Under the pieces are notes generated by a model. That model was not told the origin of the DNA. It was given only the letters and a program-made list of their open reading frames with translations, and searched no databases. The translations under genes and the position numbers were made by a program. From the NCBI RefSeq assembly GCF_013177675.1, contig NZ_CP042652.1:124001-188000 (forward strand): a stretch of 64,000 nucleotides of DNA. The letters run 5' to 3'. The DNA is from Arcobacter acticola. GTDB lineage: Bacteria > Campylobacterota > Campylobacteria > Campylobacterales > Arcobacteraceae. Below are positions 1 through 64,000 of this stretch, piece by piece. Numbering within the stretch: position 1 is the first letter of the stretch; every line of letters starts with the position of its first letter.

Positions 1-399
1 ATCAACAATTGTAACACTATCAGAAAGTAAAAGTAAACCTTCACTTGCGTAGTCAAGTCTTCCTACACTTAAAAAGTGTTTGTATTTATGATCAAGTGAA
101 TCATAAATTGTACGTCTCCCTTGTGGATCTTTTTTAGAAACAATTTCACCCTTAGGTTTATTGTAAACAATTACAGTAGATATTTTATTTTTATCTTCTT
201 TAATTTTTTTTCTTCCAATTTCAACTTCATCATTATTTGAAACTTTAGTAGCTAAATTAGTAACTACTTTACCATTAATTTTTACCTTACCCTCTTCGAT
301 TAGCTTATCTGCTTCTCTTCTTGAGTAATTACTATTATGTGATAAAAATTTATTTAGTCTTACTAATTCTACTTGTGTTTCTTCTTCTCTTTTTTTCAT
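1..399 (-). CDS. rluB: Ribosomal large-subunit pseudouridine synthase, RluB/RsuA family (N-terminal 133 residues; runs off the window)
   Basis: This enzyme converts uridine to pseudouridine in rRNA. Reading the minus strand from the ATG at 399-397 gives an S4 RNA-binding domain (about residues 14-60, with NYSRREADKLIEEGKVKING). After it comes the start of the catalytic domain with the family signature GRLDYASEGLLLLSD, whose Asp is the expected catalytic residue. The C-terminal part lies outside the window. The start overlaps the kdsD stop as ATGA, so the two are translationally coupled. Whether it acts on 23S (RluB) or 16S (RsuA) rRNA is not settled by this fragment; RluB is the likelier call. 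Confidence 0.85.
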   Translation of the reverse strand, partial: MKKREEETQVELVRLNKFLSHNSNYSRREADKLIEEGKVKINGKVVTNLATKVSNNDEVEIGRKKIKEDKNKISTVIVYNKPKGEIVSKKDPQGRRTIYDSLDHKYKHFLSVGRLDYASEGLLLLSDSVTIVD

Positions 400-1358
400 T
401 TTATACCAGCTTCTATTAAATCATGAATATGTAATACACCAATTAATTTATCATTTTCATCAGTTACAATTAATAGTTGAATTTTATAATCTTCTATTAC
501 TTGAAGTGCATCACTTGCTAAAAGCTCTTTGTTTTTTAATCTTTTTGGATTCATCGTTGCAATATCTTCTACCTTACAATCCATTGAAAAATTATCATTC
601 ATTAAAGCTCTTCTTAAATCCCCATCACTTAGAAGTGCAATTACTTTATCATCTTTATCTGTAATTATTACACTTCCAAGTCTTCCTTCGCTCATTACTA
701 AAATTGCATCTTTTAGTTTTGTTTCACGTGAAACTACAGGAAGATTTTCTTTTCGTAGTAAATCATCAACTTTTACAAAAAGTTGTTTTCCTAAACTTCC
801 ACCTGGATGAAATGAAGCAAAATCCTCTTTTTTAAAATCTCTTTTTCTCATTAAACAAACAGCTAATGCATCGCCCATTGCCATAGTTAAAGTTGTAGAT
901 GACATAGGTGCTGCATCAAGAGGACAACCCTCTTTATCTACTTTTATATTAATAAAAACATCAGCATATTTTGCAAGTGTTGATTCCGGATTTCTAGCCA
1001 TTGCAATTAATGGAATATTAAATCTCTTTAAATGTGGAAGAATCTGAACTAATTCATCACTTTCTCCACTATAAGAAATTCCAAGAACTATATCATTTTC
1101 TCCTATCATTCCTAAATCACCATGCATAGCTTCAGTTGGATGAAGAAAAAATGAGCTAGTTCCAGTACTTGCTAGTGTTGCTGCAATTTTAGCTCCTACA
1201 AGGCCTGATTTACCAACACCTGTGATAATTAACTTGCCCTTAGAAGTCATGATTAAATCAATAGCTTTATCAATATCAAAAGCTACATTATTTGCAGCTT
1301 TTTCTAGTTCTTTTGCTTCTATTAATAATAAATCTTTAACTATCTGTTTAAAATCCAT
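396..1358 (-). CDS. kdsD: D-arabinose 5-phosphate isomerase (KdsD/KpsF family)
   Basis: It interconverts ribulose 5-phosphate and arabinose 5-phosphate, the first step towards KDO for LPS or capsule. The 320-residue length is normal for the family. An SIS sugar-isomerase domain (about residues 30-170) carries the phosphosugar-binding GVGKSG near residue 47 and the HPTEAMHGDLGM segment. Two CBS domains follow (about 205-260 and 268-320). It lies 11 nt downstream of rnj and overlaps rluB by 4 nt, so rsmA-rnj-kdsD-rluB probably form one minus-strand operon. KdsD and KpsF cannot be told apart from sequence; no capsule genes are nearby, which favours the LPS role. Confidence 0.93.
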   Translation of the reverse strand: MDFKQIVKDLLLIEAKELEKAANNVAFDIDKAIDLIMTSKGKLIITGVGKSGLVGAKIAATLASTGTSSFFLHPTEAMHGDLGMIGENDIVLGISYSGESDELVQILPHLKRFNIPLIAMARNPESTLAKYADVFINIKVDKEGCPLDAAPMSSTTLTMAMGDALAVCLMRKRDFKKEDFASFHPGGSLGKQLFVKVDDLLRKENLPVVSRETKLKDAILVMSEGRLGSVIITDKDDKVIALLSDGDLRRALMNDNFSMDCKVEDIATMNPKRLKNKELLASDALQVIEDYKIQLLIVTDENDKLIGVLHIHDLIEAGIK

Positions 1359-1369
1359 TTGTATAATCC

Positions 1370-3334
1370 TTATTGAACAAATATTGTAGGAACTATCATA
1401 GGATATTTTTTATATTTTCTCGTACAATGTTTTCTTACAACTTTTCTTAATTCATCTTCTAAAATTCTATTATTTTTTAAGATGCCTGGTTTTATATTTT
1501 CTAAGAATGTACTTAATAAATCTTCAATTTCTTTAGAGAAGAATTTATCTTGTTTATCAGGAACTAATCCAAAAGAAGTAACTTTTGGTCTTTGAGCCAT
1601 TGTTCTGTCATTCTCATTAATTTGCGCAACAATCATAACAACACCTTCGTTTGCCATTGTTTGTCTATCTAAAATTACATCATCAGAAATTTTGTTGTTT
1701 AATTGATTATCAATATAAACTTTTCCTGTTTTAACTGTTTTTACTTTTTTAAGATATTTAGGGCTTACTTCGATCTGCTCACCATCACTCATGATATAAA
1801 CATTTCTTTCTAATACACCACAATCAATACCTGTTTGTCCATGTTTTAATGCATGATTATATTCACCGTGAACTGGTAAAAAGAATTTAGGTTTAACAAG
1901 TCTAAGCATTAATTTTTGCTCTTCTTGAGAAGCATGTCCAGAAACGTGAATATCACCATAATCTTGATATGCAACTTTAGCTCCAGCTTTTAATAAATGG
2001 TTTATAATACCAGATACACTAGCTTCATTTCCAGGAATTGCTTTAGCAGATAATATAATTTGATCATCTGGCTTTATCTTGATATGTCTATGTTCATGTA
2101 TTGCCATTCTATAAAGTGCTGACATTGATTCACCTTGAGAACCTGTTGTTACAATTAAAACTTCTTTATCATTATATTTATTTACTTCATGTGCTTCAAT
2201 AAATTGATCTTTTGGGAATTTGATATAACCTAAAGTCATTGCTAAATCTAGATTTTTTTCCATTGATCTTCCAATAACACAAATCTTTCTTCCAAATGTT
2301 ATTGCTCTTTCAATTGCTTGCGCAACCCTATGAATATTTGAAGAGAATGTAGACATAAGAATTCTACCTTTTGCTCCTGCAAATAATCTATCAAAAGTTG
2401 GTCCAACAGTTTTTTCTGTTCTTGTAAAACCAGGTGCATGTGAATTAGTTGAATCTGATGTTAAAAGTAAAACACCTTTTTCTCCATAATGTGCAAGTCT
2501 ATGTAAATCTGTTGGTAATCCATCGTATGGAGTATGATCTATTTTGAAATCTCCCGTATGAATCATAGTTCCAGCTTCAGTTGTAACTGCAATACATGAA
2601 CAGTCAATAATAGAGTGAGTAACATGTATCCATTCAACTTCAAACTCCCCTATTTTTATAGGTGTTCTTTTTTGAATTGCTCTTAAATATGATCTATGTT
2701 CTCTCATTTTATGTTCATCAAGTTTTGAACCAATCATTTCTAAAGGTAATGATGTTCCATAAACTGGGAATTGCATTTCTTTAAATAAATATGGCATTGC
2801 ACCAATATGATCTTCGTGACCATGAGTAATAATAATACCAACAATTTTGTCTTTGATTTCTCTAATATAAGTAAAATCAGGAATTAAAATATCAACACCA
2901 TGCATATTCTCATCAGGGAAACTCATACCAACATCAACGATTATTGCCTCATTGTCACTTTCGATAACCATCATGTTACCACCAATCTCACCTAATCCAC
3001 CAAGTGGTGTGATTTTAAGTTTTGATGCAGTGTTAAGATTTAATTTATAATGAGGATTTAATCTATCTCTATGAATTTTTTCATTAATTAAATGTGCTTT
3101 TTTAAGGTCTGTAATCCATCCTTCAGCTTTTTGTTGATTAACAACAGCATTAGCATTTGGATTAGTTTTTGGTTTTGGCTTTCTTTTTTTGAAAGGTGGT
3201 TTTTTTGTTTCTACACCATCTGAAGTTTGTTCATTTGTCGTTGTTGTACTATTAGTATCGTTTACGTTTTGATTAGTTGTCTGAATTTCTTGTTTATTAA
3301 CAACAGCCTGCTCTTCTTTATTTATTTCTTCCAT
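1370..3334 (-). CDS. rnj: Ribonuclease J (metallo-beta-lactamase/beta-CASP exo- and endonuclease)
   Basis: A major mRNA-decay and RNA-processing nuclease of bacteria that lack RNase E. The metallo-beta-lactamase core has the zinc-binding HGHEDH at residues 171-176, after an ITPLGGLGEIGGN strand at about 108-120. A beta-CASP domain and a C-terminal RNase J domain follow. The first 100 or so residues are a low-complexity N/T/Q-rich then Lys/Pro-rich extension. Helicobacter RNase J has a comparable basic extension used for RNA or partner binding, so this fits Campylobacterota. The start overlaps the end of rsmA by 17 nt. Confidence 0.95.
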   Translation of the reverse strand: MEEINKEEQAVVNKQEIQTTNQNVNDTNSTTTTNEQTSDGVETKKPPFKKRKPKPKTNPNANAVVNQQKAEGWITDLKKAHLINEKIHRDRLNPHYKLNLNTASKLKITPLGGLGEIGGNMMVIESDNEAIIVDVGMSFPDENMHGVDILIPDFTYIREIKDKIVGIIITHGHEDHIGAMPYLFKEMQFPVYGTSLPLEMIGSKLDEHKMREHRSYLRAIQKRTPIKIGEFEVEWIHVTHSIIDCSCIAVTTEAGTMIHTGDFKIDHTPYDGLPTDLHRLAHYGEKGVLLLTSDSTNSHAPGFTRTEKTVGPTFDRLFAGAKGRILMSTFSSNIHRVAQAIERAITFGRKICVIGRSMEKNLDLAMTLGYIKFPKDQFIEAHEVNKYNDKEVLIVTTGSQGESMSALYRMAIHEHRHIKIKPDDQIILSAKAIPGNEASVSGIINHLLKAGAKVAYQDYGDIHVSGHASQEEQKLMLRLVKPKFFLPVHGEYNHALKHGQTGIDCGVLERNVYIMSDGEQIEVSPKYLKKVKTVKTGKVYIDNQLNNKISDDVILDRQTMANEGVVMIVAQINENDRTMAQRPKVTSFGLVPDKQDKFFSKEIEDLLSTFLENIKPGILKNNRILEDELRKVVRKHCTRKYKKYPMIVPTIFVQ

Positions 3335-4115
3335 CTTTTACCCTTGTATGCATTTGGCTATACAAAGATGAACTTACTTCATGAGGTCTAACATTATCAT
3401 CAATATTTAACTCTTTATAAATTTCTGAAATGGCTTCTTTACTTAGAACTGACGTAAGGTTTTTAGAAAGTTTTTTTCTTGGTTGCACAAAGCATGCTTT
3501 TAAAAACTTATTAAAATCTTTATCAAGAACTTTATCCATATCTTTTTTTATAAAAAGTATAGAGGACATTATTTTAGGCGGTGGATCAAAGGATTCAGGA
3601 GGAACATCAAATAGAATTCTAGAATCAATAGAAATTAATTCAGTAATAATACCTAAAGATGAATACTCTTTTTCTTTTACCCGTGCAGTAAATTTTTCTG
3701 CAACTTCTTTTTGAACCATAACAATAATATTCTCGCAAGCGCTATCTTCAAACGCTCTTAATATAATGTTTGTTGCAATATAGTATGGTAGATTTGCAAT
3801 TAAATCATATCTACCATCATGTAGGGTCTTTTGCTTATCCCAAGCCTCTAAAACGTCAGTGTGGATCAGTTTTAGTCTACCCTCTTCTATCTCTATTGCA
3901 AATTTAGACTCTAAGATTCTGATTAAATCAGTATCTACTTCATAAGCAGTCATATCTTTGTACTTGACTAAGTTTTTGGTCAAATCACCTAATCCAGGCC
4001 CAATTTCCACGATGTAATTATTCTTGGTGGGCATCGATTGGATGATCTTATCCAAAATAGTCGTATCTTTTAAAAAGTTTTGTCCGTATTGTTTTTTTGC
4101 TTTTACTTTTTCCAT
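3318..4115 (-). CDS. rsmA: 16S rRNA (adenine1518/1519-N6)-dimethyltransferase KsgA/RsmA
   Basis: It dimethylates two adjacent adenosines in the 3'-terminal hairpin of 16S rRNA during 30S maturation. The 265-residue protein starts with the family motif KKQYGQNFLKD. It has the SAM-binding VEIGPGLGDLT at about residues 37-47 and the catalytic NLPYY at about 108-112. It is the first gene of the apparent rsmA-rnj-kdsD-rluB operon and is divergent from hisF across a 73-nt gap that must hold both promoters. The rsmA-rnj pairing also occurs in other Campylobacterota. Confidence 0.96.
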   Translation of the reverse strand: MEKVKAKKQYGQNFLKDTTILDKIIQSMPTKNNYIVEIGPGLGDLTKNLVKYKDMTAYEVDTDLIRILESKFAIEIEEGRLKLIHTDVLEAWDKQKTLHDGRYDLIANLPYYIATNIILRAFEDSACENIIVMVQKEVAEKFTARVKEKEYSSLGIITELISIDSRILFDVPPESFDPPPKIMSSILFIKKDMDKVLDKDFNKFLKACFVQPRKKLSKNLTSVLSKEAISEIYKELNIDDNVRPHEVSSSLYSQMHTRVKDGRNK

Positions 4116-4188
4116 AATTGCAAGGAGTATATCTGCTTTTAACTTACAATTAGATAAGATAATATCTAGTTATTATTAAGGATTATAT

Positions 4189-4950
4189 TTGAGTAGTTTT
4201 GCAAAAAGAATAATACCATGTTTAGATGTTGATAATGGAAGAGTTGTAAAAGGTGTAAACTTCGTTGGTCTTCGTGATGCAGGGGATCCTGTGGAAGTTG
4301 CGAAAAGATACAATGCAGAAGGTGCCGATGAAATAACTTTCTTAGATATTACAGCTAGTCATGAAAATAGAGGAACTATTGTAGATATTGTTAAAAAAGT
4401 TGCCCAAGAGGTTTTTATTCCTTTAACTGTTGGTGGAGGAATTAGAAAACTTGAAGATATTTACGCCTTATTAAATGTAGGATGTGACAAAGTTTCTATT
4501 AACTCATCAGCTGTTAGTAATCCTGATTTAATAAATGAAAGTTCAAAAAGATTTGGTTCACAATGTATTGTGGTAGCCATTGATGTAAAAAGAGTACCTG
4601 ATGGAACTTATCACGTTTTTGTAAAAGGTGGTAGAGAAGATACGGGTCTTGATGCATTAGCATGGGCTAAAGAGGTCTATGATAGAGGTGCAGGTGAGAT
4701 ACTTTTAACTTCTATGGATACAGATGGTGCTAAAACTGGATTTGAATTAAATATTACACAACAAATATCAAAATTAGTTGATATTCCAGTAATCGCAAGT
4801 GGAGGAGCTGGAACAATGGATCATATCAAAGAAGCTTTTGAATGTGGTGCAAGTGCTGCATTAGCTGCTTCAATTTTCCACTTTAAAGAGATTGATATTA
4901 TGGACTTAAAAAAATATTTAAGAGCAAATAACATCCCTGTAAGGATATAA
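4189..4950 (+). CDS. hisF: Imidazole glycerol phosphate synthase subunit HisF
   Basis: The cyclase subunit of IGP synthase; with HisH it makes imidazole glycerol phosphate and AICAR in histidine synthesis. It is a 253-residue TIM barrel. [16 protein letters not shown] contains the N-terminal catalytic Asp (D13 here), and the second catalytic Asp lies in [10 protein letters not shown] near residue 132. Phosphate-binding glycine segments VGGGIRK and ASGGAG are present. The start is a TTG at 4189, chosen because it gives the standard N-terminus [13 protein letters not shown] and there is no ATG nearby. The gene stands apart from other his genes (hisZ at 40.7 kb, hisIE at 49.8 kb). Confidence 0.96.
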
Positions 4951-4951
4951 A

Positions 4952-5635
4952 ATGAAAAAATTGTTACCATTATTACTATTACCTATTTTATCTTTTTCAT
5001 ATGAAATAAATTTTAATAAAAGTTTTTCAAAAGTTGTAAATCCTGATTTATTAAATACATACATAAATATAAATGTAGAAAAAAAAGATGAATCAAAGGT
5101 AAATATTGAAATAGAGAAATTTAATGATTTTATGAAAAATAATAAAAGCATTACATTGAAAAATGGAAGTTTTACATTAAGTCCAAAATATAAGTATTAT
5201 GAAAATAAGCAAGAATTTGTGGGATATGTAGGAAGTCTTAGATATACAGCTGAATCAACAGATGCTAAAAAACTTAATAGTTTTATGGATGAATTGATTT
5301 CTATAAAAGATAGTACAAAATCAGAAGATGTAAAGTTGAATATTTCAAATGTATCATGGAAAATAAGTGATGAATTGCAAAATAAGAGTTATGATGAATT
5401 AAGATTAGAGTCAATTACTTGGCTTGAATCTTACTCAAAAACATTATCTACTAAGTTATCAAAGTCTTGTGAGATTAAAACAATAAATGTTAATGAATCA
5501 CAAAATGAAAATATTATGTATGCAAGAGCTGAAATGGCATATTCATCAAAAGCAAAGGTAGCTGCTGATGTGGCACCTATTAATAGTGAACAAAATATCA
5601 ATATTAATCCAAATTTTACATTGGAATGTAAATGA
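4952..5635 (+). CDS. Periplasmic SIMPL-domain (DUF541) protein
   Basis: A 227-residue protein with a clear signal peptide (MKKLLPLLLLPILSFS, cleavage near residue 16), so it acts in the periplasm. The body fits the SIMPL/DUF541 family: an alternating strand pattern, the segment TLSPKYKYYENKQEFVGYVG where the family has its conserved Y-x-Y / G-Y-x-A-x region, and two late cysteines (SKSCEI and the C-terminal LECK) that could form a disulfide. The family has no settled biochemical role. It begins 1 nt after hisF and its stop overlaps the next gene as ATGA, so it is probably co-transcribed with both. Confidence 0.75.
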   Translation: MKKLLPLLLLPILSFSYEINFNKSFSKVVNPDLLNTYININVEKKDESKVNIEIEKFNDFMKNNKSITLKNGSFTLSPKYKYYENKQEFVGYVGSLRYTAESTDAKKLNSFMDELISIKDSTKSEDVKLNISNVSWKISDELQNKSYDELRLESITWLESYSKTLSTKLSKSCEIKTINVNESQNENIMYARAEMAYSSKAKVAADVAPINSEQNININPNFTLECK

Positions 5636-6168
5636 TTATTTGCGCAGGAAGAAATGAAACATTTCCTTTTGCTCACCCTATTGGTGTGGGTTTAATTGAA
5701 TCTGCAATTAACTTAACTAGGATGTGTTTATTTGATAAACCTGACTATTTACTTTTTGTAGGAAGCGCGGGCTCTTATGGTAACCATCGAATACTTGATA
5801 TAGTTGAATCAAAAAGAGCTTCAAATATAGAACTTGGTTTTTTAACGCAAAGTGCATATACACCCCTTGATAATGTTTTAGAATCAGAAAATAAATTTGC
5901 TAGAAATGACACTATTGTAAATTCATCAAATTATATATCTACAAATGAAAAATTATGTAAAGAGTTTTTGGACTATGGTGTTGGAATTGAAAATATGGAA
6001 TTTTTTTCAATTTTAAGTGTTGCAAAAGAGTTTGAAATTCCAGTTGCTGGAATATTTGTAATAACAAACTATACAAATGAGAGTGCCCATGAAGATTTTA
6101 TAAAAAATCACAAAGAGGCAGTGGATAAATTAACAAAATATTTAATAGAAAAAAATATAATAAAATAA
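5632..6168 (+). CDS. Nucleoside phosphorylase / nucleosidase-family protein (substrate unknown)
   Basis: A 178-residue member of the PNP/UDP phosphorylase superfamily. It shows the core pattern of the family: an N-terminal strand MIICAGRNETFPFAHPIGVG, the phosphate or ribose-contacting YLLFVGSAGSYG (about residues 39-50), and the purine-pocket-like GVGIENMEFFSI, where VENMEF is the typical nucleosidase motif. It is shorter than PNP, MTAN or MqnB (about 220-240 residues), and the C-terminal N-Y-T-N-E-S replaces the usual S-D-x-A. The start overlaps the SIMPL stop (ATGA). A role in futalosine or methylthioadenosine metabolism is possible but not shown. Confidence 0.65.
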   Translation: MIICAGRNETFPFAHPIGVGLIESAINLTRMCLFDKPDYLLFVGSAGSYGNHRILDIVESKRASNIELGFLTQSAYTPLDNVLESENKFARNDTIVNSSNYISTNEKLCKEFLDYGVGIENMEFFSILSVAKEFEIPVAGIFVITNYTNESAHEDFIKNHKEAVDKLTKYLIEKNIIK

Positions 6169-6188
6169 AAGAAATTGGATAAATTATA

Positions 6189-7271
6189 ATGGCAAAAGAA
6201 GGAATACCATCTATATATGATTACACATTAGATGAATTAAAAGAAAAATTAAAACCATCATTTAGAGCAAAACAAGTTTATAACTGGCTTTATAAAAAAT
6301 ATGCAAACTCTTATGATGAAATGAAAAATATACCAAATGAATTAAAAGAAGATTTGAAAGCAAACTATCCTATTGATGTGATGACTATTATTAAAAAAGA
6401 GCAAAGTATAGATGGAAGCATTAAATATCTTTTTAAATTAAGAGATAATCTTACTGTTGAAGCTGTTTTGCTTTTAATGAAAGATAAGAAAAAAGATGAA
6501 GATGGAAATATTATAAGAAGTGAAAAATACACTGTTTGTATTTCGTCTCAAGTTGGCTGTAAAGTAGGATGTTCTTTTTGTTTAACTGCAAAAGGTGGCT
6601 TTGTAAGAAATCTTACAGTTGGAGAATATATAGCTCAAATTGTAAACATAAAAAGAGATAATGATATAGCTGAAAATAAAGCTTTAAATATTGTTTATAT
6701 GGGAATGGGAGAGCCTTTAGACAACTTTACTAATTTTATTAAAGCTGTTAGCATTTTCTCTGAATTAGATGGTTTAGCAATAAGTAGAAGAAGACAAACT
6801 GTTTCAACATCAGGAATTGCATCAAAAATTGAAAAACTGGGACAAATAGATTTAGGAATTCAACTAGCAATTTCTTTACATGCTGTTGATGATGAGTTAA
6901 GAAGTGAATTAATTCCAATGAATAAAGCGTATAATATCGCTTCAATTATTGATGCAGTTAAAAAATTCCCAATAGATACTAGAAAGAAAGTTATGTTTGA
7001 ATATTTAGTAATCAAAGGTAAAAATGATTCAGTTGATGCTGCAAAAAAATTAATAAAACTTTTAAATGGTATTCAAGCAAAAGTGAATCTAATTTACTTT
7101 AATCCATATCCAGGAACAACATATCAACGACCTGAAGAGCAAGATATGTTAAGATTTAAAGATTATTTAAATGAACGTGGATTAATATGTACAATTAGAG
7201 AATCAAAAGGAATAGATATTAGTGCTGCTTGTGGGCAGCTAAAGGAGAAAGACGCAAATGGGGATTCTTGA
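6189..7271 (+). CDS. rlmN: Dual-specificity 23S rRNA/tRNA adenine C2-methyltransferase RlmN
   Basis: A radical-SAM enzyme that methylates C2 of A2503 in 23S rRNA and A37 in some tRNAs. The 360-residue length is typical. The iron-sulfur-binding cysteines C124, C128 and C131 (CKVGCSFC) are present. So are the SAM-contacting MGMGEPLDN, the glutamate in the LTVEAVLL strand (about residue 91), and the C-terminal methyl-carrying cysteine in SAACGQL (about residue 348). Its last 14 nt overlap the start of a small membrane-peptide gene. Confidence 0.96.
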   Translation: MAKEGIPSIYDYTLDELKEKLKPSFRAKQVYNWLYKKYANSYDEMKNIPNELKEDLKANYPIDVMTIIKKEQSIDGSIKYLFKLRDNLTVEAVLLLMKDKKKDEDGNIIRSEKYTVCISSQVGCKVGCSFCLTAKGGFVRNLTVGEYIAQIVNIKRDNDIAENKALNIVYMGMGEPLDNFTNFIKAVSIFSELDGLAISRRRQTVSTSGIASKIEKLGQIDLGIQLAISLHAVDDELRSELIPMNKAYNIASIIDAVKKFPIDTRKKVMFEYLVIKGKNDSVDAAKKLIKLLNGIQAKVNLIYFNPYPGTTYQRPEEQDMLRFKDYLNERGLICTIRESKGIDISAACGQLKEKDANGDS

Positions 7272-7359
7272 GATATCGCTTTTAGTTTTTATAGCTCTAG
7301 TAGCGATTGTAACAGGCGTGGGATTTTATATACAAAACAAAAAAGAAGAGGAGAAATAA
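7258..7359 (+). CDS. 33-residue single-pass membrane peptide
   Basis: ATG at 7258, stop at 7357-7359. A good Shine-Dalgarno (AAGGAGA, about 7240-7246) sits inside the end of rlmN at proper spacing. The product begins MGILEISLLVFIALVAIVTG, a clear transmembrane helix, and ends with the charged tail YIQNKKEEEK. It overlaps rlmN by 14 nt and ends 4 nt before gltX, so it lies in a translationally coupled chain. No family is recognised. It is supported by start context, overlap geometry and composition, not by homology. Confidence 0.6.
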   Translation: MGILEISLLVFIALVAIVTGVGFYIQNKKEEEK

Positions 7360-7363
7360 TTTA

Positions 7364-8773
7364 ATGGCAATTACAAGATTTGCACCAAGTCCAACTGGTT
7401 ACCTTCATATAGGAGGTTTAAGAACATCTTTATATAGTTATTTATGGGCAAGAAAAACAGGTGGTGAATTCAGACTAAGAGTTGAAGATACAGACACAGC
7501 TAGAAATAATGAAGATGCGATGGAAGCTATTATTAATGCTTTTGAATGGGTTGGATTAAATTATGATGGAGAAGTGTTTTATCAATCAAAAAGAACAGAT
7601 GTTTATAAAATATATATTGATAAATTACTTGAAAGTGGCAAAGCATATAAATGTTATATGAGTAAAGATGAATTAGATGCTTTAAGAGCAAGACAAGAAG
7701 CTGCAAAACAAAGTCCAAGATATGATGGAACTTGGAGACCTGAAGAGGGTAAAGTATTACCACCAATTCCAGAAGGAGTTGAACCAGTTATTAGAATCAA
7801 AGCACCAACAATAGGAACTATTGAGTTTGATGATGGAGTAAAAGGTTATATGAAATTTGATGCTAATCAAGTAGATGATTATGTAATTGCTAGATCTAAT
7901 GGAATGCCAACGTATAACTTTGTTGTTGCTATTGATGATGCATTAATGGGAATGACTGATGTAATAAGAGGAGATGACCATTTATCAAATACGCCAAAAC
8001 AAATTGTAATATATAATGCTTTAGGATTTGAAGTTCCTAAATTCTACCATGTTGCAATGATTAATAATCCATCGGGTAAAAAATTATCTAAAAGAGATGG
8101 TGCAATGGATGTTATGGATTATAAAAGATTAGGTTATTTACCAGAAGCATTATTGAATTTTTTAGTAAGACTCGGTTGGTCACATGGAGATCAAGAGATA
8201 TTTTCAATGGAAGAGATGTTAGAATTATTTGATCCAACAAACTTAAATAAATCAGCTTCTTCATTTAATGCAGAAAAACTTTTATGGTTAAATTCTGAAT
8301 ATATTAAAGCTGTATCAAATGATAGATTAATTGAAGAATTAAAATTCTTTGATATTGATTTATCTCATCATCCAAAAAGAACAGAACTTTTGGATTTATC
8401 AAAACAAAGAGCACAAACATTAGTAGAAATGAAAAAATCAATTACAGATATTTTAGATGTACCTAGTTTTTATGAAGAAAGTGGAGTTAAAAAATTTGTA
8501 AAAGAGGATACAAAAGCATTTTTAGAAAAATATATCAATCTATTAGAAAAAAATAAAGATGATCTATATGATGTTACAAAAGTAGAAGATATTACAAAAC
8601 CATTTATTGCTGAAAATGGCTTGAAATTCCCTCAATTATTTCAACCAATTAGAATAGCATTAACAGGTGGAACACAAGCACCATCTGTATATGATATCAT
8701 TGCTATATTGGGCTTTAATGAGGTTTCTTCAAGATTAGAAACTGCCTTAAAAAGAAATTTTCAAAATACTTGA
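7364..8773 (+). CDS. gltX: Glutamyl-tRNA synthetase
   Basis: A class I aminoacyl-tRNA synthetase charging tRNA-Glu, or tRNA-Gln in organisms that use GatCAB. 469 residues. The HIGH-type motif is in FAPSPTGYLHIGG (residues 6-18) and the KMSKS-type motif is KLSKRDG at about 243. The RVEDTDTAR segment binds the amino acid. Many Campylobacterota carry two GluRS paralogues, one of which charges tRNA-Gln specifically. Which one this is cannot be read from the sequence without comparison. It lies 4 nt after the 33-residue peptide gene. Confidence 0.95.
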   Translation: MAITRFAPSPTGYLHIGGLRTSLYSYLWARKTGGEFRLRVEDTDTARNNEDAMEAIINAFEWVGLNYDGEVFYQSKRTDVYKIYIDKLLESGKAYKCYMSKDELDALRARQEAAKQSPRYDGTWRPEEGKVLPPIPEGVEPVIRIKAPTIGTIEFDDGVKGYMKFDANQVDDYVIARSNGMPTYNFVVAIDDALMGMTDVIRGDDHLSNTPKQIVIYNALGFEVPKFYHVAMINNPSGKKLSKRDGAMDVMDYKRLGYLPEALLNFLVRLGWSHGDQEIFSMEEMLELFDPTNLNKSASSFNAEKLLWLNSEYIKAVSNDRLIEELKFFDIDLSHHPKRTELLDLSKQRAQTLVEMKKSITDILDVPSFYEESGVKKFVKEDTKAFLEKYINLLEKNKDDLYDVTKVEDITKPFIAENGLKFPQLFQPIRIALTGGTQAPSVYDIIAILGFNEVSSRLETALKRNFQNT

Positions 8774-8826
8774 TTATTTAAAAATAATCAGGCATAATAT
8801 TATGACATTTACAAAGGATAGAATAG

Positions 8827-9093
8827 ATGAACATTTACGTAGGTAATTTATCATACAGAATGAATGATAAAGAGTTAGAAGAAGTTTTCTCAAAGTTTGG
8901 TGCAGTAAAAAGTGCAAAAGTTATCATGGATAGAGAGACAGGAAAATCAAAAGGTTTTGGTTTCATTGAAATGGAAGATGCATCAGCTGGGACTAAAGCA
9001 ATTGAAGCTTTAAATGGTAATGACTGCGAAGGTAGAACTTTAAGAGTTAATGAAGCAAAACCTAGAGAAGAAAGACCAAGAAGACAATTCTAA
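8827..9093 (+). CDS. Single-RRM RNA-binding protein
   Basis: An 88-residue protein made of one RNA-recognition motif. RNP2 is NIYVGNLSY at residues 2-10 and RNP1 is KGFGFIEM at about 44-51, with the usual aromatic residues for stacking on RNA bases. A short Arg-rich tail (PREERPRRQF) follows. Bacterial RRM proteins of this size occur in Campylobacterota and cyanobacteria and are thought to act as RNA chaperones or post-transcriptional regulators. The gene stands alone, 53 nt after gltX, and is followed by a stem-loop. Confidence 0.9.
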   Translation: MNIYVGNLSYRMNDKELEEVFSKFGAVKSAKVIMDRETGKSKGFGFIEMEDASAGTKAIEALNGNDCEGRTLRVNEAKPREERPRRQF

Positions 9094-9104
9094 TTTTAAG
9101 TTAA

Positions 9105-9129
9105 AGTAGCATTTATATTAAATGCTACT
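9105..9129. terminator. Stem-loop after the RRM gene
   Basis: A perfect 11-bp stem (AGTAGCATTTA / TAAATGCTACT) with a 3-nt loop starts 12 nt after the RRM stop. No T-run follows directly; a T-rich stretch comes about 20 nt later. It is probably a transcript-end or stabilising structure. Confidence 0.5.
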
Positions 9130-9201
9130 AACTTATTACTTATGCTTAACTTTTTTTAAAAGTTACTCATCAAAAAAATCATAAAATATAGAAATTTAGA
9201 C

Positions 9202-9275
9202 GCTCCTTATTAATTCCTATTATATGGAATTATTTTTATTTTATAAATAATTATTTATTAATATAAGGAGCTTTT
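9202..9275. terminator. Long imperfect inverted repeat upstream of the two-component system
   Basis: GCTCCTTATTAAT (about 9202-9214) pairs with ATTAATATAAGGAGC (about 9257-9271, 2-nt bulge) and TTTT follows. An inner hairpin AATTCC / GGAATT lies at about 9212-9231. It looks like a composite terminator insulating the RRM gene from the metal island. Confidence 0.4.
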
Positions 9276-9346
9276 CTATAACTTATCAAAAAAACTCCAA
9301 AACATCCCTAAATAATTTTATGCTACAATTTTAGCAAGGAATTTTA

Positions 9347-10006
9347 ATGAAAATATTACTACTTGAAGATGATTTAATTTTAAATGAAATAATACAAGAA
9401 CACTTATTGGGGAAAAATCATAATGTAACTTCTGTTTTTTCAGGGGATGAAGCACAAGAGATAATCTACACTAAAACCTTTGATTTAATGCTTTTAGATG
9501 TAAATGTACCTAATATAAATGGCTTTGAATTATTGAAAGATTTAAGGGATAGTGGTATAAAAACACCTGCAATTTTTTTAACCTCTGCTCATATGCTAGA
9601 AGATGTAGAAAAAGGCTTTAAATCAGGTTGTGATGATTATATAAAAAAACCATTTGAACTGCGAGAATTAGATTTAAGAATAGAAAATATAAAAAGATTA
9701 CACAATATCTCACCTTCAAATAATATTGAAGTAACTAATAATATATTTCTAAATAAAGATAGTTTAACAATAAGTAATAATGGAAATAGTATTCATATTG
9801 CACAAAAAGAGAGTGAGGTATTAGAGTATTTAATAAAAAATAGAAATAAATCAGTTAGTATTGAAGAACTTAGTATAAATGTGTGGGCATATGAAGAAGC
9901 ACCAATGGCATCTACTATTAGAACTTATATTAAAAATCTTCGTAAAATTTTGGGTGAAGACTCAATTATAAATATAAGAGGAGTTGGTTATAGATTTAAC
10001 GGCTAG
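9347..10006 (+). CDS. OmpR-family response regulator (CusR-like)
   Basis: A 219-residue DNA-binding regulator. The receiver domain (1-120) has the acidic pair EDD at residues 7-9, the phospho-acceptor Asp in LMLLDVNVP (about 52) and the conserved Lys in DYIKKPFE. A winged-helix domain (about 125-219) ends in the typical TIRTYIKNLRKILGEDSI and NIRGVGYRF. It precedes its kinase and a heavy-metal efflux operon, so control of that operon in response to copper or silver is a reasonable inference. The ATG at 9347 has an AAGGAA ribosome site. Confidence 0.9.
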   Translation: MKILLLEDDLILNEIIQEHLLGKNHNVTSVFSGDEAQEIIYTKTFDLMLLDVNVPNINGFELLKDLRDSGIKTPAIFLTSAHMLEDVEKGFKSGCDDYIKKPFELRELDLRIENIKRLHNISPSNNIEVTNNIFLNKDSLTISNNGNSIHIAQKESEVLEYLIKNRNKSVSIEELSINVWAYEEAPMASTIRTYIKNLRKILGEDSIINIRGVGYRFNG

Positions 10007-11138
10007 TGAAAAAAGCACTTTTATAAGATTTCTTTCTTTATATTTGGGCTCATCTTTTTTGTTAATGTTAATGGTTGCCTTTTTTTATTTTCAAAATGAA
10101 AAAACATTATATTATGATTTAACAAAATCAAATATGCAAAATGTAGTCTCACAAATATCATCAAAAATAATATTTGCGCATATGACAAATAAGGAATTTG
10201 ATAAAAATTATTTATTAAAAACTGATGATTATAAAATATCTTTTTATGATGAAAATAAAAATAAGATATTCGGAAATTTAGAAGATAGAATTGATTTTAC
10301 AAAAACATTAATGGAACATCAAAAACATTTCATTTTAATTGATTCTTCCACTTTAGGTCATTTGGGAGTTTATTATATAGCCATTAAAGAGAATCTGTTT
10401 TTTGAGCAGATTAGTAAATTAAAAATGAGTATAGTATTTATATTTCTTTTTATTTATTTGATTATTGCAATAATAGGATTTTATTTAGCAAAGCTGTTTT
10501 TAAAGCCTATTAAAGATGAAAGAGAAAAACTTAATAACTTTATTAAAGATACGACTCATGAGTTAAATACACCCATTAGTGCTATTTTAATGTCAACAGA
10601 ATCAAATACTTTAAATGAAAAACAAATAGAGCGAATACGAATAAGCGCAAAAAGAGTATCTGAGTTGTATAAAGATTTAACATATATATTTTTACAAAAT
10701 AGTTATGATAAGAAATCTATTGAAATAGTAAATTTAAAACAGATAATAATAGATCAACTAGAGTATTTTCAACCCTTAGCAGTAAAAAAGAAAATAGATA
10801 TAAAATTGAAATTAGAAGATTTTGAATATAAAATAGATAAAGACGATTTTATAAGGATTTTTAATAATCTAATATCTAATGCAATTAAATACAACAAAAT
10901 ATCTGGAACAATAGAGATAAAACTTGAAAATAAAAGCTTAGAAATAAGTGATTCAGGCATTGGAATAGAACAAAATAAATTAAAAGATGTATTTAAAAGA
11001 TATTATAGAGCAACAACTGAGCAAGGTGGATTTGGGATAGGTCTTAGTATTGTAAATCAAATATGTAATAATTATAATATAAAAATATCAGTAAACTCAC
11101 AATTAAAAAAAGGAAGTACTTTTACTTTAACTTTTTAA
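9984..11138 (+). CDS. Sensor histidine kinase (CusS-like)
   Basis: A 384-residue membrane kinase with a TM helix near residues 15-35, a short periplasmic sensor loop, and a second TM helix near 148-170. An H-box DTTHELNTPIS follows, then N, G1 (DSGIGIE) and G2 (GGFGIGLSIV) boxes of an HATPase domain. No ATG is available: the TTG at 9984 lies 23 nt inside the preceding regulator and sits directly against GGAG, so the exact start is uncertain. It is coupled to the regulator upstream and lies 71 nt before the FixH-like gene. Confidence 0.87.
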   Translation: MVIDLTASEKSTFIRFLSLYLGSSFLLMLMVAFFYFQNEKTLYYDLTKSNMQNVVSQISSKIIFAHMTNKEFDKNYLLKTDDYKISFYDENKNKIFGNLEDRIDFTKTLMEHQKHFILIDSSTLGHLGVYYIAIKENLFFEQISKLKMSIVFIFLFIYLIIAIIGFYLAKLFLKPIKDEREKLNNFIKDTTHELNTPISAILMSTESNTLNEKQIERIRISAKRVSELYKDLTYIFLQNSYDKKSIEIVNLKQIIIDQLEYFQPLAVKKKIDIKLKLEDFEYKIDKDDFIRIFNNLISNAIKYNKISGTIEIKLENKSLEISDSGIGIEQNKLKDVFKRYYRATTEQGGFGIGLSIVNQICNNYNIKISVNSQLKKGSTFTLTF

Positions 11139-11148
11139 AACATAATCT

Positions 11149-11176
11149 ACACATTAACTCCTCACAAAATTTATAA
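11149..11176 (+). promoter_or_regulatory. Possible promoter of the FixH-Cus efflux operon
   Basis: Between the kinase stop and the FixH-like gene lie CACATTAA (11149-11156) and CACAAAATTT (11162-11171), then TATAAT at 11171-11176 as a candidate -10. The 10-mer CACAAAATTT recurs at 16961-16970 upstream of the YceI-bufferin operon, also just before a TATAAT. Use as a regulator site is inference; the motif is A+T-rich and could recur by chance. Confidence 0.3.
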
Positions 11177-11209
11177 TATACAATATATAAAAATTCTAAG
11201 GAGAAATAA

Positions 11210-11593
11210 ATGAAAAGTTTATTCAAAATATTTGCAGCATTATTAATCACAGTTGGTTTTTTAAATGCCCAAGCTTTGGAGCAAAGTGGACAAAAAGATG
11301 GTTATGACATTAAATTAAGTTCTCAAAAAAGTTTAATTGTAGGAACTAATGCTCTTGATATTGAAATTTCTAAAGATGGTGCAGTACTTACTGATGTAAA
11401 AGTAAAAATGAAAATCTTTATGCCTGAAATGCCAGGAATGCCTTATATGGAGTATGAAGATAAAGCTGTATTAGAAAACGGAGTTTATAAAGTAAATATT
11501 AACTTTAGTATGTCAGGAACATGGCAATATCATTTAAAATTTAAAACAAAAGATGATGCAGTTCATACAGTTAAAGGTAGTATAAATTTATAA
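11210..11593 (+). CDS. Secreted FixH/YtkA-like domain protein
   Basis: 127 residues with a signal peptide (MKSLFKIFAALLITVGFLNAQA). The mature part is a YtkA/FixH-type beta-sandwich with a Met-rich centre: KMKIFMPEMPGMPYMEYED holds five methionines that could bind Cu(I) or Ag(I). It ends in the typical GTWQYHLKF segment. Proteins of this kind are often encoded at the head of Cus-type efflux operons. It has a strong AAGGAGA ribosome site and its stop overlaps the next ATG by 1 nt, so it is the first gene of the efflux operon. Metal binding is inference from the methionines and context. Confidence 0.75.
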   Translation: MKSLFKIFAALLITVGFLNAQALEQSGQKDGYDIKLSSQKSLIVGTNALDIEISKDGAVLTDVKVKMKIFMPEMPGMPYMEYEDKAVLENGVYKVNINFSMSGTWQYHLKFKTKDDAVHTVKGSINL

Positions 11594-12789
11594 TGAAAAA
11601 GATATTACTATGCTTTAGTCTTACTGTTTGCCTATTATCAGCTGTGACAATAGATGAGCTAGTAAAGAATACAAATGAGAATAATTATGATTTAAAAAGT
11701 ATAGATAAGTCAATTGAAGTGGCAAATCATCAAATCTCACTATCTAAAAAGTGGCAAAATCCTACTTTGTCACTTGGATTAAATGACTTATGGCTTAACG
11801 ATTTAAGTTCAAGAGATAAAGAGGCTATGCAAGCCTCTTTTATAGGCTTATCACAAGTAATTCCAACAGGTTCAAAATTAGAAATAAAAGAGAAAATTGC
11901 CCAAAAAGATAGAAATATACAAATACTAAATCTTGAAGATAAAAAGCTAGAGTTAGAATCGAAAGTTTATGAGTATGTATATACTATTTTACTTTTAGAA
12001 AAAAAATATAATCTTTTAGAGTCTTATGAACAAAATATTAAAAAGCTAGAAGCTCTATTTACTTCTTTATATAAATATCAAAAAGTTACTCAAAATGAGA
12101 TATTAAATTCGCAAATATCGGCTTTAGATATAGGTTTACAAAAACAAAATCTTAAAAATATGATTGATAATTCATACTTAAAATTAGAGCAAATCACATA
12201 TACTAAGATTGATAAAATTGATGAAAATATTGATATAAAAAAGATAAACTTATTAACTATAAAGCAAGAGCACCCAAAGTTTAAAACCCTTGAGGAAATG
12301 GCAAATAAATCAAAAAATATGGCAGATTTAGAGGCTGAAAAAAAGATTCCTGATTTAATGCTAAATGTGGCTTATTTTCAAAGAGATTCAAAGTTTAATG
12401 ACTATGTAAATGTTAGTGTTAGTTTTCCACTTCCTATATATGATACAGAAAATACAGCTAGACTTCAAGCTAAAATGAATATGAATGAGACAAACGATAG
12501 ATTAGAACAGTTAAAACATAACTTTTCAATGCAAGGTGAAATATTAAAAAATAGTTTAAATAGTTCATATACAAATTACAATTTAATAGAAGAAAAAATA
12601 ATACCAATTAAAGAAAAAATACAAAAAAATATAGAGACATACAATAGCTTTGATAAGATTAAACCCCAAGAAAGTATTAAAAACTTAAATGAGTTAATAT
12701 CTTATGAAACAAAAGCGATAGATGAACTACAAAAATATTATGAAGCTTATTCTGCTTTATTATATTTTACAAATAAAGGCATAAAATGA
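11593..12789 (+). CDS. TolC-family outer-membrane efflux protein (CusC-like)
   Basis: 398 residues with a signal peptide (about 1-18) and two long helical repeats typical of outer-membrane efflux channels. The repeat KWQNPTLSLGLNDLW near residue 45 and its counterpart EKKIPDLMLNVAYFQRD near 252 mark the start of each half. It would form the exit duct of the tripartite pump with the next two products. It overlaps the adaptor gene by 4 nt (ATGA). Substrate assignment rests on the CusA-type pump downstream. Confidence 0.87.
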   Translation: MKKILLCFSLTVCLLSAVTIDELVKNTNENNYDLKSIDKSIEVANHQISLSKKWQNPTLSLGLNDLWLNDLSSRDKEAMQASFIGLSQVIPTGSKLEIKEKIAQKDRNIQILNLEDKKLELESKVYEYVYTILLLEKKYNLLESYEQNIKKLEALFTSLYKYQKVTQNEILNSQISALDIGLQKQNLKNMIDNSYLKLEQITYTKIDKIDENIDIKKINLLTIKQEHPKFKTLEEMANKSKNMADLEAEKKIPDLMLNVAYFQRDSKFNDYVNVSVSFPLPIYDTENTARLQAKMNMNETNDRLEQLKHNFSMQGEILKNSLNSSYTNYNLIEEKIIPIKEKIQKNIETYNSFDKIKPQESIKNLNELISYETKAIDELQKYYEAYSALLYFTNKGIK

Positions 12790-13799
12790 TTAAAAGTATA
12801 AAGATAATATTACTAAGCACCCTACTTTTAGGATCTGCATTAAACGCTGAAATTATAGAAGCCAAACAACTATTTAATAAGAAAATAGTAAAAGTAAAAA
12901 AAGAAGAATTAGCTCAAACAAAAAGTTTTTATGGAATAACAAAAATAGATGAAAGCTCATTGTTTGATATTGTAAGTAGATTTGATGGTTATATTACAAA
13001 GTTAAATGCGAATAAAACATATATGTCAATAAAAAAAGGTGAACCCCTATACTCTATTTATTCGGATGATATTTTAAGTATACAAAGTGAACTTCAAATA
13101 GCTAATGATTTTAATAAAAATATCTATAATTCAACACTTAAAAGACTAGATAATTTTGCAATTTCAAAATCCGAACAACAAAAAATAAAAAATGCAAAAG
13201 TAAATGAAAATGGTATAGTGGTTACCTCACCTGTAAATGGTATCTTACTTGAAAAAAAAATAAATAACTCAAGTGCCGTAAAAAAGGGAACTACCCTACT
13301 TCAACTTGCTTCTTTAGATAAAATTTGGTTTATTAGTTCTATTTACCAAAGTGACTTATCTTATGTAAAAAAAGGTATGGAAGCACAAATATCTATTGAT
13401 GGATTACATTCTAGCATAAAATCAACTATTGATTTTATCTACCCTACTTTTGATGAAAAAACAAAAACAGTTGATGTAAGATTTATACTTGATAATACAA
13501 ATAATGAATTAGTTCCAAGTATGTTTGGGAAAATTGATTTAACAGTAAATAAATCTCTTGTTTTAACACTACCAAAAACAGCTGTTTTAAAAAAAGCTGA
13601 TTCTTTTTATGTTTTTAAACCTACTTCAGATAGAGAATTTGAACCTATAAAAATAAATGCAAAAAGAGTATCTTCAAATAAGTATGAAATACTTGGTGGA
13701 TTAAAAGAAAATGATGAAGTTATAAACAATGCCCTATTCTTGCTTGATTCTGATGCTATTACAAATGCATTATATGAATCTGATAATGAAGATTGGTAG
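12786..13799 (+). CDS. Periplasmic adaptor (membrane fusion) subunit of a heavy-metal RND pump (CusB-like)
   Basis: 337 residues with a signal peptide ending near LNAEIIEA. The lipoyl/barrel-sandwich halves are SRFDGYITKLNANK and VTSPVNGILLEKKI, separated by a short helical hairpin. A beta-barrel domain and a membrane-proximal domain follow. It links the inner-membrane pump to the TolC-like channel. No His-rich or Met-rich N-terminal extension like that of E. coli CusB is seen. It sits between the channel and pump genes with 6 nt to the pump start. Confidence 0.87.
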   Translation: MIKSIKIILLSTLLLGSALNAEIIEAKQLFNKKIVKVKKEELAQTKSFYGITKIDESSLFDIVSRFDGYITKLNANKTYMSIKKGEPLYSIYSDDILSIQSELQIANDFNKNIYNSTLKRLDNFAISKSEQQKIKNAKVNENGIVVTSPVNGILLEKKINNSSAVKKGTTLLQLASLDKIWFISSIYQSDLSYVKKGMEAQISIDGLHSSIKSTIDFIYPTFDEKTKTVDVRFILDNTNNELVPSMFGKIDLTVNKSLVLTLPKTAVLKKADSFYVFKPTSDREFEPIKINAKRVSSNKYEILGGLKENDEVINNALFLLDSDAITNALYESDNEDW

Positions 13800-13805
13800 G
13801 GAAAA

Positions 13806-16800
13806 ATGGTAGAAAGTATAATCTCATATAGTGTTAGAAATAAGTTTTTAGTGCTATTTTCAGTAATCATTTTAACTTTTGCATCTTTGTGGGCTGTAAA
13901 AAATACAAGTTTAGATGCCTTACCTGATTTATCTCCACCTCAAGTTATAGTTCAAGTTGAATGGAAAGGTCAAAGTCCAAAAACAATTGAAGAGCAAATA
14001 TCATATCCTTTGATTTCAAATTTAATGTCTTTGCCAAATATTGATACAGTTAGAGCCATGAGTTCATTTTCAAATGCAATGATTTATATTATTTTTAAAG
14101 ATGGAACTGATATTTATGATTCAAGAAGCAGAATTTTAGAGCAGTTATCAACTCTTCAAGGAACATTTCCAGAAGGTTCAACTGTGCAAATAGGCCCTGA
14201 TGCCACAGGTGTTGGTTGGGCTTATGAATATGCTTTAACATCAAAAACAAAAAGCTTAGATGAGCTTAGAACTTTACAAGATTATTACTATAAATTTGCT
14301 CTTTTAGGGGTTGACGGAGTAAGTGAAATTGCATCAATTGGTGGTTTTGTTAAAAATTATGAAATCACACTAAATCAAGATAAATTAGTTCAATATGATT
14401 TAAGTATAGATGATGTTAAAAAAGCATTAGCAAATAATAATGATGAAAAAGGTGGAAGAATTATCTTAGAAAATGGCTATGAGCATATGATTCAAGCCAA
14501 AGCTTACCTAAAAAATGTTTTTGATATAGAAAACATTACAGTTAAAACTTTTAATTCAATTCCTTTAAAAATAAAAGATATAGCAAATGTAAATATTACA
14601 TCATCAAATAGAAGAGGAATGGTTGATTTAAACGGACAGGGTGATACTGTTGGAGGGATTGTAGTTGTTAGGTTTGGTGAAAATCCATATGCAGTTATAA
14701 AAGCTGTAAAAGCAAAGCTAGAAACTCTAAAAGTTGATGATGTTGAAGTAATTGAAACTTATGATAGAACTTCATTAATTGATAAAGCTATTGATACTTT
14801 AAAAAATACATTGATTGAAGAATCAATTATTGTAATGATAATTAGTGGATTATTCTTATTTCACTTTAGAAGTGCATTAATTATAATTATAACCTTGCCA
14901 ATAACTGTATTAATCACTTTTTTAATGATGAAAGCTTTTGGGATGGGCTCAAATATTATGAGTTTAGGTGGAATTGCAATAGCCATTGGAGCAATGGTTG
15001 ATGCCACTATTGTAATGGTTGAAAATGCACATAAATATTTGCAAGGAAAAGAAAATATTTCAAATAGTGAAAGAATTGAGATAATTATAAAATCAGCCAA
15101 ACAAGTTGGGCGACCAATATTTTTTGCTCTTATTTTAGTAGTTGTTTCTTTCTTACCAATATTTGCACTAACTGGACAAGAAGGGCGATTATTTGGTCCA
15201 TTAGCTTTCACTAAATCATTTGCAATGATTAGTGGGGCAATATTATCAATTACAATAGTTCCTATTTTAATGGTATTTTTAATTCGTGGAAAAATAATGG
15301 CTGAAGATAAAAATATATTAAATAAATTTTTCATAATGCTATATTCTCCACTTCTAAAAATTTCATTAAAACTTAGATATTTAGTTGTGGTGATTTTTAT
15401 TGGAACAATAATTCTTGCATATCCAGTTTATAAAAAACAAAATTGGGAATTTATGCCTATGATGAATGAACAGGTTTTTATGTATATGCCTGTAACTCCT
15501 TATGGAATAGGGATTGATTTAGCCAAAGAACTAACAAATAAAACAAATATAGTTTTAAAATCATTTCCAGAAGTTGATACTGTTTTTGGAAAAGCAGGGC
15601 GAGCACAAACAGCAACAGATCCCGCGCCATTAGCAATGATAGAAACAATAGTTACATTTAAACCAGAATCACAATGGCGAGAAGGAATGACATATAAAAA
15701 ACTAATGGAAGAAATGAATAAAAAGTTAGAAGTAGCAGGGCTAATTAATTCTTGGACTTATCCAATTAGAGGAAGAATTGATATGCTTCTAACAGGTATT
15801 AGAACACCTTTAGGAATTAAACTATATGGAAATAATCATGAGCAGTTAGAAAAAACAGCAGGAATAATTGAGCAAAAATTAAAAAAATTTGATAAAACAC
15901 TATCTGTTTCAACTGATAAAATAAATTCAGGTTATTATTTAAATATTGATATAAAAGAGGAGATGATTGCAAGATATGGAATTAGTAAAAATGATGTGAT
16001 ATCAACTATTTCTTTAGGAGTTGCAGGAGGACAAATATCTACATTTATAGATAAATTAGAAAGATATCCAATTACACTTAGATTTGAAACAACTCAAAGA
16101 GAGGATTTAATTAGTCTAGAAAATTTACAAGTTAAAACTAAATTAGGTTTTCAGCCTTTAAAAATGTTTGCTAATTTAGAGTATGAAGAGGGACCATCTG
16201 TAATAAAATCTGAAAAAGCATTAAATGTAAATTTTATATATATTACCCCAAAAGATGGCATATCTGCTAATCAATATAAAGAAGAAGCAAAAGAGTTGTT
16301 AAAAGATATAAAACTACCAAGTGGTTACTACTATGAGTGGGCAGGGCAGAGTGAATATTTAGAATCAGCTTTACAAAGACTTATTTATATTATTCCATTA
16401 ACTTTTGTGATTATATTTGTTCTTATATATTTAGCTTTAAGAAATTTAACATATACAATGATAATTTTCTTTACATTACCATTTGCTCTAACAGGAGGAA
16501 TATTTTATTTAGAGTTCTTGAATTTTAATATATCAATTGCTGTTATTGTAGGCTTTTTAGCACTACTTGGAGTTGCTGCTGAAACATCAATAGTAATGTT
16601 AGTTTATTTGCATGAAGCAATGCATGAGCTAAATGAAAAAAAATTACAAATAGATAAATCAGATATCTTTAATGCAATTTATAAAGGAGCGGTTTTAAGA
16701 TTAAGACCAAAACTTATGACCTTATTTGCAATTTTAGGTGGTTTAATTCCAATTATGTATATACATGGGGTTGGAAGTGAAGTAATGCAAAGAATTGCTG

Positions 16801-16922
16801 CTCCTATGATTGGAGGGATGCTTTCTTCGGCATTTTTAACTTTAATTATCATTCCTTCGATATTTTATATTCTTGCAATTAGAAAAAATGGAAAAATGCA
16901 AGAGGCTGATTTGCCTCATTAA
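13806..16922 (+). CDS. cusA: CusA-type heavy-metal RND efflux pump (Cu(I)/Ag(I))
   Basis: 1038 residues, normal for HME-RND pumps. Proton-relay residues are in the TM4 segment GAMVDATIVMVENAHKYL, and SFLPIFALTGQEGRLFGPLA is the usual motif. The three methionines that form the CusA metal site match by motif: FMYMPVTP, DPAPLAMIET and RIDMLLTGI. This supports monovalent copper or silver rather than zinc or cobalt. It is the last gene of the FixH-channel-adaptor-pump operon, 91 nt before a YceI gene. Confidence 0.92.
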   Translation: MVESIISYSVRNKFLVLFSVIILTFASLWAVKNTSLDALPDLSPPQVIVQVEWKGQSPKTIEEQISYPLISNLMSLPNIDTVRAMSSFSNAMIYIIFKDGTDIYDSRSRILEQLSTLQGTFPEGSTVQIGPDATGVGWAYEYALTSKTKSLDELRTLQDYYYKFALLGVDGVSEIASIGGFVKNYEITLNQDKLVQYDLSIDDVKKALANNNDEKGGRIILENGYEHMIQAKAYLKNVFDIENITVKTFNSIPLKIKDIANVNITSSNRRGMVDLNGQGDTVGGIVVVRFGENPYAVIKAVKAKLETLKVDDVEVIETYDRTSLIDKAIDTLKNTLIEESIIVMIISGLFLFHFRSALIIIITLPITVLITFLMMKAFGMGSNIMSLGGIAIAIGAMVDATIVMVENAHKYLQGKENISNSERIEIIIKSAKQVGRPIFFALILVVVSFLPIFALTGQEGRLFGPLAFTKSFAMISGAILSITIVPILMVFLIRGKIMAEDKNILNKFFIMLYSPLLKISLKLRYLVVVIFIGTIILAYPVYKKQNWEFMPMMNEQVFMYMPVTPYGIGIDLAKELTNKTNIVLKSFPEVDTVFGKAGRAQTATDPAPLAMIETIVTFKPESQWREGMTYKKLMEEMNKKLEVAGLINSWTYPIRGRIDMLLTGIRTPLGIKLYGNNHEQLEKTAGIIEQKLKKFDKTLSVSTDKINSGYYLNIDIKEEMIARYGISKNDVISTISLGVAGGQISTFIDKLERYPITLRFETTQREDLISLENLQVKTKLGFQPLKMFANLEYEEGPSVIKSEKALNVNFIYITPKDGISANQYKEEAKELLKDIKLPSGYYYEWAGQSEYLESALQRLIYIIPLTFVIIFVLIYLALRNLTYTMIIFFTLPFALTGGIFYLEFLNFNISIAVIVGFLALLGVAAETSIVMLVYLHEAMHELNEKKLQIDKSDIFNAIYKGAVLRLRPKLMTLFAILGGLIPIMYIHGVGSEVMQRIAAPMIGGMLSSAFLTLIIIPSIFYILAIRKNGKMQEADLPH

Positions 16923-16950
16923 GTTAAATAAATAAAATAATATAATCTAA

Positions 16951-16979
16951 ACAGTTACTACACAAAATTTTATTATAAT
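16951..16979 (+). promoter_or_regulatory. Possible promoter of the YceI-bufferin operon
   Basis: CACAAAATTT (16961-16970) sits just before TATAAT (16974-16979), in the same arrangement as upstream of the FixH-like gene at 11162. A shared operator for the adjacent response regulator is possible but unproven. Confidence 0.3.
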
Positions 16980-17013
16980 TTCTAAGTAACTTGAATAAAT
17001 ATAAGGAGAGAAA

Positions 17014-17592
17014 ATGAATTTTTTAACAAAAGTAACAAGTGCCTTAGTACTAACAGCTGGATTAGCAAGTGCAAGTGTTTATACACTTGATGCAGGTCAT
17101 ACAAATGTAGGATTTTCAGTAAAACACTTAATGATTACAAATGTAAAGGGTGATTTTAAAAAATATGATGCAACAATTGATTTTGATGCAGCTACAAAAA
17201 ATTTTAAAGTTTTTAAAGCAAATATTGACACAGCATCAGTTAATACAGGTATTGAGAAAAGAGATAACCATTTAAAAAGTGACGACTTCTTCTTATCTGA
17301 AAAATTCCCAAAAATGACTTTTGAAATGAAATCTTATGAATCTAATGGTGATGAAGGTAAAATGACTGGTGACCTTACAATCAGAGGTATTACAAAATCG
17401 GTTGTTTTAGATGTTGAAGATCTAGCAACAATAAAAGATTTTGAAGGTAATACTAGAGTTGGATTTACTTTAAATGGTAAAATCAATAGAATGGATTATG
17501 ATTTAAAATGGAATAAAGCATTGGAACTAGGTGGAGTTGCAGTTAGTGAAGAAGTAAAAATTATCGTTGACGTTCAAGCAAAAGAAAAGTAA
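17014..17592 (+). CDS. YceI-family periplasmic lipocalin-like protein (copy 1)
   Basis: 192 residues with a signal peptide (about 1-20, cleavage after LASAS). The family pattern is clear: DAGHTNVGFSVKHLMITNVKG, KRDNHLKSDDFF, KFPKMTFE, LTIRGITKSV and RMDYDLKWN. YceI proteins form a beta-barrel that binds polyisoprenoids; related proteins are linked to oxidative or metal stress. It has a strong AAGGAGAG ribosome site and is the first gene ahead of the bufferin cassette (56 nt gap). A second YceI gene lies at 38.4 kb. Confidence 0.92.
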   Translation: MNFLTKVTSALVLTAGLASASVYTLDAGHTNVGFSVKHLMITNVKGDFKKYDATIDFDAATKNFKVFKANIDTASVNTGIEKRDNHLKSDDFFLSEKFPKMTFEMKSYESNGDEGKMTGDLTIRGITKSVVLDVEDLATIKDFEGNTRVGFTLNGKINRMDYDLKWNKALELGGVAVSEEVKIIVDVQAKEK

Positions 17593-17647
17593 AAATTAAG
17601 TAAAAAATTTTAAAACATAATGAATAAATATAAAAAAAGGATATAAA

Positions 17648-17959
17648 ATGAATAATAAAATGAAATTAGCAGGTTTAATTTTAGGAGCAGCACTTACAAC
17701 ATCAGCAGCATATGCAGCAAATGGTTCTTGTGGAGCAGGTAAATGTGGTGGAGATATGAAGAAAGAAGTTACTGAAAAAGCAGCAGGTTCATGTGGAGCA
17801 GGTAAATGTGGTGGAGATATGAAAAAAGAAGTTACTGAAAAAGCAGCAGGTTCTTGTGGAGCAGGTAAATGTGGTGGAGATATGAAAAAAGAGATGAAAT
17901 CTGAAATGAAAGAAAAAGCTACAGGTTCTTGTGGTGCTGGTAAATGTGGAAGCAAATAA
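17648..17959 (+). CDS. Bufferin-type RiPP precursor: secreted Cys-rich peptide with four SCGAGKCG motifs
   Basis: 103 residues. A Sec signal peptide (KLAGLILGAALTTSAAYA, cleavage near residue 23) is followed by GSCGAGKCGGDMKKEVTEKAA at residue 26, repeated at 47 and 68; a final GSCGAGKCGSK starts at 93. Cysteines fall at 28/33, 49/54, 70/75 and 95/100. Precursors of the bufferin/oxazolin (HvfA-like) family carry EGKCG repeats whose cysteines are modified by a DUF692/MNIO enzyme and then bind copper. Here the motif reads AGKCG. The enzyme and its partner follow directly, which makes the assignment strong despite the simple sequence. Chemistry and copper binding are inferred from the family. 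Confidence 0.85.
   Translation: MNNKMKLAGLILGAALTTSAAYAANGSCGAGKCGGDMKKEVTEKAAGSCGAGKCGGDMKKEVTEKAAGSCGAGKCGGDMKKEMKSEMKEKATGSCGAGKCGSK
17723..17940 (+). repeat. 63-bp in-frame tandem repeats inside the bufferin precursor
   Basis: Near-identical 63-bp units begin at 17723, 17786 and 17849, differing at only a few third positions (for example TCT/TCA at the Ser codon). A partial fourth unit begins at 17924 after 75 bp. Each unit encodes one SCGAGKCGG motif plus a Lys/Glu-rich linker. The near-identity points to recent duplication and possible copy-number change between strains. Confidence 0.9.
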
Positions 17960-17984
17960 TTAAAGCTTCTACAAAAGATATAAT

Positions 17985-18809
17985 ATGCTAAATATAAAAG
18001 GTTGTGGATTAGGTCTTAGAAGTGATTTTCTATTAGATTTAAAAAACAGCGATTTTAATCCAGATTTTTGGGAGATAACTCCTGAAAACTGGATGCATAT
18101 GCCTAAAATATTTGAAAAAGCCTTTGAAGAGGCAGTTTTCTCAAAACCCACAGTTGCACATGGTTTATCTTTATCAATTGGGTCTGCTGATAAACTAAAT
18201 AAAAAATTCGTTAAACAAATCAAAACATTTTTAGATAGATATAATATCGAACACTATTCTGAGCATCTTAGCTTCTCTTCACTTGATGGAAATCAAAGTT
18301 ATGAATTATTGCCACTTCCAATGACTAAAAATATGGTGAGTATAATAAGTGATAGAGTAAAAGAGGTTGAGGATATTATTCAAAGAAATTTGATACTTGA
18401 AAATGCAACATACTATTTAGTTCCTTATTCTGAAATGGCTGAGGTTGATTTTATAAATGAAGTTTTAGATAAATCAGGTGCTAAAATGCTTTTAGATGTG
18501 AATAATGTATTCGTAAATGCATCTAATCACTCTTTTAAATCAAGAAGATTTATAGATGAAATTGATAAATCAAAAGTAGCATATATGCATATTGCAGGTC
18601 ATTATCATGATAATGAGTTTGATATGAAAATAGATTCTCATGGAATGCCAGTTTGTTCTGGAGTTTGGAAATTACTTGAATATACTTTAAAACAGCTAGA
18701 TGCACCTATTATGATAGAAAGGGATAATAATATCCCACCGCTTTTAGAGCTGCAAAGTGAATATAATCAAATGAAAGATATTGTTCAAAGAGTTAGAAAT
18801 GCAAACTGA
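17985..18809 (+). CDS. DUF692 / MNIO enzyme, bufferin maturation (BufB/HvfB-like)
   Basis: 274 residues, a TIM-barrel multinuclear non-heme iron oxidase. Family motifs are all present: GCGLGLR at 6-12, EITPENWM near 32, AHGLSLSIGS near 53, HYSEHLSFS near 87, ILENATYY, LLLDVNNVFVNA near 174, MHIAGH near 205, DSHGMP and IMIERDNN. The His, Asp and Glu in these motifs are the usual iron ligands. Relatives oxidise precursor cysteines into heterocycles or thioamides. It starts 25 nt after the precursor with only a weak ribosome site, which would give less enzyme than substrate. Confidence 0.9.
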   Translation: MLNIKGCGLGLRSDFLLDLKNSDFNPDFWEITPENWMHMPKIFEKAFEEAVFSKPTVAHGLSLSIGSADKLNKKFVKQIKTFLDRYNIEHYSEHLSFSSLDGNQSYELLPLPMTKNMVSIISDRVKEVEDIIQRNLILENATYYLVPYSEMAEVDFINEVLDKSGAKMLLDVNNVFVNASNHSFKSRRFIDEIDKSKVAYMHIAGHYHDNEFDMKIDSHGMPVCSGVWKLLEYTLKQLDAPIMIERDNNIPPLLELQSEYNQMKDIVQRVRNAN

Positions 18810-19494
18810 TAAAACAATAGAAAGAGAAATTCAAGATAGATTTTTTGACCTTATTACAAATCAAAAAGAGAACAAAACTTCCAATGCCTTTAAAGTTTAT
18901 CAAAAATTAGTCTTTTATAGATATGAAGAGATTATAAAAAGCACCTTTGTTCAATTTATAAAGAATATTTCTGAAAGAGAATTAGAAAACTCTATTTATG
19001 AATTTTTAAAAAATCCTCCTAAAACAGAATTTGTTTGGAAAATAGCAAATGATTATATTAAGTTTGTAAAAAAACTAAAACTTTTTCATGATAGGAAATA
19101 CTTATATGAGCTTTTATATTTTGACTGGATTGAAGTTGAAATATATATGAAAGAGTATAAGCTAAAAGAAAATGATTTCTCTTGGGATAGTTATTATTGT
19201 CTTTCAAAAAGTGCTAGAGTAAAAAAATTTCAATATGACATTATAAATGCAAATCATAAAGAAAAAAGAGAGAATTATCTAATAATCTATTATGATTTTA
19301 ATACCGATGAGGTTTTATTCAGAGAAATAAATCAGTTTATCTATGTATTGATCAAAAAAATGAAATATTCTACTTTAGAATCTACTTTAAATGAGATATG
19401 TAAAGAAAATGAAATAGAATTTAATGAAGCTAAAGAGATTTTACAAGAGCCTTTAAAGGAACTTATCCAAAATAGGGCGCTTGCATTAAATTAG
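18799..19494 (+). CDS. DUF2063-family partner of the MNIO enzyme (BufC/HvfC-like)
   Basis: The ATG at 18799 overlaps the MNIO gene by 11 nt and is preferred over a TTG at 18781. The product is 231 residues. The N-terminal DUF2063 domain has a helical start (REIQDRFFDLITN), the family-like region VYQKLVFYRYEEIIKSTF, and LYELLYFDWIEVE. The C-terminal domain (after about residue 155, LIIYYDFNTDEVLFREIN) resembles the winged-helix-like region of HvfC proteins. In related systems this protein binds the precursor and the MNIO enzyme. It is annotated elsewhere as a putative DNA-binding protein, but the partner role fits better here. Its stop overlaps the convergent MATE gene by 4 nt. Confidence 0.82.
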   Translation: MQTDKTIEREIQDRFFDLITNQKENKTSNAFKVYQKLVFYRYEEIIKSTFVQFIKNISERELENSIYEFLKNPPKTEFVWKIANDYIKFVKKLKLFHDRKYLYELLYFDWIEVEIYMKEYKLKENDFSWDSYYCLSKSARVKKFQYDIINANHKEKRENYLIIYYDFNTDEVLFREINQFIYVLIKKMKYSTLESTLNEICKENEIEFNEAKEILQEPLKELIQNRALALN

Positions 19495-20849
19495 AATGTT
19501 TTATTACAAATTTTCTTTAATAAAGAGTTTGTATAAAAATATGCAAAAATAGCAGCACTATAAATCATAAATAAAATTCCAAACCATAAATATATAAAAT
19601 CAAGTTCGAAGAATTTAACTATAAAATATGCAATTACAAGTTTTGCAAAGATTTGTCTATAAAGTCCTATATATAAAAGCATTTTAGGTTTTTTAATACC
19701 TTGTAGAGTTGAAACACATACAAATAAAACAATATAAGCATAAAAAATCCAAATTTCAACAAGTAAATAATCAACTCCAAAACCAACAACAATAGGATTA
19801 GAATCAAATTGAGTGATGATAAATCTACCTAAAATTGTAAGAGTTATTATTCCAACAGTTGAGATAATAAATCCATATTTTAATGCAGTTTTTAAAGTCT
19901 CTATAACCCTATCATATTTTTTAGCACCAAAGTTATTTGAAACAAGTGTTAAAACAGCCGTACTAAGACCAAGAGCAGGAAGAAGCATTAATTGTTCAAC
20001 TCTATATCCTATTCCATAACCAGCAACTGCTTCCATCCCATAGTGTGATACAAAATATGTAAGAATAAGTGAACCAATAGCCATTGTAAGCATATTTAAA
20101 CTTGCAGGTAATCCTTGAGTTAAAAACTGTTTATAAACTCTTAAATCAGGTATGAAATATTTAAGATTTTCAAAGTGAATAAGTTTTGTTTGTAATACTT
20201 TGTAAAGCATATAAAACATATTTATAACTTGAATTAGAACCGTTGCTATTGCGATACCTTTTATTCCCATTGCAGGTATAAATAAAAACCCATAAATAAA
20301 TATAGGATTTAAAACTAAGTTTGCAAAGAATCCAAATATCAAGCTATTTCTATATGTTTTAGTATCTCCAGTTGCCACTAAAACAGAGTTTAATGAGAAG
20401 TTAAACATAAAAAATATTGCACCAAATAAAATAGGATTTATATAATCAAGAGAAATTTGTAGATATTCATTTTGCGCACCTAAAAGTTTAAAAAGCCAAG
20501 GAGCTGCAAAATATCCAATAATACTTAAACTTAATCCTATAATAGGAACAAAAATTAATCCCTTATGTGCATAAATAGTAGCTAATTTATATCTTTTTTT
20601 ACCAAGAGCATTTCCCAAAAGTGCAGTAATTGCAGATGAAAAACCATATCCAAAACCAATGATCAAAAAGAAAATCATAAAAGATAAGGATAAAGCTGCG
20701 ATTGCTTGGGTTGATATAAGCCCTGCATAAAATGTATCAACTACATTATACATAGTATTAAAAAACATTCCAACACTAGCAGGAATTGCTAGTTGTTTTA
20801 TCAAGCTTGGAATATCTTGCGTGGTTAGATGTTGTGTATTTTTTCTCAA
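19491..20849 (-). CDS. MATE-family multidrug/Na+ antiporter
   Basis: 452 residues with about 12 TM helices. The start IPSLIKQLAIPASVGMFFNTMYNVVDTFYAG is typical of MATE exporters of the NorM/DinF type, with a second half-repeat FLTQGLPASLNMLTMAIGSLIL near residue 238. Substrate cannot be inferred. The 3' end is convergent with, and overlaps, the bufferin partner gene by 4 nt, so no terminator lies between them. It lies 17 nt downstream of hom on the same strand. Confidence 0.9.
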   Translation of the reverse strand: MRKNTQHLTTQDIPSLIKQLAIPASVGMFFNTMYNVVDTFYAGLISTQAIAALSLSFMIFFLIIGFGYGFSSAITALLGNALGKKRYKLATIYAHKGLIFVPIIGLSLSIIGYFAAPWLFKLLGAQNEYLQISLDYINPILFGAIFFMFNFSLNSVLVATGDTKTYRNSLIFGFFANLVLNPIFIYGFLFIPAMGIKGIAIATVLIQVINMFYMLYKVLQTKLIHFENLKYFIPDLRVYKQFLTQGLPASLNMLTMAIGSLILTYFVSHYGMEAVAGYGIGYRVEQLMLLPALGLSTAVLTLVSNNFGAKKYDRVIETLKTALKYGFIISTVGIITLTILGRFIITQFDSNPIVVGFGVDYLLVEIWIFYAYIVLFVCVSTLQGIKKPKMLLYIGLYRQIFAKLVIAYFIVKFFELDFIYLWFGILFMIYSAAIFAYFYTNSLLKKICNKTF

Positions 20850-20865
20850 ATTATTAGAATAGAAA

Positions 20866-22128
20866 CTATTCTTCTATTCTTATCATCGCAGGTTTGCTGA
20901 TGATTACGCCTGAGTTTTCAAGTTCAACTATAGCTTTTAAAATATCTCTTTCAACAGAAATATGAGTAGTTAAAAGTAGGTTAGCAGTTGCATTTTTTAG
21001 AGGTTTTTGCATCATAGCTTCAATTGAAATTGAGTTGTCTCCTAAGATTGTAGCGATTTTTGCTAATGTTCCTGGTCTATCAGCAACCTCAAGTCTTAGA
21101 TAATATTTAGTTTGAATATTTTCTTTTGCCATTAAAGTAACTTTTTCACCTGGTTGATTCTCAAAACCAAGCATTGGTGAACCTTTTCCTCGTCTTGCAA
21201 TATCTATAATATTTGCAACCACTGCAGATGCTGTTGCATCTCCACCTGCTCCTGCTCCATAGAACATAGTCTCACCAACTTTATCTCCAATAACAGAGAT
21301 CCCATTCATAACACCATCTACTTTTGCAATCATTTTATCTTCAGGAATCATAACAGGATGAACTCTTAATTCGATCTCATTTCCTACTTTTTTTGCAATT
21401 CCTAAAAGTTTAATTGAAAATTCAAACTCTTTTGCAAAAGCAATATCAGCACTTGAAATGTTTTGAATACCTTCAATTAAAATATCTTCAGGTTTAACAT
21501 CAATTCCATAAGCAATAGAACCTAAGATTAGAAGTTTATGAGCAGCATCATATCCACCAACATCAAAAGTAGGGTCAGACTCAGCATAACCTAAATCTTG
21601 AGCCTCTTTTAAAATATCATCATATTTTATACCATCATTAATCATTCTTGTTAACATATAGTTACAAGTTCCATTCATGATACCTTGAATAGATTTAATA
21701 TGATTTGCACTTAATCCATCTCTTAGGGCATTAATAATTGGAATTCCTCCAGCAACTGCTGCTTCAAATTCAAAAGGAATGTCACCTGCAAGTTCTTGAA
21801 GTTCATATCTATGATATGCTAATAAAGCTTTATTAGCAGTAACCACAGCTTTACCTTTTAATAAAGCTTTTCTTACTATTTCATTTGGTTTATCAATTCC
21901 ACCCATTAACTCAACAACAACATCAATTGAATCATCATTTAATACATCATCAATATTATCACTTAATTTAATATCAACATTTCTAGTTTTATGTAAGTTT
22001 GAAACTACTCCAATGGTTGGTACAATCTCAATTCCAGCACGTGCGGTTATAATATTTTTATTATCTCTTAAAATATTAGCAACACTTGCTCCAACTGTAC
22101 CAACTCCAATAATTCCAACTTTTAACAT
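20866..22128 (-). CDS. hom: Homoserine dehydrogenase
   Basis: It reduces aspartate semialdehyde to homoserine for threonine and methionine. 420 residues: an NAD(P)-binding domain with GIIGVGTVGASVANIL at the N-terminus, a catalytic domain containing GIMNGTCNYMLTRM and AESDPTFDVGGYDAAHKL, and a C-terminal ACT domain (about 345-420, YYLRLEVADRPGTLAKIA) for feedback control. It lies 9 nt after the aminotransferase gene, probably in one operon. Confidence 0.96.
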   Translation of the reverse strand: MLKVGIIGVGTVGASVANILRDNKNIITARAGIEIVPTIGVVSNLHKTRNVDIKLSDNIDDVLNDDSIDVVVELMGGIDKPNEIVRKALLKGKAVVTANKALLAYHRYELQELAGDIPFEFEAAVAGGIPIINALRDGLSANHIKSIQGIMNGTCNYMLTRMINDGIKYDDILKEAQDLGYAESDPTFDVGGYDAAHKLLILGSIAYGIDVKPEDILIEGIQNISSADIAFAKEFEFSIKLLGIAKKVGNEIELRVHPVMIPEDKMIAKVDGVMNGISVIGDKVGETMFYGAGAGGDATASAVVANIIDIARRGKGSPMLGFENQPGEKVTLMAKENIQTKYYLRLEVADRPGTLAKIATILGDNSISIEAMMQKPLKNATANLLLTTHISVERDILKAIVELENSGVIISKPAMIRIEE

Positions 22129-22137
22129 AGTATATTC

Positions 22138-23352
22138 CTATTTTTCTAATGATTTTAAATATTTCTTTATATTTTTTGCAGCTTGTCTAATTCTTTTTTC
22201 ATTTTCAATTAATGCAATTCTTACATACTGGTCACCATAGTTACCAAATCCAATTCCAGGACTTACTGCAACTTGTGCTTGTGTAAGTAATTGTTTTGAG
22301 AATTCCATACTTCCTAAATGTGCTGCACATTCTGGAATTTTTGCCCAAATAAACATAGATGCATTTGGCTTATTCATTTTCCAACCAGCTTCTGCAAATA
22401 CTTCAAGCATTAAATCTCTTCTTTTTCTATATTTTTCAATATGTTCATCAACACAATCTTGTGGACCATCAAGTGCTACAGTTGCAGCAATTTGAATTGG
22501 AGTAAACATTCCATAATCTAACCATGATTTGATTCTTTTTAACGCACCAATTAGTTTTTCATTTCCAACAATACAACCAACTCTCCATCCTGCCATATTA
22601 TAAGATTTACTTAATGTAAAACATTCTACTGCCACATCTAAAGCACCCTCAGCTTGGAAAATTGATGGAGTTTTATAACCATCAAAAGTAATATCAGCAT
22701 AAGCAATATCTGAGATAATATAAAATCTCTCTTTTTTAGCCATTGCTACTAATTTTGTGTAAAATTCAGGTGTAACAGTAGCGCAAGTTGGGTTATGAGG
22801 GAAGTTTACGACTACAAATTTTACTTTTGGAATTGATTCATCAATTGTTTTTTGTAATCTTTGAAAAAATAAATCTTCATCAACTTTAAATACATCATCA
22901 AACACTAATTCAAATTTATGAACAGCTGCACCATTTAACATAAAAGCGTATGAGTGAATAGGATAAGTTGGATCTGGAACAACAGCCACGTCTCCCACAT
23001 TTACAATAGCTTGAACTAAATGAACGTAACCTTCTTTAGAACCCATTGTTGCACATACATGTTTATTTGGATCTAAATAATCAACATCATATTTTCTTTT
23101 ATACCAGTTAGAAATAGCAAGTCTTAATTTATAAATACCAGCACTTGCACTGTAACCATGATTTTTAGGTTTTGCAGCAGCTTCAATTAGTTTATCTGTG
23201 ATATGTTGAGGAGCAGGACCATCAGGATTTCCCATAGAAAAGTCAATTACATCTTCACCTGCACGTCTTGCTTCCATTTTAATATTATTAACTTCAGCAA
23301 ACACATAGTTTGGAAGTCTCTTCATTCTTTCAAATTCAATTTCTGGGAACAT
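22138..23352 (-). CDS. Class I/II PLP aminotransferase (AlaC/DapL-like)
   Basis: 404 residues. The fold-type I pattern is clear: FSMGNPDGPAPQHI near residue 39, FPHNPTCATV near 180, the PLP-lysine in TLSKSYNMAGWRVG near 243, and the substrate-binding Arg in YVRIALIEN near 378. Related proteins are annotated as alanine transaminase AlaC, LL-diaminopimelate aminotransferase or aspartate aminotransferase. The hom neighbour suggests amino-acid synthesis. The exact substrate is open. Confidence 0.85.
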   Translation of the reverse strand: MFPEIEFERMKRLPNYVFAEVNNIKMEARRAGEDVIDFSMGNPDGPAPQHITDKLIEAAAKPKNHGYSASAGIYKLRLAISNWYKRKYDVDYLDPNKHVCATMGSKEGYVHLVQAIVNVGDVAVVPDPTYPIHSYAFMLNGAAVHKFELVFDDVFKVDEDLFFQRLQKTIDESIPKVKFVVVNFPHNPTCATVTPEFYTKLVAMAKKERFYIISDIAYADITFDGYKTPSIFQAEGALDVAVECFTLSKSYNMAGWRVGCIVGNEKLIGALKRIKSWLDYGMFTPIQIAATVALDGPQDCVDEHIEKYRKRRDLMLEVFAEAGWKMNKPNASMFIWAKIPECAAHLGSMEFSKQLLTQAQVAVSPGIGFGNYGDQYVRIALIENEKRIRQAAKNIKKYLKSLEK

Positions 23353-23355
23353 TCT

Positions 23356-24165
23356 TTACTCCTTAGTAATAGTAATCCCTCGCTTTAAATTAGCAAGAGA
23401 ATATAAATCATCAATTTTAATATATTTAGTATTATTAGGCACACTAAGTCTTAGACTATTATGCAAACTATCTTCTTCATGAATTTCAATCATATTGAAA
23501 TCACTGTCATAGAAAACTACACTTGGATACCAAGAATTACCTGCATTTGAATTTATAGAAATTCTTGAAGCATTTTCAATCATCACCATGTAAGGTTTTG
23601 ATGGTTTTTTTAAAGATAATTGATTGTTTCCAACTAAATTTTCCGCTTTATAAATTGTAGAATTTCTCATATCAATTGAGTAATCCCATTTATAATTTCC
23701 CTCTCTTTTAATATCTACTATATTACAATTTATTGATTGTAACTCTTGAGATAATCTGAGAGGGCTTATGGCGGCTGCGGTTTTTACTTTGATAGTCCAT
23801 TTAAAAGTATTATCAACAACTGTTTCATCTTGTGTTATGAAATATTGATGTCCTAAAACTTTTAATATATCAGTTAAATTTTTTATTGATTTTTTAGTAT
23901 TACCTTGAATATTGAAAGTCACATCAATATTTTGAGTTGAACCAAAATTTAATTTTAATAAGCCATTATTTTCAAGCCCTTGAGTAAGTTTTGCATAATT
24001 TACATAACCATTTGAATAGTATTCATTTTGGTTACCAAACTGATGATTGATTAAATTTCTATGGGTATTATAATCTGAATACCCAAGTAAGTTTTGTATC
24101 TTTTCATTCAAGTCTGCATTTGCAAATACAGAAAGAGTAGCTATTAAAATAAATTTTTTTATCAC
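23356..24165 (-). CDS. Secreted protein of unknown function
   Basis: 269 residues with a signal peptide (MIKKFILIATLSVFANA). The mature part has a leading amphipathic stretch (LNEKIQNLLGYSDYNTHRNLI), an alpha/beta middle (residues 70-155), and a C-terminal beta-rich part (residues 190-269) that resembles a small jelly-roll. I do not recognise a named family. It sits 3 nt after the aminotransferase start and 15 nt after rlmB in a minus-strand run, so it is probably expressed with them. Periplasmic location is the only supported statement. Confidence 0.6.
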   Translation of the reverse strand: MIKKFILIATLSVFANADLNEKIQNLLGYSDYNTHRNLINHQFGNQNEYYSNGYVNYAKLTQGLENNGLLKLNFGSTQNIDVTFNIQGNTKKSIKNLTDILKVLGHQYFITQDETVVDNTFKWTIKVKTAAAISPLRLSQELQSINCNIVDIKREGNYKWDYSIDMRNSTIYKAENLVGNNQLSLKKPSKPYMVMIENASRISINSNAGNSWYPSVVFYDSDFNMIEIHEEDSLHNSLRLSVPNNTKYIKIDDLYSLANLKRGITITKE

Positions 24166-24180
24166 GACTTTTCTTCTTTA

Positions 24181-24870
24181 TTATCTTTTTAGGTTATATA
24201 TTAAAATACCAGCTGCAACTGAAACATTTAATGAATCAAATTCATGTTCCATAGCAATAGATACTTTTAAATCAAGTTTTTTACTAACTTTTGGAGAAAT
24301 TCCTGTTCCTTCACTTCCTAAAAATAGAGCTACTTTATCAGTTTTTTCAATTTTTCCATATTTTTTTAGGTCAACACCATCTGTTGTTGCACCAATTAGT
24401 GTAAAACCTGCATCTATTAATTCACTTGCTAAATCAACTGATCTTGGGTGAATTGCAAAAGGTAAATCAAGTAAAGCACCTGAACTTGTTCTTAGAATTC
24501 CTGAGTCATTAACTGTTTTAATATCAGCTGCTATTAAACCTTCAATTCCTAAAGAATAAGCAGTTCTAGCAATTGCTCCAATATTACCAACATCTGTTAC
24601 ACCATCTAAAACAAGAATAAAATTCATTTTCTTGAATTCTTTAATGTCTGTATATTCAGCATGTGTTAGTTTTAAAATGAAACCTTGGTGGTTTCCGCCT
24701 TTTGCTAATGCTTGAGCTTTTTGATTATCCACTTTATGGATTTTCTTATCAAGTTTTGCAAATCTTGTAAAAAGTTTTTTATCAATTTCTTTTGAAAGAA
24801 AAACTTCTTCTATTAAATGAGGGTGTTTATCAAGTACATAAAGTACAATTTGTTTTCCATATATTATCAT
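24181..24870 (-). CDS. rlmB: 23S rRNA (guanosine2251-2'-O)-methyltransferase RlmB (TrmH/SpoU family)
   Basis: 229 residues. A short N-terminal substrate-binding domain (IYGKQIVLYVLDKHPHLIEEVF) precedes a SPOUT domain. The domain carries the three motifs: LVLDGVTDVGNIGAIARTA near 93, LFLGSEGTGIS near 186 and SLNVSVAAGILIYN near 213. The last two form the knotted SAM-binding site. rlmB, rsmI and rpmE are close neighbours in many Campylobacterota; here a chemoreceptor gene lies between rlmB and rsmI. Confidence 0.92.
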   Translation of the reverse strand: MIIYGKQIVLYVLDKHPHLIEEVFLSKEIDKKLFTRFAKLDKKIHKVDNQKAQALAKGGNHQGFILKLTHAEYTDIKEFKKMNFILVLDGVTDVGNIGAIARTAYSLGIEGLIAADIKTVNDSGILRTSSGALLDLPFAIHPRSVDLASELIDAGFTLIGATTDGVDLKKYGKIEKTDKVALFLGSEGTGISPKVSKKLDLKVSIAMEHEFDSLNVSVAAGILIYNLKR

Positions 24871-24992
24871 AGGCGGATTATATCTAAATTATGTTAATAA
24901 AGTTCTTTGTTTTTTTATAAATTTTATAGCTTTAAATAAGCTACATTTTTAGGCTATAATTAATTTTAATAATAATTGGATGGAGGAAATTA

Positions 24993-26969
24993 ATGCAAAA
25001 TATAGAGAATGATTTTATTCGTGTATTAGACACTGATGATACTAATTTGTAAGATAGGATAAATAGTTTATTTTTTGAGCAAAATGCGCCTAAATTGGTA
25101 CTTGGATTTATATCTCCTCATTTGAATTTTGAAGTGATTTCTAAAAAAATTAAATCAGTATTTCCCGATGAAACAAAAGTGGTTCTTACCACAACAGCAG
25201 GAGAACTTTGTACATTTGATTTAGATAAGAAAAAAGACTCTCTTTATCATGAAGCAAATGGATCTTGGCAAAATATAGTATTACAAAGTTTTAGTGAAGA
25301 TATAATTGATAAAGTAGAAGTACTAACAATACCTTTATTTAGTGAAAATATTACAAGTCAAACAATTTCTCATGAAGAAAGAATAAGCAAAATAAAAAAT
25401 GAAATATTACGATTAAATATTCCTTTTAAAATAAAGCATACAGATTGTTTTGCTTTGACTATTGTTGATGGATTATCAAATAGTGAGAGTTTTTTAACAG
25501 AAGCTGTTTATGAAAGTGGTAAATTACCTTGTTTATTAATAGGTGGTTCATCAGGTGGAAAGCTAGATTTTCAAGAGAGTTATATTTTTAATAATGAAGA
25601 AACGACAAGACACAAAGCTGTGATTATGTTGATAAAAATGAAAAAAAATATGAAGTATGGAGTTTTCAAATCTCAAAGTTGTGAAAAAACTGATTTAAAC
25701 TTTATTGTTGCTCAATCAAATTTGTTAAATAGAAGTGTTCAAAGTGTACTTGATGTAAATGGAAATAAAATTATTAATATTGTAGATGTATTATGTGAAT
25801 ATCTAAATTGTAAGTTAGATGATTTATCTTCAAAACTTGTGGATTATAATTTTGCAATTGAAGTAAATAATGAACTTTATATTCGGTCTGTATCAAAGGT
25901 TGATATTGAAAATAGAAGCATTTCCTTTTTTTGTGATATTTCGTTTGGCGATATTTTATATTTAGTAAAAAACAAAGAGTTTGTTTCTCAAACACAAATT
26001 GATTATAGAAATTATTCATCAATGAAAAAACAAGAGCCAATAGGTGCAATATTAAATGATTGTATTTTAAGAAGATTATTTAATAGTGGAAATTTAAACT
26101 CTTTAAAAACATTTAATGACATTCCACTTGCTGGATATTCTACTTTTGGAGAGTTATTGGGACTTAATATCAATCAGACTTTAACAGCACTGTTTTTCTA
26201 TAAAGTAGAAGATGACAATGAATATTATGATGATTATGTGGATAATTTTGTAGATAAATACTCATCATTTTATGGTTATTTTAAACAGCGTGAAATACAT
26301 AAGTATCAGCTGCTATCAAGGGTTAGAACAACATTATTATCAAATCTTAAAAGTGCATTTCCCTTAATTCAAGATATGGTTAATATTTTAAACTTTGTTT
26401 ATGAGAATACAAAAGAGGGAAATGTTGTAATAAATGATGTAACAAATAAATTTACTACTTTTACTCAAGAAATAATGGATAATGTTAATACAAATTCACA
26501 ATTAGTAAATGATATGGAAGTTTTAACACAAAGTGCATCTGATATTAAAAAAGTCCTATCATCAATTTCAGGTATTGCAATTCAAACAAATCTTTTAGCA
26601 CTAAATGCAGCAATTGAAGCATCAAGGGCAGGGGAGTTTGGAAATGGTTTTAAAGTTGTTGCTGATGAAGTAAAAAAATTAGCTGGAAAAACGCAAACGA
26701 GTTTAGGTGAAAGTAATGCCTCTGTAAAAATCACAATAAATAATATAAAAGAAATAAGTGAAAATATCACAAACAGTAGTAAAAAACTAAGTATAATTTC
26801 TACTGATATGGGCGATATAAATACTTCAATAGAACAAATATATACAAAATCAAAAGAGAGTAATAGTTTTATTGCAAATAAAAAAGAGAACTTTGATAGA
26901 TTAATTTATAGTATATCTGCTATTGAAAATATTCAAAAACAGTTGGATATTTTGGAAAGAAACTTCTAG
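24993..26969 (+). pseudogene. FIST-domain cytoplasmic chemoreceptor with an early nonsense codon
   Basis: The natural start appears to be the ATG at 24993, preceded by a strong GGAGG at 24982-24986. The frame reads MQNIENDFIRVLDTDDTNL, then TAA at 25050-25052, then continues unbroken in the same frame ([20 protein letters not shown]...) to 26969. The main part has a FIST sensory domain (to about residue 400) and a C-terminal MCP signalling hairpin with the family core [21 protein letters not shown]; no TM helix is present. A TTG at 25095 could restart translation but lacks a ribosome site. It is either a recent pseudogene, a readthrough gene or a sequencing error. Confidence 0.75.
25050..25052 (+). 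other. In-frame TAA at codon 20 of the FIST chemoreceptor
   Basis: TTG TAA GAT interrupts a frame that is otherwise open from 24993 to 26969. A single C-to-T change from CAA (Gln) would be enough to create it. No shift of frame is involved. Confidence 0.85.
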
Positions 26970-26992
26970 AAATTAATTTTCTAGAAGTTTTT
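26961..26992. terminator. Bidirectional terminator between the FIST gene and rsmI
   Basis: A 12-bp perfect stem (AACTTCTAGAAA, 26961-26972, with its complement at 26978-26989) and a 5-nt loop, followed by a T-run to 26992. It overlaps the FIST stop and lies at the end of convergent rsmI. Confidence 0.8.
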
Positions 26993-27785
26993 GATATACA
27001 TCTTTTATGGATTGCCCTGTCATTTTTGCTATTAATTTTGCTTTTATTTTAGGAGCTATATCTAGATTTTGGATGTCATTTAAATCTAGATTAAAACCAA
27101 TTGTCTCTTTTGGTTTGATAACTACTACCCATTCACCTTTGATATTTATATCTTTAAATTTATTAAATAGATTTAAAGATGTATCTTTATAGCTATTTTG
27201 GTGTAGTTTTGTGATTTCTTTTGCTAAAAATATTGTTCTATTTGGATCTTTTATACTTAGTTCTTCAAGTAATTTTAGAAGTCTGTGTGGTGACTCATAC
27301 AGTATTGATAATTTATCATCATTTAAAATATCATCAAGTTTTGAAGCACGACTTACTCCTTTATGGTCTAAAAATCCATAAAAAGAAAAAGTAGTAGTAG
27401 AAAATCCACTCATAGCATATGCTGTTAAAATAGCATTTGCACCTGGAAGTACATCATAAGGGATTTCATTTTTTATGCAATAATCTACAAGTGTAGCACC
27501 TGGATCACTAACACAAGGCATTCCTGCATCGCTTACGTAAACAACATTTTTAGAAAAAGTCTCTTTATCTAATGATTTTAATATTTTATCTTCATTATGA
27601 GAGTGAAAAGATTTGTATTCTTTGTTGGAAAAGTCTAGGTTATTTCTTTCTCCTAGTAGATTTAGAAGTTTTTTTGTGACTCTAGTATCTTCACAAAAAA
27701 TAAGTTCCGCTTCAACAAGAATTCTTAAAGATCTTTGAGAAATATCTTCAAGATTTCCTATTGGAGTGGGAACTAAGCACAGCAC
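26973..27785 (-). CDS. rsmI: 16S rRNA (cytidine1402-2'-O)-methyltransferase RsmI
   Basis: 270 residues of the tetrapyrrole-methylase fold. The N-terminus LVPTPIGNLEDISQRSLRIL, then IFCEDTRVTKKLL, SDAGMPCVSDPGATLVDYC near 90 and LYESPHRLLKLL near 160 are diagnostic of RsmI (YraL). It 2'-O-methylates C1402 in the 16S decoding site. It lies 9 nt after rpmE and probably shares its transcript. Confidence 0.95.
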   Translation of the reverse strand: MLCLVPTPIGNLEDISQRSLRILVEAELIFCEDTRVTKKLLNLLGERNNLDFSNKEYKSFHSHNEDKILKSLDKETFSKNVVYVSDAGMPCVSDPGATLVDYCIKNEIPYDVLPGANAILTAYAMSGFSTTTFSFYGFLDHKGVSRASKLDDILNDDKLSILYESPHRLLKLLEELSIKDPNRTIFLAKEITKLHQNSYKDTSLNLFNKFKDINIKGEWVVVIKPKETIGFNLDLNDIQNLDIAPKIKAKLIAKMTGQSIKDVYQKLLEN

Positions 27786-27794
27786 AATAGAGTA

Positions 27795-27998
27795 CTATTT
27801 AGCCATGTTATATTTGTTTTTGAATTTCTCAACTCTACCAGCAGCATCAACAAGTTTTTGCTCTCCAGTAAAGAATGGGTGACAAGAAGAACAAATATCA
27901 ATTCTTAATGATTCAACATTTGACTTAGTTTGAAACTCGTTACCACATGCACAAGAAATTGTACAAACTTTATAATCTGGATGAATATCTTTTTTCAT
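27795..27998 (-). CDS. rpmE: 50S ribosomal protein L31 (zinc-binding form)
   Basis: 67 residues beginning [22 protein letters not shown], the standard L31 start. Cys residues in CTISCAC and DICSSCHPF make this the zinc-containing (C+) type. [17 protein letters not shown] is the usual C-terminal signature. It is the first gene of an rpmE-rsmI pair, 80 nt downstream of miaA, with a possible hairpin leader in between. Confidence 0.97.
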
Positions 27999-28045
27999 TC
28001 CATTTCCTTAATTGTAATTATTGTTAGATAAAAGGTCGAGTCTAT

Positions 28046-28077
28046 TGCAAGCCCTTTACCTAACTCTTCGGGGCGCA
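28046..28077 (-). promoter_or_regulatory. Possible hairpin between miaA and rpmE
   Basis: TTGC-aa-GCCC (28046-28054 region) can pair with GGGC-GCAA (28071-28078 region): eight base pairs with a 2-nt bulge, in an otherwise A+T-rich gap. It is followed on the minus strand by about 50 nt before rpmE. It may be a leader or an end-of-miaA structure; no T-run follows. Confidence 0.25.
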
Positions 28078-28078
28078 A

Positions 28079-28954
28079 TTATAGCAAAAAATACTTAATA
28101 ATATCTGAATTTAAGTCTTCTATTATATTTGAAGTTTTATTCGTAAATTGTGACTTGTTAAAAGTATTTTGTCTTTTAGCAAGTTTAACTGTATTTGATG
28201 AAATTTTTTCTTCAAGTTCTTCTTTTGTAAGTTTACCATCTAAGTATTCAAGAGTTTCAACAATACCAATGGAAGCCATACAATTAGGCTTTCTTGTATA
28301 AGTTTTTTCTAAAAAAATCACTTCATCTATTAAGCCTGATTCAATCATGATTTTTGTTCTTTTTGCTATTCTTTTTTTTAATTCATCTTTTTCCCAAAGA
28401 ATTTCAAATATTTTCAAATCTTTCGCAACGGGAATTTTAGGATTTTCTTCAAAATAAGAAGTAGGGCATAATCCTGTTTGTTTATAAATTGCATAAGCTT
28501 TTTCTATTCTATACCTGTCATTTCTTTCTATTTTTTGCATATACTCTTTATCTAAATTGTAAAGAAGTTCATAGGCTTCATCAATTGGTATGTCAAGTTT
28601 AGTTTTTGAATCTACACCTTGTGATAAGCCTTCTATTAGCGCTTTTAGGTAAAAACCTGTTCCACCTACAATAATAAGATTTTTATTTTCTAATAAACAG
28701 TATTCTTTAGTTCTTTTATAAAGTTCAATAAATTTAATAACATCAAACTCTTCATTTGGATAAACTTCATCAATTCCAAAATGAATAATATCTCCTCTTT
28801 CTTCAAGAGTAGGTTTTGCAGATGCAATTTCTATGTCTTTGTAAACACAAAGTGAATCAAGGGACAAGATAACAGAGTTTGTAATATGAGCTATTTGTAA
28901 AGATAAGGCAGTTTTTCCAGAGGCTGTTGAGCCAATGATTGCTATTTCTTTCAT
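28079..28954 (-). CDS. miaA: tRNA dimethylallyltransferase MiaA
   Basis: It adds the isopentenyl group to A37 of UNN-reading tRNAs. 291 residues. The P-loop GSTASGKTALSLQIA at 8-22, the LSLDSLCVYKDIEIASAKPT segment near 34 and IIVGGTGFYLKALIEGLS near 98 are family signatures; KRQNTFNKSQF near the C-terminus is the tRNA-contact region. It overlaps the upstream lipoprotein gene by ATGA. Confidence 0.96.
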   Translation of the reverse strand: MKEIAIIGSTASGKTALSLQIAHITNSVILSLDSLCVYKDIEIASAKPTLEERGDIIHFGIDEVYPNEEFDVIKFIELYKRTKEYCLLENKNLIIVGGTGFYLKALIEGLSQGVDSKTKLDIPIDEAYELLYNLDKEYMQKIERNDRYRIEKAYAIYKQTGLCPTSYFEENPKIPVAKDLKIFEILWEKDELKKRIAKRTKIMIESGLIDEVIFLEKTYTRKPNCMASIGIVETLEYLDGKLTKEELEEKISSNTVKLAKRQNTFNKSQFTNKTSNIIEDLNSDIIKYFLL

Positions 28955-29154
28955 TTTTTAGTCTTTTGCTCTTTGCAATTTTCTAATTTTTTATTTAGTT
29001 CATTAATGTCTTTTTCTTTTTGAATTAGAGTTTTCATTAAATCATTTATGTCTTTTGAATTTGAATCTATAATATCTGTTTGGGCTTTTGAAGTACATCC
29101 ACTTAATAAAAATATAGTGAATAGACTGATAATTAGTATTGAACTTTTTTTCAT
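28951..29154 (-). CDS. Small lipoprotein with coiled-coil tail
   Basis: 67 residues. A lipoprotein signal peptide has the lipobox LLSGC (Cys 20), then a charged helical stretch (KDINDLMKTLIQKEKDINELNKKLENC) likely to form a short coiled coil. It is placed directly upstream of and overlapping miaA (ATGA). No named family is recognised. The lipobox and the overlap support it as a real gene. Confidence 0.7.
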   Translation of the reverse strand: MKKSSILIISLFTIFLLSGCTSKAQTDIIDSNSKDINDLMKTLIQKEKDINELNKKLENCKEQKTKK

Positions 29155-29245
29155 TTAACTCTTTCATAATATAAAATGTTTAAGATTATAACTAGAAAAA
29201 GGTTATATTAATATTTTTAATATTATCTTTGATACAATCCAATTT

Positions 29246-30121
29246 ATGAATAATATTATTAAAAAACTAAATGATTTCAATGAACTAGTTATGTTCAAAC
29301 ACTCTATTTTTTCATTACCTTTTATATTTATAGCCATGGTAGTTTCATCAGGACAAGTAAATGGTAGTGCTTGGTTTGGTATGAAACTTTTTGTATTGGG
29401 AATATTTGCAGCTTTAACTGCACGTAATTTTGCAATGGGATTCAATAGATATATGGATAGAGACATAGATGCTTTAAATCCAAGAACAATAAATAGACCA
29501 AATGTAGATGGAAGAATTTCTGCATCTCAAATGCTTGTTTTTACCCTTGCTAATGCATTGGGTTTTATATTTGTGGCATATTTTATAAATGATTTAGCTT
29601 TACAATTATCTATTCCTATATTAATTATTATCGGGTCTTATTCTTATTTCAAAAGATTTTCTTATTTGGCTCACATAATTTTAGGAATTTCTTTAGCTTT
29701 AGCTCCAATTGCAGGAGTTGTAGCAGTTAGTGAAACTATACCTTTTTGGTCAATAGCCTTAAGTATTGGAGTTATGTTTTGGGTAGCTGGATTTGATTTA
29801 CTTTATTCACTTCAAGATATTGATGTAGATAAAGAACTGGGACTTCATTCTATTCCTTCTAAATTTGGTGCAGAAAAAACAATGAAGATATCAAAAATAT
29901 TTCATATGTTAACAATAGCTTTTTGGTTATTGTTTGCTATAACTTCAGGAAGTTCTTATTTTGCTTATCTTGCAGTAATAATTAGTGCTTTAATGTTATC
30001 TTATGAACATTATTTAGTAAATAAAGATTTTAGAAAAATCGATAGAGCTTTTTTTACAGTAAATGGGTATTTAGGAATAATTTTTTTAATTCTTATAATA
30101 ATTGATAATATTTTTGTATAA
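29246..30121 (+). CDS. UbiA-family polyprenyltransferase (MqnP/UbiA-like)
   Basis: 291 residues with about eight TM helices. The first Asp-rich motif is NRYMDRDIDALNPRT (residues 71-85) and the second is DLLYSLQDIDVDKELG (about 189), both needed for magnesium-diphosphate binding. The enzyme attaches a polyprenyl chain to an aromatic ring. Campylobacterota make menaquinone by the futalosine route, where the UbiA homologue is MqnP, so menaquinone synthesis is the likely role. No other mqn gene is clearly present nearby. Confidence 0.85.
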   Translation: MNNIIKKLNDFNELVMFKHSIFSLPFIFIAMVVSSGQVNGSAWFGMKLFVLGIFAALTARNFAMGFNRYMDRDIDALNPRTINRPNVDGRISASQMLVFTLANALGFIFVAYFINDLALQLSIPILIIIGSYSYFKRFSYLAHIILGISLALAPIAGVVAVSETIPFWSIALSIGVMFWVAGFDLLYSLQDIDVDKELGLHSIPSKFGAEKTMKISKIFHMLTIAFWLLFAITSGSSYFAYLAVIISALMLSYEHYLVNKDFRKIDRAFFTVNGYLGIIFLILIIIDNIFV

Positions 30122-30140
30122 TCAATAAAAAATACCGAAA

Positions 30141-30956
30141 GTGAATGATGATATGACGACAAAACTAAAAGAAATAACTTTTTTGACAATTAAAAATCTA
30201 AAAAATAATGAGATTATTCTTCCAGGAGATTATTTAAAAGTTTTTGATCAAATTGCAAAAGAATTAAAATTAGACTTACAAGATAATCTTTTAATGGAAA
30301 AGGAATTAAGTTATAGCACAGATAAAATAAATAAAATTGTTGAAAAAACAAGTAAAAATTTAACACAGATGCATTCAAGTACGAAAAAAGCACAAAAAGC
30401 TATTTTGGATAAAGATGATGTTTCACTTTCTAGTATAAGTGATGAGATATCAGATATGCAAAAACAAATTAGTTTTTTACAAAAAGAGTTATTTTCAGAT
30501 ACTTTAACTCAAGCTTATAATAGAAAATGGTTTAATGATTCTTATTTAAAAGAAGAAAAATTTCCAGAAAATGGTAAGTTCGCTTTTCTTGATATTAATA
30601 AATTTAAAACAATAAATGATACCTATGGACATTTAATTGGAGATCAAGTATTAAAATATCTTGTGAAATTTTTACAATCACAATTAAATTATCCTTCAGT
30701 TCATATAATCAGATATGCAGGAGATGAGTTTATAATACTTTTTGGTGAAGATGTTATTAGTGAAATAAATGTTGAAGATAAAATGAAAGATGTTCAAGAA
30801 AAACTTTCAAATCAAAAATTAAAATCTGCAAAAATTGATAATTTACAATTTTCATTTTCTTATGGTCTCTTAGACTATAAAAAAGATGATAGTATTGTTG
30901 AGATATTAACAAAAGCAGATAAACTTATGTATGAGAATAAACAAAAAAGCAGATAA
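30141..30956 (+). CDS. GGDEF-domain diguanylate cyclase
   Basis: 271 residues. The N-terminal helical part (1-115, including a coiled-coil-like SLSSISDEISDMQKQISFL) precedes a GGDEF domain starting DTLTQAYNRKWF. The catalytic loop reads RYAGDEF near residue 196, the AGDEF variant found in active cyclases; no RxxD inhibitory site is visible five residues upstream. The start is GTG at 30141, with an ATG at 30153 as an alternative. It would make cyclic di-GMP in the cytoplasm. It lies 19 nt after the UbiA gene. Confidence 0.85.
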   Translation: MNDDMTTKLKEITFLTIKNLKNNEIILPGDYLKVFDQIAKELKLDLQDNLLMEKELSYSTDKINKIVEKTSKNLTQMHSSTKKAQKAILDKDDVSLSSISDEISDMQKQISFLQKELFSDTLTQAYNRKWFNDSYLKEEKFPENGKFAFLDINKFKTINDTYGHLIGDQVLKYLVKFLQSQLNYPSVHIIRYAGDEFIILFGEDVISEINVEDKMKDVQEKLSNQKLKSAKIDNLQFSFSYGLLDYKKDDSIVEILTKADKLMYENKQKSR

Positions 30957-31013
30957 ACCTTTTAAAATTAATATTAAGTTTATCTATGCTATTATTCCCA
31001 TCCTAAAACAAAC

Positions 31014-31090
31014 GCGTCTGTGGCTCAACTGGATAGAGCACTGGGTTTCGGCCCCGGCGGTTGTAGGTTCGAATCCTACCAGGCGTACCA
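31014..31090 (+). tRNA. tRNA-Arg (anticodon UCG)
   Basis: 77 nt with encoded CCA. Acceptor GCGTCTG pairs with CAGGCGT (two G-U pairs), and the D-arm is GCTC/GAGC. The anticodon stem CTGGG/CCCGG has loop TTTCGGC giving anticodon TCG. The T-arm is GTAGG-TTCGAAT-CCTAC, with discriminator A. It reads CGA, and CGG by wobble. Confidence 0.96.
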
Positions 31091-31096
31091 CTTAGA

Positions 31097-31139
31097 AGCC
31101 CGATTTAAGCATTGGTTCAGTGATTAAATCGGGCTTTTT
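31097..31139 (+). terminator. Rho-independent terminator of tRNA-Arg
   Basis: A 12-bp perfect stem AGCCCGATTTAA / TTAAATCGGGCT (31097-31108, 31124-31135) with a 15-nt loop, followed by TTTT. It begins 7 nt after the tRNA. Confidence 0.9.
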
Positions 31140-31209
31140 GACTTTATATTAAAAATAAAAATCACAAATTAATACACATCAGAAAATAAATTACTGAGGT
31201 CTTAAAACT

Positions 31210-32241
31210 ATGAAAACTAAAATATTATTAAATGGTGTTGGTCGTATTGGTAAAGCTATTTTAAAAATAATTCTTGAAAATAAAAACTTTGAAATAATTG
31301 CTATAAATGAAATAAATCCATATCTTGAAAATATTGTTTACTCTATAAATCATGATTCAACATATGGAAATATTTCTGATAAATTTAAAGTGATACAAAA
31401 CAATTTTATTGAAAACTCAAACAATAAAATCAAAGTATTAAATCACAAAAATTTAAATGAAATTGATTTATCAAATATTGATATTATTATAGATGCAAGT
31501 GGAGTAAAAGAGGATATTAATCTTCTAAAAAATCTTCCAGTTAAAGCTATATTCCTAACACATCCAAGCTCACTTGCTGATATAAATATCATTTTAGGTG
31601 TAAATGAGCAAAATCTTGATGTAAACATTCACAAAATTATATCAACAAGTTCATGTAATGCAACAGCGCTACTTCCCGCCCTTAAAATCATAGATGATAA
31701 GTATGAAATCTTATGTGGTGATATAGTAACCATTCATCCACTTCTAAATCATCAAAGGGTTTTAGATGGTAACTTTGTTTCTAGTCAAACAAGAGATGTT
31801 GAATATAACTTTGAATTTGGAAGATCTTCGACTCAAAATATAATTCCAAATAAAACAACTACAATTAGTGCATGCTCTTATGTATTAGGCAAAATAAATC
31901 ATGAACTTATTTCATCAAGTTCATTAAGAGTTCCTACTGATACAGTGGGTGTTATAAATGTAACTTTAATGACAAAAAAAGAGTGTTCAAAAGATGAGAT
32001 TATAGAACTATTTGAGAAGTATGAGAAAAATCAGAAATTTCCAATTGTATTAAATAATTATGAACCACTTGTATCTAGTGATTTTAAAAAAGAGAATAAA
32101 ACAACTATTATAGATCATAGATATACAGACGTTAAAAACAATCATATGATAAAAATTATAGTTTGGTATGACAATGAATGGGGATATGCATCAAAAGTAG
32201 TGGAGATTTTAGATTATTATAAGAGCATAAAAAAAGGGTGA
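31210..32241 (+). CDS. Divergent glyceraldehyde-3-phosphate dehydrogenase-family protein
   Basis: 343 residues with the full two-domain layout: NAD-binding NGVGRIGKAIL at 8-18, catalytic Cys in STSSCNATALLP near 149, the active-site His in TIHPLLNHQ near 176, RVPTDTVGVINVT near 236 and the C-terminal WYDNEWGYASKV. The active-site helix reads SSCNATALLP, where canonical GAPDH has ASCTTNCLAP, and other blocks are also altered. It may be a GapB-like, erythrose-4-phosphate or specialised enzyme; the reaction is not settled. It stands alone behind the tRNA and ends at a strong terminator. Confidence 0.8.
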   Translation: MKTKILLNGVGRIGKAILKIILENKNFEIIAINEINPYLENIVYSINHDSTYGNISDKFKVIQNNFIENSNNKIKVLNHKNLNEIDLSNIDIIIDASGVKEDINLLKNLPVKAIFLTHPSSLADINIILGVNEQNLDVNIHKIISTSSCNATALLPALKIIDDKYEILCGDIVTIHPLLNHQRVLDGNFVSSQTRDVEYNFEFGRSSTQNIIPNKTTTISACSYVLGKINHELISSSSLRVPTDTVGVINVTLMTKKECSKDEIIELFEKYEKNQKFPIVLNNYEPLVSSDFKKENKTTIIDHRYTDVKNNHMIKIIVWYDNEWGYASKVVEILDYYKSIKKG

Positions 32242-32275
32242 GCCAGTAAAATAACTGTGTAAACTCACCCTTTTT
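32231..32275. terminator. Bidirectional terminator between the GAPDH-like gene and purM
   Basis: A 12-bp perfect stem AAAAAGGGTGAG (32231-32242) / CTCACCCTTTTT (32264-32275), ending in a T-run, overlaps the end of the GAPDH-like gene. Convergent purM ends at 32294, so it can serve both strands. Confidence 0.85.
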
Positions 32276-32293
32276 TAATCTATCTAAAAAATA

Positions 32294-33289
32294 TTAGATA
32301 AATTCAACACCTTTTTCACCCTCAGCTATATGACCAATCACATAACCATCTGTGTTTGCTAAAACTGCGTCAACATTTTGCTCACTTACTACTAAAACCA
32401 TACCAACACCCATATTAAATGTTCTGTACATTTCTTCAAGTTCTACGTGTTCAGCCATAAATTGGAAGATTGGTAAAACTCTTACATCTGCTCTTTTTAC
32501 AACTGCTTTTAAATTATCAGGTAAAACTCTTGGTAAGTTTTCTGTAATTCCACCACCTGTTATATGTGCTAAAGCATTGATTTTATCTTTATTTGCTTTG
32601 AATTCTTTTACATAAATTCTAGTTGGCTCTAATAAAACATCTTTTAATGGTTTTCCTTGGAAATCGTCATCTAAAGACATTCCTAATTTTTCTAAAAGTA
32701 ATTTTCGCACTAAGCTGAACCCATTTGAATGAACACCTGAAGATGGTAATGCAATTAAAGTATCACCTGCTTTGATTTTATCAATTCTATTTAATTCATC
32801 TTTTTCAGCAATTCCAACACAAAAACCAGCTAAATCAAAATCACCCTCTTTGTACATTCCTGGCATTTCAGCAGTCTCACCACCAACAAGTGCGCACTCA
32901 GATCTAATACAACCTTCTGCAATACCTTTTACAACTTGTGTAGCTTCTTCAACATCTAGTTTAGCAGTTGCGTAATAATCTAGGAAAAATAATGGTTCTC
33001 CAAAGTTACATAATAAATCATTTGAACACATAGCAACTAAGTCAATTCCTACTGTGTCGAATTTTTTTGCATCAATTGCAAGTTTTAGTTTTGTTCCAAC
33101 TCCATCTGTTCCTGAAAGTATTACAGGTTTTTTATAACCTGATGGTAATTCAAATGCACCTGCAAATGAACCAATTCCACCTAAAACTCCAGGAATCATT
33201 GTTGATTTTACATATGGTTTGATATTTTCTACAAACTGATTTCCAGCATCAATATCAACCCCAGCATCTTTGTAACTAACTGTTGCCAT
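32294..33289 (-). CDS. purM: Phosphoribosylformylglycinamidine cyclo-ligase (AIR synthetase)
   Basis: The fifth step of purine synthesis, ATP-dependent ring closure of FGAM to AIR. 331 residues. The N-terminus SYKDAGVDIDAGNQFVENIK, SGTDGVGTKLKLA near 59, DLVAMCSNDLL, the metal-binding GGETAEMPGMY and SSGVHSNGFSLVR near 180 are diagnostic. It diverges from the SpeE-like gene across a 96-nt gap. Confidence 0.96.
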   Translation of the reverse strand: MATVSYKDAGVDIDAGNQFVENIKPYVKSTMIPGVLGGIGSFAGAFELPSGYKKPVILSGTDGVGTKLKLAIDAKKFDTVGIDLVAMCSNDLLCNFGEPLFFLDYYATAKLDVEEATQVVKGIAEGCIRSECALVGGETAEMPGMYKEGDFDLAGFCVGIAEKDELNRIDKIKAGDTLIALPSSGVHSNGFSLVRKLLLEKLGMSLDDDFQGKPLKDVLLEPTRIYVKEFKANKDKINALAHITGGGITENLPRVLPDNLKAVVKRADVRVLPIFQFMAEHVELEEMYRTFNMGVGMVLVVSEQNVDAVLANTDGYVIGHIAEGEKGVEFI

Positions 33290-33385
33290 TATTCACCTTT
33301 TTTATTCTATTTTCTAATTCTTGCGATTAATTAAATTTTTTTGGTATTATAGCAAAATGTTTATAAATATTAAGGATTATATAGA

Positions 33386-33934
33386 ATGAAAGATACTAAC
33401 GCATTTAATGAAATGATGGTACATTTACCTTTGTGCACACATAAAGAAGCTTCAAATGTACTAATTATTGGTTCAAACAATGAAGACATGAAAGCTCAGG
33501 CTGCTAAGCATAATAAAGTTTCAAATATTGAATTTGGAGATACATCATTATTAACTTCTAAAAATGAAAAAAATATAGATGTTGTAATTTTAACTGATGT
33601 TAAAATTGATGAATTATTATTAGCTAACATTGAAAGAATTTTAAAAGAAGATGGTTTAATCTCTTTCGCTTCAAAAGCATTTTCAAGAGATGAAGATCAA
33701 TTATTTGCAGATTTAAAACTAGTTGGAACAAAATTCTCGATTGCAATGCCATTTAAATTTGGACATAACACTTCAATTATTGCTTCAAAAAGATATCATC
33801 CAACAGCAGATATAAATCTTCAAAGAGCTGATTTATTAGATGGTTTAAACTACTATTCTGCTGAAATCCACAATGCATCTTTTGTATTTCCTGCTGCTGA
33901 ACACAGAGCACTAACTGGAATAGCTAAAAGATAA
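33386..33934 (+). CDS. Spermidine synthase-like protein, probably degenerate
   Basis: 182 residues, shorter than the roughly 260-280 of true SpeE. The C-terminal LLDGLNYYSAEIHNASFVFP corresponds to the spermidine synthase Y-Y-x-x-E-I-H-x-A-x-F block, and SFASKAFSRDEDQL matches the region before it. The SAM-binding glycine motif (GGGDGG in active enzymes) is replaced by LIIGSNNEDM, and no catalytic Asp is evident. The speE-coaE order is shared with Helicobacter. It is probably a repurposed or inactive homologue; binding of a nucleoside or polyamine is possible. Confidence 0.65.
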   Translation: MKDTNAFNEMMVHLPLCTHKEASNVLIIGSNNEDMKAQAAKHNKVSNIEFGDTSLLTSKNEKNIDVVILTDVKIDELLLANIERILKEDGLISFASKAFSRDEDQLFADLKLVGTKFSIAMPFKFGHNTSIIASKRYHPTADINLQRADLLDGLNYYSAEIHNASFVFPAAEHRALTGIAKR

Positions 33935-33982
33935 TTATTCTATTAAATATAAATAAATCATTATTATTGTAGAATCTTCTTT

Positions 33983-34573
33983 ATGAGTAATGATTTATTT
34001 AAAAACGCAATCGCACTAACAGGCGGAATTTCAACAGGTAAAAGTACTGTTTGTAACCTATTTAAACTTCATGGTTTTTTAACTATTGATGCTGACCTTA
34101 TAGCACATAGATTATTGGATGAAAATTCTGATAAAATTGCTAGTATGTTTGGTGAAAAATATGTTGAAAATGGTAAAGTTATACGAAAAGAATTAGGTAA
34201 AATAATATTCTCGAATGAAGAGAATAAACTAAAACTAGAAGCCCTTTTACATCCACTAATCGAAAATGAAATCATTAAAGAATCAAAAATATTTGAAGAA
34301 CAAAATAAACCATATTTTGTAGATATACCTTTATTTTTTGAAAAAATGCATTATCCAATTCCTAAATCTTTGGTTATATATACTCCAAAAGATATTCAAA
34401 TTCAAAGACTTATGAAAAGAGATAATATAGATGAAAATGAAGCAAAACTAAAAATTTCAAACCAAATGGATATTGAAGAAAAGAAAAAATTAGCAGATAT
34501 GGTAATAGACAATTCACAAAATTTAAAACATTTACAAGCTGAAGTAGAAAGAATCATCGGAGAGATTATATGA
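33983..34573 (+). CDS. coaE: Dephospho-CoA kinase
   Basis: The last step of coenzyme A synthesis. 196 residues. The P-loop ALTGGISTGKSTVCNLF begins near residue 11, DADLIAHRLL near 37 carries the catalytic Asp, and FVDIPLFFEK and the LID-like QRLMKRDNIDENEAKLKIS follow. The stop overlaps the dapF start by ATGA, so the pair is co-translated. Confidence 0.95.
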   Translation: MSNDLFKNAIALTGGISTGKSTVCNLFKLHGFLTIDADLIAHRLLDENSDKIASMFGEKYVENGKVIRKELGKIIFSNEENKLKLEALLHPLIENEIIKESKIFEEQNKPYFVDIPLFFEKMHYPIPKSLVIYTPKDIQIQRLMKRDNIDENEAKLKISNQMDIEEKKKLADMVIDNSQNLKHLQAEVERIIGEII

Positions 34574-35310
34574 CATATACAAAATATAGTGCAAGTGGAA
34601 ATGACTTTGTTATCACTCACTCATTTATTGAAAAAGATTATACAAATGATGCTATAAAACTATGCAATAGAACAGAAGGAATTGGAGCTGATGGTTTTGT
34701 AGTAATCGTTCCAAGTAGTGAAGCTGACTTTAAATGGTTATTTTACAATAGCGATGGGAGTGATGCTGCTATGTGTGGAAATGCCACAAGAGCAGTTTCT
34801 CACTATGCTTTTACAAATAATTTAGTTAGTTCTTCTGAAATGAAATTTCTTACAGGTGCTGGACTTATAAAATCAAGTGTTGAAGGAAATATCGTTGAAA
34901 CTCAATTAACTGCTCCAATAGTAGTAAAAGAGGAGTTTATTGAAGATGGATTTACTTGGTATTTAGTAGATACTGGAGTTCCTCATTTAGTAACTATAGT
35001 AGATGATTTAGAATTGTATAACCATGACTTATGTGCAAAAATGAGATATAAATATAATACAAATGTAAATTTTGCGAAAATTGAAGATGGAATTATTAAA
35101 GTGCGAACATATGAAAGAGGAGTTGAGGGTGAAACCTTAGCTTGTGGAACTGGGATGGCTGCTTGTTTTTTAAGAGCAAATGATTTAAAACTAGTAGACA
35201 GTAGTACATTTGTTTATCCAAAAAGTGGTGAGCAATTAACTCTTTCAAAAAAAGATGGCATCATTTATTTTAAAGGTGCTGTAAAAAAAGTTTTTGTAAC
35301 TACTTTTTAA
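34570..35310 (+). CDS. dapF: Diaminopimelate epimerase
   Basis: It converts LL- to meso-diaminopimelate for peptidoglycan and lysine. 246 residues. The two catalytic cysteines are present: AAMCGNATRAVSHYA near residue 67 and TLACGTGMAACFL near 191. The N-terminus has YSASGNDFVIT. It overlaps coaE and is followed 6 nt later by a cell-wall hydrolase gene. Confidence 0.95.
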   Translation: MTYTKYSASGNDFVITHSFIEKDYTNDAIKLCNRTEGIGADGFVVIVPSSEADFKWLFYNSDGSDAAMCGNATRAVSHYAFTNNLVSSSEMKFLTGAGLIKSSVEGNIVETQLTAPIVVKEEFIEDGFTWYLVDTGVPHLVTIVDDLELYNHDLCAKMRYKYNTNVNFAKIEDGIIKVRTYERGVEGETLACGTGMAACFLRANDLKLVDSSTFVYPKSGEQLTLSKKDGIIYFKGAVKKVFVTTF

Positions 35311-35316
35311 GAATAC

Positions 35317-36081
35317 ATGATTTTTTTAAAAGTTTTAAAGGAAAAAGCTAGAAAGTTACTTCTAGGGCTTTGTTTATTTGGTTCTTTCCAAATACACAGT
35401 TTTGGGAATGGCTTTCCTTCAGAGTATTATGAAATAAGTGATATTAATGAATCTAAGAACTATTTTTTTAATCATATGTATGAAATAGTTGCAAAAGAGA
35501 ATAATAGAGTAAAAAGTGAAAGACGTTTTGTAGAAGAAGTATTAGGTTCAAATATTTTGAATATAGATTTTGATTCTCCTACTTTTTATAAACTTCTTTC
35601 AATAAAACAAAAATATAAAATCAAAAATATTTATACACTTTATGAATATCAGAAAAAAATTGATATAGTTCCTCCATCTTTAGCAATTGCACAAGCAGCA
35701 GTTGAAAGTGCATGGGGGAAAAGCAGATTTGTAAAAGAAGCTAGTAATATCTTTGGACATTGGACTTATAATGAAGAAATAGGAATTCTTCCAAAAAGAA
35801 GAAATATTAATTCATCTCATTTTATTAGAGTTTTTTCAAGTCTAAAGGATTCAACAAGTGCTTATATTTTAAATTTAAATAGAAATTTAGCATATAAATC
35901 TTTTCAAGAAAAAAGATATGAACAAAGAATTAATAATAAACAACCAGACGGTTTAACTCTTTCCCAAACTATGCTAAACTACTCTGGAATTGCACATGAA
36001 TATTTAGTAATATTAAAAGATTTAATTTTACTAAATAATCTGCAAGAATATGATAATAGATATTATCAGCAAAATCACTAA
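35317..36081 (+). CDS. Bax-like glucosaminidase-domain cell-wall hydrolase
   Basis: 254 residues. A basic N-terminus and a hydrophobic segment (KLLLGLCLFGSFQIHSFG) act as a signal peptide or anchor. The GH73-type domain contains the catalytic Glu in IAQAAVESAWGKSRF (near residue 128), then SNIFGHW and SLKDSTSAYILNLNRN. It is likely to cut beta-N-acetylglucosamine bonds of peptidoglycan in the periplasm. It follows dapF closely. Confidence 0.85.
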   Translation: MIFLKVLKEKARKLLLGLCLFGSFQIHSFGNGFPSEYYEISDINESKNYFFNHMYEIVAKENNRVKSERRFVEEVLGSNILNIDFDSPTFYKLLSIKQKYKIKNIYTLYEYQKKIDIVPPSLAIAQAAVESAWGKSRFVKEASNIFGHWTYNEEIGILPKRRNINSSHFIRVFSSLKDSTSAYILNLNRNLAYKSFQEKRYEQRINNKQPDGLTLSQTMLNYSGIAHEYLVILKDLILLNNLQEYDNRYYQQNH

Positions 36082-36093
36082 ATAAGGAAAAAT

Positions 36094-37263
36094 ATGAAAT
36101 TTACTGCACCATTAAAATCTGATTCAATTAAAATTATGCTTCTAGGAAGTGGAGAATTAGGGAAAGAAGTTATTATAGAAGCTCAAAGACTTGGAATTGA
36201 AACAGTTGCTGTTGATAGCTATAACAATGCTCCTGCTCAATTAGTTGCAAACAAATCTTATACAATCAATATGAAAAATGAAAATGAGATTTTAGATGTA
36301 ATAAGAAGAGAAAAACCAACTTATATCTTACCTGAAGTTGAAGCTATAAATATAAAAGCACTTTTTACAGCTGAAAGCGAAGGTTTTCATGTAATTCCAA
36401 ATGCAGATGCTGTAAACAAAACAATGAATAGAAAAAATATTAGAGAGTTCGCAGCTGTTGAATTAGGACTTCAAACAAGTAAATATGAGTTTGTAACAAC
36501 TTTTGAAGCTTTAGAAAAAGCAGCTTTAAATATAGGATTCCCTTGTGTTATTAAACCTGTTATGAGTTCTTCTGGACATGGTCAGAGTATTGCTAAAACT
36601 GCTGCTGATTTACCAAAATCATGGGAACTTGCAAAAGAAGCAAGAGGAGATGCTAGTGAATTAATAGTTGAAGAGTTTATTACTTTTGATTATGAAATCA
36701 CTATGCTAACTGCTAGAAATGGTAAAGATACAGTATTTTGTGAGCCAATAGGGCATATTCAACAAGATGGAGATTATATTTTCTCATGGCAACCTATGAA
36801 TATGAGTGAAGTAGCTAAAGAAAAATCACAAGAACTAGCTAAAAAAATCACTGATGGATTAGGAGGTCGAGGTATTTTTGGTGTTGAGTTATTTGTAAAA
36901 GGTGATGAGGTTTATTTTTCAGAAGTAAGTCCAAGACCACATGATACAGGAATGGTTACTATGATTACTCAATCTCAAAGTGAATTTGCACTTCATGTAA
37001 GAGCGGTTTTAGGATTACCTTTAGAGTATATTGATTATGGATGTGGAGCAAGTGCTGCTTTTAAAGCAAAAGGTGATAGTTTTAATCCAGTGATTGATAT
37101 CTTTGATTCATCATTTACAAAAGATTCAATTATAAGAGTATTTGGTAAGCCTCAGTCTCATGTGGGAAGAAGAATGGCAGTTGCCCTTACTTTTGATAAA
37201 GATTCAAGTGATAGAGCCTTACAGAAGGCTAAAGAGATTATTGGAAATTTTAAAGATAATTAG
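36094..37263 (+). CDS. purT: Formate-dependent phosphoribosylglycinamide formyltransferase
   Basis: An ATP-grasp enzyme that makes formyl-GAR from GAR, formate and ATP, replacing folate-dependent PurN. 389 residues. [20 protein letters not shown] is at 15-34, the GAR-binding region [12 protein letters not shown] and the ATP-grasp loop [12 protein letters not shown] near 155. [18 protein letters not shown] near 275 is a PurT signature. A terminator follows at once. Confidence 0.96.
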
Positions 37264-37287
37264 AAGTTATGACTTCTAATTATTTTA
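37258..37287. terminator. Terminator after purT
   Basis: AATTAGAAGT / ACTTCTAATT (37258-37267, 37272-37281), a 10-bp stem with 4-nt loop followed by ATTTT, overlapping the purT stop. Confidence 0.7.
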
Positions 37288-37465
37288 GTTTGATTGTTAA
37301 ACTATACTGCATACCTTCATTTTCAATAGCTATAATTTCTAATTTTCCATTAAGTGCAGAGCTTAAATTTTTTGCTTCTAAAGTGTATTTATTATCTATA
37401 TCTGATACAAAAAGATTGTAAATATTTTTAATTTCAAAACCATTGCTATTAACTGAGGCATTTTT
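37280..37465 (-). pseudogene. Orphan open frame without a start: possible C-terminal gene remnant
   Basis: On the minus strand a frame of about 60 residues runs from a TAG (37466-37468) to a TAA (37280-37282). It reads ASVNSNGFEIKNIYNLFVSD and continues to GMQYSLTIKLK. There is no start codon at its head. The alternating hydrophobic pattern looks like an Ig-like beta domain, such as the C-terminus of CcoG/FixG, but that resemblance is weak. It is likely the leftover end of a deleted gene. Confidence 0.35.
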
Positions 37466-37544
37466 CTATCCTTTTTTTTGAATTAAATTTTTGACTTTTG
37501 TGTCATTATTATATTACAACTTTAATAAAGTTGTGCCAAACTTT

Positions 37545-38168
37545 TTATTTATAAACTATACAAACAAAAAAACCATCTTTATTTGTTCCATCTTCTTTAA
37601 AGTCTTCTGACCCAGAAGTTGAGTCATCATAACTCTTTCCTTTTGTTTGAAATGTTCCAAATAACATCTTTTCACAATATTCTCTACCAGAGAAGCTTTC
37701 AGCAAATGCACCTTTGCTTAATAAAGTTGAATTAGCTGTATTATCCACTAATACTTTATAAGAAGAAGTTTTCTCATCTTTATTAGGTATTAGTTGCCAT
37801 CTTACAGTACTTCCGGGAAATGTTAATTTTGATGCAAATGCAAAACCCTTAACATTATCTGTAGTACCATCAGTTGTATTAGTTGTAGTACAATCTGTTG
37901 TAGCTAGCGTATCTTTCATATTTCCCAATAAAATGCCATTACAAGATAAGGCTTGAAAATTTACTTTGGATAAATCACCACCTGATTCAATATAAGTATT
38001 TACAAATCCATCAACTGTTATAAACATTGACTTCATCCTATCAAGTTCTGCTGTGATACTACTATCATCTGCTTCATATCTCGTGAGCATTATAATCATT
38101 GCTGAAACAACTGCAATTATAGAAGAGACAAGATATGGCATTTTTTTCCTTAAGTAGAGATATTTCAA
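37545..38168 (-). CDS. Membrane-anchored secreted protein of unknown function
   Basis: Up to 207 residues. An alternative start nine residues in (ATG at 38141, MPYLVSSIIAVVSAM) may be the real one. One N-terminal TM helix is followed by a helical stretch (SITAELDRMKSMFITVDGFVNTYI) and a Thr-rich extracytoplasmic domain with cysteines at CNG, DCT, EYC and the C-terminal FVCIVYK. The layout resembles pseudopilin-like or minor-pilin proteins, but no prepilin cleavage site (G-F-T-L-x-E) is present. I do not recognise a family. It stands alone with gaps on both sides. Confidence 0.55.
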   Translation of the reverse strand: MKYLYLRKKMPYLVSSIIAVVSAMIIMLTRYEADDSSITAELDRMKSMFITVDGFVNTYIESGGDLSKVNFQALSCNGILLGNMKDTLATTDCTTTNTTDGTTDNVKGFAFASKLTFPGSTVRWQLIPNKDEKTSSYKVLVDNTANSTLLSKGAFAESFSGREYCEKMLFGTFQTKGKSYDDSTSGSEDFKEDGTNKDGFFVCIVYK

Positions 38169-38403
38169 CTCTAAGAATATTTTAACATAATCATTATTGA
38201 ATGTTTGCTTAATCGGGTTATAAGTTAATTATTTTTTAGATGATCACTTTACTATTTTATAATTATATTTATACTTATATTGATTAAAAGCCTATTTTTA
38301 AGGATTGTGATTAAATTGTAACCAAAAATACAAAAATTATAAATTTTTATAAAAATTGCATTTTCAAAGTTATTAAATTTAAAAAATATTAAATTTTAGT
38401 TAA

Positions 38404-38970
38404 TTATTTAATTAATATTCCTTCTATTGCAATTTCAAGTTTTATCTCATCACCTACTGCCACTCCACCTGCTTCTAAAACTTTATTCCATGTAATGCCA
38501 AAATCTTTTCTATTGATTTTCCCTTCTAGTTCAAATCCAGCTCTTTGTTTTCCCCAAGGATCAGTTATAACTCCACCACTTTGTAAATCAAGTTTAATAT
38601 ATTTTGTAATGCCTTTTATCGTTAAGTCACCATAAACAGCACTTTTTTCAATTTTTGTTGCGTTGAATGTTATTTTAGGAAACTGAGCTGCATCAAATAA
38701 CTCTTCAGTTTTTAAGTGCTTATCTCTTTTTTCATCGGCTGTATTAATTGAAGCTACAATAATTTCACCACTTAATGCTTTTAATGTATTTGTTGTTTCG
38801 TCATATTCAAAGTTTCCAGATATGTCATTAAATTTACCACTTACGTTTGAAATCATCATATGTTTTACTTTGAATCCAACATTTGAATGACTTACATCTA
38901 CATTATAATTTCCTGCAAATAGTGCCGTTGATACTAGAAGTGATGCCATTGTTAATTTTAAAAATTTCAT
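38404..38970 (-). CDS. YceI-family periplasmic protein (copy 2)
   Basis: 188 residues with a signal peptide (MKFLKLTMASLLVSTALFAG). It shows the same family blocks as the 17.0-kb copy: VDVSHSNVGFKVKHMMISNVSG, EKRDKHLKTEELFDAAQFP, DLTIKGITKYI and INRKDFGITWN. It is a lone minus-strand gene whose upstream region carries a Fur-box-like site about 90 nt before the start, so iron control is likely. The copper-island copy has no such site. Confidence 0.92.
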   Translation of the reverse strand: MKFLKLTMASLLVSTALFAGNYNVDVSHSNVGFKVKHMMISNVSGKFNDISGNFEYDETTNTLKALSGEIIVASINTADEKRDKHLKTEELFDAAQFPKITFNATKIEKSAVYGDLTIKGITKYIKLDLQSGGVITDPWGKQRAGFELEGKINRKDFGITWNKVLEAGGVAVGDEIKLEIAIEGILIK

Positions 38971-39060
38971 TTTATAATCCTTAATTTATATGTAAAGTAA
39001 TAATTTCCAAATAAAGATAATTTTATTACTTAGATAATTCTCAAAAATTGTACTGATAAA

Positions 39061-39075
39061 TGATAATGATTGTCA
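39061..39075 (-). promoter_or_regulatory. Fur-box-like operator upstream of yceI copy 2
   Basis: TGATAATGATTGTCA matches the 7-1-7 Fur inverted repeat TGATAAT-n-ATTATCA at all but one arm position. It lies 91 nt upstream of the minus-strand yceI start and downstream of the Lys-rich gene on the same strand, so it most likely acts on yceI. Confidence 0.6.
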
Positions 39076-39174
39076 AGAGTATTATGAATATTTTATATAG
39101 AATATTTGATTTTTGGAAGAAGATTAAAATTTTATCCAACAAAAAGTAGTAGAAAAGATTCTACTACTTTTAAA

Positions 39175-39360
39175 TTAAGCTATTTTTTTAACAGCTTTTT
39201 TAACCGCAGTTTTTACTTTTTTTGTTTTTTTAAGTTCTAATTTTAAAACTTTTTTTGTAACTTTCTTAGCGATTTTTTTCACGTCTTTTTTATCTGCAAC
39301 TTTTTTTACAGCTTTTGTAGCAATCTTTGCAACTTTTTTCTTTTTTAATAATTCAGCCAT
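39175..39360 (-). CDS. Lysine-rich histone-H1-like small protein
   Basis: 61 residues, about 26 of them lysine. It consists of KK(V/I)A-type repeats (KKVADKKDVKKIAKKVTKK) without aromatic residues or cysteines. Such tails bind DNA or RNA electrostatically and resemble bacterial histone-H1-like or H1-C-terminal-type proteins. The AAGGAA ribosome site just upstream of ATG 39360 supports expression. A nucleoid or ribosome-associated role is inference. It stands alone. Confidence 0.65.
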   Translation of the reverse strand: MAELLKKKKVAKIATKAVKKVADKKDVKKIAKKVTKKVLKLELKKTKKVKTAVKKAVKKIA

Positions 39361-39566
39361 TTGAATTCCTTGTATTTGAATTTTAATTATAACTTAAAAA
39401 GTAATATAATATAGAGATTGTATAGAAAAAAAGTTAATATGTCAAATAATAAAAAATATTCTTATTTCAATAGAAAAAAGTTTTTAGATGCTTAACCATT
39501 TAATAAACTATATTTAGATAAAATATTTCGTTTTGCTATAAAAGAATGAAAAATAAGGATACGATA

Positions 39567-40673
39567 ATGCTATTGACGCCAGGTCCAACTCCAGTACCAG
39601 AATTTGTAAGAAAAGCAATGTCTGATATTACAATTCATCATAGAACTGAAGAGTTTGAAGCTATTTTTAAAAATACTAGAGAATTACTATTAGAATTGTA
39701 TGATATGCCAGAAGCTGTAATGCTAGCTTCAAGTGGTACAGGTGCTATGGAAGCATGTGTTATAAACTTAACACACAAAAAAGCACTTACTATTAATTCA
39801 GGAAAATTTGGTGAGAGATTTGGAAAAATCTGTGCTGCCCAAAATATTGAATATACTGAAATAAAAAATGAATGGAATACTCCTGTTAGTGTAGATGCTG
39901 TTGTAGAATCTATAAAAGCTGATTCTTCAATTGATGCTATTTTTATTCAAATCTGCGAAAGTGCTGGAGGATTAAGACATCCTGTTGAGCAAATAGCAGC
40001 TGAAGTTAAAAAAATTAACAAAGATATTATGATTATCGCAGATGGAATCACTGCTGTTGGTGTTGAAAAAATTGATACTACAAATCTTGATGCAGTGGTT
40101 ACAGGAAGTCAAAAAGCACTTATGTTACCACCAGGTCTTGCAATGATAGGTTTATCAAATGAAGCAGTTGCAAAAATAGAGTCAAAACCAAAAGGTTATT
40201 ACTTTAACTTAGCAATTGAAATCAAAAACCAAAGAAAAAATACAACAGCATGGACTGCTGCAACTACACTCATCATTGGTTTAGGTGCAATTTTAGAAAA
40301 ACTAAAAGCAGATGGATTTGAGAACTTATATGCTAAAACAGCAGCTAGAGCAAATGCTACTAGAGAAGCTTTAAAAGCAATTGGATTTGAAATTTATCCA
40401 CATACACCTGCTAATTCTATGACGACTGCTTATACAGAGCAATCAAGTGCAATTAGAAAAATATTAGAAAATAAATATAATGTAAATATCGCAGGTGGAC
40501 AAGATCATTTAGCAGGAAAGATTTTCAGAATTAATCATATGGGACTAGTAGAAGATTTTGAAGCTTCATGGGCTGTAAATGCTGTTGAGTTAGCACTTGA
40601 TGATTTAGGTATTAGAACATTTGATGGAACTGCTAATAAAGTTTTTGCATTAAATATGTTTAAAGGAAAATAG
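39567..40673 (+). CDS. Class V aminotransferase, serine/alanine-glyoxylate type
   Basis: The start at 39567 (MLLTPGPTPVPEFVRKAM) is preferred to the in-frame ATG at 39546 because AAGGA sits 9 nt before it and family members start there. 368 residues. SSGTGAMEACVINL near 55, DGITAVGVEKID near 158 and the PLP-lysine in TGSQKALMLPPG near 182 are standard. Related proteins transfer amino groups from serine or alanine to glyoxylate or similar oxo-acids; the true substrate is unknown. It lies 4 nt before hisZ. Confidence 0.85.
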   Translation: MLLTPGPTPVPEFVRKAMSDITIHHRTEEFEAIFKNTRELLLELYDMPEAVMLASSGTGAMEACVINLTHKKALTINSGKFGERFGKICAAQNIEYTEIKNEWNTPVSVDAVVESIKADSSIDAIFIQICESAGGLRHPVEQIAAEVKKINKDIMIIADGITAVGVEKIDTTNLDAVVTGSQKALMLPPGLAMIGLSNEAVAKIESKPKGYYFNLAIEIKNQRKNTTAWTAATTLIIGLGAILEKLKADGFENLYAKTAARANATREALKAIGFEIYPHTPANSMTTAYTEQSSAIRKILENKYNVNIAGGQDHLAGKIFRINHMGLVEDFEASWAVNAVELALDDLGIRTFDGTANKVFALNMFKGK

Positions 40674-40677
40674 ATTA

Positions 40678-42776
<2,099 letters not shown>

Positions 42777-42782
42777 AAACAC

Positions 42783-43334
42783 ATGAGAATGAAATTACAT
42801 CATACACCGTATGTCTCAAGAAGAATTACGAGAGACTTAGCTAGTTGTGACTTTGTAGAGATTAGAAAAGAAAAACATAGTATTGAAGCTGAAGTTGAAA
42901 GAATTTTAGATGCTGATATTGAAAAAGAGTTTGGCTTAGATGAAAAAGTAGAAGAAATTTTAGATGCACAAGAAGAAGAAATTGAGTATTTAAATGCAGA
43001 TAGAAGACAACTTTTTTGGATGACAAAAAAAAGAATGGCAAATGATTACGGTGTTATTTTAAATAACGAAGATAGATTTTCAGACATCGCCCACCAAATA
43101 TTAGATTATTTATGGGAAGAAGATTTTATACATTATACATGTTCTGATAATCAAATCAAAAATGTGATATTTGCATCTTTAGATGATTTCATAAAAGGAT
43201 TCGATAAAGCTGATTTTGAAGTAATGGCAAAATTAAAAAACTACAAAAGAAAACTTATACCAGGAACTGAGGATTATGATTTAGTTTATCATAGATTATA
43301 TGAAGAGGAATTAACAAAAAGAGGATTGATTTAA
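42783..43334 (+). CDS. DUF507-family protein
   Basis: 183 residues, acidic and helical. It begins MRMKLHHTPYVSRRITRDLA, the start of DUF507 proteins, and has the usual IEAEVERILDADIEKE region and a C-terminal YRLYEEELTKRGLI-like tail. Function is unknown; the family is common in Campylobacterota and often lies near carA or purA. It overlaps carA by 1 nt. Confidence 0.8.
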   Translation: MRMKLHHTPYVSRRITRDLASCDFVEIRKEKHSIEAEVERILDADIEKEFGLDEKVEEILDAQEEEIEYLNADRRQLFWMTKKRMANDYGVILNNEDRFSDIAHQILDYLWEEDFIHYTCSDNQIKNVIFASLDDFIKGFDKADFEVMAKLKNYKRKLIPGTEDYDLVYHRLYEEELTKRGLI

Positions 43335-44452
43335 TGCAAAACGTATGGATATATTTAGAAAATGGGACTTTTTTAGAAGCGAAATCTTTTGGTGCAACAG
43401 GAACAACTGTTGGAGAAATAGTTTTTAATACATCATTAACTGGATACCAAGAAATTATTTCAGATCCATCTTATGCTGGACAATTTATTACTTTCACAAT
43501 GCCAGAAATTGGTAATGTTGGAGTAAATGAAGATGATATGGAAAGTAGAAAGTGTCATTGTAAAGGTGTATTAGTTAGAAATTATCATAATGATTATTCA
43601 AATTATAGAGCACAAGGTAATTTAGATGCATTACTAAAAGAACATGGTGTTTTAGGAATTTGTGATATTGATACTAGATATTTAACTAAAATGATAAGAG
43701 ATGAAGGTGCTATGATGATGATAGCTTCAACTGAAATTTCTTGTAAAGATGAATTAGCAAAACAATTAGCTGCAAGCCCTAGAATTGAAGATATCAATTA
43801 TATTGAAATAGTTTCAACAAAAGAGTCGTATGTTCATAAATCGGGAGCTTGGAATCACAGTATCAAAGCATATGATAAAGCTGTAATGAGTGATAAAAAA
43901 GTTGTTGTTATTGATTTTGGAGTAAAAAGAAATATCTTAAATGAATTAGTTCAATCAGGTCTTGAAGTAGAAGTTGTACCTTCAACTTTTAAAGCAGATG
44001 ATTTAATCGCAAGATTTGAAGCTAAAGAAATTGGTGGTATTTTCTTATCAAATGGTCCTGGTGATCCTTTAACTTTAATAAACGAAAAAGAACAAGTTCA
44101 AAAACTTATTGGTGCAAATATTCCAATGTTTGCTATTTGTTTAGGTCATCAAATGTTATCTATAGCTCATGGTTATGATACATATAAACTAAAATTTGGT
44201 CAACATGGTGGTAACCATCCAGTTGCTTATAATGGGGTTGTAGAAATTACTGCACAAAATCACAATTATAATGTTCCTGATAATATTGTTGAGATTGCAG
44301 ATATTACTCATCAAAATTTATTTGATAATACTATTGAAGGTGTTAAATATAAAAATAAAGAGATTTTCTCAGTTCAACATCACCCAGAAGCAAGTCCAGG
44401 GCCGCATGAGTCAAAATACATCTTCGCACAGTTCGCTAAGATTGTAAAATAA
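43334..44452 (+). CDS. carA: Carbamoyl-phosphate synthase small (glutaminase) subunit
   Basis: It supplies ammonia from glutamine to CarB for arginine and pyrimidine synthesis. 372 residues. The N-terminal domain has GEIVFNTSLTGYQEIISDPS, and the class I amidotransferase domain has the catalytic Cys in MFAICLGHQMLS (near 260) and the His-Glu in SVQHHPEASPGPH (near 345). carB is not in the window. It ends the hisZ-purA-DUF507-carA run and is followed by a complex inverted repeat. Confidence 0.96.
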   Translation: MQNVWIYLENGTFLEAKSFGATGTTVGEIVFNTSLTGYQEIISDPSYAGQFITFTMPEIGNVGVNEDDMESRKCHCKGVLVRNYHNDYSNYRAQGNLDALLKEHGVLGICDIDTRYLTKMIRDEGAMMMIASTEISCKDELAKQLAASPRIEDINYIEIVSTKESYVHKSGAWNHSIKAYDKAVMSDKKVVVIDFGVKRNILNELVQSGLEVEVVPSTFKADDLIARFEAKEIGGIFLSNGPGDPLTLINEKEQVQKLIGANIPMFAICLGHQMLSIAHGYDTYKLKFGQHGGNHPVAYNGVVEITAQNHNYNVPDNIVEIADITHQNLFDNTIEGVKYKNKEIFSVQHHPEASPGPHESKYIFAQFAKIVK

Positions 44453-44465
44453 GTCATCTTATTTT

Positions 44466-44539
44466 CGCAATCTCTGCGTTGAATAATAAAATTTAATCGT
44501 CTCGTACTTGATGTACGTTCCTCATAAATTTTATTATTC
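44466..44539. repeat. Large nested inverted repeat after carA
   Basis: A perfect 15-bp outer stem (GAATAATAAAATTTA, 44481-44495, with its complement at 44525-44539) encloses CGTAC-TTGAT-GTACG (44503-44517). A small hairpin CGCA/TGCG precedes it (44467-44478). No T-run follows. It could be a terminator-like structure, an mRNA 3'-end stabiliser or a dispersed repeat element. Confidence 0.65.
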
Positions 44540-44650
44540 GCCTTGACCTTACAAAAAACGATAACTTCTATTACAATCTTCTATAAAATCATTTAATCAT
44601 TTTTCTTTTAAATAAATATTTCTATGTTCTTTAATAAAACTCATTTTAAC

Positions 44651-45127
44651 TTATAATATAAATTTTTCAATCAACTGATATGTTCCTGCTGTTGCGATTC
44701 CTGCTGCGATTCCAGCCACTACATCATCGCCCATAACTCCAAGTCCACCTTTTACATCTCTGTCGATTTTTCCAATGATAGATGGTTTCCAAATATCGAA
44801 GATTCTGAAAAATATAAATGCTAGGCTTGCCATGATTATTATGTTTGAGCTGTTTATTCCACAAATTGATAGTGCTATCCACATTCCTGCTAGTTCATCT
44901 ATTACAATTTCACTATTATCGTGGGTTTGTGTTTCGTTTTCGTAGATATCTATTTGTTTTATTGCAATTACTGTGATTAATAAAGCTAATAAAAATAGAG
45001 TTGATACATGAAGAAATTCAAGTAAAAATAATCCTATAATCAAAGATACAAATGAACCTACTGTTCCAGGTGCTTTTGGGCTAAGTCCTGAAAATCCTAC
45101 TGTTAAAAAAAATCTTCTTAAGTTCAC
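44651..45127 (-). CDS. pgpA: Phosphatidylglycerophosphatase A
   Basis: It removes phosphate from phosphatidylglycerophosphate to give phosphatidylglycerol at the inner membrane. 158 residues, normal for PgpA. The family start FLTVGFSGLSPKAPGTVGSFVSL, the metal-binding HDNSEIVIDELAGMWIAL near 70 and GGLGVMGDDVVAGIAAGI near 128 are diagnostic. It follows the atypical regulator by 9 nt. Confidence 0.92.
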   Translation of the reverse strand: MNLRRFFLTVGFSGLSPKAPGTVGSFVSLIIGLFLLEFLHVSTLFLLALLITVIAIKQIDIYENETQTHDNSEIVIDELAGMWIALSICGINSSNIIIMASLAFIFFRIFDIWKPSIIGKIDRDVKGGLGVMGDDVVAGIAAGIATAGTYQLIEKFIL

Positions 45128-45136
45128 TTTGATTCC

Positions 45137-46030
45137 TTACTTTTTCTTTTCGATATCTAGTTTCTTTCTTTTTTCCCAAAGTGATTTTCTTGAAATCCCT
45201 AGTTTTTTTGATAACTCAGTATCTGGATATTTATTTTGATAAGATAAAACCATCATTTTTACATAATCATTTATTGTCATGATTTTTGAGGCTCCTCCTA
45301 ATAAGATATTTTCATTATTAAACTCAATTTTTCTAAATGGAAAATCATTTTCTTGTTCTAGTGTTGAGATAATACAGTTTTTATCTTCTATAATTTTAAT
45401 TACATTTTCTTTAGCATTTTTCTTTAATGTATGATAATCAGTAAGATAAATTATAGTTTTACCTTGAATTGCATTTATTTGTTTTTGCCATAAAGATGAA
45501 GTTAAAGAGATAAATGTAATTGGAAGATCCATTTTTCTTGATAATTCAAAAACTAATTTATCAGCACATTTTTGAGAGTTAGTTTCAACTAATGTTGGAA
45601 ATGATGGAGGTAACAATACATCTGTTGTATCAATTTCTGCCATTGTAAAGTTGAAATACTCTCTTAGTGTTTGAAGTTCTCTTCTGATACTTCTACACTC
45701 TTTATAGTGATAGATTTTTCTAACTAACTCATCCATAATAAATGGTTTCATAATATAATCTTTTGCACCATCTTTTATAGGATTAGTAACTGTCTCATCA
45801 GAAATATATGATACCAATAAAAGAATAATTGCATTTTCACTATATCTTTTGATAATATTTTTACATAAAGCTGAAGGTAATGATGTTGATAATAAAATTG
45901 TGTCATACTCTTTTGTAAGGTTATCTATATTTGGTGATTCTATGTAGTCACAACTATGTCCATCATCAAGTAGTCTTGATACTACTTTTTGAGCTAGGTA
46001 AATTTCATTTTCTATTATTAGTATATTCAT
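45137..46030 (-). CDS. Atypical NtrC-like regulator: receiver lacking its phospho-Asp, degenerate centre, Fis-type HTH
   Basis: The start at 46030 gives an ATGA overlap with ispDF and is preferred over 46042. 297 residues. The receiver-like domain (1-115) keeps the acidic IIENE and the Lys in DYIMKPFI, but the acceptor site reads TILLSTSLP, with Ser in place of Asp. The middle (about 130-245) is reminiscent of an AAA+ domain without Walker A or the sigma-54-contact GAFTGA. The C-terminus ELSKKLGISRKSLWEKRKKL is a Fis-type helix-turn-helix. It is probably a phosphorylation-independent DNA-binding regulator; targets are unknown. Confidence 0.75.
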   Translation of the reverse strand: MNILIIENEIYLAQKVVSRLLDDGHSCDYIESPNIDNLTKEYDTILLSTSLPSALCKNIIKRYSENAIILLLVSYISDETVTNPIKDGAKDYIMKPFIMDELVRKIYHYKECRSIRRELQTLREYFNFTMAEIDTTDVLLPPSFPTLVETNSQKCADKLVFELSRKMDLPITFISLTSSLWQKQINAIQGKTIIYLTDYHTLKKNAKENVIKIIEDKNCIISTLEQENDFPFRKIEFNNENILLGGASKIMTINDYVKMMVLSYQNKYPDTELSKKLGISRKSLWEKRKKLDIEKKK

Positions 46031-47154
46031 TTGTTTTTCCAATTATAATATTTTACTGTTGCTATACTTTGTACAGCAATACCTTCTTCTCTTCCTATAA
46101 ATCCCATTTTTTCTGCTGTTGTTGCTTTTATATTTATAAATTGTTTATCAATATGCATTAATTTTGCCATTGAGCTTTTTATTTCATTTTTAAAAGGATT
46201 GATTTTTGGTTTTTGTGCAATTATTGTAAGATCTATATTTACTATTTCATAACCGACATTACAAAGGAATGTAATTATATGTTCAAGTAATATCTTTGAA
46301 TCAATGCCTTTATATTTTTCATCTGTATCAGGAAAAAATTCTCCAATATCTCCTGCTCCAATGGCACCTAAAAGTGCATCAATTACAGAATGAATTAAAA
46401 CATCTCCATCGCTGTGAGCTTTGAAACCAAAATCATAAGGAAGTTTTATCCCACCTAAAAACATCTCTTTATTGTCTTCAAAGGCATGAATATCAAGTCC
46501 TGTTCCTGTAAAAAAGTTTTTTGAAGGTTTTTTTAAACATGGTAAGTCATTTAATTCATTTCCAAGGGTGAGTTTTTTGCTCTCAACACTTCCTTGAATA
46601 TATTTTATAGTTCCATTTATATTTTTAATAGCAGAGCTTTCGTCTGTAAATTCTATAGTAGTATTTAAAGCATTTTTTAGGGTTTTTGTGTTTGAAAGTT
46701 GTGGTGTTTGAATTAGTTTTACATAATCTCTATTTATTGTATTTGTTTCATAAATAACTGTATCTGTAACATTAAGAACAGGTACAATGCAGTCTGCATT
46801 TTCTTTTTCATTTAATAGATTTTCAATAACATTTTGAGGGATACAAGCACGTGCAACATCACTTATCATTACATATTTTGTATTTACTTCTTCTAAGCAA
46901 TTTAAAATAGATTTTTGTCTAGTATCTCCACCTTTTACAAAAGTAAAATCGTCAGTGAAGTTTTTCATATAAGCTAATTCATTTTCATGGGAAGCCACAA
47001 TTATTTTAGAAAATGTGGAAAAAGAAGCTAGCCTTTTGGTAACATTTAACCATAAAGGCTCATTTCCTATTCTAATCCATTGTTTTTTTGTTTTATGTTC
47101 AAACCGCGTAGAATTCCCAGCGCATAAAACTATAAGAGTAACATCTGACAACAA
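46027..47154 (-). CDS. ispDF: Bifunctional IspD/IspF (MEP isoprenoid pathway)
   Basis: 375 residues. The N-terminal IspD part (1-205) has IVLCAGNSTRFEHKTKKQW, the CTP-binding loop. The C-terminal IspF part (about 215-375) begins TGLDIHAFE and has the metal-binding HSDGDVLIHSVIDALLGAIG and FFPDTDEKYKG. The fused form catalyses steps 3 and 5 of the MEP pathway and is usual in Campylobacterota. It overlaps the next gene by 4 nt. Confidence 0.96.
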   Translation of the reverse strand: MLSDVTLIVLCAGNSTRFEHKTKKQWIRIGNEPLWLNVTKRLASFSTFSKIIVASHENELAYMKNFTDDFTFVKGGDTRQKSILNCLEEVNTKYVMISDVARACIPQNVIENLLNEKENADCIVPVLNVTDTVIYETNTINRDYVKLIQTPQLSNTKTLKNALNTTIEFTDESSAIKNINGTIKYIQGSVESKKLTLGNELNDLPCLKKPSKNFFTGTGLDIHAFEDNKEMFLGGIKLPYDFGFKAHSDGDVLIHSVIDALLGAIGAGDIGEFFPDTDEKYKGIDSKILLEHIITFLCNVGYEIVNIDLTIIAQKPKINPFKNEIKSSMAKLMHIDKQFINIKATTAEKMGFIGREEGIAVQSIATVKYYNWKNK

Positions 47155-47210
47155 AAACCCCTTTGTGTAAAAAAGTTACAGATTATAGTGTATTGTTACT
47201 TATGCATTTG

Positions 47211-48032
47211 TTAAGAGTTTTGCTTAATTACTTCTTTAATTACATCAATTGAATTTAAAAATTGTTCAACATCTAAATTAAAAAGAGCAACTTTTTTTAG
47301 AGCTTTTTCAATATTTCTATCACTTAAAGGATCTCTAATATCACATAATATTTTTATAACATGCAAAATTTGAGCTTTTTGTTTGAAAGAATCGGGACAA
47401 GAGTCAATATCTTCAGCATAAGCAATAGGAAAAATAATATTGTGACTTAAATTCCAATGTTTAAATACATTTGCTGTAATTCTTCCACAAGAAAATCCCA
47501 TATATTTTTCTTCACAGAAACTAATATCTTTAGTTTCATTTAATTCTTGTAAAAATTCTTCTGTTCTTTTTTCTTTTTGAATAACTTCTGAAATAATAAA
47601 TTTTCCAACTTCTTGTAAAAATGCAGGTAATAAAAGTTCATTTTTTAAATCAAAATCAATTGCAGAAATCCAAGTATTTACAATATTTGTAGCTAGTGAA
47701 CTTGTATATATAAAGTCTTGATTAGAAACTGCATATGCTAATAAATTTGATTTCATTGTATTTTGAATAGCAGATCCAATTGCTATTGAAACTGTAAATT
47801 TAACACCTAAAAGATTTATTGCTCTACTTAATGTTTCGATTTTACTTCTAAATCCAAACATACTAGAATTTGCAACTTTTAGGATATTTGCAACCATCAA
47901 TGGATCTTTTTTGATAATATCAATTAATTTTTCAACATCAATATTATCGGTATTTTTATAATCATCAAGTTCTATAACACTCGATGGAAGAGGTGGAAGA
48001 GAATTTATCTCATGTACAATTTGTTTTTTCAT
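47211..48032 (-). CDS. HDOD-domain signalling protein
   Basis: 273 residues spanned by one HDOD domain: NSLPPLPSSVIELDDYK at the start, KKDPLMVANILKVANSSMFGF near 45, and RAINLLGVKFTVSIAIG near 72. HDOD proteins lack the HD metal site and act in bacterial signalling and stress or chemotaxis control; the exact job is unknown. It stands alone, 57 nt upstream of ispDF on the same strand. Confidence 0.85.
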   Translation of the reverse strand: MKKQIVHEINSLPPLPSSVIELDDYKNTDNIDVEKLIDIIKKDPLMVANILKVANSSMFGFRSKIETLSRAINLLGVKFTVSIAIGSAIQNTMKSNLLAYAVSNQDFIYTSSLATNIVNTWISAIDFDLKNELLLPAFLQEVGKFIISEVIQKEKRTEEFLQELNETKDISFCEEKYMGFSCGRITANVFKHWNLSHNIIFPIAYAEDIDSCPDSFKQKAQILHVIKILCDIRDPLSDRNIEKALKKVALFNLDVEQFLNSIDVIKEVIKQNS

Positions 48033-48256
48033 TTTTCCCCTACATGCTAATAACTTGAATATTGTTTTTATCTTTCTAAATTAGATTTATCATAATTAAT
48101 ATATTTTCATATTAATAATATAAAGGAAAGATTTAACTTTTTTCATTATTTTATTGATTATTATATAGAAAAGAAACTTATATGATTAATAATTTGAATT
48201 TAATTACTTGAATTAAGCTTCTCTAAACATTTTTAATTATAATCATTGGACACTAG

Positions 48257-48364
48257 AAATATAATAAAACACTCTATCGTGCCAATTGGTACAGTTCCTA
48301 TTTATTAAATCCTCATGACTGTAAAGATAAAATCGAAGATTTATCAATTGAAGTTATTTTATAA
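48257..48364 (+). pseudogene. Possible short gene remnant
   Basis: A frame opened by TAG (48254-48256) and closed by TAA (48362-48364) encodes a string containing LYRANWYSSYLLNPHDCKDK. It has no start codon, and its residue mix is unlike random A+T-rich translation (Trp, Cys, His present). The parent family is not recognised. Confidence 0.25.
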
Positions 48365-48440
48365 ATTCTTTATTTATCCTCAATTTTTATTCTTAATTTT
48401 TTTATTCTTTTGCTAAAATACTTAGTAAATTAAATTAATG

Positions 48441-48458
48441 CTTGTCAATTAAGACAAG
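48441..48458. promoter_or_regulatory. Palindromic operator-like site upstream of mrp
   Basis: CTTGTC-aattaa-GACAAG is a perfect 6-6-6 inverted repeat 57 nt before the mrp start. It may bind a dimeric regulator; none is assigned. Confidence 0.35.
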
Positions 48459-48514
48459 AATTATCCTATTTTAATTATAATATTAAAAATACAAAATATT
48501 AAAGGAATTTTTCT

Positions 48515-49690
48515 ATGGCAAATATAGAAGATATTAAGAAAGAATTAGAGAAGGTAAAATATCCAGGTTTCGCAAAATCGATTGTTGAATTTGGATTTGT
48601 TAAAGATGTTCAAGTAAATGCTACTAACTGTTTAGTAGTTCTTGATATTACATCAACAGCAGCAGAAGTTGAAACACAATTAAGAAAAGAAATTACTGCA
48701 TGTCTTAGCGCTATTGGAATGAATGTAACACTTAATTTCAATAAGCCACAAGAACAAAAACAATCAAGCAATAGTGTAAGTGGAAAAAATATTGCTCCAC
48801 AAATTAAAAAAATTGTGATGGTTAGTTCAGGAAAAGGTGGAGTTGGAAAATCAACTACTACTGTAAATCTTGCTGTGGCAGCTGCTATGCAAGGTAAAAA
48901 AGTAGGTATTCTTGATGCTGATATTTATGGACCAAATATTCCTCGTATGATGGGTTTAAATGGTAAAGAAGTAGAAGTTGTTGGAGATAAAGCAAAACCT
49001 TTAAGTGCATTTGGTGTTGATGTTATGTCAATGGGAATGTTAATGGAAGAAGGTCAAGCTCTTATTTGGAGAGGTGCTATGATTATGAAAGCAATCCAAC
49101 AATTATTAAGAGATATTTTATGGGAAGAATTAGACATTTTATTTATTGATATGCCTCCAGGAACTGGTGATGCTCAATTGACATTAGCTCAAAGTGTACC
49201 TGTAAGTGCCGGTGTTAATGTTACAACTCCTCAACATGTGGCTTTAGATGATTCAAGAAGATCTTTAGATATGTTTAAAAAACTTCATATTCCAGTTGCT
49301 GGAATTGTTGAAAATATGAGTGGATTTATTTGTCCTTCATGTAATACAGAATCAGATATTTTTGGAATGGGAACTTGTGAAGCATTAGCAACTCAATATG
49401 ATACTCAAGTATTAGCAAATTTACCAATTGAACCTGCTATTAGAGAAGGTGGAGATAGTGGTAAACCAATCGTTTATTTTGCTCCTGAGTCAATTTCTGC
49501 AAAAAGATATATGATGGCTGCTGATAAATTAATTCAATTTTTAGCAAGTATTGATGATAACATTGATAACTCTGCAATTCAACCAACAACACCTCCAGGT
49601 GTTAGTGCATGCTCAACAGCTGCTGCTAAACCAAAAGAACAACCAAAAAGTTCTGGTGAGAGTTGTGGAACTGGATGTGGTTGCCACTAG
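48515..49690 (+). CDS. mrp: Mrp/ApbC-family iron-sulfur cluster carrier ATPase
   Basis: 391 residues. An N-terminal MIP18-like domain (1-90) precedes a P-loop ATPase with the deviant Walker A VSSGKGGVGKSTTTVNLA near 105 and the switch II-like IDMPPGTGDAQLTLAQ near 206. A CxxC, FICPSCNTES, lies near 270, and the Cys-rich tail SCGTGCGCH at the C-terminus may also bind a cluster. It delivers Fe-S clusters to apoproteins. It has a single-gene layout with a terminator directly after. Confidence 0.94.
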   Translation: MANIEDIKKELEKVKYPGFAKSIVEFGFVKDVQVNATNCLVVLDITSTAAEVETQLRKEITACLSAIGMNVTLNFNKPQEQKQSSNSVSGKNIAPQIKKIVMVSSGKGGVGKSTTTVNLAVAAAMQGKKVGILDADIYGPNIPRMMGLNGKEVEVVGDKAKPLSAFGVDVMSMGMLMEEGQALIWRGAMIMKAIQQLLRDILWEELDILFIDMPPGTGDAQLTLAQSVPVSAGVNVTTPQHVALDDSRRSLDMFKKLHIPVAGIVENMSGFICPSCNTESDIFGMGTCEALATQYDTQVLANLPIEPAIREGGDSGKPIVYFAPESISAKRYMMAADKLIQFLASIDDNIDNSAIQPTTPPGVSACSTAAAKPKEQPKSSGESCGTGCGCH

Positions 49691-49702
49691 TAGTATTTAG
49701 TT

Positions 49703-49722
49703 AAAAAGCCTTTTGGCTTTTT
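49703..49722. terminator. Bidirectional terminator between mrp and hisIE
   Basis: AAAAAGCC-TTTT-GGCTTTTT: an 8-bp stem with A-run and T-run on opposite sides, between two convergent genes. Confidence 0.9.
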
Positions 49723-49750
49723 ACTAAGTTTTAATAAAATAGAAAAGTAT

Positions 49751-50434
49751 TTACTTTTCTACTCTTGAATTTTTTTCTTCAATTCCTGAAATCCCAAATC
49801 TTCTTGCTAATTCCTGTTTTACTCTATCTGGACTTATGTTTTTTGATGCAAGTGCAACTAAAACATGATATGTAATATCAGCTGCTTCATAGATGATTTC
49901 TTCAGTATCATTATCTTTTATAGCAAAAGTAAATTCACCTGATTCTTCAACAATTTTTTTAAGCATTGAATTTTGTTTGCCTTGAAGAAGTTTTGCAGTA
50001 TAAGATTTGCTTGGATCATCATTCTTTTTTTCTAAAATAGTATGATATAAAGTGTCTATTACACCATATGCACTACTTGTATCAATTTGGATATCACAAA
50101 TAGTTTCATTAGTATTTAAATCTGTAAAGAAACAAGATTTTCTTCCTGTATGACAAGCAACACCTTCTTGATTTACTTTTAAAAGAATTGTATCATTATC
50201 ACAGTCTACTAATATATTTACGATTTCTTGTAGGTGATTTGAACTTTCACCTTTTTTCCAAAGTCGTTGTTTACTTCTACTATAATAATGGGCATAGTTT
50301 GTTTTGATTGTTAATTCTAAAGCTTCTTTATTCATATATGCTAACATTAAAACTTCATTTGTAGTAGCATCTTGAGTGATAACTGGAATTAATCCATCCA
50401 TCTTTTCCCAATCAATTTTATTTACTTGTTCCAT
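49751..50434 (-). CDS. hisIE: Bifunctional phosphoribosyl-AMP cyclohydrolase / phosphoribosyl-ATP pyrophosphatase
   Basis: It catalyses steps 2 and 3 of histidine synthesis. 227 residues. The HisI domain (1-115) has VLMLAYMNKEALELTIKTN, RSKQRLWKKGESS and the zinc-site DCDNDTILLKV and ACHTGRKSCFF. The HisE domain (about 125-220) has KKIVEESGEFTFAIKD and EAADITYHVLVAL. It is the first gene of nothing obvious: a small secreted-protein gene lies 12 nt upstream on the same strand. Confidence 0.95.
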   Translation of the reverse strand: MEQVNKIDWEKMDGLIPVITQDATTNEVLMLAYMNKEALELTIKTNYAHYYSRSKQRLWKKGESSNHLQEIVNILVDCDNDTILLKVNQEGVACHTGRKSCFFTDLNTNETICDIQIDTSSAYGVIDTLYHTILEKKNDDPSKSYTAKLLQGKQNSMLKKIVEESGEFTFAIKDNDTEEIIYEAADITYHVLVALASKNISPDRVKQELARRFGISGIEEKNSRVEK

Positions 50435-50446
50435 AATCTTTTCCTT

Positions 50447-50734
50447 TTAAAAGTTTGTACCAACATCTAACTTTAAACCGTCAATTGTCTTTAGCTCTTT
50501 ATTGACATCCACATCAACTCCAAAATCATAATCTGATTTTGTATCTTTCTTTTTTGATTCATTATATTTGTTTATTTCTTGATATTTTAGATTTTCATCA
50601 TATTTAATTGGAGGTTTTATTTTTAAGATTGAATCTATATTTGTTTCTTGATTAATAAAATGGTCCATAGCATATAAAGATAGGTTATTTAAAAGAAATA
50701 AGATAAAAATAGATGAAATAGAATATTTTTTCAT
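50447..50734 (-). CDS. Small secreted protein of unknown function
   Basis: 95 residues with a hydrophobic signal segment (ISSIFILFLLNNLSLYA) and a charged mature part with DYDFGVDVDVNKELKTIDG near the C-terminus. No family is recognised. It lies between the SPFH gene (upstream, across a hairpin) and hisIE (12 nt downstream) on the same strand. Confidence 0.55.
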   Translation of the reverse strand: MKKYSISSIFILFLLNNLSLYAMDHFINQETNIDSILKIKPPIKYDENLKYQEINKYNESKKKDTKSDYDFGVDVDVNKELKTIDGLKLDVGTNF

Positions 50735-50752
50735 ATTATTACGCTTTATGAT

Positions 50753-50777
50753 AAAGAAGCAGTTTCCTGCTTCTTTT
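50753..50777 (-). terminator. Terminator-like hairpin after the SPFH gene
   Basis: A 10-bp perfect stem AAAGAAGCAG / CTGCTTCTTT (50753-50762, 50767-50776) with a 4-nt loop, overlapping the end of the SPFH gene. On the minus strand it is followed by a modest T-rich stretch. Confidence 0.6.
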
Positions 50778-51861
50778 ATTGATTTATAGCTGTGTCTCTT
50801 GATTTGTCTTTTGTGTCAACCCAAATATTTGGAGTTGATCCACCAGGTGTTAGGAAGATTTTCGCATCTTTATTTTCTCTAAGTGCTTCGTTGAATTTAC
50901 CTTGAACTTCAATTTGTTGCATATGTAATAAATTTGGAGTCAAAGATTGAGCTATTGCTTTATTCGCTTCTGATTGTGCTTTTGCTTCAATAGTTACAGC
51001 ATCCGCTCTACCTTGTGCTTCAATTCTTTTAGCTTCTGCTTCTCCAGTTGCCTGTGCAGCTCTTTTTTCAGCTTCTTGTTTTGCTCTTAAAACTTCGTAT
51101 CTTACTCTTTCAGATTCTTGGTTTGCTATTTGAACTCTTTCAATTTGTTCTTTAATTTTTACAGGAAGAACAATTTCTCTTAATTGAACTGATTCAATAC
51201 TAACAGGTTTACCTTCAAGATTTTCAATTTGTTCTCTAATCCCTTGTTCTATTAAAGTAGCAATTTCGTTTCTTTTTGTAGGTAAATCTTCAGCATTAAA
51301 TCCTCCAACAACATTTCTTACAACATTTCTAACTACTGGGTTTACGATTTTATCTTCCCACGAAAGTCCCCATGTTGCTATAGTTGCAGGTGCTCCTGTT
51401 GCTGTTAATCTATATTGAACAGTAAGTTCAATAGAAACAGGTAATCCTCTAGCATCTAGAATATTAATAGCAGGATTAACTTTAATTCCTGAATCAAATC
51501 CACTCATCTCCTCAACACTTCTATAGTTTAATAGTCTAACTTTTGTATCAACTATAATAACTTTTTGAAATACTGGAATATATAAATGGAAACCTGGATT
51601 TAAAGGCATTTCATCATATTTACCTGTTGTTGCTTTAATTCCAACTTGACCTGATTCAATAATCACAAATGGTTTAAATATGAATAAAGCAGCGATAATA
51701 ATAATTACTACATATAACATACCTGCTTTTTTCCCAAAGTTTTTAAAGAATTCAGGTGTTTCAAAAGGAGGTTGAAAGTTTCCTCCTCCACCATTATTGT
51801 TGTTATTTCCACCACCATTGTTCTGTTGTCTGTTCTTAAAATAGTCGTTATCTATTGGCAT
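50776..51861 (-). CDS. SPFH/prohibitin-family membrane protein
   Basis: 361 residues. An Asn/Gly-rich N-terminus (QQNNGGGNNNNNGGGGN) precedes one TM helix (AGMLYVVIIIIAALFIFKPF) and an SPFH domain starting VIESGQVGIKATTGKY. A long Ala/Glu/Arg-rich coiled coil (RYEVLRAKQEAEKRAAQATG region) and a C-terminal tail follow. The fold scaffolds membrane microdomains and, in HflK/prohibitin cases, restrains the FtsH protease. No partner such as HflC is adjacent. It lies 45 nt after ilvE on the same strand. Confidence 0.88.
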   Translation of the reverse strand: MPIDNDYFKNRQQNNGGGNNNNNGGGGNFQPPFETPEFFKNFGKKAGMLYVVIIIIAALFIFKPFVIIESGQVGIKATTGKYDEMPLNPGFHLYIPVFQKVIIVDTKVRLLNYRSVEEMSGFDSGIKVNPAINILDARGLPVSIELTVQYRLTATGAPATIATWGLSWEDKIVNPVVRNVVRNVVGGFNAEDLPTKRNEIATLIEQGIREQIENLEGKPVSIESVQLREIVLPVKIKEQIERVQIANQESERVRYEVLRAKQEAEKRAAQATGEAEAKRIEAQGRADAVTIEAKAQSEANKAIAQSLTPNLLHMQQIEVQGKFNEALRENKDAKIFLTPGGSTPNIWVDTKDKSRDTAINQ

Positions 51862-51906
51862 AATTTCCCTTGATTTAATTAATTATTTAACTAATAATAG
51901 TAAAGA

Positions 51907-52827
51907 TTAGTTAACGTATGTTAAATACTTAACATATTTTTCATTTTTACCAGCTACTACATCGAAATAAGCTGATTGAATTTTTTCTGTTATTGGTCCT
52001 CTTGAACCACATCCAATAATTCTTGCATCAACATCTCTAATTGGAGTAATTTCAGCAGCTGTTCCTGTGAAGAATGCTTCATCCGCAATATAAATTTCTT
52101 CTCTTGAAATTCTTCTTCTAACAACAGGAATTCCTAAATCAGCCGCCAAATCAATAACAGTTGCTTGTGTAATTGATTCTAAAGAGTTATCATTTGGTGG
52201 TGAAATTAATACACCATCTCTTACAATAAAGAAACAAGCACCACTAGCTTCTGCAATATAACCTTGGTCATCTCTTAATAATGCTTCATCATATCCAGCT
52301 TCAACAGCTTCGTATTTAGCCATTTGAGAATTTAAGTAGTTTGCAACTGCTTTGGCTTTCCCCATACCTGAAGTATTTGGAGTTCTTGTCATTGATGAAA
52401 TTTTTACTCTAACACCTTTTTTAAGACCTTCTTCTCCTAAATAAGCTCCCCATTCCCAAGCAGAAACAGAAACTTTTACAGGTGCATCTTTGTGATATAA
52501 TCCCATAACACCGTAACCTAAATAAACTAATGGTCTAATATAAGCACCTTCAAATAATTCATTCTTTTGTAATAATTCAATTTGTGCTTTATTTAATTCT
52601 TCAACTGTAAAAGGTACATTCATAAGTGTCATTTTTGAAGAGTTTAATAATCTTTTAGTATGTTCATTAAGTTTAAAAATAGCACATCTACCATCTACTG
52701 TTTTATAAGCCTTAGTACCCTCGATAGCACCGTTTCCATAATGTAGAGTATGACTTAAAACATGCACTTTAGCATCATGCCAAGCTACAAATTCTCCATC
52801 CATCCATATATATTTTGACTCAGTCAT
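51907..52827 (-). CDS. ilvE: Branched-chain amino-acid aminotransferase
   Basis: The last step in valine, leucine and isoleucine synthesis. 306 residues, a class IV PLP enzyme. KYIWMDGEFVAWHDAKVHVLSHTLHYGNGAIEG holds the family start, YIRPLVYLGYG and the PLP-lysine in TSGMGKAKAVANYLNSQ (near 158), EASGACFFIV and the phosphate-site SITQATVIDLA follow. All family blocks are intact. It lies 45 nt upstream of the SPFH gene. Confidence 0.96.
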   Translation of the reverse strand: MTESKYIWMDGEFVAWHDAKVHVLSHTLHYGNGAIEGTKAYKTVDGRCAIFKLNEHTKRLLNSSKMTLMNVPFTVEELNKAQIELLQKNELFEGAYIRPLVYLGYGVMGLYHKDAPVKVSVSAWEWGAYLGEEGLKKGVRVKISSMTRTPNTSGMGKAKAVANYLNSQMAKYEAVEAGYDEALLRDDQGYIAEASGACFFIVRDGVLISPPNDNSLESITQATVIDLAADLGIPVVRRRISREEIYIADEAFFTGTAAEITPIRDVDARIIGCGSRGPITEKIQSAYFDVVAGKNEKYVKYLTYVN

Positions 52828-52950
52828 TTTATTAATTCCTAATGGTTAAATTTAAAAGCTTTATTTTAGCTAAGATTTTATTAAAATTTACTCTTAAGAA
52901 AATCCTTGTTAAACTTTTAAGAAAAATAATTTTTATAGGCGTAGTGAAAA

Positions 52951-53589
52951 ATGACATTTAAAAGCATATTATTAATTATTCTACTCTCTTTATTTATTAC
53001 GTCGTGTGCCACAAAAGAAACAATAGAAGAAGATGTAATACAAAGTGAAGAGAAAACTTTCTTCTCAAAAAAAGAGTTAGGACGAGAAGCGGTAAATGAA
53101 GTATTAATAAGTGATATTAATTATATTTTGTTTTTATTAAAAAATGAAGATTTAGATACATTAAATAGTAGATTTATTAACAAAAAATATGGATTATATG
53201 AAGTTTTTAAAAATAGTGAAGATAATCGAATATATTTTAAAAGTAAACTACAAATTGATGAAATAAGCGCTAATGTAGATTCCTTTGATATAAAACAAGA
53301 AGAAGCTATTTTTAACTGTAGTCCTTATGATGATACATATTATGGTTGGGATAAAGAAGGTATTTTTATAAGTGATAATACTAAACCTTATCTATCAGAC
53401 ATAATGAAAAAAACAAATTTACTAAGTGCAAATAGTTTTAGTGTAGATGAATTAAAATTAGCAGAATATATTGAAAAACATAGCTACGAAGTGGTTGTTC
53501 CTTATAATATTGTTTTTTATATTACAAAAATAAATAAACAATGGTATATAACATTAATAGATAAAGTAAAAGATGATTGTAGTGAATGA
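52951..53589 (+). CDS. Lipoprotein of unknown function
   Basis: 212 residues. A lipoprotein signal peptide with lipobox ITSC (Cys 19). The mature part starts acidic (ATKETIEEDVIQSEEK) and has a mixed alpha/beta domain with Cys in IFNCSPYDD and the C-terminal DKVKDDCSE, which may form a disulfide. No family is recognised. It diverges from ilvE; a short palindrome TGCAAC-taa-GTTGCA lies just after its stop (53596-53610). Confidence 0.65.
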   Translation: MTFKSILLIILLSLFITSCATKETIEEDVIQSEEKTFFSKKELGREAVNEVLISDINYILFLLKNEDLDTLNSRFINKKYGLYEVFKNSEDNRIYFKSKLQIDEISANVDSFDIKQEEAIFNCSPYDDTYYGWDKEGIFISDNTKPYLSDIMKKTNLLSANSFSVDELKLAEYIEKHSYEVVVPYNIVFYITKINKQWYITLIDKVKDDCSE

Positions 53590-53663
53590 ATTTAATGCAA
53601 CTAAGTTGCAAGTAAGAATTTAATTGCTAGAATCTTTTTAAAATAAAAAAGTGAATAATTTAT

Positions 53664-54227
53664 ATGAATTTAGAAATATCAAAAACAGCAAATCTTCCAA
53701 CAGAATATGGAAATTTAAAAATAAAATCATTTAAAGAAGGTATAAAAGAACATCTTGTTGTTTTTACAGATACTTTACCTACAATTCCAACAGTTAGAAT
53801 TCATTCAGAATGTTTAACAGGAGATGTATTTAAAAGTAAAAAATGCGATTGTGGAGAACAGTTAGATTATGCTTTAAAACAAATTTCAAAAGATGGTGGA
53901 ATGGTAATATATTTAAGACAAGAAGGAAGAGGTATAGGTCTTTTAAACAAAGTTAATGCCTATCATTTACAAGATTTTGGACATGATACAATGAAAGCAA
54001 ATGAACTTTTAGGTTTTAAACAAGACTATCGAGATTATAAAATAGTTGATGAAATTTTACAACATTTTAATATTGAGAAAATTAATTTAATGACAAATAA
54101 TCCTTTAAAATTAAATGCATTAGAAAAAACAAAAATTGAAAGAAGAGTTCCAATTGTAATGAATTCTTGTAAATATAACTATGAATATCTAGAAGTTAAA
54201 AAAGAAAAAATGGGACATCTTTTATAA
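53664..54227 (+). CDS. ribA: GTP cyclohydrolase II
   Basis: The first step of riboflavin synthesis from GTP. 187 residues, the stand-alone RibA length. VRIHSECLTGDVFKSKKCDCG (residues 45-65) carries the three zinc-binding cysteines. YLRQEGRGIGLLNKVNAY near 93 and LMTNNPLKLNALEK near 141 are further family signatures. No ribB domain is fused. Confidence 0.96.
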   Translation: MNLEISKTANLPTEYGNLKIKSFKEGIKEHLVVFTDTLPTIPTVRIHSECLTGDVFKSKKCDCGEQLDYALKQISKDGGMVIYLRQEGRGIGLLNKVNAYHLQDFGHDTMKANELLGFKQDYRDYKIVDEILQHFNIEKINLMTNNPLKLNALEKTKIERRVPIVMNSCKYNYEYLEVKKEKMGHLL

Positions 54228-54302
54228 AGTAAAATCTTTAAATAGTTTTATTCTTTTTAGAAGATATAATCAAAACAATAAATAAAAAACAAGGGTATAA
54301 AA

Positions 54303-54902
54303 ATGAGCCAACAATTATTTTGGAATAATAAATTTTCTAAGGTTGATTATTTTTATGGTACGAAACCAAATGAATTCTTAGCTTCAAAATTAGAGTTAAT
54401 AAAACATAAGAAAACACTTCTTTGTTTAGGTGAAGGAGAAGGTCGAAACGCAATATTTTTTGCCCAAAATGGTTTAGAAGTAAGTGCCATTGATGCTTCT
54501 GATATAGGTTTGAAAAAACTTGATAGGAAAAGTAAAGAAGAAAATCTTAATATAAAAACTTTTTGTATGGATTTAAATCACTGGGAAGCAAAAGAAAAAT
54601 ATGATGTAATAGTTGCTTCATATTTACATATGTTTAAAGATGAAAGAGAAGAGTTATTCAAAAAAATAGAAGATTCATTAAGTAAAGATGCCTATTTTAT
54701 TGGAGAGTTCTTCTCAACTAAACAATTAGAGTTTAATAGTGGTGGACCTAAAGACTTAGATTTACTTTATACTATTGAAGATTTTCTTAATCATTTTAAT
54801 TCATGTGAAAAAAATATCACAGAAGAAATAGCAGTTTTAGATGAAGGAATTGGTCACCAAGGTGAGGCTTGTGTTATTAGAGTTGTTATTCAAAAAGTTT
54901 AA
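54303..54902 (+). CDS. Class I SAM-dependent methyltransferase, TehB-like
   Basis: 199 residues. It begins QQLFWNNKFSKVDYFYGTKPNEFL, typical of TehB/thiopurine-type small-molecule methyltransferases. The SAM-binding motif is TLLCLGEGEGRNAIFFAQNG near residue 40, with acidic VSAIDASDIGL after it and FIGEFFSTKQ later. The substrate is unknown; detoxification of small molecules or metalloids is a family-level possibility. It lies between ribA and metH. Confidence 0.85.
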   Translation: MSQQLFWNNKFSKVDYFYGTKPNEFLASKLELIKHKKTLLCLGEGEGRNAIFFAQNGLEVSAIDASDIGLKKLDRKSKEENLNIKTFCMDLNHWEAKEKYDVIVASYLHMFKDEREELFKKIEDSLSKDAYFIGEFFSTKQLEFNSGGPKDLDLLYTIEDFLNHFNSCEKNITEEIAVLDEGIGHQGEACVIRVVIQKV

Positions 54903-54993
54903 AAACTTTTGTTTAACAGCTTTTTAACCACTATTTAAGTACACTCTTCAATAATAAATATCAAAAAATAATAATAAAAATACAGAGAAAAAA

Positions 54994-57900
54994 ATGTTAG
55001 AAACAATCAAAGATTTAATAAAAAATAGAGTTTTAGTAATAGATGGAGCTATGGGAACACAGCTTCAACTAGCTGATATAAAAAAAGAAGAGTGGATTTA
55101 TGAAGGTGCTGATTTAGAAGGGTGTAATGAACTTCTAAATCTTACAGCTCCTCATATCCTTGAAACTATTCATGATGCTTATGCAGCAGCCGGTGCTGAT
55201 TTAATAAGTACAAATACATTTGGTTCGATGCCATGGGTTTTAGATGAATATGATATTGGTCATACCTCTTATGAACTTTCAAAGTTAGGGGCAGAGCTTG
55301 TAAAGAAATCTTGTGTTAAATATAGCACACCAGATAAACCAAGATATGTATTAGGTTCTATTGGACCTGGAACTAAACTTCCATCATTAAATCATATCAA
55401 ATATGATGAAATGTATGAAGGTTACAAAGTTATGGCTTCTGGACTTGCAGATGGTGGATGTGATATTTTCTTACTTGAAACATGTCAAGACCCACTTCAA
55501 ATAAAAGCAGCACTTCATGCTTTAAATGACACAGCACCACAAATTCCTATAATGGTATCTGTTACTATTGAGTTAAGTGGTACGATGTTAATTGGAACTG
55601 ATGCTTTAACAATTGCTGCTATTATGGCTCCATTTAATATTTTATCTTTAGGGTTTAACTGTGGAACTGGACCAAAACAAGTTCATAAACATGTTAAAAC
55701 TTTAAGTGAAGTTTGTAGATTCCCAATATCAGTTCACGCAAATGCGGGACTTCCTCAAAATAGAGGTGGAAAAACTTATTATCCAATGCAACCAACTGAG
55801 TTTGTAGAACTTCAAAAAGAGTTTTTAAATATCAATGGTGTTTCATTTTTAGGTGGTTGTTGTGGAACAACACCTGAACATATTGAAGCATTAGCAAAGG
55901 CTATTGAGGGAGTAACACCACTTAAACCTTGTGGATTTTTAAAAGCTTCATTAGCTTCACTTTTTGGAACAGTTCCTTTAAAACAAGAACCAGCTCCACT
56001 TTTAATTGGTGAGCGTTCAAATGCAACAGGAAGTAAGGCTTTTAGAGAATTATTAAAAGCAAATGATTATGAGGGAACACTTAGCGTTGGACAACAACAA
56101 GTAAGAGCTGGTGCTCACGTAATTGATGTTTCTGTAGGATTCGCAGGTAGGGATGAAAGATTTGATATGGATGCGGTTACCGCTCTTTATTCTCAAAAAG
56201 TTGCACTTCCTTTAATGCCAGACTCTACTCAGATTTATGCCCTAGAAGCAGCACTAAAACAAATAGGTGGAAGAGCTATTATAAACTCTGTTAACCTTGA
56301 AGATGGTGAAGAAAAATTTGATGCTGTTTGTAAATTGGCTAAAAAATTTGGAGCAGCACTTGTTTGTTTGGTTATTGATGAAGTTGGAATGGCAAAAACA
56401 AAAGAAGATAAAATCAGAATAGCTGAAAGAATATTTGACTTATGTGTAAACAGACATGGTTTTGACCCACATGATTTAGTATTTGATATGCTTACATTTA
56501 CAATTGGATCAGGTGATGATGAGTATAGAACAGCTGGTGTTGAAACAATGGAAGCAATTAGAGAATTCCAGATTTTACATCCAGAAGTTGGAACTACTCT
56601 AGGACTTTCAAATATCTCTTTTGGTCTTGATACAAAAGCTAGAATTTATCTTAATTCGATTTATTTAGATCATTGTGTAAGAGCTGGTCTAACATCTGCT
56701 ATTGTAAATGTTAAACATATTATTCCACTAAATAAAATAAGTGAAGAAGATAGAAAGGCTTGTGATAATTTAATATTTAATAATCATGAAAATGGTGACC
56801 CATTATTTGCCTTTATTGAACACTTCTCAAATGTAGAAGCACAAGAAGAACAAACAGATGAAGAGTATCAAAATATGCCTCCTCTTGAAAAAGTACAAAA
56901 ACTTTTACTTGATGGGGATAAAGATAGACTTCTTCCTTTGGTAGATGAGTTAAGACACACTGTAAACCCTGAAATTATTGTAAATGAATGGTTAATTGAT
57001 GGTATGAAAATTATTGGTGAATTATTTGGAAGTGGACAGATGCAGTTACCATTTGTACTTCAAAGTGCTGAAACTATGAAAGCAACTGTTGATGCATTAA
57101 ATCCATACTTACCAAAAGAGGAAAAAGATAGTGAAACAACACTGATTTTAGGAACTGTGAAAGGTGATGTTCATGATGTCGGTAAAAATCTAGTTGATAT
57201 TATTCTAAGTAATAATGGATTTAAAGTTGTAAATATTGGTATAAAAGCTGGTCTTGATACTTTTATTGACAAACTTCAAGAGCATAAAGCACACGCAATT
57301 GGAATGAGTGGATTACTTGTAAAATCAACAGCTGTTATGAAAGAAAACTTAGAAGAACTTCAAAGACTAGGAATCAAAGTTCCTGTACTTTTAGGTGGTG
57401 CAGCACTTACTAAAAACTTTATTGATGAGTATTGCCGACCTTATTATGATGGTCCTATTTTTTATTGTAGAGATGCTTTTGATGGTGTTGTTTCTATGCA
57501 AAGAATTGAAAAGGGTGATGAAAATAATACAGCCCTTGCAGCTGATTTAATAAAAGTAATTGATACAAGTGACAGAGTTGAAGAAGAAGCAGTAGAAATT
57601 CCTCCTTATGAAGAGATTCCACTTCCTGCAGCAAATACATTTACTTTCCCTCCACTTTGGGATAGAGTTGCAAAAAGTGGAGCAAAACTAGATAAAGAAC
57701 TTATTTTTAAATGGATAAATCATAGGGTTTTATTTAGACAAAGATGGGGATACAAAAGAGGAAAGCAAGATTCAGCTAAATTCTTACAATATGAAAAAGA
57801 TGTAGTTGAACCAACTTATGAAGCTTTAAAAGCTGAATTAATTGATAAAGATATTTTTGACCCAATTGCTATTTATGCTTATTATCCTTGTATCTCCCAT

Positions 57901-58470
57901 GATAATAAACTTTATATCTTTGATAAAAAATATCTGTTTAATACACTTGAAGAAGCAAAAAATGTACCACCATTAGAAGAAGCTATAAAGGTATTAGAAT
58001 TCCCTAGACAAAAAAGAAAACCGTTTAGATGTATAGCTGATTTCTTTGCAAATGATAGACTTGATGTAGTTGCCTTTACACTTGCAAGTGCTGGACTTAA
58101 AATAAGTGATTATGAAAGAAGTATTTATGATAAGGGTGAATTTACAAAATACTATCAAGTTCACGGTCTTGGAGTTGAGTTAGCTGAAGCTTTAGCTGAG
58201 GTTTTACACAAACAAATAAGACTTGATTTAGATATAGTTCCAAAAGAGGGACATACTTTAAATGATGTTCAAATGAAACAATATGTAGGTTGTAGATATT
58301 CACCTGGATATGCAGCTTGTCCTGATTTAGCGATGAATAGAGATATTTTTGATTTATTAAAACCAGAAGAGTTTGGAATAGAGTTATCTGAAACATTTCA
58401 AATGCATCCTGAACAAACAACTTGCGCTATTGTGGTTACTCACAAAGAAGCAAACTACTATAATATTTAA
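54994..58470 (+). CDS. metH: Cobalamin-dependent methionine synthase
   Basis: It transfers methyl from methyltetrahydrofolate through cobalamin to homocysteine. 1158 residues with all four modules: the homocysteine domain (1-310, zinc Cys in FLGGCCGTTPEH near 289), pterin-binding domain (about 330-590, LLIGERSNATGSKAFREL), cobalamin cap and binding domain (about 620-850, B12-His motif DVHDVGKN near 725), and the C-terminal reactivation domain (about 870-1158, CRYSPGYAACPDL). The 91-nt upstream gap has no room for, and no sign of, a cobalamin riboswitch. Confidence 0.97.
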   Translation: MLETIKDLIKNRVLVIDGAMGTQLQLADIKKEEWIYEGADLEGCNELLNLTAPHILETIHDAYAAAGADLISTNTFGSMPWVLDEYDIGHTSYELSKLGAELVKKSCVKYSTPDKPRYVLGSIGPGTKLPSLNHIKYDEMYEGYKVMASGLADGGCDIFLLETCQDPLQIKAALHALNDTAPQIPIMVSVTIELSGTMLIGTDALTIAAIMAPFNILSLGFNCGTGPKQVHKHVKTLSEVCRFPISVHANAGLPQNRGGKTYYPMQPTEFVELQKEFLNINGVSFLGGCCGTTPEHIEALAKAIEGVTPLKPCGFLKASLASLFGTVPLKQEPAPLLIGERSNATGSKAFRELLKANDYEGTLSVGQQQVRAGAHVIDVSVGFAGRDERFDMDAVTALYSQKVALPLMPDSTQIYALEAALKQIGGRAIINSVNLEDGEEKFDAVCKLAKKFGAALVCLVIDEVGMAKTKEDKIRIAERIFDLCVNRHGFDPHDLVFDMLTFTIGSGDDEYRTAGVETMEAIREFQILHPEVGTTLGLSNISFGLDTKARIYLNSIYLDHCVRAGLTSAIVNVKHIIPLNKISEEDRKACDNLIFNNHENGDPLFAFIEHFSNVEAQEEQTDEEYQNMPPLEKVQKLLLDGDKDRLLPLVDELRHTVNPEIIVNEWLIDGMKIIGELFGSGQMQLPFVLQSAETMKATVDALNPYLPKEEKDSETTLILGTVKGDVHDVGKNLVDIILSNNGFKVVNIGIKAGLDTFIDKLQEHKAHAIGMSGLLVKSTAVMKENLEELQRLGIKVPVLLGGAALTKNFIDEYCRPYYDGPIFYCRDAFDGVVSMQRIEKGDENNTALAADLIKVIDTSDRVEEEAVEIPPYEEIPLPAANTFTFPPLWDRVAKSGAKLDKELIFKWINHRVLFRQRWGYKRGKQDSAKFLQYEKDVVEPTYEALKAELIDKDIFDPIAIYAYYPCISHDNKLYIFDKKYLFNTLEEAKNVPPLEEAIKVLEFPRQKRKPFRCIADFFANDRLDVVAFTLASAGLKISDYERSIYDKGEFTKYYQVHGLGVELAEALAEVLHKQIRLDLDIVPKEGHTLNDVQMKQYVGCRYSPGYAACPDLAMNRDIFDLLKPEEFGIELSETFQMHPEQTTCAIVVTHKEANYYNI

Positions 58471-58471
58471 A

Positions 58472-58500
58472 AAGAAGAGATTTTCATCTCTTCTTATTTT
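58472..58500 (+). terminator. Terminator of metH
   Basis: A 9-bp stem AAGAAGAGA / TCTCTTCTT (58472-58480, 58487-58495) followed by ATTTT, starting 1 nt after the metH stop. Confidence 0.8.
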
Positions 58501-58517
58501 CTCATAGGATTAAAAAC

Positions 58518-59381
58518 TTGTCAAATAATGCTAAAGGTTTAGCTCTTACCTCATTGGGTGTTTTAATAATGAGTTTAGAATCTCTATTTATTAAATTTAC
58601 TTCAATTTCATCATTTCTTTTCTCTTTTTATATGGGGATTTTTATGTTTATTTCAATGGCTTCAACACTTTTATTTAAAGAGAAGAATTTTGTTAAAAAT
58701 GCAATAAAAAGCTCTTATGTTGTTTTGATAGTTTGTGCTATTTTAATGGCAGTTTCAAATATACTTTTTATAAGTGCCGTAAAAACAACAACAGTAGCAA
58801 ATGTGGTGATTATCTTTAGTACAGCAGCACTTTTTTCAGCACTTTTTGCCTATTTATTTTACAAAGAGAAAATCACAAAAAATATCATTATTGCTTCATT
58901 TTTTATGTTTGTAGGTTTATATATAATTTTTAATGACCAATTAGATATTGGAAGTAGTGAAGGAAATATATACGCACTTTTATGTACGGCTTTATTTTCA
59001 ATATTTTTTGTTTTATTATCTAGATATAAAGAAATGGATAGAGTAGTACTAACTGCTTTAAGTGGAGTAGCATTAAGTGTGATTGCTTTCTTCTTTTGTG
59101 ATGATTTGGCTATTGATTTTAAAACTTTACTTATAATAATGGCAATGGGATTGATTATAAGCCCATTTTCAAGAGTTTTAATAGGAAATGGAGCAATTTA
59201 TATAAGTGCTAGTGAAGTTAGTCTATTAATGATAATTGAAACAATAATGGCACCTATTTGGGTTTGGCTTTTTTTAAATGAGATACCTAGTTCTTATACA
59301 TTTATTGGTGGAAGTATAATAATATTAACTTTAATAGTTAATTCATTATATACTTTGAAAAAAGATATATCTTATAAATAA
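58518..59381 (+). CDS. EamA-family (DMT superfamily) transporter
   Basis: 287 residues with ten predicted TM helices in two EamA repeats (LTSLGVLIMSLESLFIKF at the start and the second repeat from YALLCTALFSIFFVLLS near 153). PIWVWLFLNEIPSSYTFIGG near the end is the usual final signature. Such proteins export amino acids, metabolites or unknown small molecules. The start is TTG at 58518 (MSNNAKGLALTSLG). Confidence 0.85.
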   Translation: MSNNAKGLALTSLGVLIMSLESLFIKFTSISSFLFSFYMGIFMFISMASTLLFKEKNFVKNAIKSSYVVLIVCAILMAVSNILFISAVKTTTVANVVIIFSTAALFSALFAYLFYKEKITKNIIIASFFMFVGLYIIFNDQLDIGSSEGNIYALLCTALFSIFFVLLSRYKEMDRVVLTALSGVALSVIAFFFCDDLAIDFKTLLIIMAMGLIISPFSRVLIGNGAIYISASEVSLLMIIETIMAPIWVWLFLNEIPSSYTFIGGSIIILTLIVNSLYTLKKDISYK

Positions 59382-59398
59382 AAAAATAGGGAGCTTAT

Positions 59399-59512
59399 AT
59401 GTTAGTAGATATTGTAATCATCTCAAAAAATATTTATGATGAAATCATAGAAAAAGAGTTAGAGCAATTAGAAACTAAACTAAAAGTATATATCCAAAAA
59501 AATTTACAATAA
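59399..59512 (+). CDS. 37-residue acidic/helical peptide
   Basis: ATG at 59399 with a GGGAG ribosome site at about 59389-59393, stop at 59510-59512. The product reads MLVDIVIISKNIYDEIIEKE, then a Leu/Lys/Glu helix ending YIQKNLQ. Its 3' end forms the left arm of an 11-bp hairpin (59502-59528). No family is recognised; existence rests on start context only. Confidence 0.45.
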   Translation: MLVDIVIISKNIYDEIIEKELEQLETKLKVYIQKNLQ

Positions 59513-59528
59513 CAGATTTATTGTAAAT
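59502..59528. terminator. Hairpin after the 37-residue peptide gene
   Basis: A perfect 11-bp stem ATTTACAATAA / TTATTGTAAAT with the 5-nt loop CAGAT, no T-run. It may end the EamA transcript or protect its 3' end. Confidence 0.4.
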
Positions 59529-59593
59529 CGCGACATAACCTTGCAATGCACAAAGTTATAATTTTCTAAATATAAAAATAAAAGGAAAATAAC

Positions 59594-60493
59594 ATGGCAT
59601 TGGTAAAATGTGAAGAGTGTGGGAAAGAGATTTCATCAAATGTGAAAGTGTGTCCACATTGTGGATATAAAAGAAAAAGAGGTATTTGGTTTTATATTAT
59701 GATTTTTTTAATAGCTATTATTATATTAGCTGTTTTAGGAAGTAATAATGATGATTCTAAACTTGGAACAAATTCAAGTGAAAAATCAAGTTCATCAACC
59801 GTAAAAAAAGAACTATATCTAACTGAAATAGAAGCAAATATATTTCATACTTTGATACAAAATCAAACAGAAGCTTTAATAAATAGTGGAGAACCAATAT
59901 TTTCAAATGATGAGAATATTGTAATACCTAGTGTTGTTTCTGCAAATACAATTCAATTAGAATATGAAAAAAATGAAATTAATGCTGATAATTTGTTTAA
60001 AAATAAGTTGTTATTGGTTAGTGGAAAAGTTATAAATATTGGTAAAAATTCATCAAATGAACCTTATTTATCTCTATCAGGTGGAAGCAATCCATATATG
60101 ACTCCAAGTGCTAAAATGAAAAAAGAGTATATCGATTGGGCATCAAATTTATCAAAAGGAACAGAAGTTCAAATGATTTGTAAAATTAATCATTTCATTA
60201 TGGGTTCTGTTAAACTACATAATTGTATACCTTTTGATAGTTGGTTTTCAGAACAAGATTGGGGTAAAATAACATTAGATGCTTATAAAAATAATACAAG
60301 TAAAAGAGCAGATGAAATGATAGAATTTGTGAAAACCGTTGCATCAAAAATAGATGTTAATAATACAGGTTGTAAAGATGCCACTTTTGATAATGGTGAA
60401 TGTATAGATGAAATTGGTACTATTAGAGATTTAATTGAAGAAGAAAAACGAAAAACATCTGTAAATACCCAATCAACTGATATAAAAAAATAG
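59594..60493 (+). CDS. Zinc-ribbon membrane protein with OB-fold (tRNA_anti-like) domain
   Basis: 299 residues. The N-terminal zinc ribbon CEECGKEISSNVKVCPHCG (residues 6-24) precedes one TM helix (GIWFYIMIFLIAIIILAVLG). A linker rich in Ser leads to an OB-fold-like segment KNKLLLVSGKVINIGKNS near 137, as in tRNA_anti-like (PF12869) proteins. Cysteines late in the domain (CKINHF, HNCIPF, TGCKDA, GECIDE) may pair. Function is unknown. It begins the accessory region and lies 10 nt before the split WYL gene. Confidence 0.7.
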   Translation: MALVKCEECGKEISSNVKVCPHCGYKRKRGIWFYIMIFLIAIIILAVLGSNNDDSKLGTNSSEKSSSSTVKKELYLTEIEANIFHTLIQNQTEALINSGEPIFSNDENIVIPSVVSANTIQLEYEKNEINADNLFKNKLLLVSGKVINIGKNSSNEPYLSLSGGSNPYMTPSAKMKKEYIDWASNLSKGTEVQMICKINHFIMGSVKLHNCIPFDSWFSEQDWGKITLDAYKNNTSKRADEMIEFVKTVASKIDVNNTGCKDATFDNGECIDEIGTIRDLIEEEKRKTSVNTQSTDIKK

Positions 60494-60503
60494 AAGGATA
60501 GAT

Positions 60504-60968
60504 ATGAAAAGTCACGATAAAATTGCAACTAGGTTAGCTCTAATATTAAATAAATTCAACTCAGGTGAAAAGTTTAGTATAAATAATCTAGTTGAAGAGT
60601 TTAATGTCACAAAAAGAACTATTCAAAGGGATTTATCGGAAAGACTTTCATATTTACCAATTAAAAAAGAGAATAATCTTTATTATCTTGAAGAGTATTA
60701 TCTTGGGAAATTGAACTTTGATGATATAAAAAACTTTGCAGTTTTGAGTGGTATAAAAGAGTTGTATCCATCTTTACAAGAGGATTTCTTAAAAAATATC
60801 CTTGACGATACAATCTCTAAAGCCTATATTATAAAAGGGCATAACTATGAAGATGTAAGTGATAAAACAAATGAGTTTAAATTAGTTGAAGAATCAATTT
60901 TGTCAAAAACTTTTATTAACTTCACTTACAATGATAAAGCAAGAATAGTAAAACCATATAAGTTACTA
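60504..60968 (+). pseudogene. WYL-domain transcription regulator, 5' part, split by an insertion sequence
   Basis: The first 155 codons of a WYL regulator: an N-terminal winged-helix domain (RLALILNKFNSGEKFSINNL then KRTIQRDLSERLSYLP) and the start of the WYL domain (FINFTYNDKARIVKPYKLL). The frame runs into the insertion sequence at 60969 and stops at 61010 inside it. With the element and one target copy removed, the frame joins exactly to 62351, giving a 291-residue protein. Such regulators often bind nucleotides or nucleic acids and control defence or DNA-damage genes. Confidence 0.92.
60964..60968 (+). repeat. Target-site duplication, left copy (TACTA)
   Basis: TACTA immediately before the left inverted repeat matches TACTA at 62346-62350 immediately after the right one. 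Confidence 0.9.
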
Positions 60969-61008
60969 ACTCAACTTTCGCACATAGAAAATCGTAAATT
61001 TCCTATAT

Positions 61009-61094
61009 AAAAAAGCTTCCTAAAATCCCATAAATAGGCACTTTTAGCTATAATGGTATCGACCAAAACACCATTATAGAAGGCTTTTTATGGG
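61009..61094 (+). promoter_or_regulatory. Structured leader over the transposase ribosome site
   Basis: CCCATAAA (61027-61034) complements TTTATGGG (61087-61094), which contains the transposase ATG. AAAAAGC-TTC (from 61010) can pair with GAA-G-GCTTTTT (61079-61089), which contains the ribosome site. An inner 9-bp hairpin TATAATGGT / ACCATTATA (61049-61057, 61070-61078) closes the loop. Its left arm also contains a TATAAT that could be the element's own -10. Confidence 0.6.
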
Positions 61095-62343
61095 ACTTGA
61101 CAATTTTATCGAAACAGCTATGAATAAAGTATTAAAAAATCCAATTATTGAAGTTTTAAGAGATATAAATTTTGCTTCTATTTTGAAGCAAAGTAATTTT
61201 AAAAAGCGTGATATTGGTGTAAAACCATATATGATAATTTTACAATTTTTATATATGTTCATTATCAATAAAAAAATATCAACTTTTATGAAATACAGTA
61301 ACGATAGTTATAAAAAAGATGTTTATTATAGACTTTTGAAAAATGGTCGTTATAATTGGAGAAAACTATTACTTTTAACATCTGTAAAACTCTTATCTAA
61401 ACTTGTATATTTTCAAAATTCTACAGATACAAAAGTTCTTATTATCGATGATACAGTTGAAATCAAACGAGGTAAGTATATAGAGGGTAGTTGTAAAAAT
61501 CTTTGGAGCAATAAAGAAAAAAGAGTTGTTAAGAGGTTGAATATTGTGTCAATCAATTACAGTGATTCATATACTGATTTAATGCTAGATTTTTCACTAA
61601 ATTATAATAAAAATCAGATTGTAGATTTTACAGATACAACAATTCATCATTCAAGTAATGCTTACAAACGAAGGATTGAAGGGATTAATGGTAAAAACTT
61701 ACAAGCTATCAATATGATAAATAGAGCTTTGAATGCAGGAATATATGCTGATTATCTTCTTGTAGATAGTTGGTATGCAAAACCAAATTTTATCAATGAA
61801 GTCAAACAAAATGGTCTTGATGTGATTGCAAGAGTTTCAAAATCAAACAAAATTTGGCAATTTATAGGGAATTCAAAAACCCTTGAATCACTTTATAATC
61901 AAGCTAAACATCATAAATGTTCAAAACTAGGTAACTATAATTCTATCAAATATAGCTATGTTTCTGCTATTGTTACTCATAAAACACTTGGAAAAATCAA
62001 AATAGTTTTTATAAAAACAAAAGATAATCTTATACCAATTGGTAAAGAGGAGAATCGAATTTATGAAGCTTTAATAGCTAGAATAACTCTATCATTCCTT
62101 GCTTATAATCTAACAAGCTACATTAACCGAATCAATAATGAACCACAAACTCTTGGTAATCTTTTTAGAGATTTGGAGTGCCAACTTGAAACTTTAGCTA
62201 TATCAATGGAAATATTCCTAAAAATATTAGAACAATTGATACAATCAGCTCAAATTGTCAAGAGAAATAAAGATTTAGAACAGATTATCCATATGCTAAG
62301 GGTTTACACCAAAAAACAGTTAGGTTTTATGTGCGAAAGTTGA
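61090..62343 (+). CDS. DDE transposase (IS4-like)
   Basis: 417 residues. The first catalytic Asp lies in KVLIIDDTVEIKRGK (D120/D121), the second in DYLLVDSWYAKPNF (D226), and the catalytic Glu probably in the C-terminal helix RIYEALIARITLSFLAYNL near 330. It is full length with no frameshift, so it is probably active. The stop codon overlaps the right inverted repeat. Assignment to the IS4 superfamily is by the DDTxxxKxGK pattern. Confidence 0.88.
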   Translation: MGLDNFIETAMNKVLKNPIIEVLRDINFASILKQSNFKKRDIGVKPYMIILQFLYMFIINKKISTFMKYSNDSYKKDVYYRLLKNGRYNWRKLLLLTSVKLLSKLVYFQNSTDTKVLIIDDTVEIKRGKYIEGSCKNLWSNKEKRVVKRLNIVSINYSDSYTDLMLDFSLNYNKNQIVDFTDTTIHHSSNAYKRRIEGINGKNLQAINMINRALNAGIYADYLLVDSWYAKPNFINEVKQNGLDVIARVSKSNKIWQFIGNSKTLESLYNQAKHHKCSKLGNYNSIKYSYVSAIVTHKTLGKIKIVFIKTKDNLIPIGKEENRIYEALIARITLSFLAYNLTSYINRINNEPQTLGNLFRDLECQLETLAISMEIFLKILEQLIQSAQIVKRNKDLEQIIHMLRVYTKKQLGFMCES

Positions 62344-62345
62344 GT

Positions 62346-62350
62346 TACTA
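62346..62350 (+). repeat. Target-site duplication, right copy (TACTA)
   Basis: Direct repeat of 60964-60968, directly after the right inverted repeat. Confidence 0.9.
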
Positions 62351-62761
62351 AATACTAAAGGTATTTGGTATCTTATAGCAACTCAAGAGGATGAAATTAA
62401 AACTTTTAGCTTCAAAAAAATCACTAAGCTAGAAAAAACATCTCAAACTTTTCAAATAGAGCAAAGCATAATTGATAAAATTAATAACGATGATAATGTT
62501 TGGTTTAGTAATAGTGAAATAGAAGTAGTATTAAAAATAAAAAAAGAAGTAGCCAACTATTTTTTAAGAAGAAAAATCATTCCTAATCAAATAGTTTTAA
62601 AAGAACTGGATGATAAAGGATTACTAGTTTCTTGTAAAGTATCATTTGATGAAGAGATACTAAAAATAGTTAGATACTGGATACCAAATGTAGAGATTAT
62701 CTCACCTGATTATCTAAAAGAAAAACTTGAAAATGGTTTGAAAGAGTATTTGAAAATTTAG
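62351..62761 (+). pseudogene. WYL-domain transcription regulator, 3' part
   Basis: 136 codons plus stop, continuing the frame of 60504-60968: NTKGIWYLIATQEDEIKTFS carries the W-Y-L signature, then FKKITKLEKTS, and a C-terminal WCX-like domain ending EIISPDYLKEKLENGLKEYL. No start codon or ribosome site lies at its head. No other damage is seen, so precise excision of the element would restore the gene. Confidence 0.92.
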
Positions 62762-62770
62762 AAAATTATT

Positions 62771-62799
62771 TTGACAAAAGAAAATGATTGTAATATAAT
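62771..62799 (+). promoter_or_regulatory. Consensus sigma-70 promoter of the MNT-HEPN pair
   Basis: TTGACA (62771-62776), 17-nt spacer, TATAAT (62794-62799): a full match to both consensus hexamers with ideal spacing, 25 nt before the MNT start. The AAGGAG ribosome site is at about 62812-62818. Confidence 0.85.
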
Positions 62800-62824
62800 C
62801 GAACAAATAAAAAAGGAGTAATTT

Positions 62825-63130
62825 ATGCCACTAAGTGAAGATAAAAAATCTAATTTTATAGAAATAATAAAATCTCAATTATCGCAATTCTCTGAAATCT
62901 CAAAAATAGTTTTATTTGGCTCTTTTGTGAAATCATCAGAACCAAATGATATAGATATAGCCATAGTACAAAATTCAAATGATAATTATTTAAAATTATC
63001 TTTGAAATATAGAAAAGTTTTAAGAGATTTATCAAAACAAATTCCATTGGATATTGTTCCTATAAAGCAAGGAGCAAATGGTATTTTTTTAAACGAAATA
63101 GATAAAGGTTTGGTTATTTATGAAAGATGA
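62825..63130 (+). CDS. MNT-type nucleotidyltransferase (antitoxin of an MNT-HEPN module)
   Basis: 101 residues. The nucleotidyltransferase motif is VLFGSFVKSSEPNDIDIAIV (residues 29-48; G32, S33, D42, D44), with a third Asp in IPLDIVPI near 86. Stand-alone minimal nucleotidyltransferases of this type neutralise a HEPN RNase, in some cases by adding AMP to it. It overlaps the HEPN gene by 11 nt and sits behind a consensus promoter. Confidence 0.88.
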   Translation: MPLSEDKKSNFIEIIKSQLSQFSEISKIVLFGSFVKSSEPNDIDIAIVQNSNDNYLKLSLKYRKVLRDLSKQIPLDIVPIKQGANGIFLNEIDKGLVIYER

Positions 63131-63503
63131 AACAAAACTTTGGCTTGATTATGCAAAAGAAAATCTTCTTTCTGCTCAAATACTTTTGGAAAGTTCCCTT
63201 TATAATACCGTTTTACAAAACACTCAACAATCTATAGAAAAAGATTTGAAAGCTCTTTTTATAGAAAAAGGTATAAAACTACAAAAAACACACAGTATTT
63301 CATCTTTAGTGGAAACCTTAAAACAAAATAATATTATTATTGATATTAGTGAAGATGATATGGATTTAATTGATTCAATTTATTTATCATCGAAATACCC
63401 TTTTGGTTCTGTACTTCCTGATTTTGAACCTGATAATAGTATCTGCGAAACCTGTATAAATATAGCAATAAACATAAAAGAAGATGTGAAAACTTACCTT
63501 TAA
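63120..63503 (+). CDS. HEPN-domain protein (putative toxin of the MNT-HEPN module)
   Basis: 127 residues, all HEPN fold: LWLDYAKENLLSAQILLESSLY at the start, then NTQQSIEKDLKALFIEKGI and KLQKTHSISSLVETL. The family's RNase motif (R-x4-6-H) is not clearly present; the His in KTHSI is the only candidate region. It overlaps the nucleotidyltransferase gene, the usual arrangement. Toxin activity is inferred from the family. Confidence 0.85.
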   Translation: MKDETKLWLDYAKENLLSAQILLESSLYNTVLQNTQQSIEKDLKALFIEKGIKLQKTHSISSLVETLKQNNIIIDISEDDMDLIDSIYLSSKYPFGSVLPDFEPDNSICETCINIAINIKEDVKTYL

Positions 63504-63576
63504 ATCTAAAAATGACACAACCTTACTCTTCTCATTGGTAAAATTATAATAGTAGAAGAGAATAAAGGAAAATAAA

Positions 63577-63753
63577 TTGAAAATCTCAAAATTGAGTACA
63601 TTACTTAAAGTCTGGCTTAAAAATAATAGTTTTTCAATGGCTGATATATGTACTAATTCCAAATTTGAAAAATTTAAAGAAAATAATATAGAAGAACAGG
63701 TATTTAAATTAGATTTATTTACAAGGAGTGATAGTGAAACTATACCTAGATGA
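63577..63753 (+). CDS. 58-residue protein of unknown function
   Basis: TTG start at 63577 with AAAGGAA upstream, stop at 63751-63753. The product begins MKISKLSTLLKVWLKNNSFS and has charged helices (KFEKFKENNIEEQVFKLDL). It overlaps the receiver-domain gene by 20 nt, so the two are translationally linked. No family is recognised; it may be a small partner of the receiver protein. Confidence 0.5.
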   Translation: MKISKLSTLLKVWLKNNSFSMADICTNSKFEKFKENNIEEQVFKLDLFTRSDSETIPR

Positions 63754-64000
63754 TATACGAATTCCTAAAGATGATGATTTTATCATTGTTAGAAGTTTCC
63801 AAGAAGCTGTAAAATTTGTACAACAAAATGGAATACCAAATTATATATCTTTCGACCATGATTTAGGTTGTGATGATTTAAATAATATCTATCCTAGTGG
63901 ATATGACTTTGCAAAATGGCTAATTGAAATGAATTTAGATAATTTGTATAAATTTCCAAAAGATTTTAAATTTAATGTTCATTCAGCAAATCCAATTGGA
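63734..64000 (+). CDS. Cyclic-phosphate-processing receiver-domain protein (cPRRcv; 5' part, runs off the window)
   Basis: GTG start at 63734 with AAGGAG 6 nt before it. The 89 residues seen begin KLYLDDIRIPKDDDFIIVRS and contain YISFDHDLGCDDLNN, YPSGYDFAKWLIE and FKFNVHSANPIG. These match the family named cyclic-phosphate processing receiver domain, found in RNA-repair and defence contexts. The LDDIR and FDHDLG acidic residues and the late His are the likely active or metal site. The C-terminus is outside the window. Confidence 0.8.
   Translation, partial: MKLYLDDIRIPKDDDFIIVRSFQEAVKFVQQNGIPNYISFDHDLGCDDLNNIYPSGYDFAKWLIEMNLDNLYKFPKDFKFNVHSANPIG

Follow-up and report, generated by a model that had tools for sequence, protein, structure and literature searches.

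We propose that the window analysed here (the whole 64,000-nucleotide stretch, positions 124001-188000 of a 3.02-Mb single-contig genome of Arcobacter acticola) carries a working Campylobacterota-type HvfABC cassette, of the Lys-Cys group of captophorins, at the end of a Cus/Czc-type metal-efflux operon, a reading from sequence and predicted folds to which we assign a probability of about 75%. Gene order, family, predicted folds, invariant catalytic residues and clade membership are its demonstrated parts. In the mechanism that we envisage, the PME1 protein would bind the precursor in the cytoplasm, probably via the conserved signal peptide, because no NPF..GY-type leader segment lies between signal peptide and core. 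The MNIO would turn the cysteines of the GSCG and AGKCG pentamers into 5-thiooxazoles, Sec would export the modified peptide afterwards, and the exported peptide would bind periplasmic copper beside the RND pump. The features of the operon, in window coordinates, are:

9347-10006 and 9984-11138 (9347..11138), + strand: response regulator and sensor kinase heading the operon (heavy-metal models below cut-off)
11210..11593, + strand: YtkA-like (PF13115) exported protein (Pfam)
11593..12789, + strand: probable outer-membrane efflux channel (operon position; IhpA/TolC models far below cut-off, a weak assignment)
12786..13799, + strand: RND periplasmic adaptor, CzcB/CusB-like (TIGR01730 above cut-off; CzcB and CusB models below)
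13806..16922, + strand: CusA/CzcA heavy-metal RND efflux transporter (TIGR00914, 993 bits, cut-off 701)
17014..17592, + strand: YceI-family exported protein immediately 5' of the precursor, a common neighbour in relatives (profile match)
17648..17959, + strand: precursor, 103 aa (NF050137 match, tandem repeat, homologues)
17985..18809, + strand: MNIO (DUF692, PF05114) maturase, HvfB-like, 274 aa (PF05114, 285.2 bits, cut-off 25)
18799..19494, + strand: PME1 partner (DUF2063-like helical domain plus RRE fold), HvfC-like (PF22106, predicted fold)

Ten same-direction genes, overlapping or separated by at most 91 bp, fill positions 9347-19494 in the order response regulator, sensor kinase, YtkA-like protein, outer-membrane channel, adaptor, CusA/CzcA pump, YceI, precursor, MNIO and PME1, and a MATE transporter gene opposes the 3' end of the operon, convergent to the cassette. 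The pump and the family suggest a copper role for the operon, which we keep as a suggestion because the heavy-metal models for the two-component genes fall below cut-off. A CusA-like pump is in reach (0.8-12 kb) of 21 of 40 relative regions by raw count, in the same orientation in 13 and on the opposite strand in 8, and YceI is in reach (0.8-12 kb) of 20 of the 40. A promoter search returned 20 hits against 18.3 expected, which is uninformative. The window genome has one MNIO match and one precursor match, with no second match to the degenerate pattern CGxGKCG (the second base of the x codon being C or G, which excludes Glu). DoxX was considered as a missing part of the cassette and ruled out, being absent from it; the genome's single DoxX match lies approximately 1 Mb away.

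The precursor starts with MNNKMKLAGLILGAALTTSAAYA, judged by eye to be signal-peptide-like, and its signal peptide covers approximately residues 1-23. It contains exactly four GSCGAGKCG units and eight cysteines in total, with Lys/Met/Glu-rich linkers between the double pentamers, and the repeat DNA is a 63-bp tandem array of 2.7 copies with 97% matches. The secreted 103-residue precursor with four such motifs described in an earlier note on this DNA is thus confirmed by ORF, repeat count and signal-like start. It passes the NCBIfam model NF050137 (30.6 bits, cut-off 19.5). Each unit consists of two pentamers, (A/N/T)GSCG and AGKCG, in which position 1 is Ala, Asn or Thr and the cysteines are spaced CxxxxC. 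The same spacing is found in HvfA, with its three AEGKCGEGKCG units (PMC13419390, a preprint, available text), and in FonA, where residues 67-80 are SGEAKCGEGKCGEK (PMC13097082, available text). The earlier note's "extra SCG" with a new cysteine spacing was therefore a misreading of two ordinary pentamers, and the spacing, being canonical, gives no reason to expect the different metal site that the note drew from it. The precursor departs from the EGKCG pattern in having Ala for Glu and, in the first pentamer, Ser for Lys. KCG pentamers repeated in an exported precursor are the mark of Lys-Cys captophorins and occur here; the position-1 Glu of EGKCG/oxazolin precursors is absent from the window precursor, and DUF2282, the mark of Bufferin Buf1, gave no Pfam match at E up to 1.

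The MNIO and its partner were also correctly recognized in that note. PF05114 is passed by the MNIO and NGO1945_C (PF22106) by the partner (31.9 bits, cut-off 27); the DUF2063 model itself (PF09836) stays below its cut-off at 21.4 bits (27.2), and the fold matches partners of this kind. The likeliest start of the partner is ATG 18799 (231 aa), giving an ORF that overlaps the MNIO stop by 11 bases, rather than the mechanical TTG 18781. The MNIO model (pLDDT 91.8) has 3bww as its best structural match (TM 0.81), and the partner model (pLDDT 92.9) has 3dee (TM 0.68/0.78), followed by TglI and, more weakly, MbnC (E 0.03), so that the predicted fold of the partner agrees with known PME1 partners. 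Eleven MNIO residues (H59, E139, D171, N173, N174, H202, H206, D217, H219, E245 and D247) are invariant in an alignment of 26 Campylobacterota MNIOs, which omits three further loci that are partial or fused, and also in 32 mixed MNIOs. By sequence context, N173, D217 and H219 would correspond to HvfB N175, D242 and H244, reported as essential in the available text of PMC13419390 (preprint). Mapped by motif context, R12, S13, D247 and N248 would correspond to FonB R15, R16, D249 and F250, of which D249 is the catalytic base (PMC13097082, available text). At one further locus (L025, 1486-3051), MNIO and PME1 are apparently fused in a 521-aa ORF, and no adjoining precursor was found. At another (L022), the converse of the orphan loci described below, both MNIO and PME1 are intact but the neighbouring precursor-like ORF (2315-2548) has a single Cys left.

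One of the closest known systems is HvfABC/oxazolin of Haemophilus influenzae (the Buf_EGKCG/oxazolin family), which shares the signal peptide, double KCG pentamers, CxxxxC spacing, MNIO, and PME1 with RRE. In contrast to HvfABC, the window precursor has Ala for Glu, Ser for Lys in the first pentamer and no NPF..GY-like segment, and the cassette has no DoxX (HvfX), Asn in place of Phe250 and an enzyme of the sister clade. Family, clade and precursor sequence thus bear out the description of a RiPP cassette related to HvfABC with Ala replacing Glu. Among the points against our main reading, the equivalog models are all missed (28.7 bits against a cut-off of 95 for HvfA, 312.8 against 360 for HvfB and 64.3 against 142 for HvfC), DoxX is absent from the cassette, and the E6A change of FonA (Glu between the two cysteines), a state that is natural here, lowered turnover by FonBC (PMC13097082, available text). 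Fontiphorin FonABC, with the other Lys-Cys captophorins carrying 5-thiooxazole, is the best biochemical model, and FonBC tolerates most such single substitutions (PMC13097082, available text); FonB has Arg16 and Phe250 and FonA has Glu between the cysteines, and the window differs in all of these. Bufferins Buf1 (DUF2282) and Buf2 are likewise exported and accompanied by MNIO and PME1, and copper sequestration has been reported for them, but the window precursor has no DUF2282 match and its MNIO belongs to another clade. The label "Bufferin-type" is imprecise: the enzyme belongs with the Lys-Cys (HvfB) MNIOs rather than the DUF2282-linked ones. Bacterial metallothionein-like peptides resemble the CxC clusters at orphan relatives L201 and L198, whereas the window peptide has CxxxxC modules only, plus an enzyme pair. 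That the variant may not have been described is upheld in a limited sense: Campylobacter is not mentioned in the available text of PMC12452194, PMC13097082 and PMC12538549, and the string AGKCG is absent from the available text of two MNIO papers among the matches listed, with supplements outside the scope in both cases.

The window enzyme belongs to a clade with its own substrate code. We compared 134 distinct MNIOs from 171 matching loci, 61 of them from Campylobacterota and 73 from elsewhere, the latter picked by similarity to the query and not a random sample. A quick tree held 132 of the 134, and a careful rooted tree of 61 rows combined 51 of the 134 with 10 plasmid MNIOs. In the rooted tree, the Lys-Cys MNIOs, including that of the window, are monophyletic (support 100/100); Campylobacterota and Hydrogenothermaceae form one clade within them (99/93), whose sister comprises the EGKCG enzymes of Pseudomonadota and Bacteroidota (97/90). 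Nine plasmid MNIOs, five annotated beside DUF2282 genes, fall outside the Lys-Cys group, and the tenth (L185) falls inside the EGKCG clade. A CxxxxC doublet was found at 58 of the 61 Campylobacterota MNIO loci and at 51 of the 73 others; Glu follows the first CG, between the doublet cysteines, in 0/58 of the former and 51/51 of the latter. This substrate trait changes once on the tree of 132 MNIOs, so Glu loss marks the clade. Both Hydrogenothermaceae (Aquificota) MNIOs that group with Campylobacterota (L041 and L065) accompany differently built Cys precursors. Canonical CGEGKCG does occur in 3 of 298 Campylobacterota genomes, with no MNIO-like ORF in the 3 kb read and no genome MNIO match; a relict EGKCG cassette was accordingly rejected for them.

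The pocket differs along the same divide. Among Campylobacterota MNIOs readable at residue 248, 57 of 60 have Asn there (Ser, Gly and His once each); the 72 readable others have Phe in 66, Tyr in 3, Leu in 1 and Asn in 2, both of the last being the Hydrogenothermaceae enzymes. Residue 13 in Campylobacterota is Ser in 35, Arg in 15, Asp in 4, Glu in 3, Asn in 2 and Lys and Thr in one each, from which these MNIOs appear to lack a conserved equivalent of Arg16. This pocket (Asn for Phe250, with Ser for Arg16 in the window's subclade) may suit small uncharged residues at position 1. It is tempting to suppose that Asn248 and Ser13 co-evolved independently with the loss of Glu and Lys from the substrate, and the near-complete split at position 248 (Asn in 57/60 Campylobacterota; Phe, Tyr or Leu in 70/70 readable others outside Hydrogenothermaceae) would fit, but we consider this doubtful. 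With a single evolutionary switch in the substrate trait, only one independent pair can be drawn for residue 248 and substrate Glu, and enzyme-substrate co-evolution is therefore not proven. Moreover, none of the nine outgroup enzymes from beyond the Lys-Cys group has an aromatic residue at 248, so that Phe may be the derived state, and both Hydrogenothermaceae enzymes have Asn despite their differently built precursor. Independent co-variation of residue 13 with the first-pentamer Lys found no support on the tree.

In the absence of such a leader segment, the signal peptide would probably be what PME1 recognizes. For Buf1, preliminary evidence places the signal peptide within the recognition sequence (PMC12452194, available text). 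Counted from the mechanical ORF start, the first core Cys lies at a median residue of 30 in 58 Campylobacterota precursors versus 55 in 52 others. By loose patterns, signal peptide and core are separated by an NPF..GY-like stretch in 35/52 others and 2/58 Campylobacterota precursors, and a LAGxLLG/VILG-type pattern precedes the core in 57/58 Campylobacterota and 4/52 others. On a signal-peptide profile, the two genomes in the window's genus that have the enzymes score 37.0 and 37.0 and 29 linked loci of other genera, left out of training, score 33.3 at the lowest, against 8.4-26.3 for the 13 orphans of the window's genus. The orphan-to-linked ratio of 0.43 for the precursor is the largest drop, compared with 0.60 for FixH/YtkA-like, 0.62 for OMF, 1.26 for YceI and 2.24 for the adaptor. 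In plain identity to the window, the precursor signal peptides of same-genus orphans fall below those of other genera (54.9 vs 63.0%), but same-genus orphans are nearer for YceI (56.1 vs 39.7), OMF (66.5 vs 38.8) and the adaptor (49.2 vs 38.0), and equal for FixH/YtkA-like (46.3 vs 47.9). Drift of the orphan signal peptides agrees with a lost constraint from enzyme recognition and is suggestive rather than proof, because the controls are mixed, with FixH/YtkA-like and OMF also dropping. Six precursors (L005, L006, L008, L009, L012 and L020) start with MNRR(K/E)AM..., which is twin-arginine-like rather than plain Sec.

By analogy, the same 5-thiooxazole chemistry is our default expectation for the window cassette, because FonBC tolerates most variants at positions 1, 2 and 3. 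According to the available text of PMC13097082, it processed all non-Pro variants tested at positions 1 and 2 apart from Arg at position 1, and accepted Ala, Arg and Thr at position 3; after the Cys, Ala was the only accepted change from Gly. An alternative hypothesis is that only the AGKCG cysteine is converted and the GSCG cysteine stays a thiol, giving mixed thiol/thiooxazole sites unlike those of known Lys-Cys captophorins. In 125 modules of enzyme-linked precursors (31 loci), the residue before the first Cys is Ser in 96, Ala in 25, Gly in 3, Thr in 1 and never Lys, and Lys precedes the second Cys in 125/125, an observation in favour of this alternative. The pocket residues of the window clade differ from those of FonB, and FonBC itself required two repeats, was impaired by E6A and modified the Glu-less motifs AKCGA, GKCGT and NVCGG only once (PMC13097082, available text). 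However, FonBC tolerated Ala, Arg and Thr at position 3 and residues other than Glu, Arg and Pro at position 1, and Gly, the strict position of FonBC, is kept after the first Cys in all 125 linked modules, which suggests that the first Cys is processed too. We regard mixed sites as unlikely, and full conversion as the preferred reading.

Most close relatives that have the precursor gene lack its two enzyme genes. MNIO occurs in 2 of the 31 genomes of the window's genus, and PME1 in the same two. A close homologue of the facing MATE gene is present in 15 of the 31 and the CGxGKCG pattern in the same 15. In 13 of these, the precursor occupies the position that it has in the window, and genome searches gave neither an MNIO nor a PME1 match. 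An RND pump lies upstream in 13/13 of these orphan loci and YceI in 12/13, and in 12/13 the MATE match ends 32-56 bp downstream of the precursor; in the thirteenth (L198), a second Cys-rich peptide, itself with CxC clusters, intervenes. Six of the 13 orphan genomes are 99-100% complete in one or two contigs. Conserved linkage of precursor and enzymes, raised in the earlier note, thus holds for most relatives with such an MNIO and fails in 13 of 15 same-genus precursor genomes. Of the 104 genomes of the family, 37 gave an MNIO match. CGxGKCG is present in these 37 and in a further 18 (55 in total); in two of the MNIO-less 18 (G120 and G347), the pattern belongs to other peptides away from this locus. 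Further precursors without an adjoining MNIO lie directly after CusA in three g3 genomes and after YceI in one g6 genome; in one of the g3 genomes (G317), a distant match to MNIO (E 2e-13) was obtained at another place. MNIO presence changes at least four times on a midpoint-rooted CusA tree (37 loci), where relatives with an MNIO surround G304, G164 and the g3 group, and at least twice on a midpoint-rooted MATE tree (24 loci, excluding the 13 same-genus orphans, for which the MATE sequence was truncated). As synteny is shared, repeated loss is the simplest reading, although regain is possible. A Buf_EGKCG precursor with no MNIO was reported for 67/2583 genomes (PMC12452194 Table 3, as available), which is not strictly comparable with the 18/55 species-level genomes here, since criteria differ.

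The orphan modules remain under purifying selection. In 60 CxxxxC modules from 16 loci of MNIO-free genomes, compared with the 125 linked modules, the second Cys retains its preceding Gly and Lys and its following Gly in 60/60, and after the first Cys stand 56 Gly, 3 Asn and 1 Ala; Thr stands between the cysteines in 22/60 orphan and 0/125 linked modules. With a pattern that fixes only the two cysteines and orphans from MNIO-free genomes only, pN/pS is 0.093 for orphan and 0.030 for linked modules, a threefold difference between non-independent pairs. Values of 0.092 and 0.014, respectively, were set aside, as they came from a pattern with GKCG fixed and drew on L248 and L251 despite an MNIO match at another place in both genomes. 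Since the peptide has persisted under purifying selection in relatives from which both maturation genes were lost, the modules would be useful even unmodified, presumably as a plain thiol metal binder. Taken further, the peptide could be mainly an unmodified thiol binder in the window as well, with a vestigial or minor MNIO and PME1. The 13 same-genus genomes and the wide occurrence of MNIO-less modules in the order speak for this, but the window MNIO and PME1 are intact ORFs, the MNIO keeps its conserved catalytic residues, and linked modules are the more constrained, as expected if an enzyme reads them; we hold it to be very improbable beside a working cassette.

Across the order, CGxGKCG occurs in 80 of 298 genomes and MNIO in 28; comparison of the two tables gives 24 genomes with both and 56 with the motif but no MNIO. 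Among 20 hand-chosen motif regions, 19 from MNIO-less genomes, an ORF carries the motif in 18, and Pfam was run on ten of the motif proteins. The motif is found, among other settings, in small peptides of exported or lipoprotein-like type next to DoxX, at the N terminus of YtkA-like proteins and at the C terminus of a cytochrome c. The order-wide set therefore mixes several protein types and is not a count of HvfA-like precursors. CGxGKCG alone is not diagnostic of modification in Campylobacterota, because the motif far outnumbers MNIO and occurs in fusions. A PCu(A)C copper-chaperone domain protein of G317 (L249, 2614-3141; PF04314, 135 bits) has a C-terminal tail of two SCGSGKCG modules, and YtkA-like proteins at L259, L268, L271 and L272 (Pfam-checked for L259 and L271) have an N-terminal MKCGAGKCG module that the window's own YtkA-like protein lacks. 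CGxGKCG peptides stand beside a DoxX gene in genomes without an MNIO match at L246, L255, L256, L262, L266 and L267 (DoxX Pfam-checked for L246, L255, L262 and L266); by sequence, this would be an HvfA-HvfX-like pair minus HvfB and HvfC. In two MNIO-positive genomes (L252 and L253), exported Cys-rich proteins of 171-189 aa combine GSCGAGKCG modules with CxC clusters. We give even odds to the broader idea that CGxGKCG in Campylobacterota is a general exported metal-binding module, used with or without MNIO chemistry and appended to PCu(A)C, YtkA-like and cytochrome proteins, for which the maturases are optional and were lost several times with the peptide kept.

Automatic naming calls for caution: all four of the orphan precursors run against NF050137 (L196, L203, L243 and L201, the last with CxC clusters inside it), from MNIO-negative genomes, pass this model, whose description reads "oxazolone/thioamide-modified RiPP metallophore". 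The cassette of the window would add to the thiooxazole metallophores a sister clade whose substrate code and pocket both differ, and this clade offers a natural test of the proposed selectivity of FonB Arg16/Phe250 and of the Glu6 repositioning idea. The orphans make it testable what modification adds over plain thiols in copper handling, and if the general-module reading is true, genera in which both states occur would offer a natural comparison of what 5-thiooxazole formation contributes beyond a thiol peptide.
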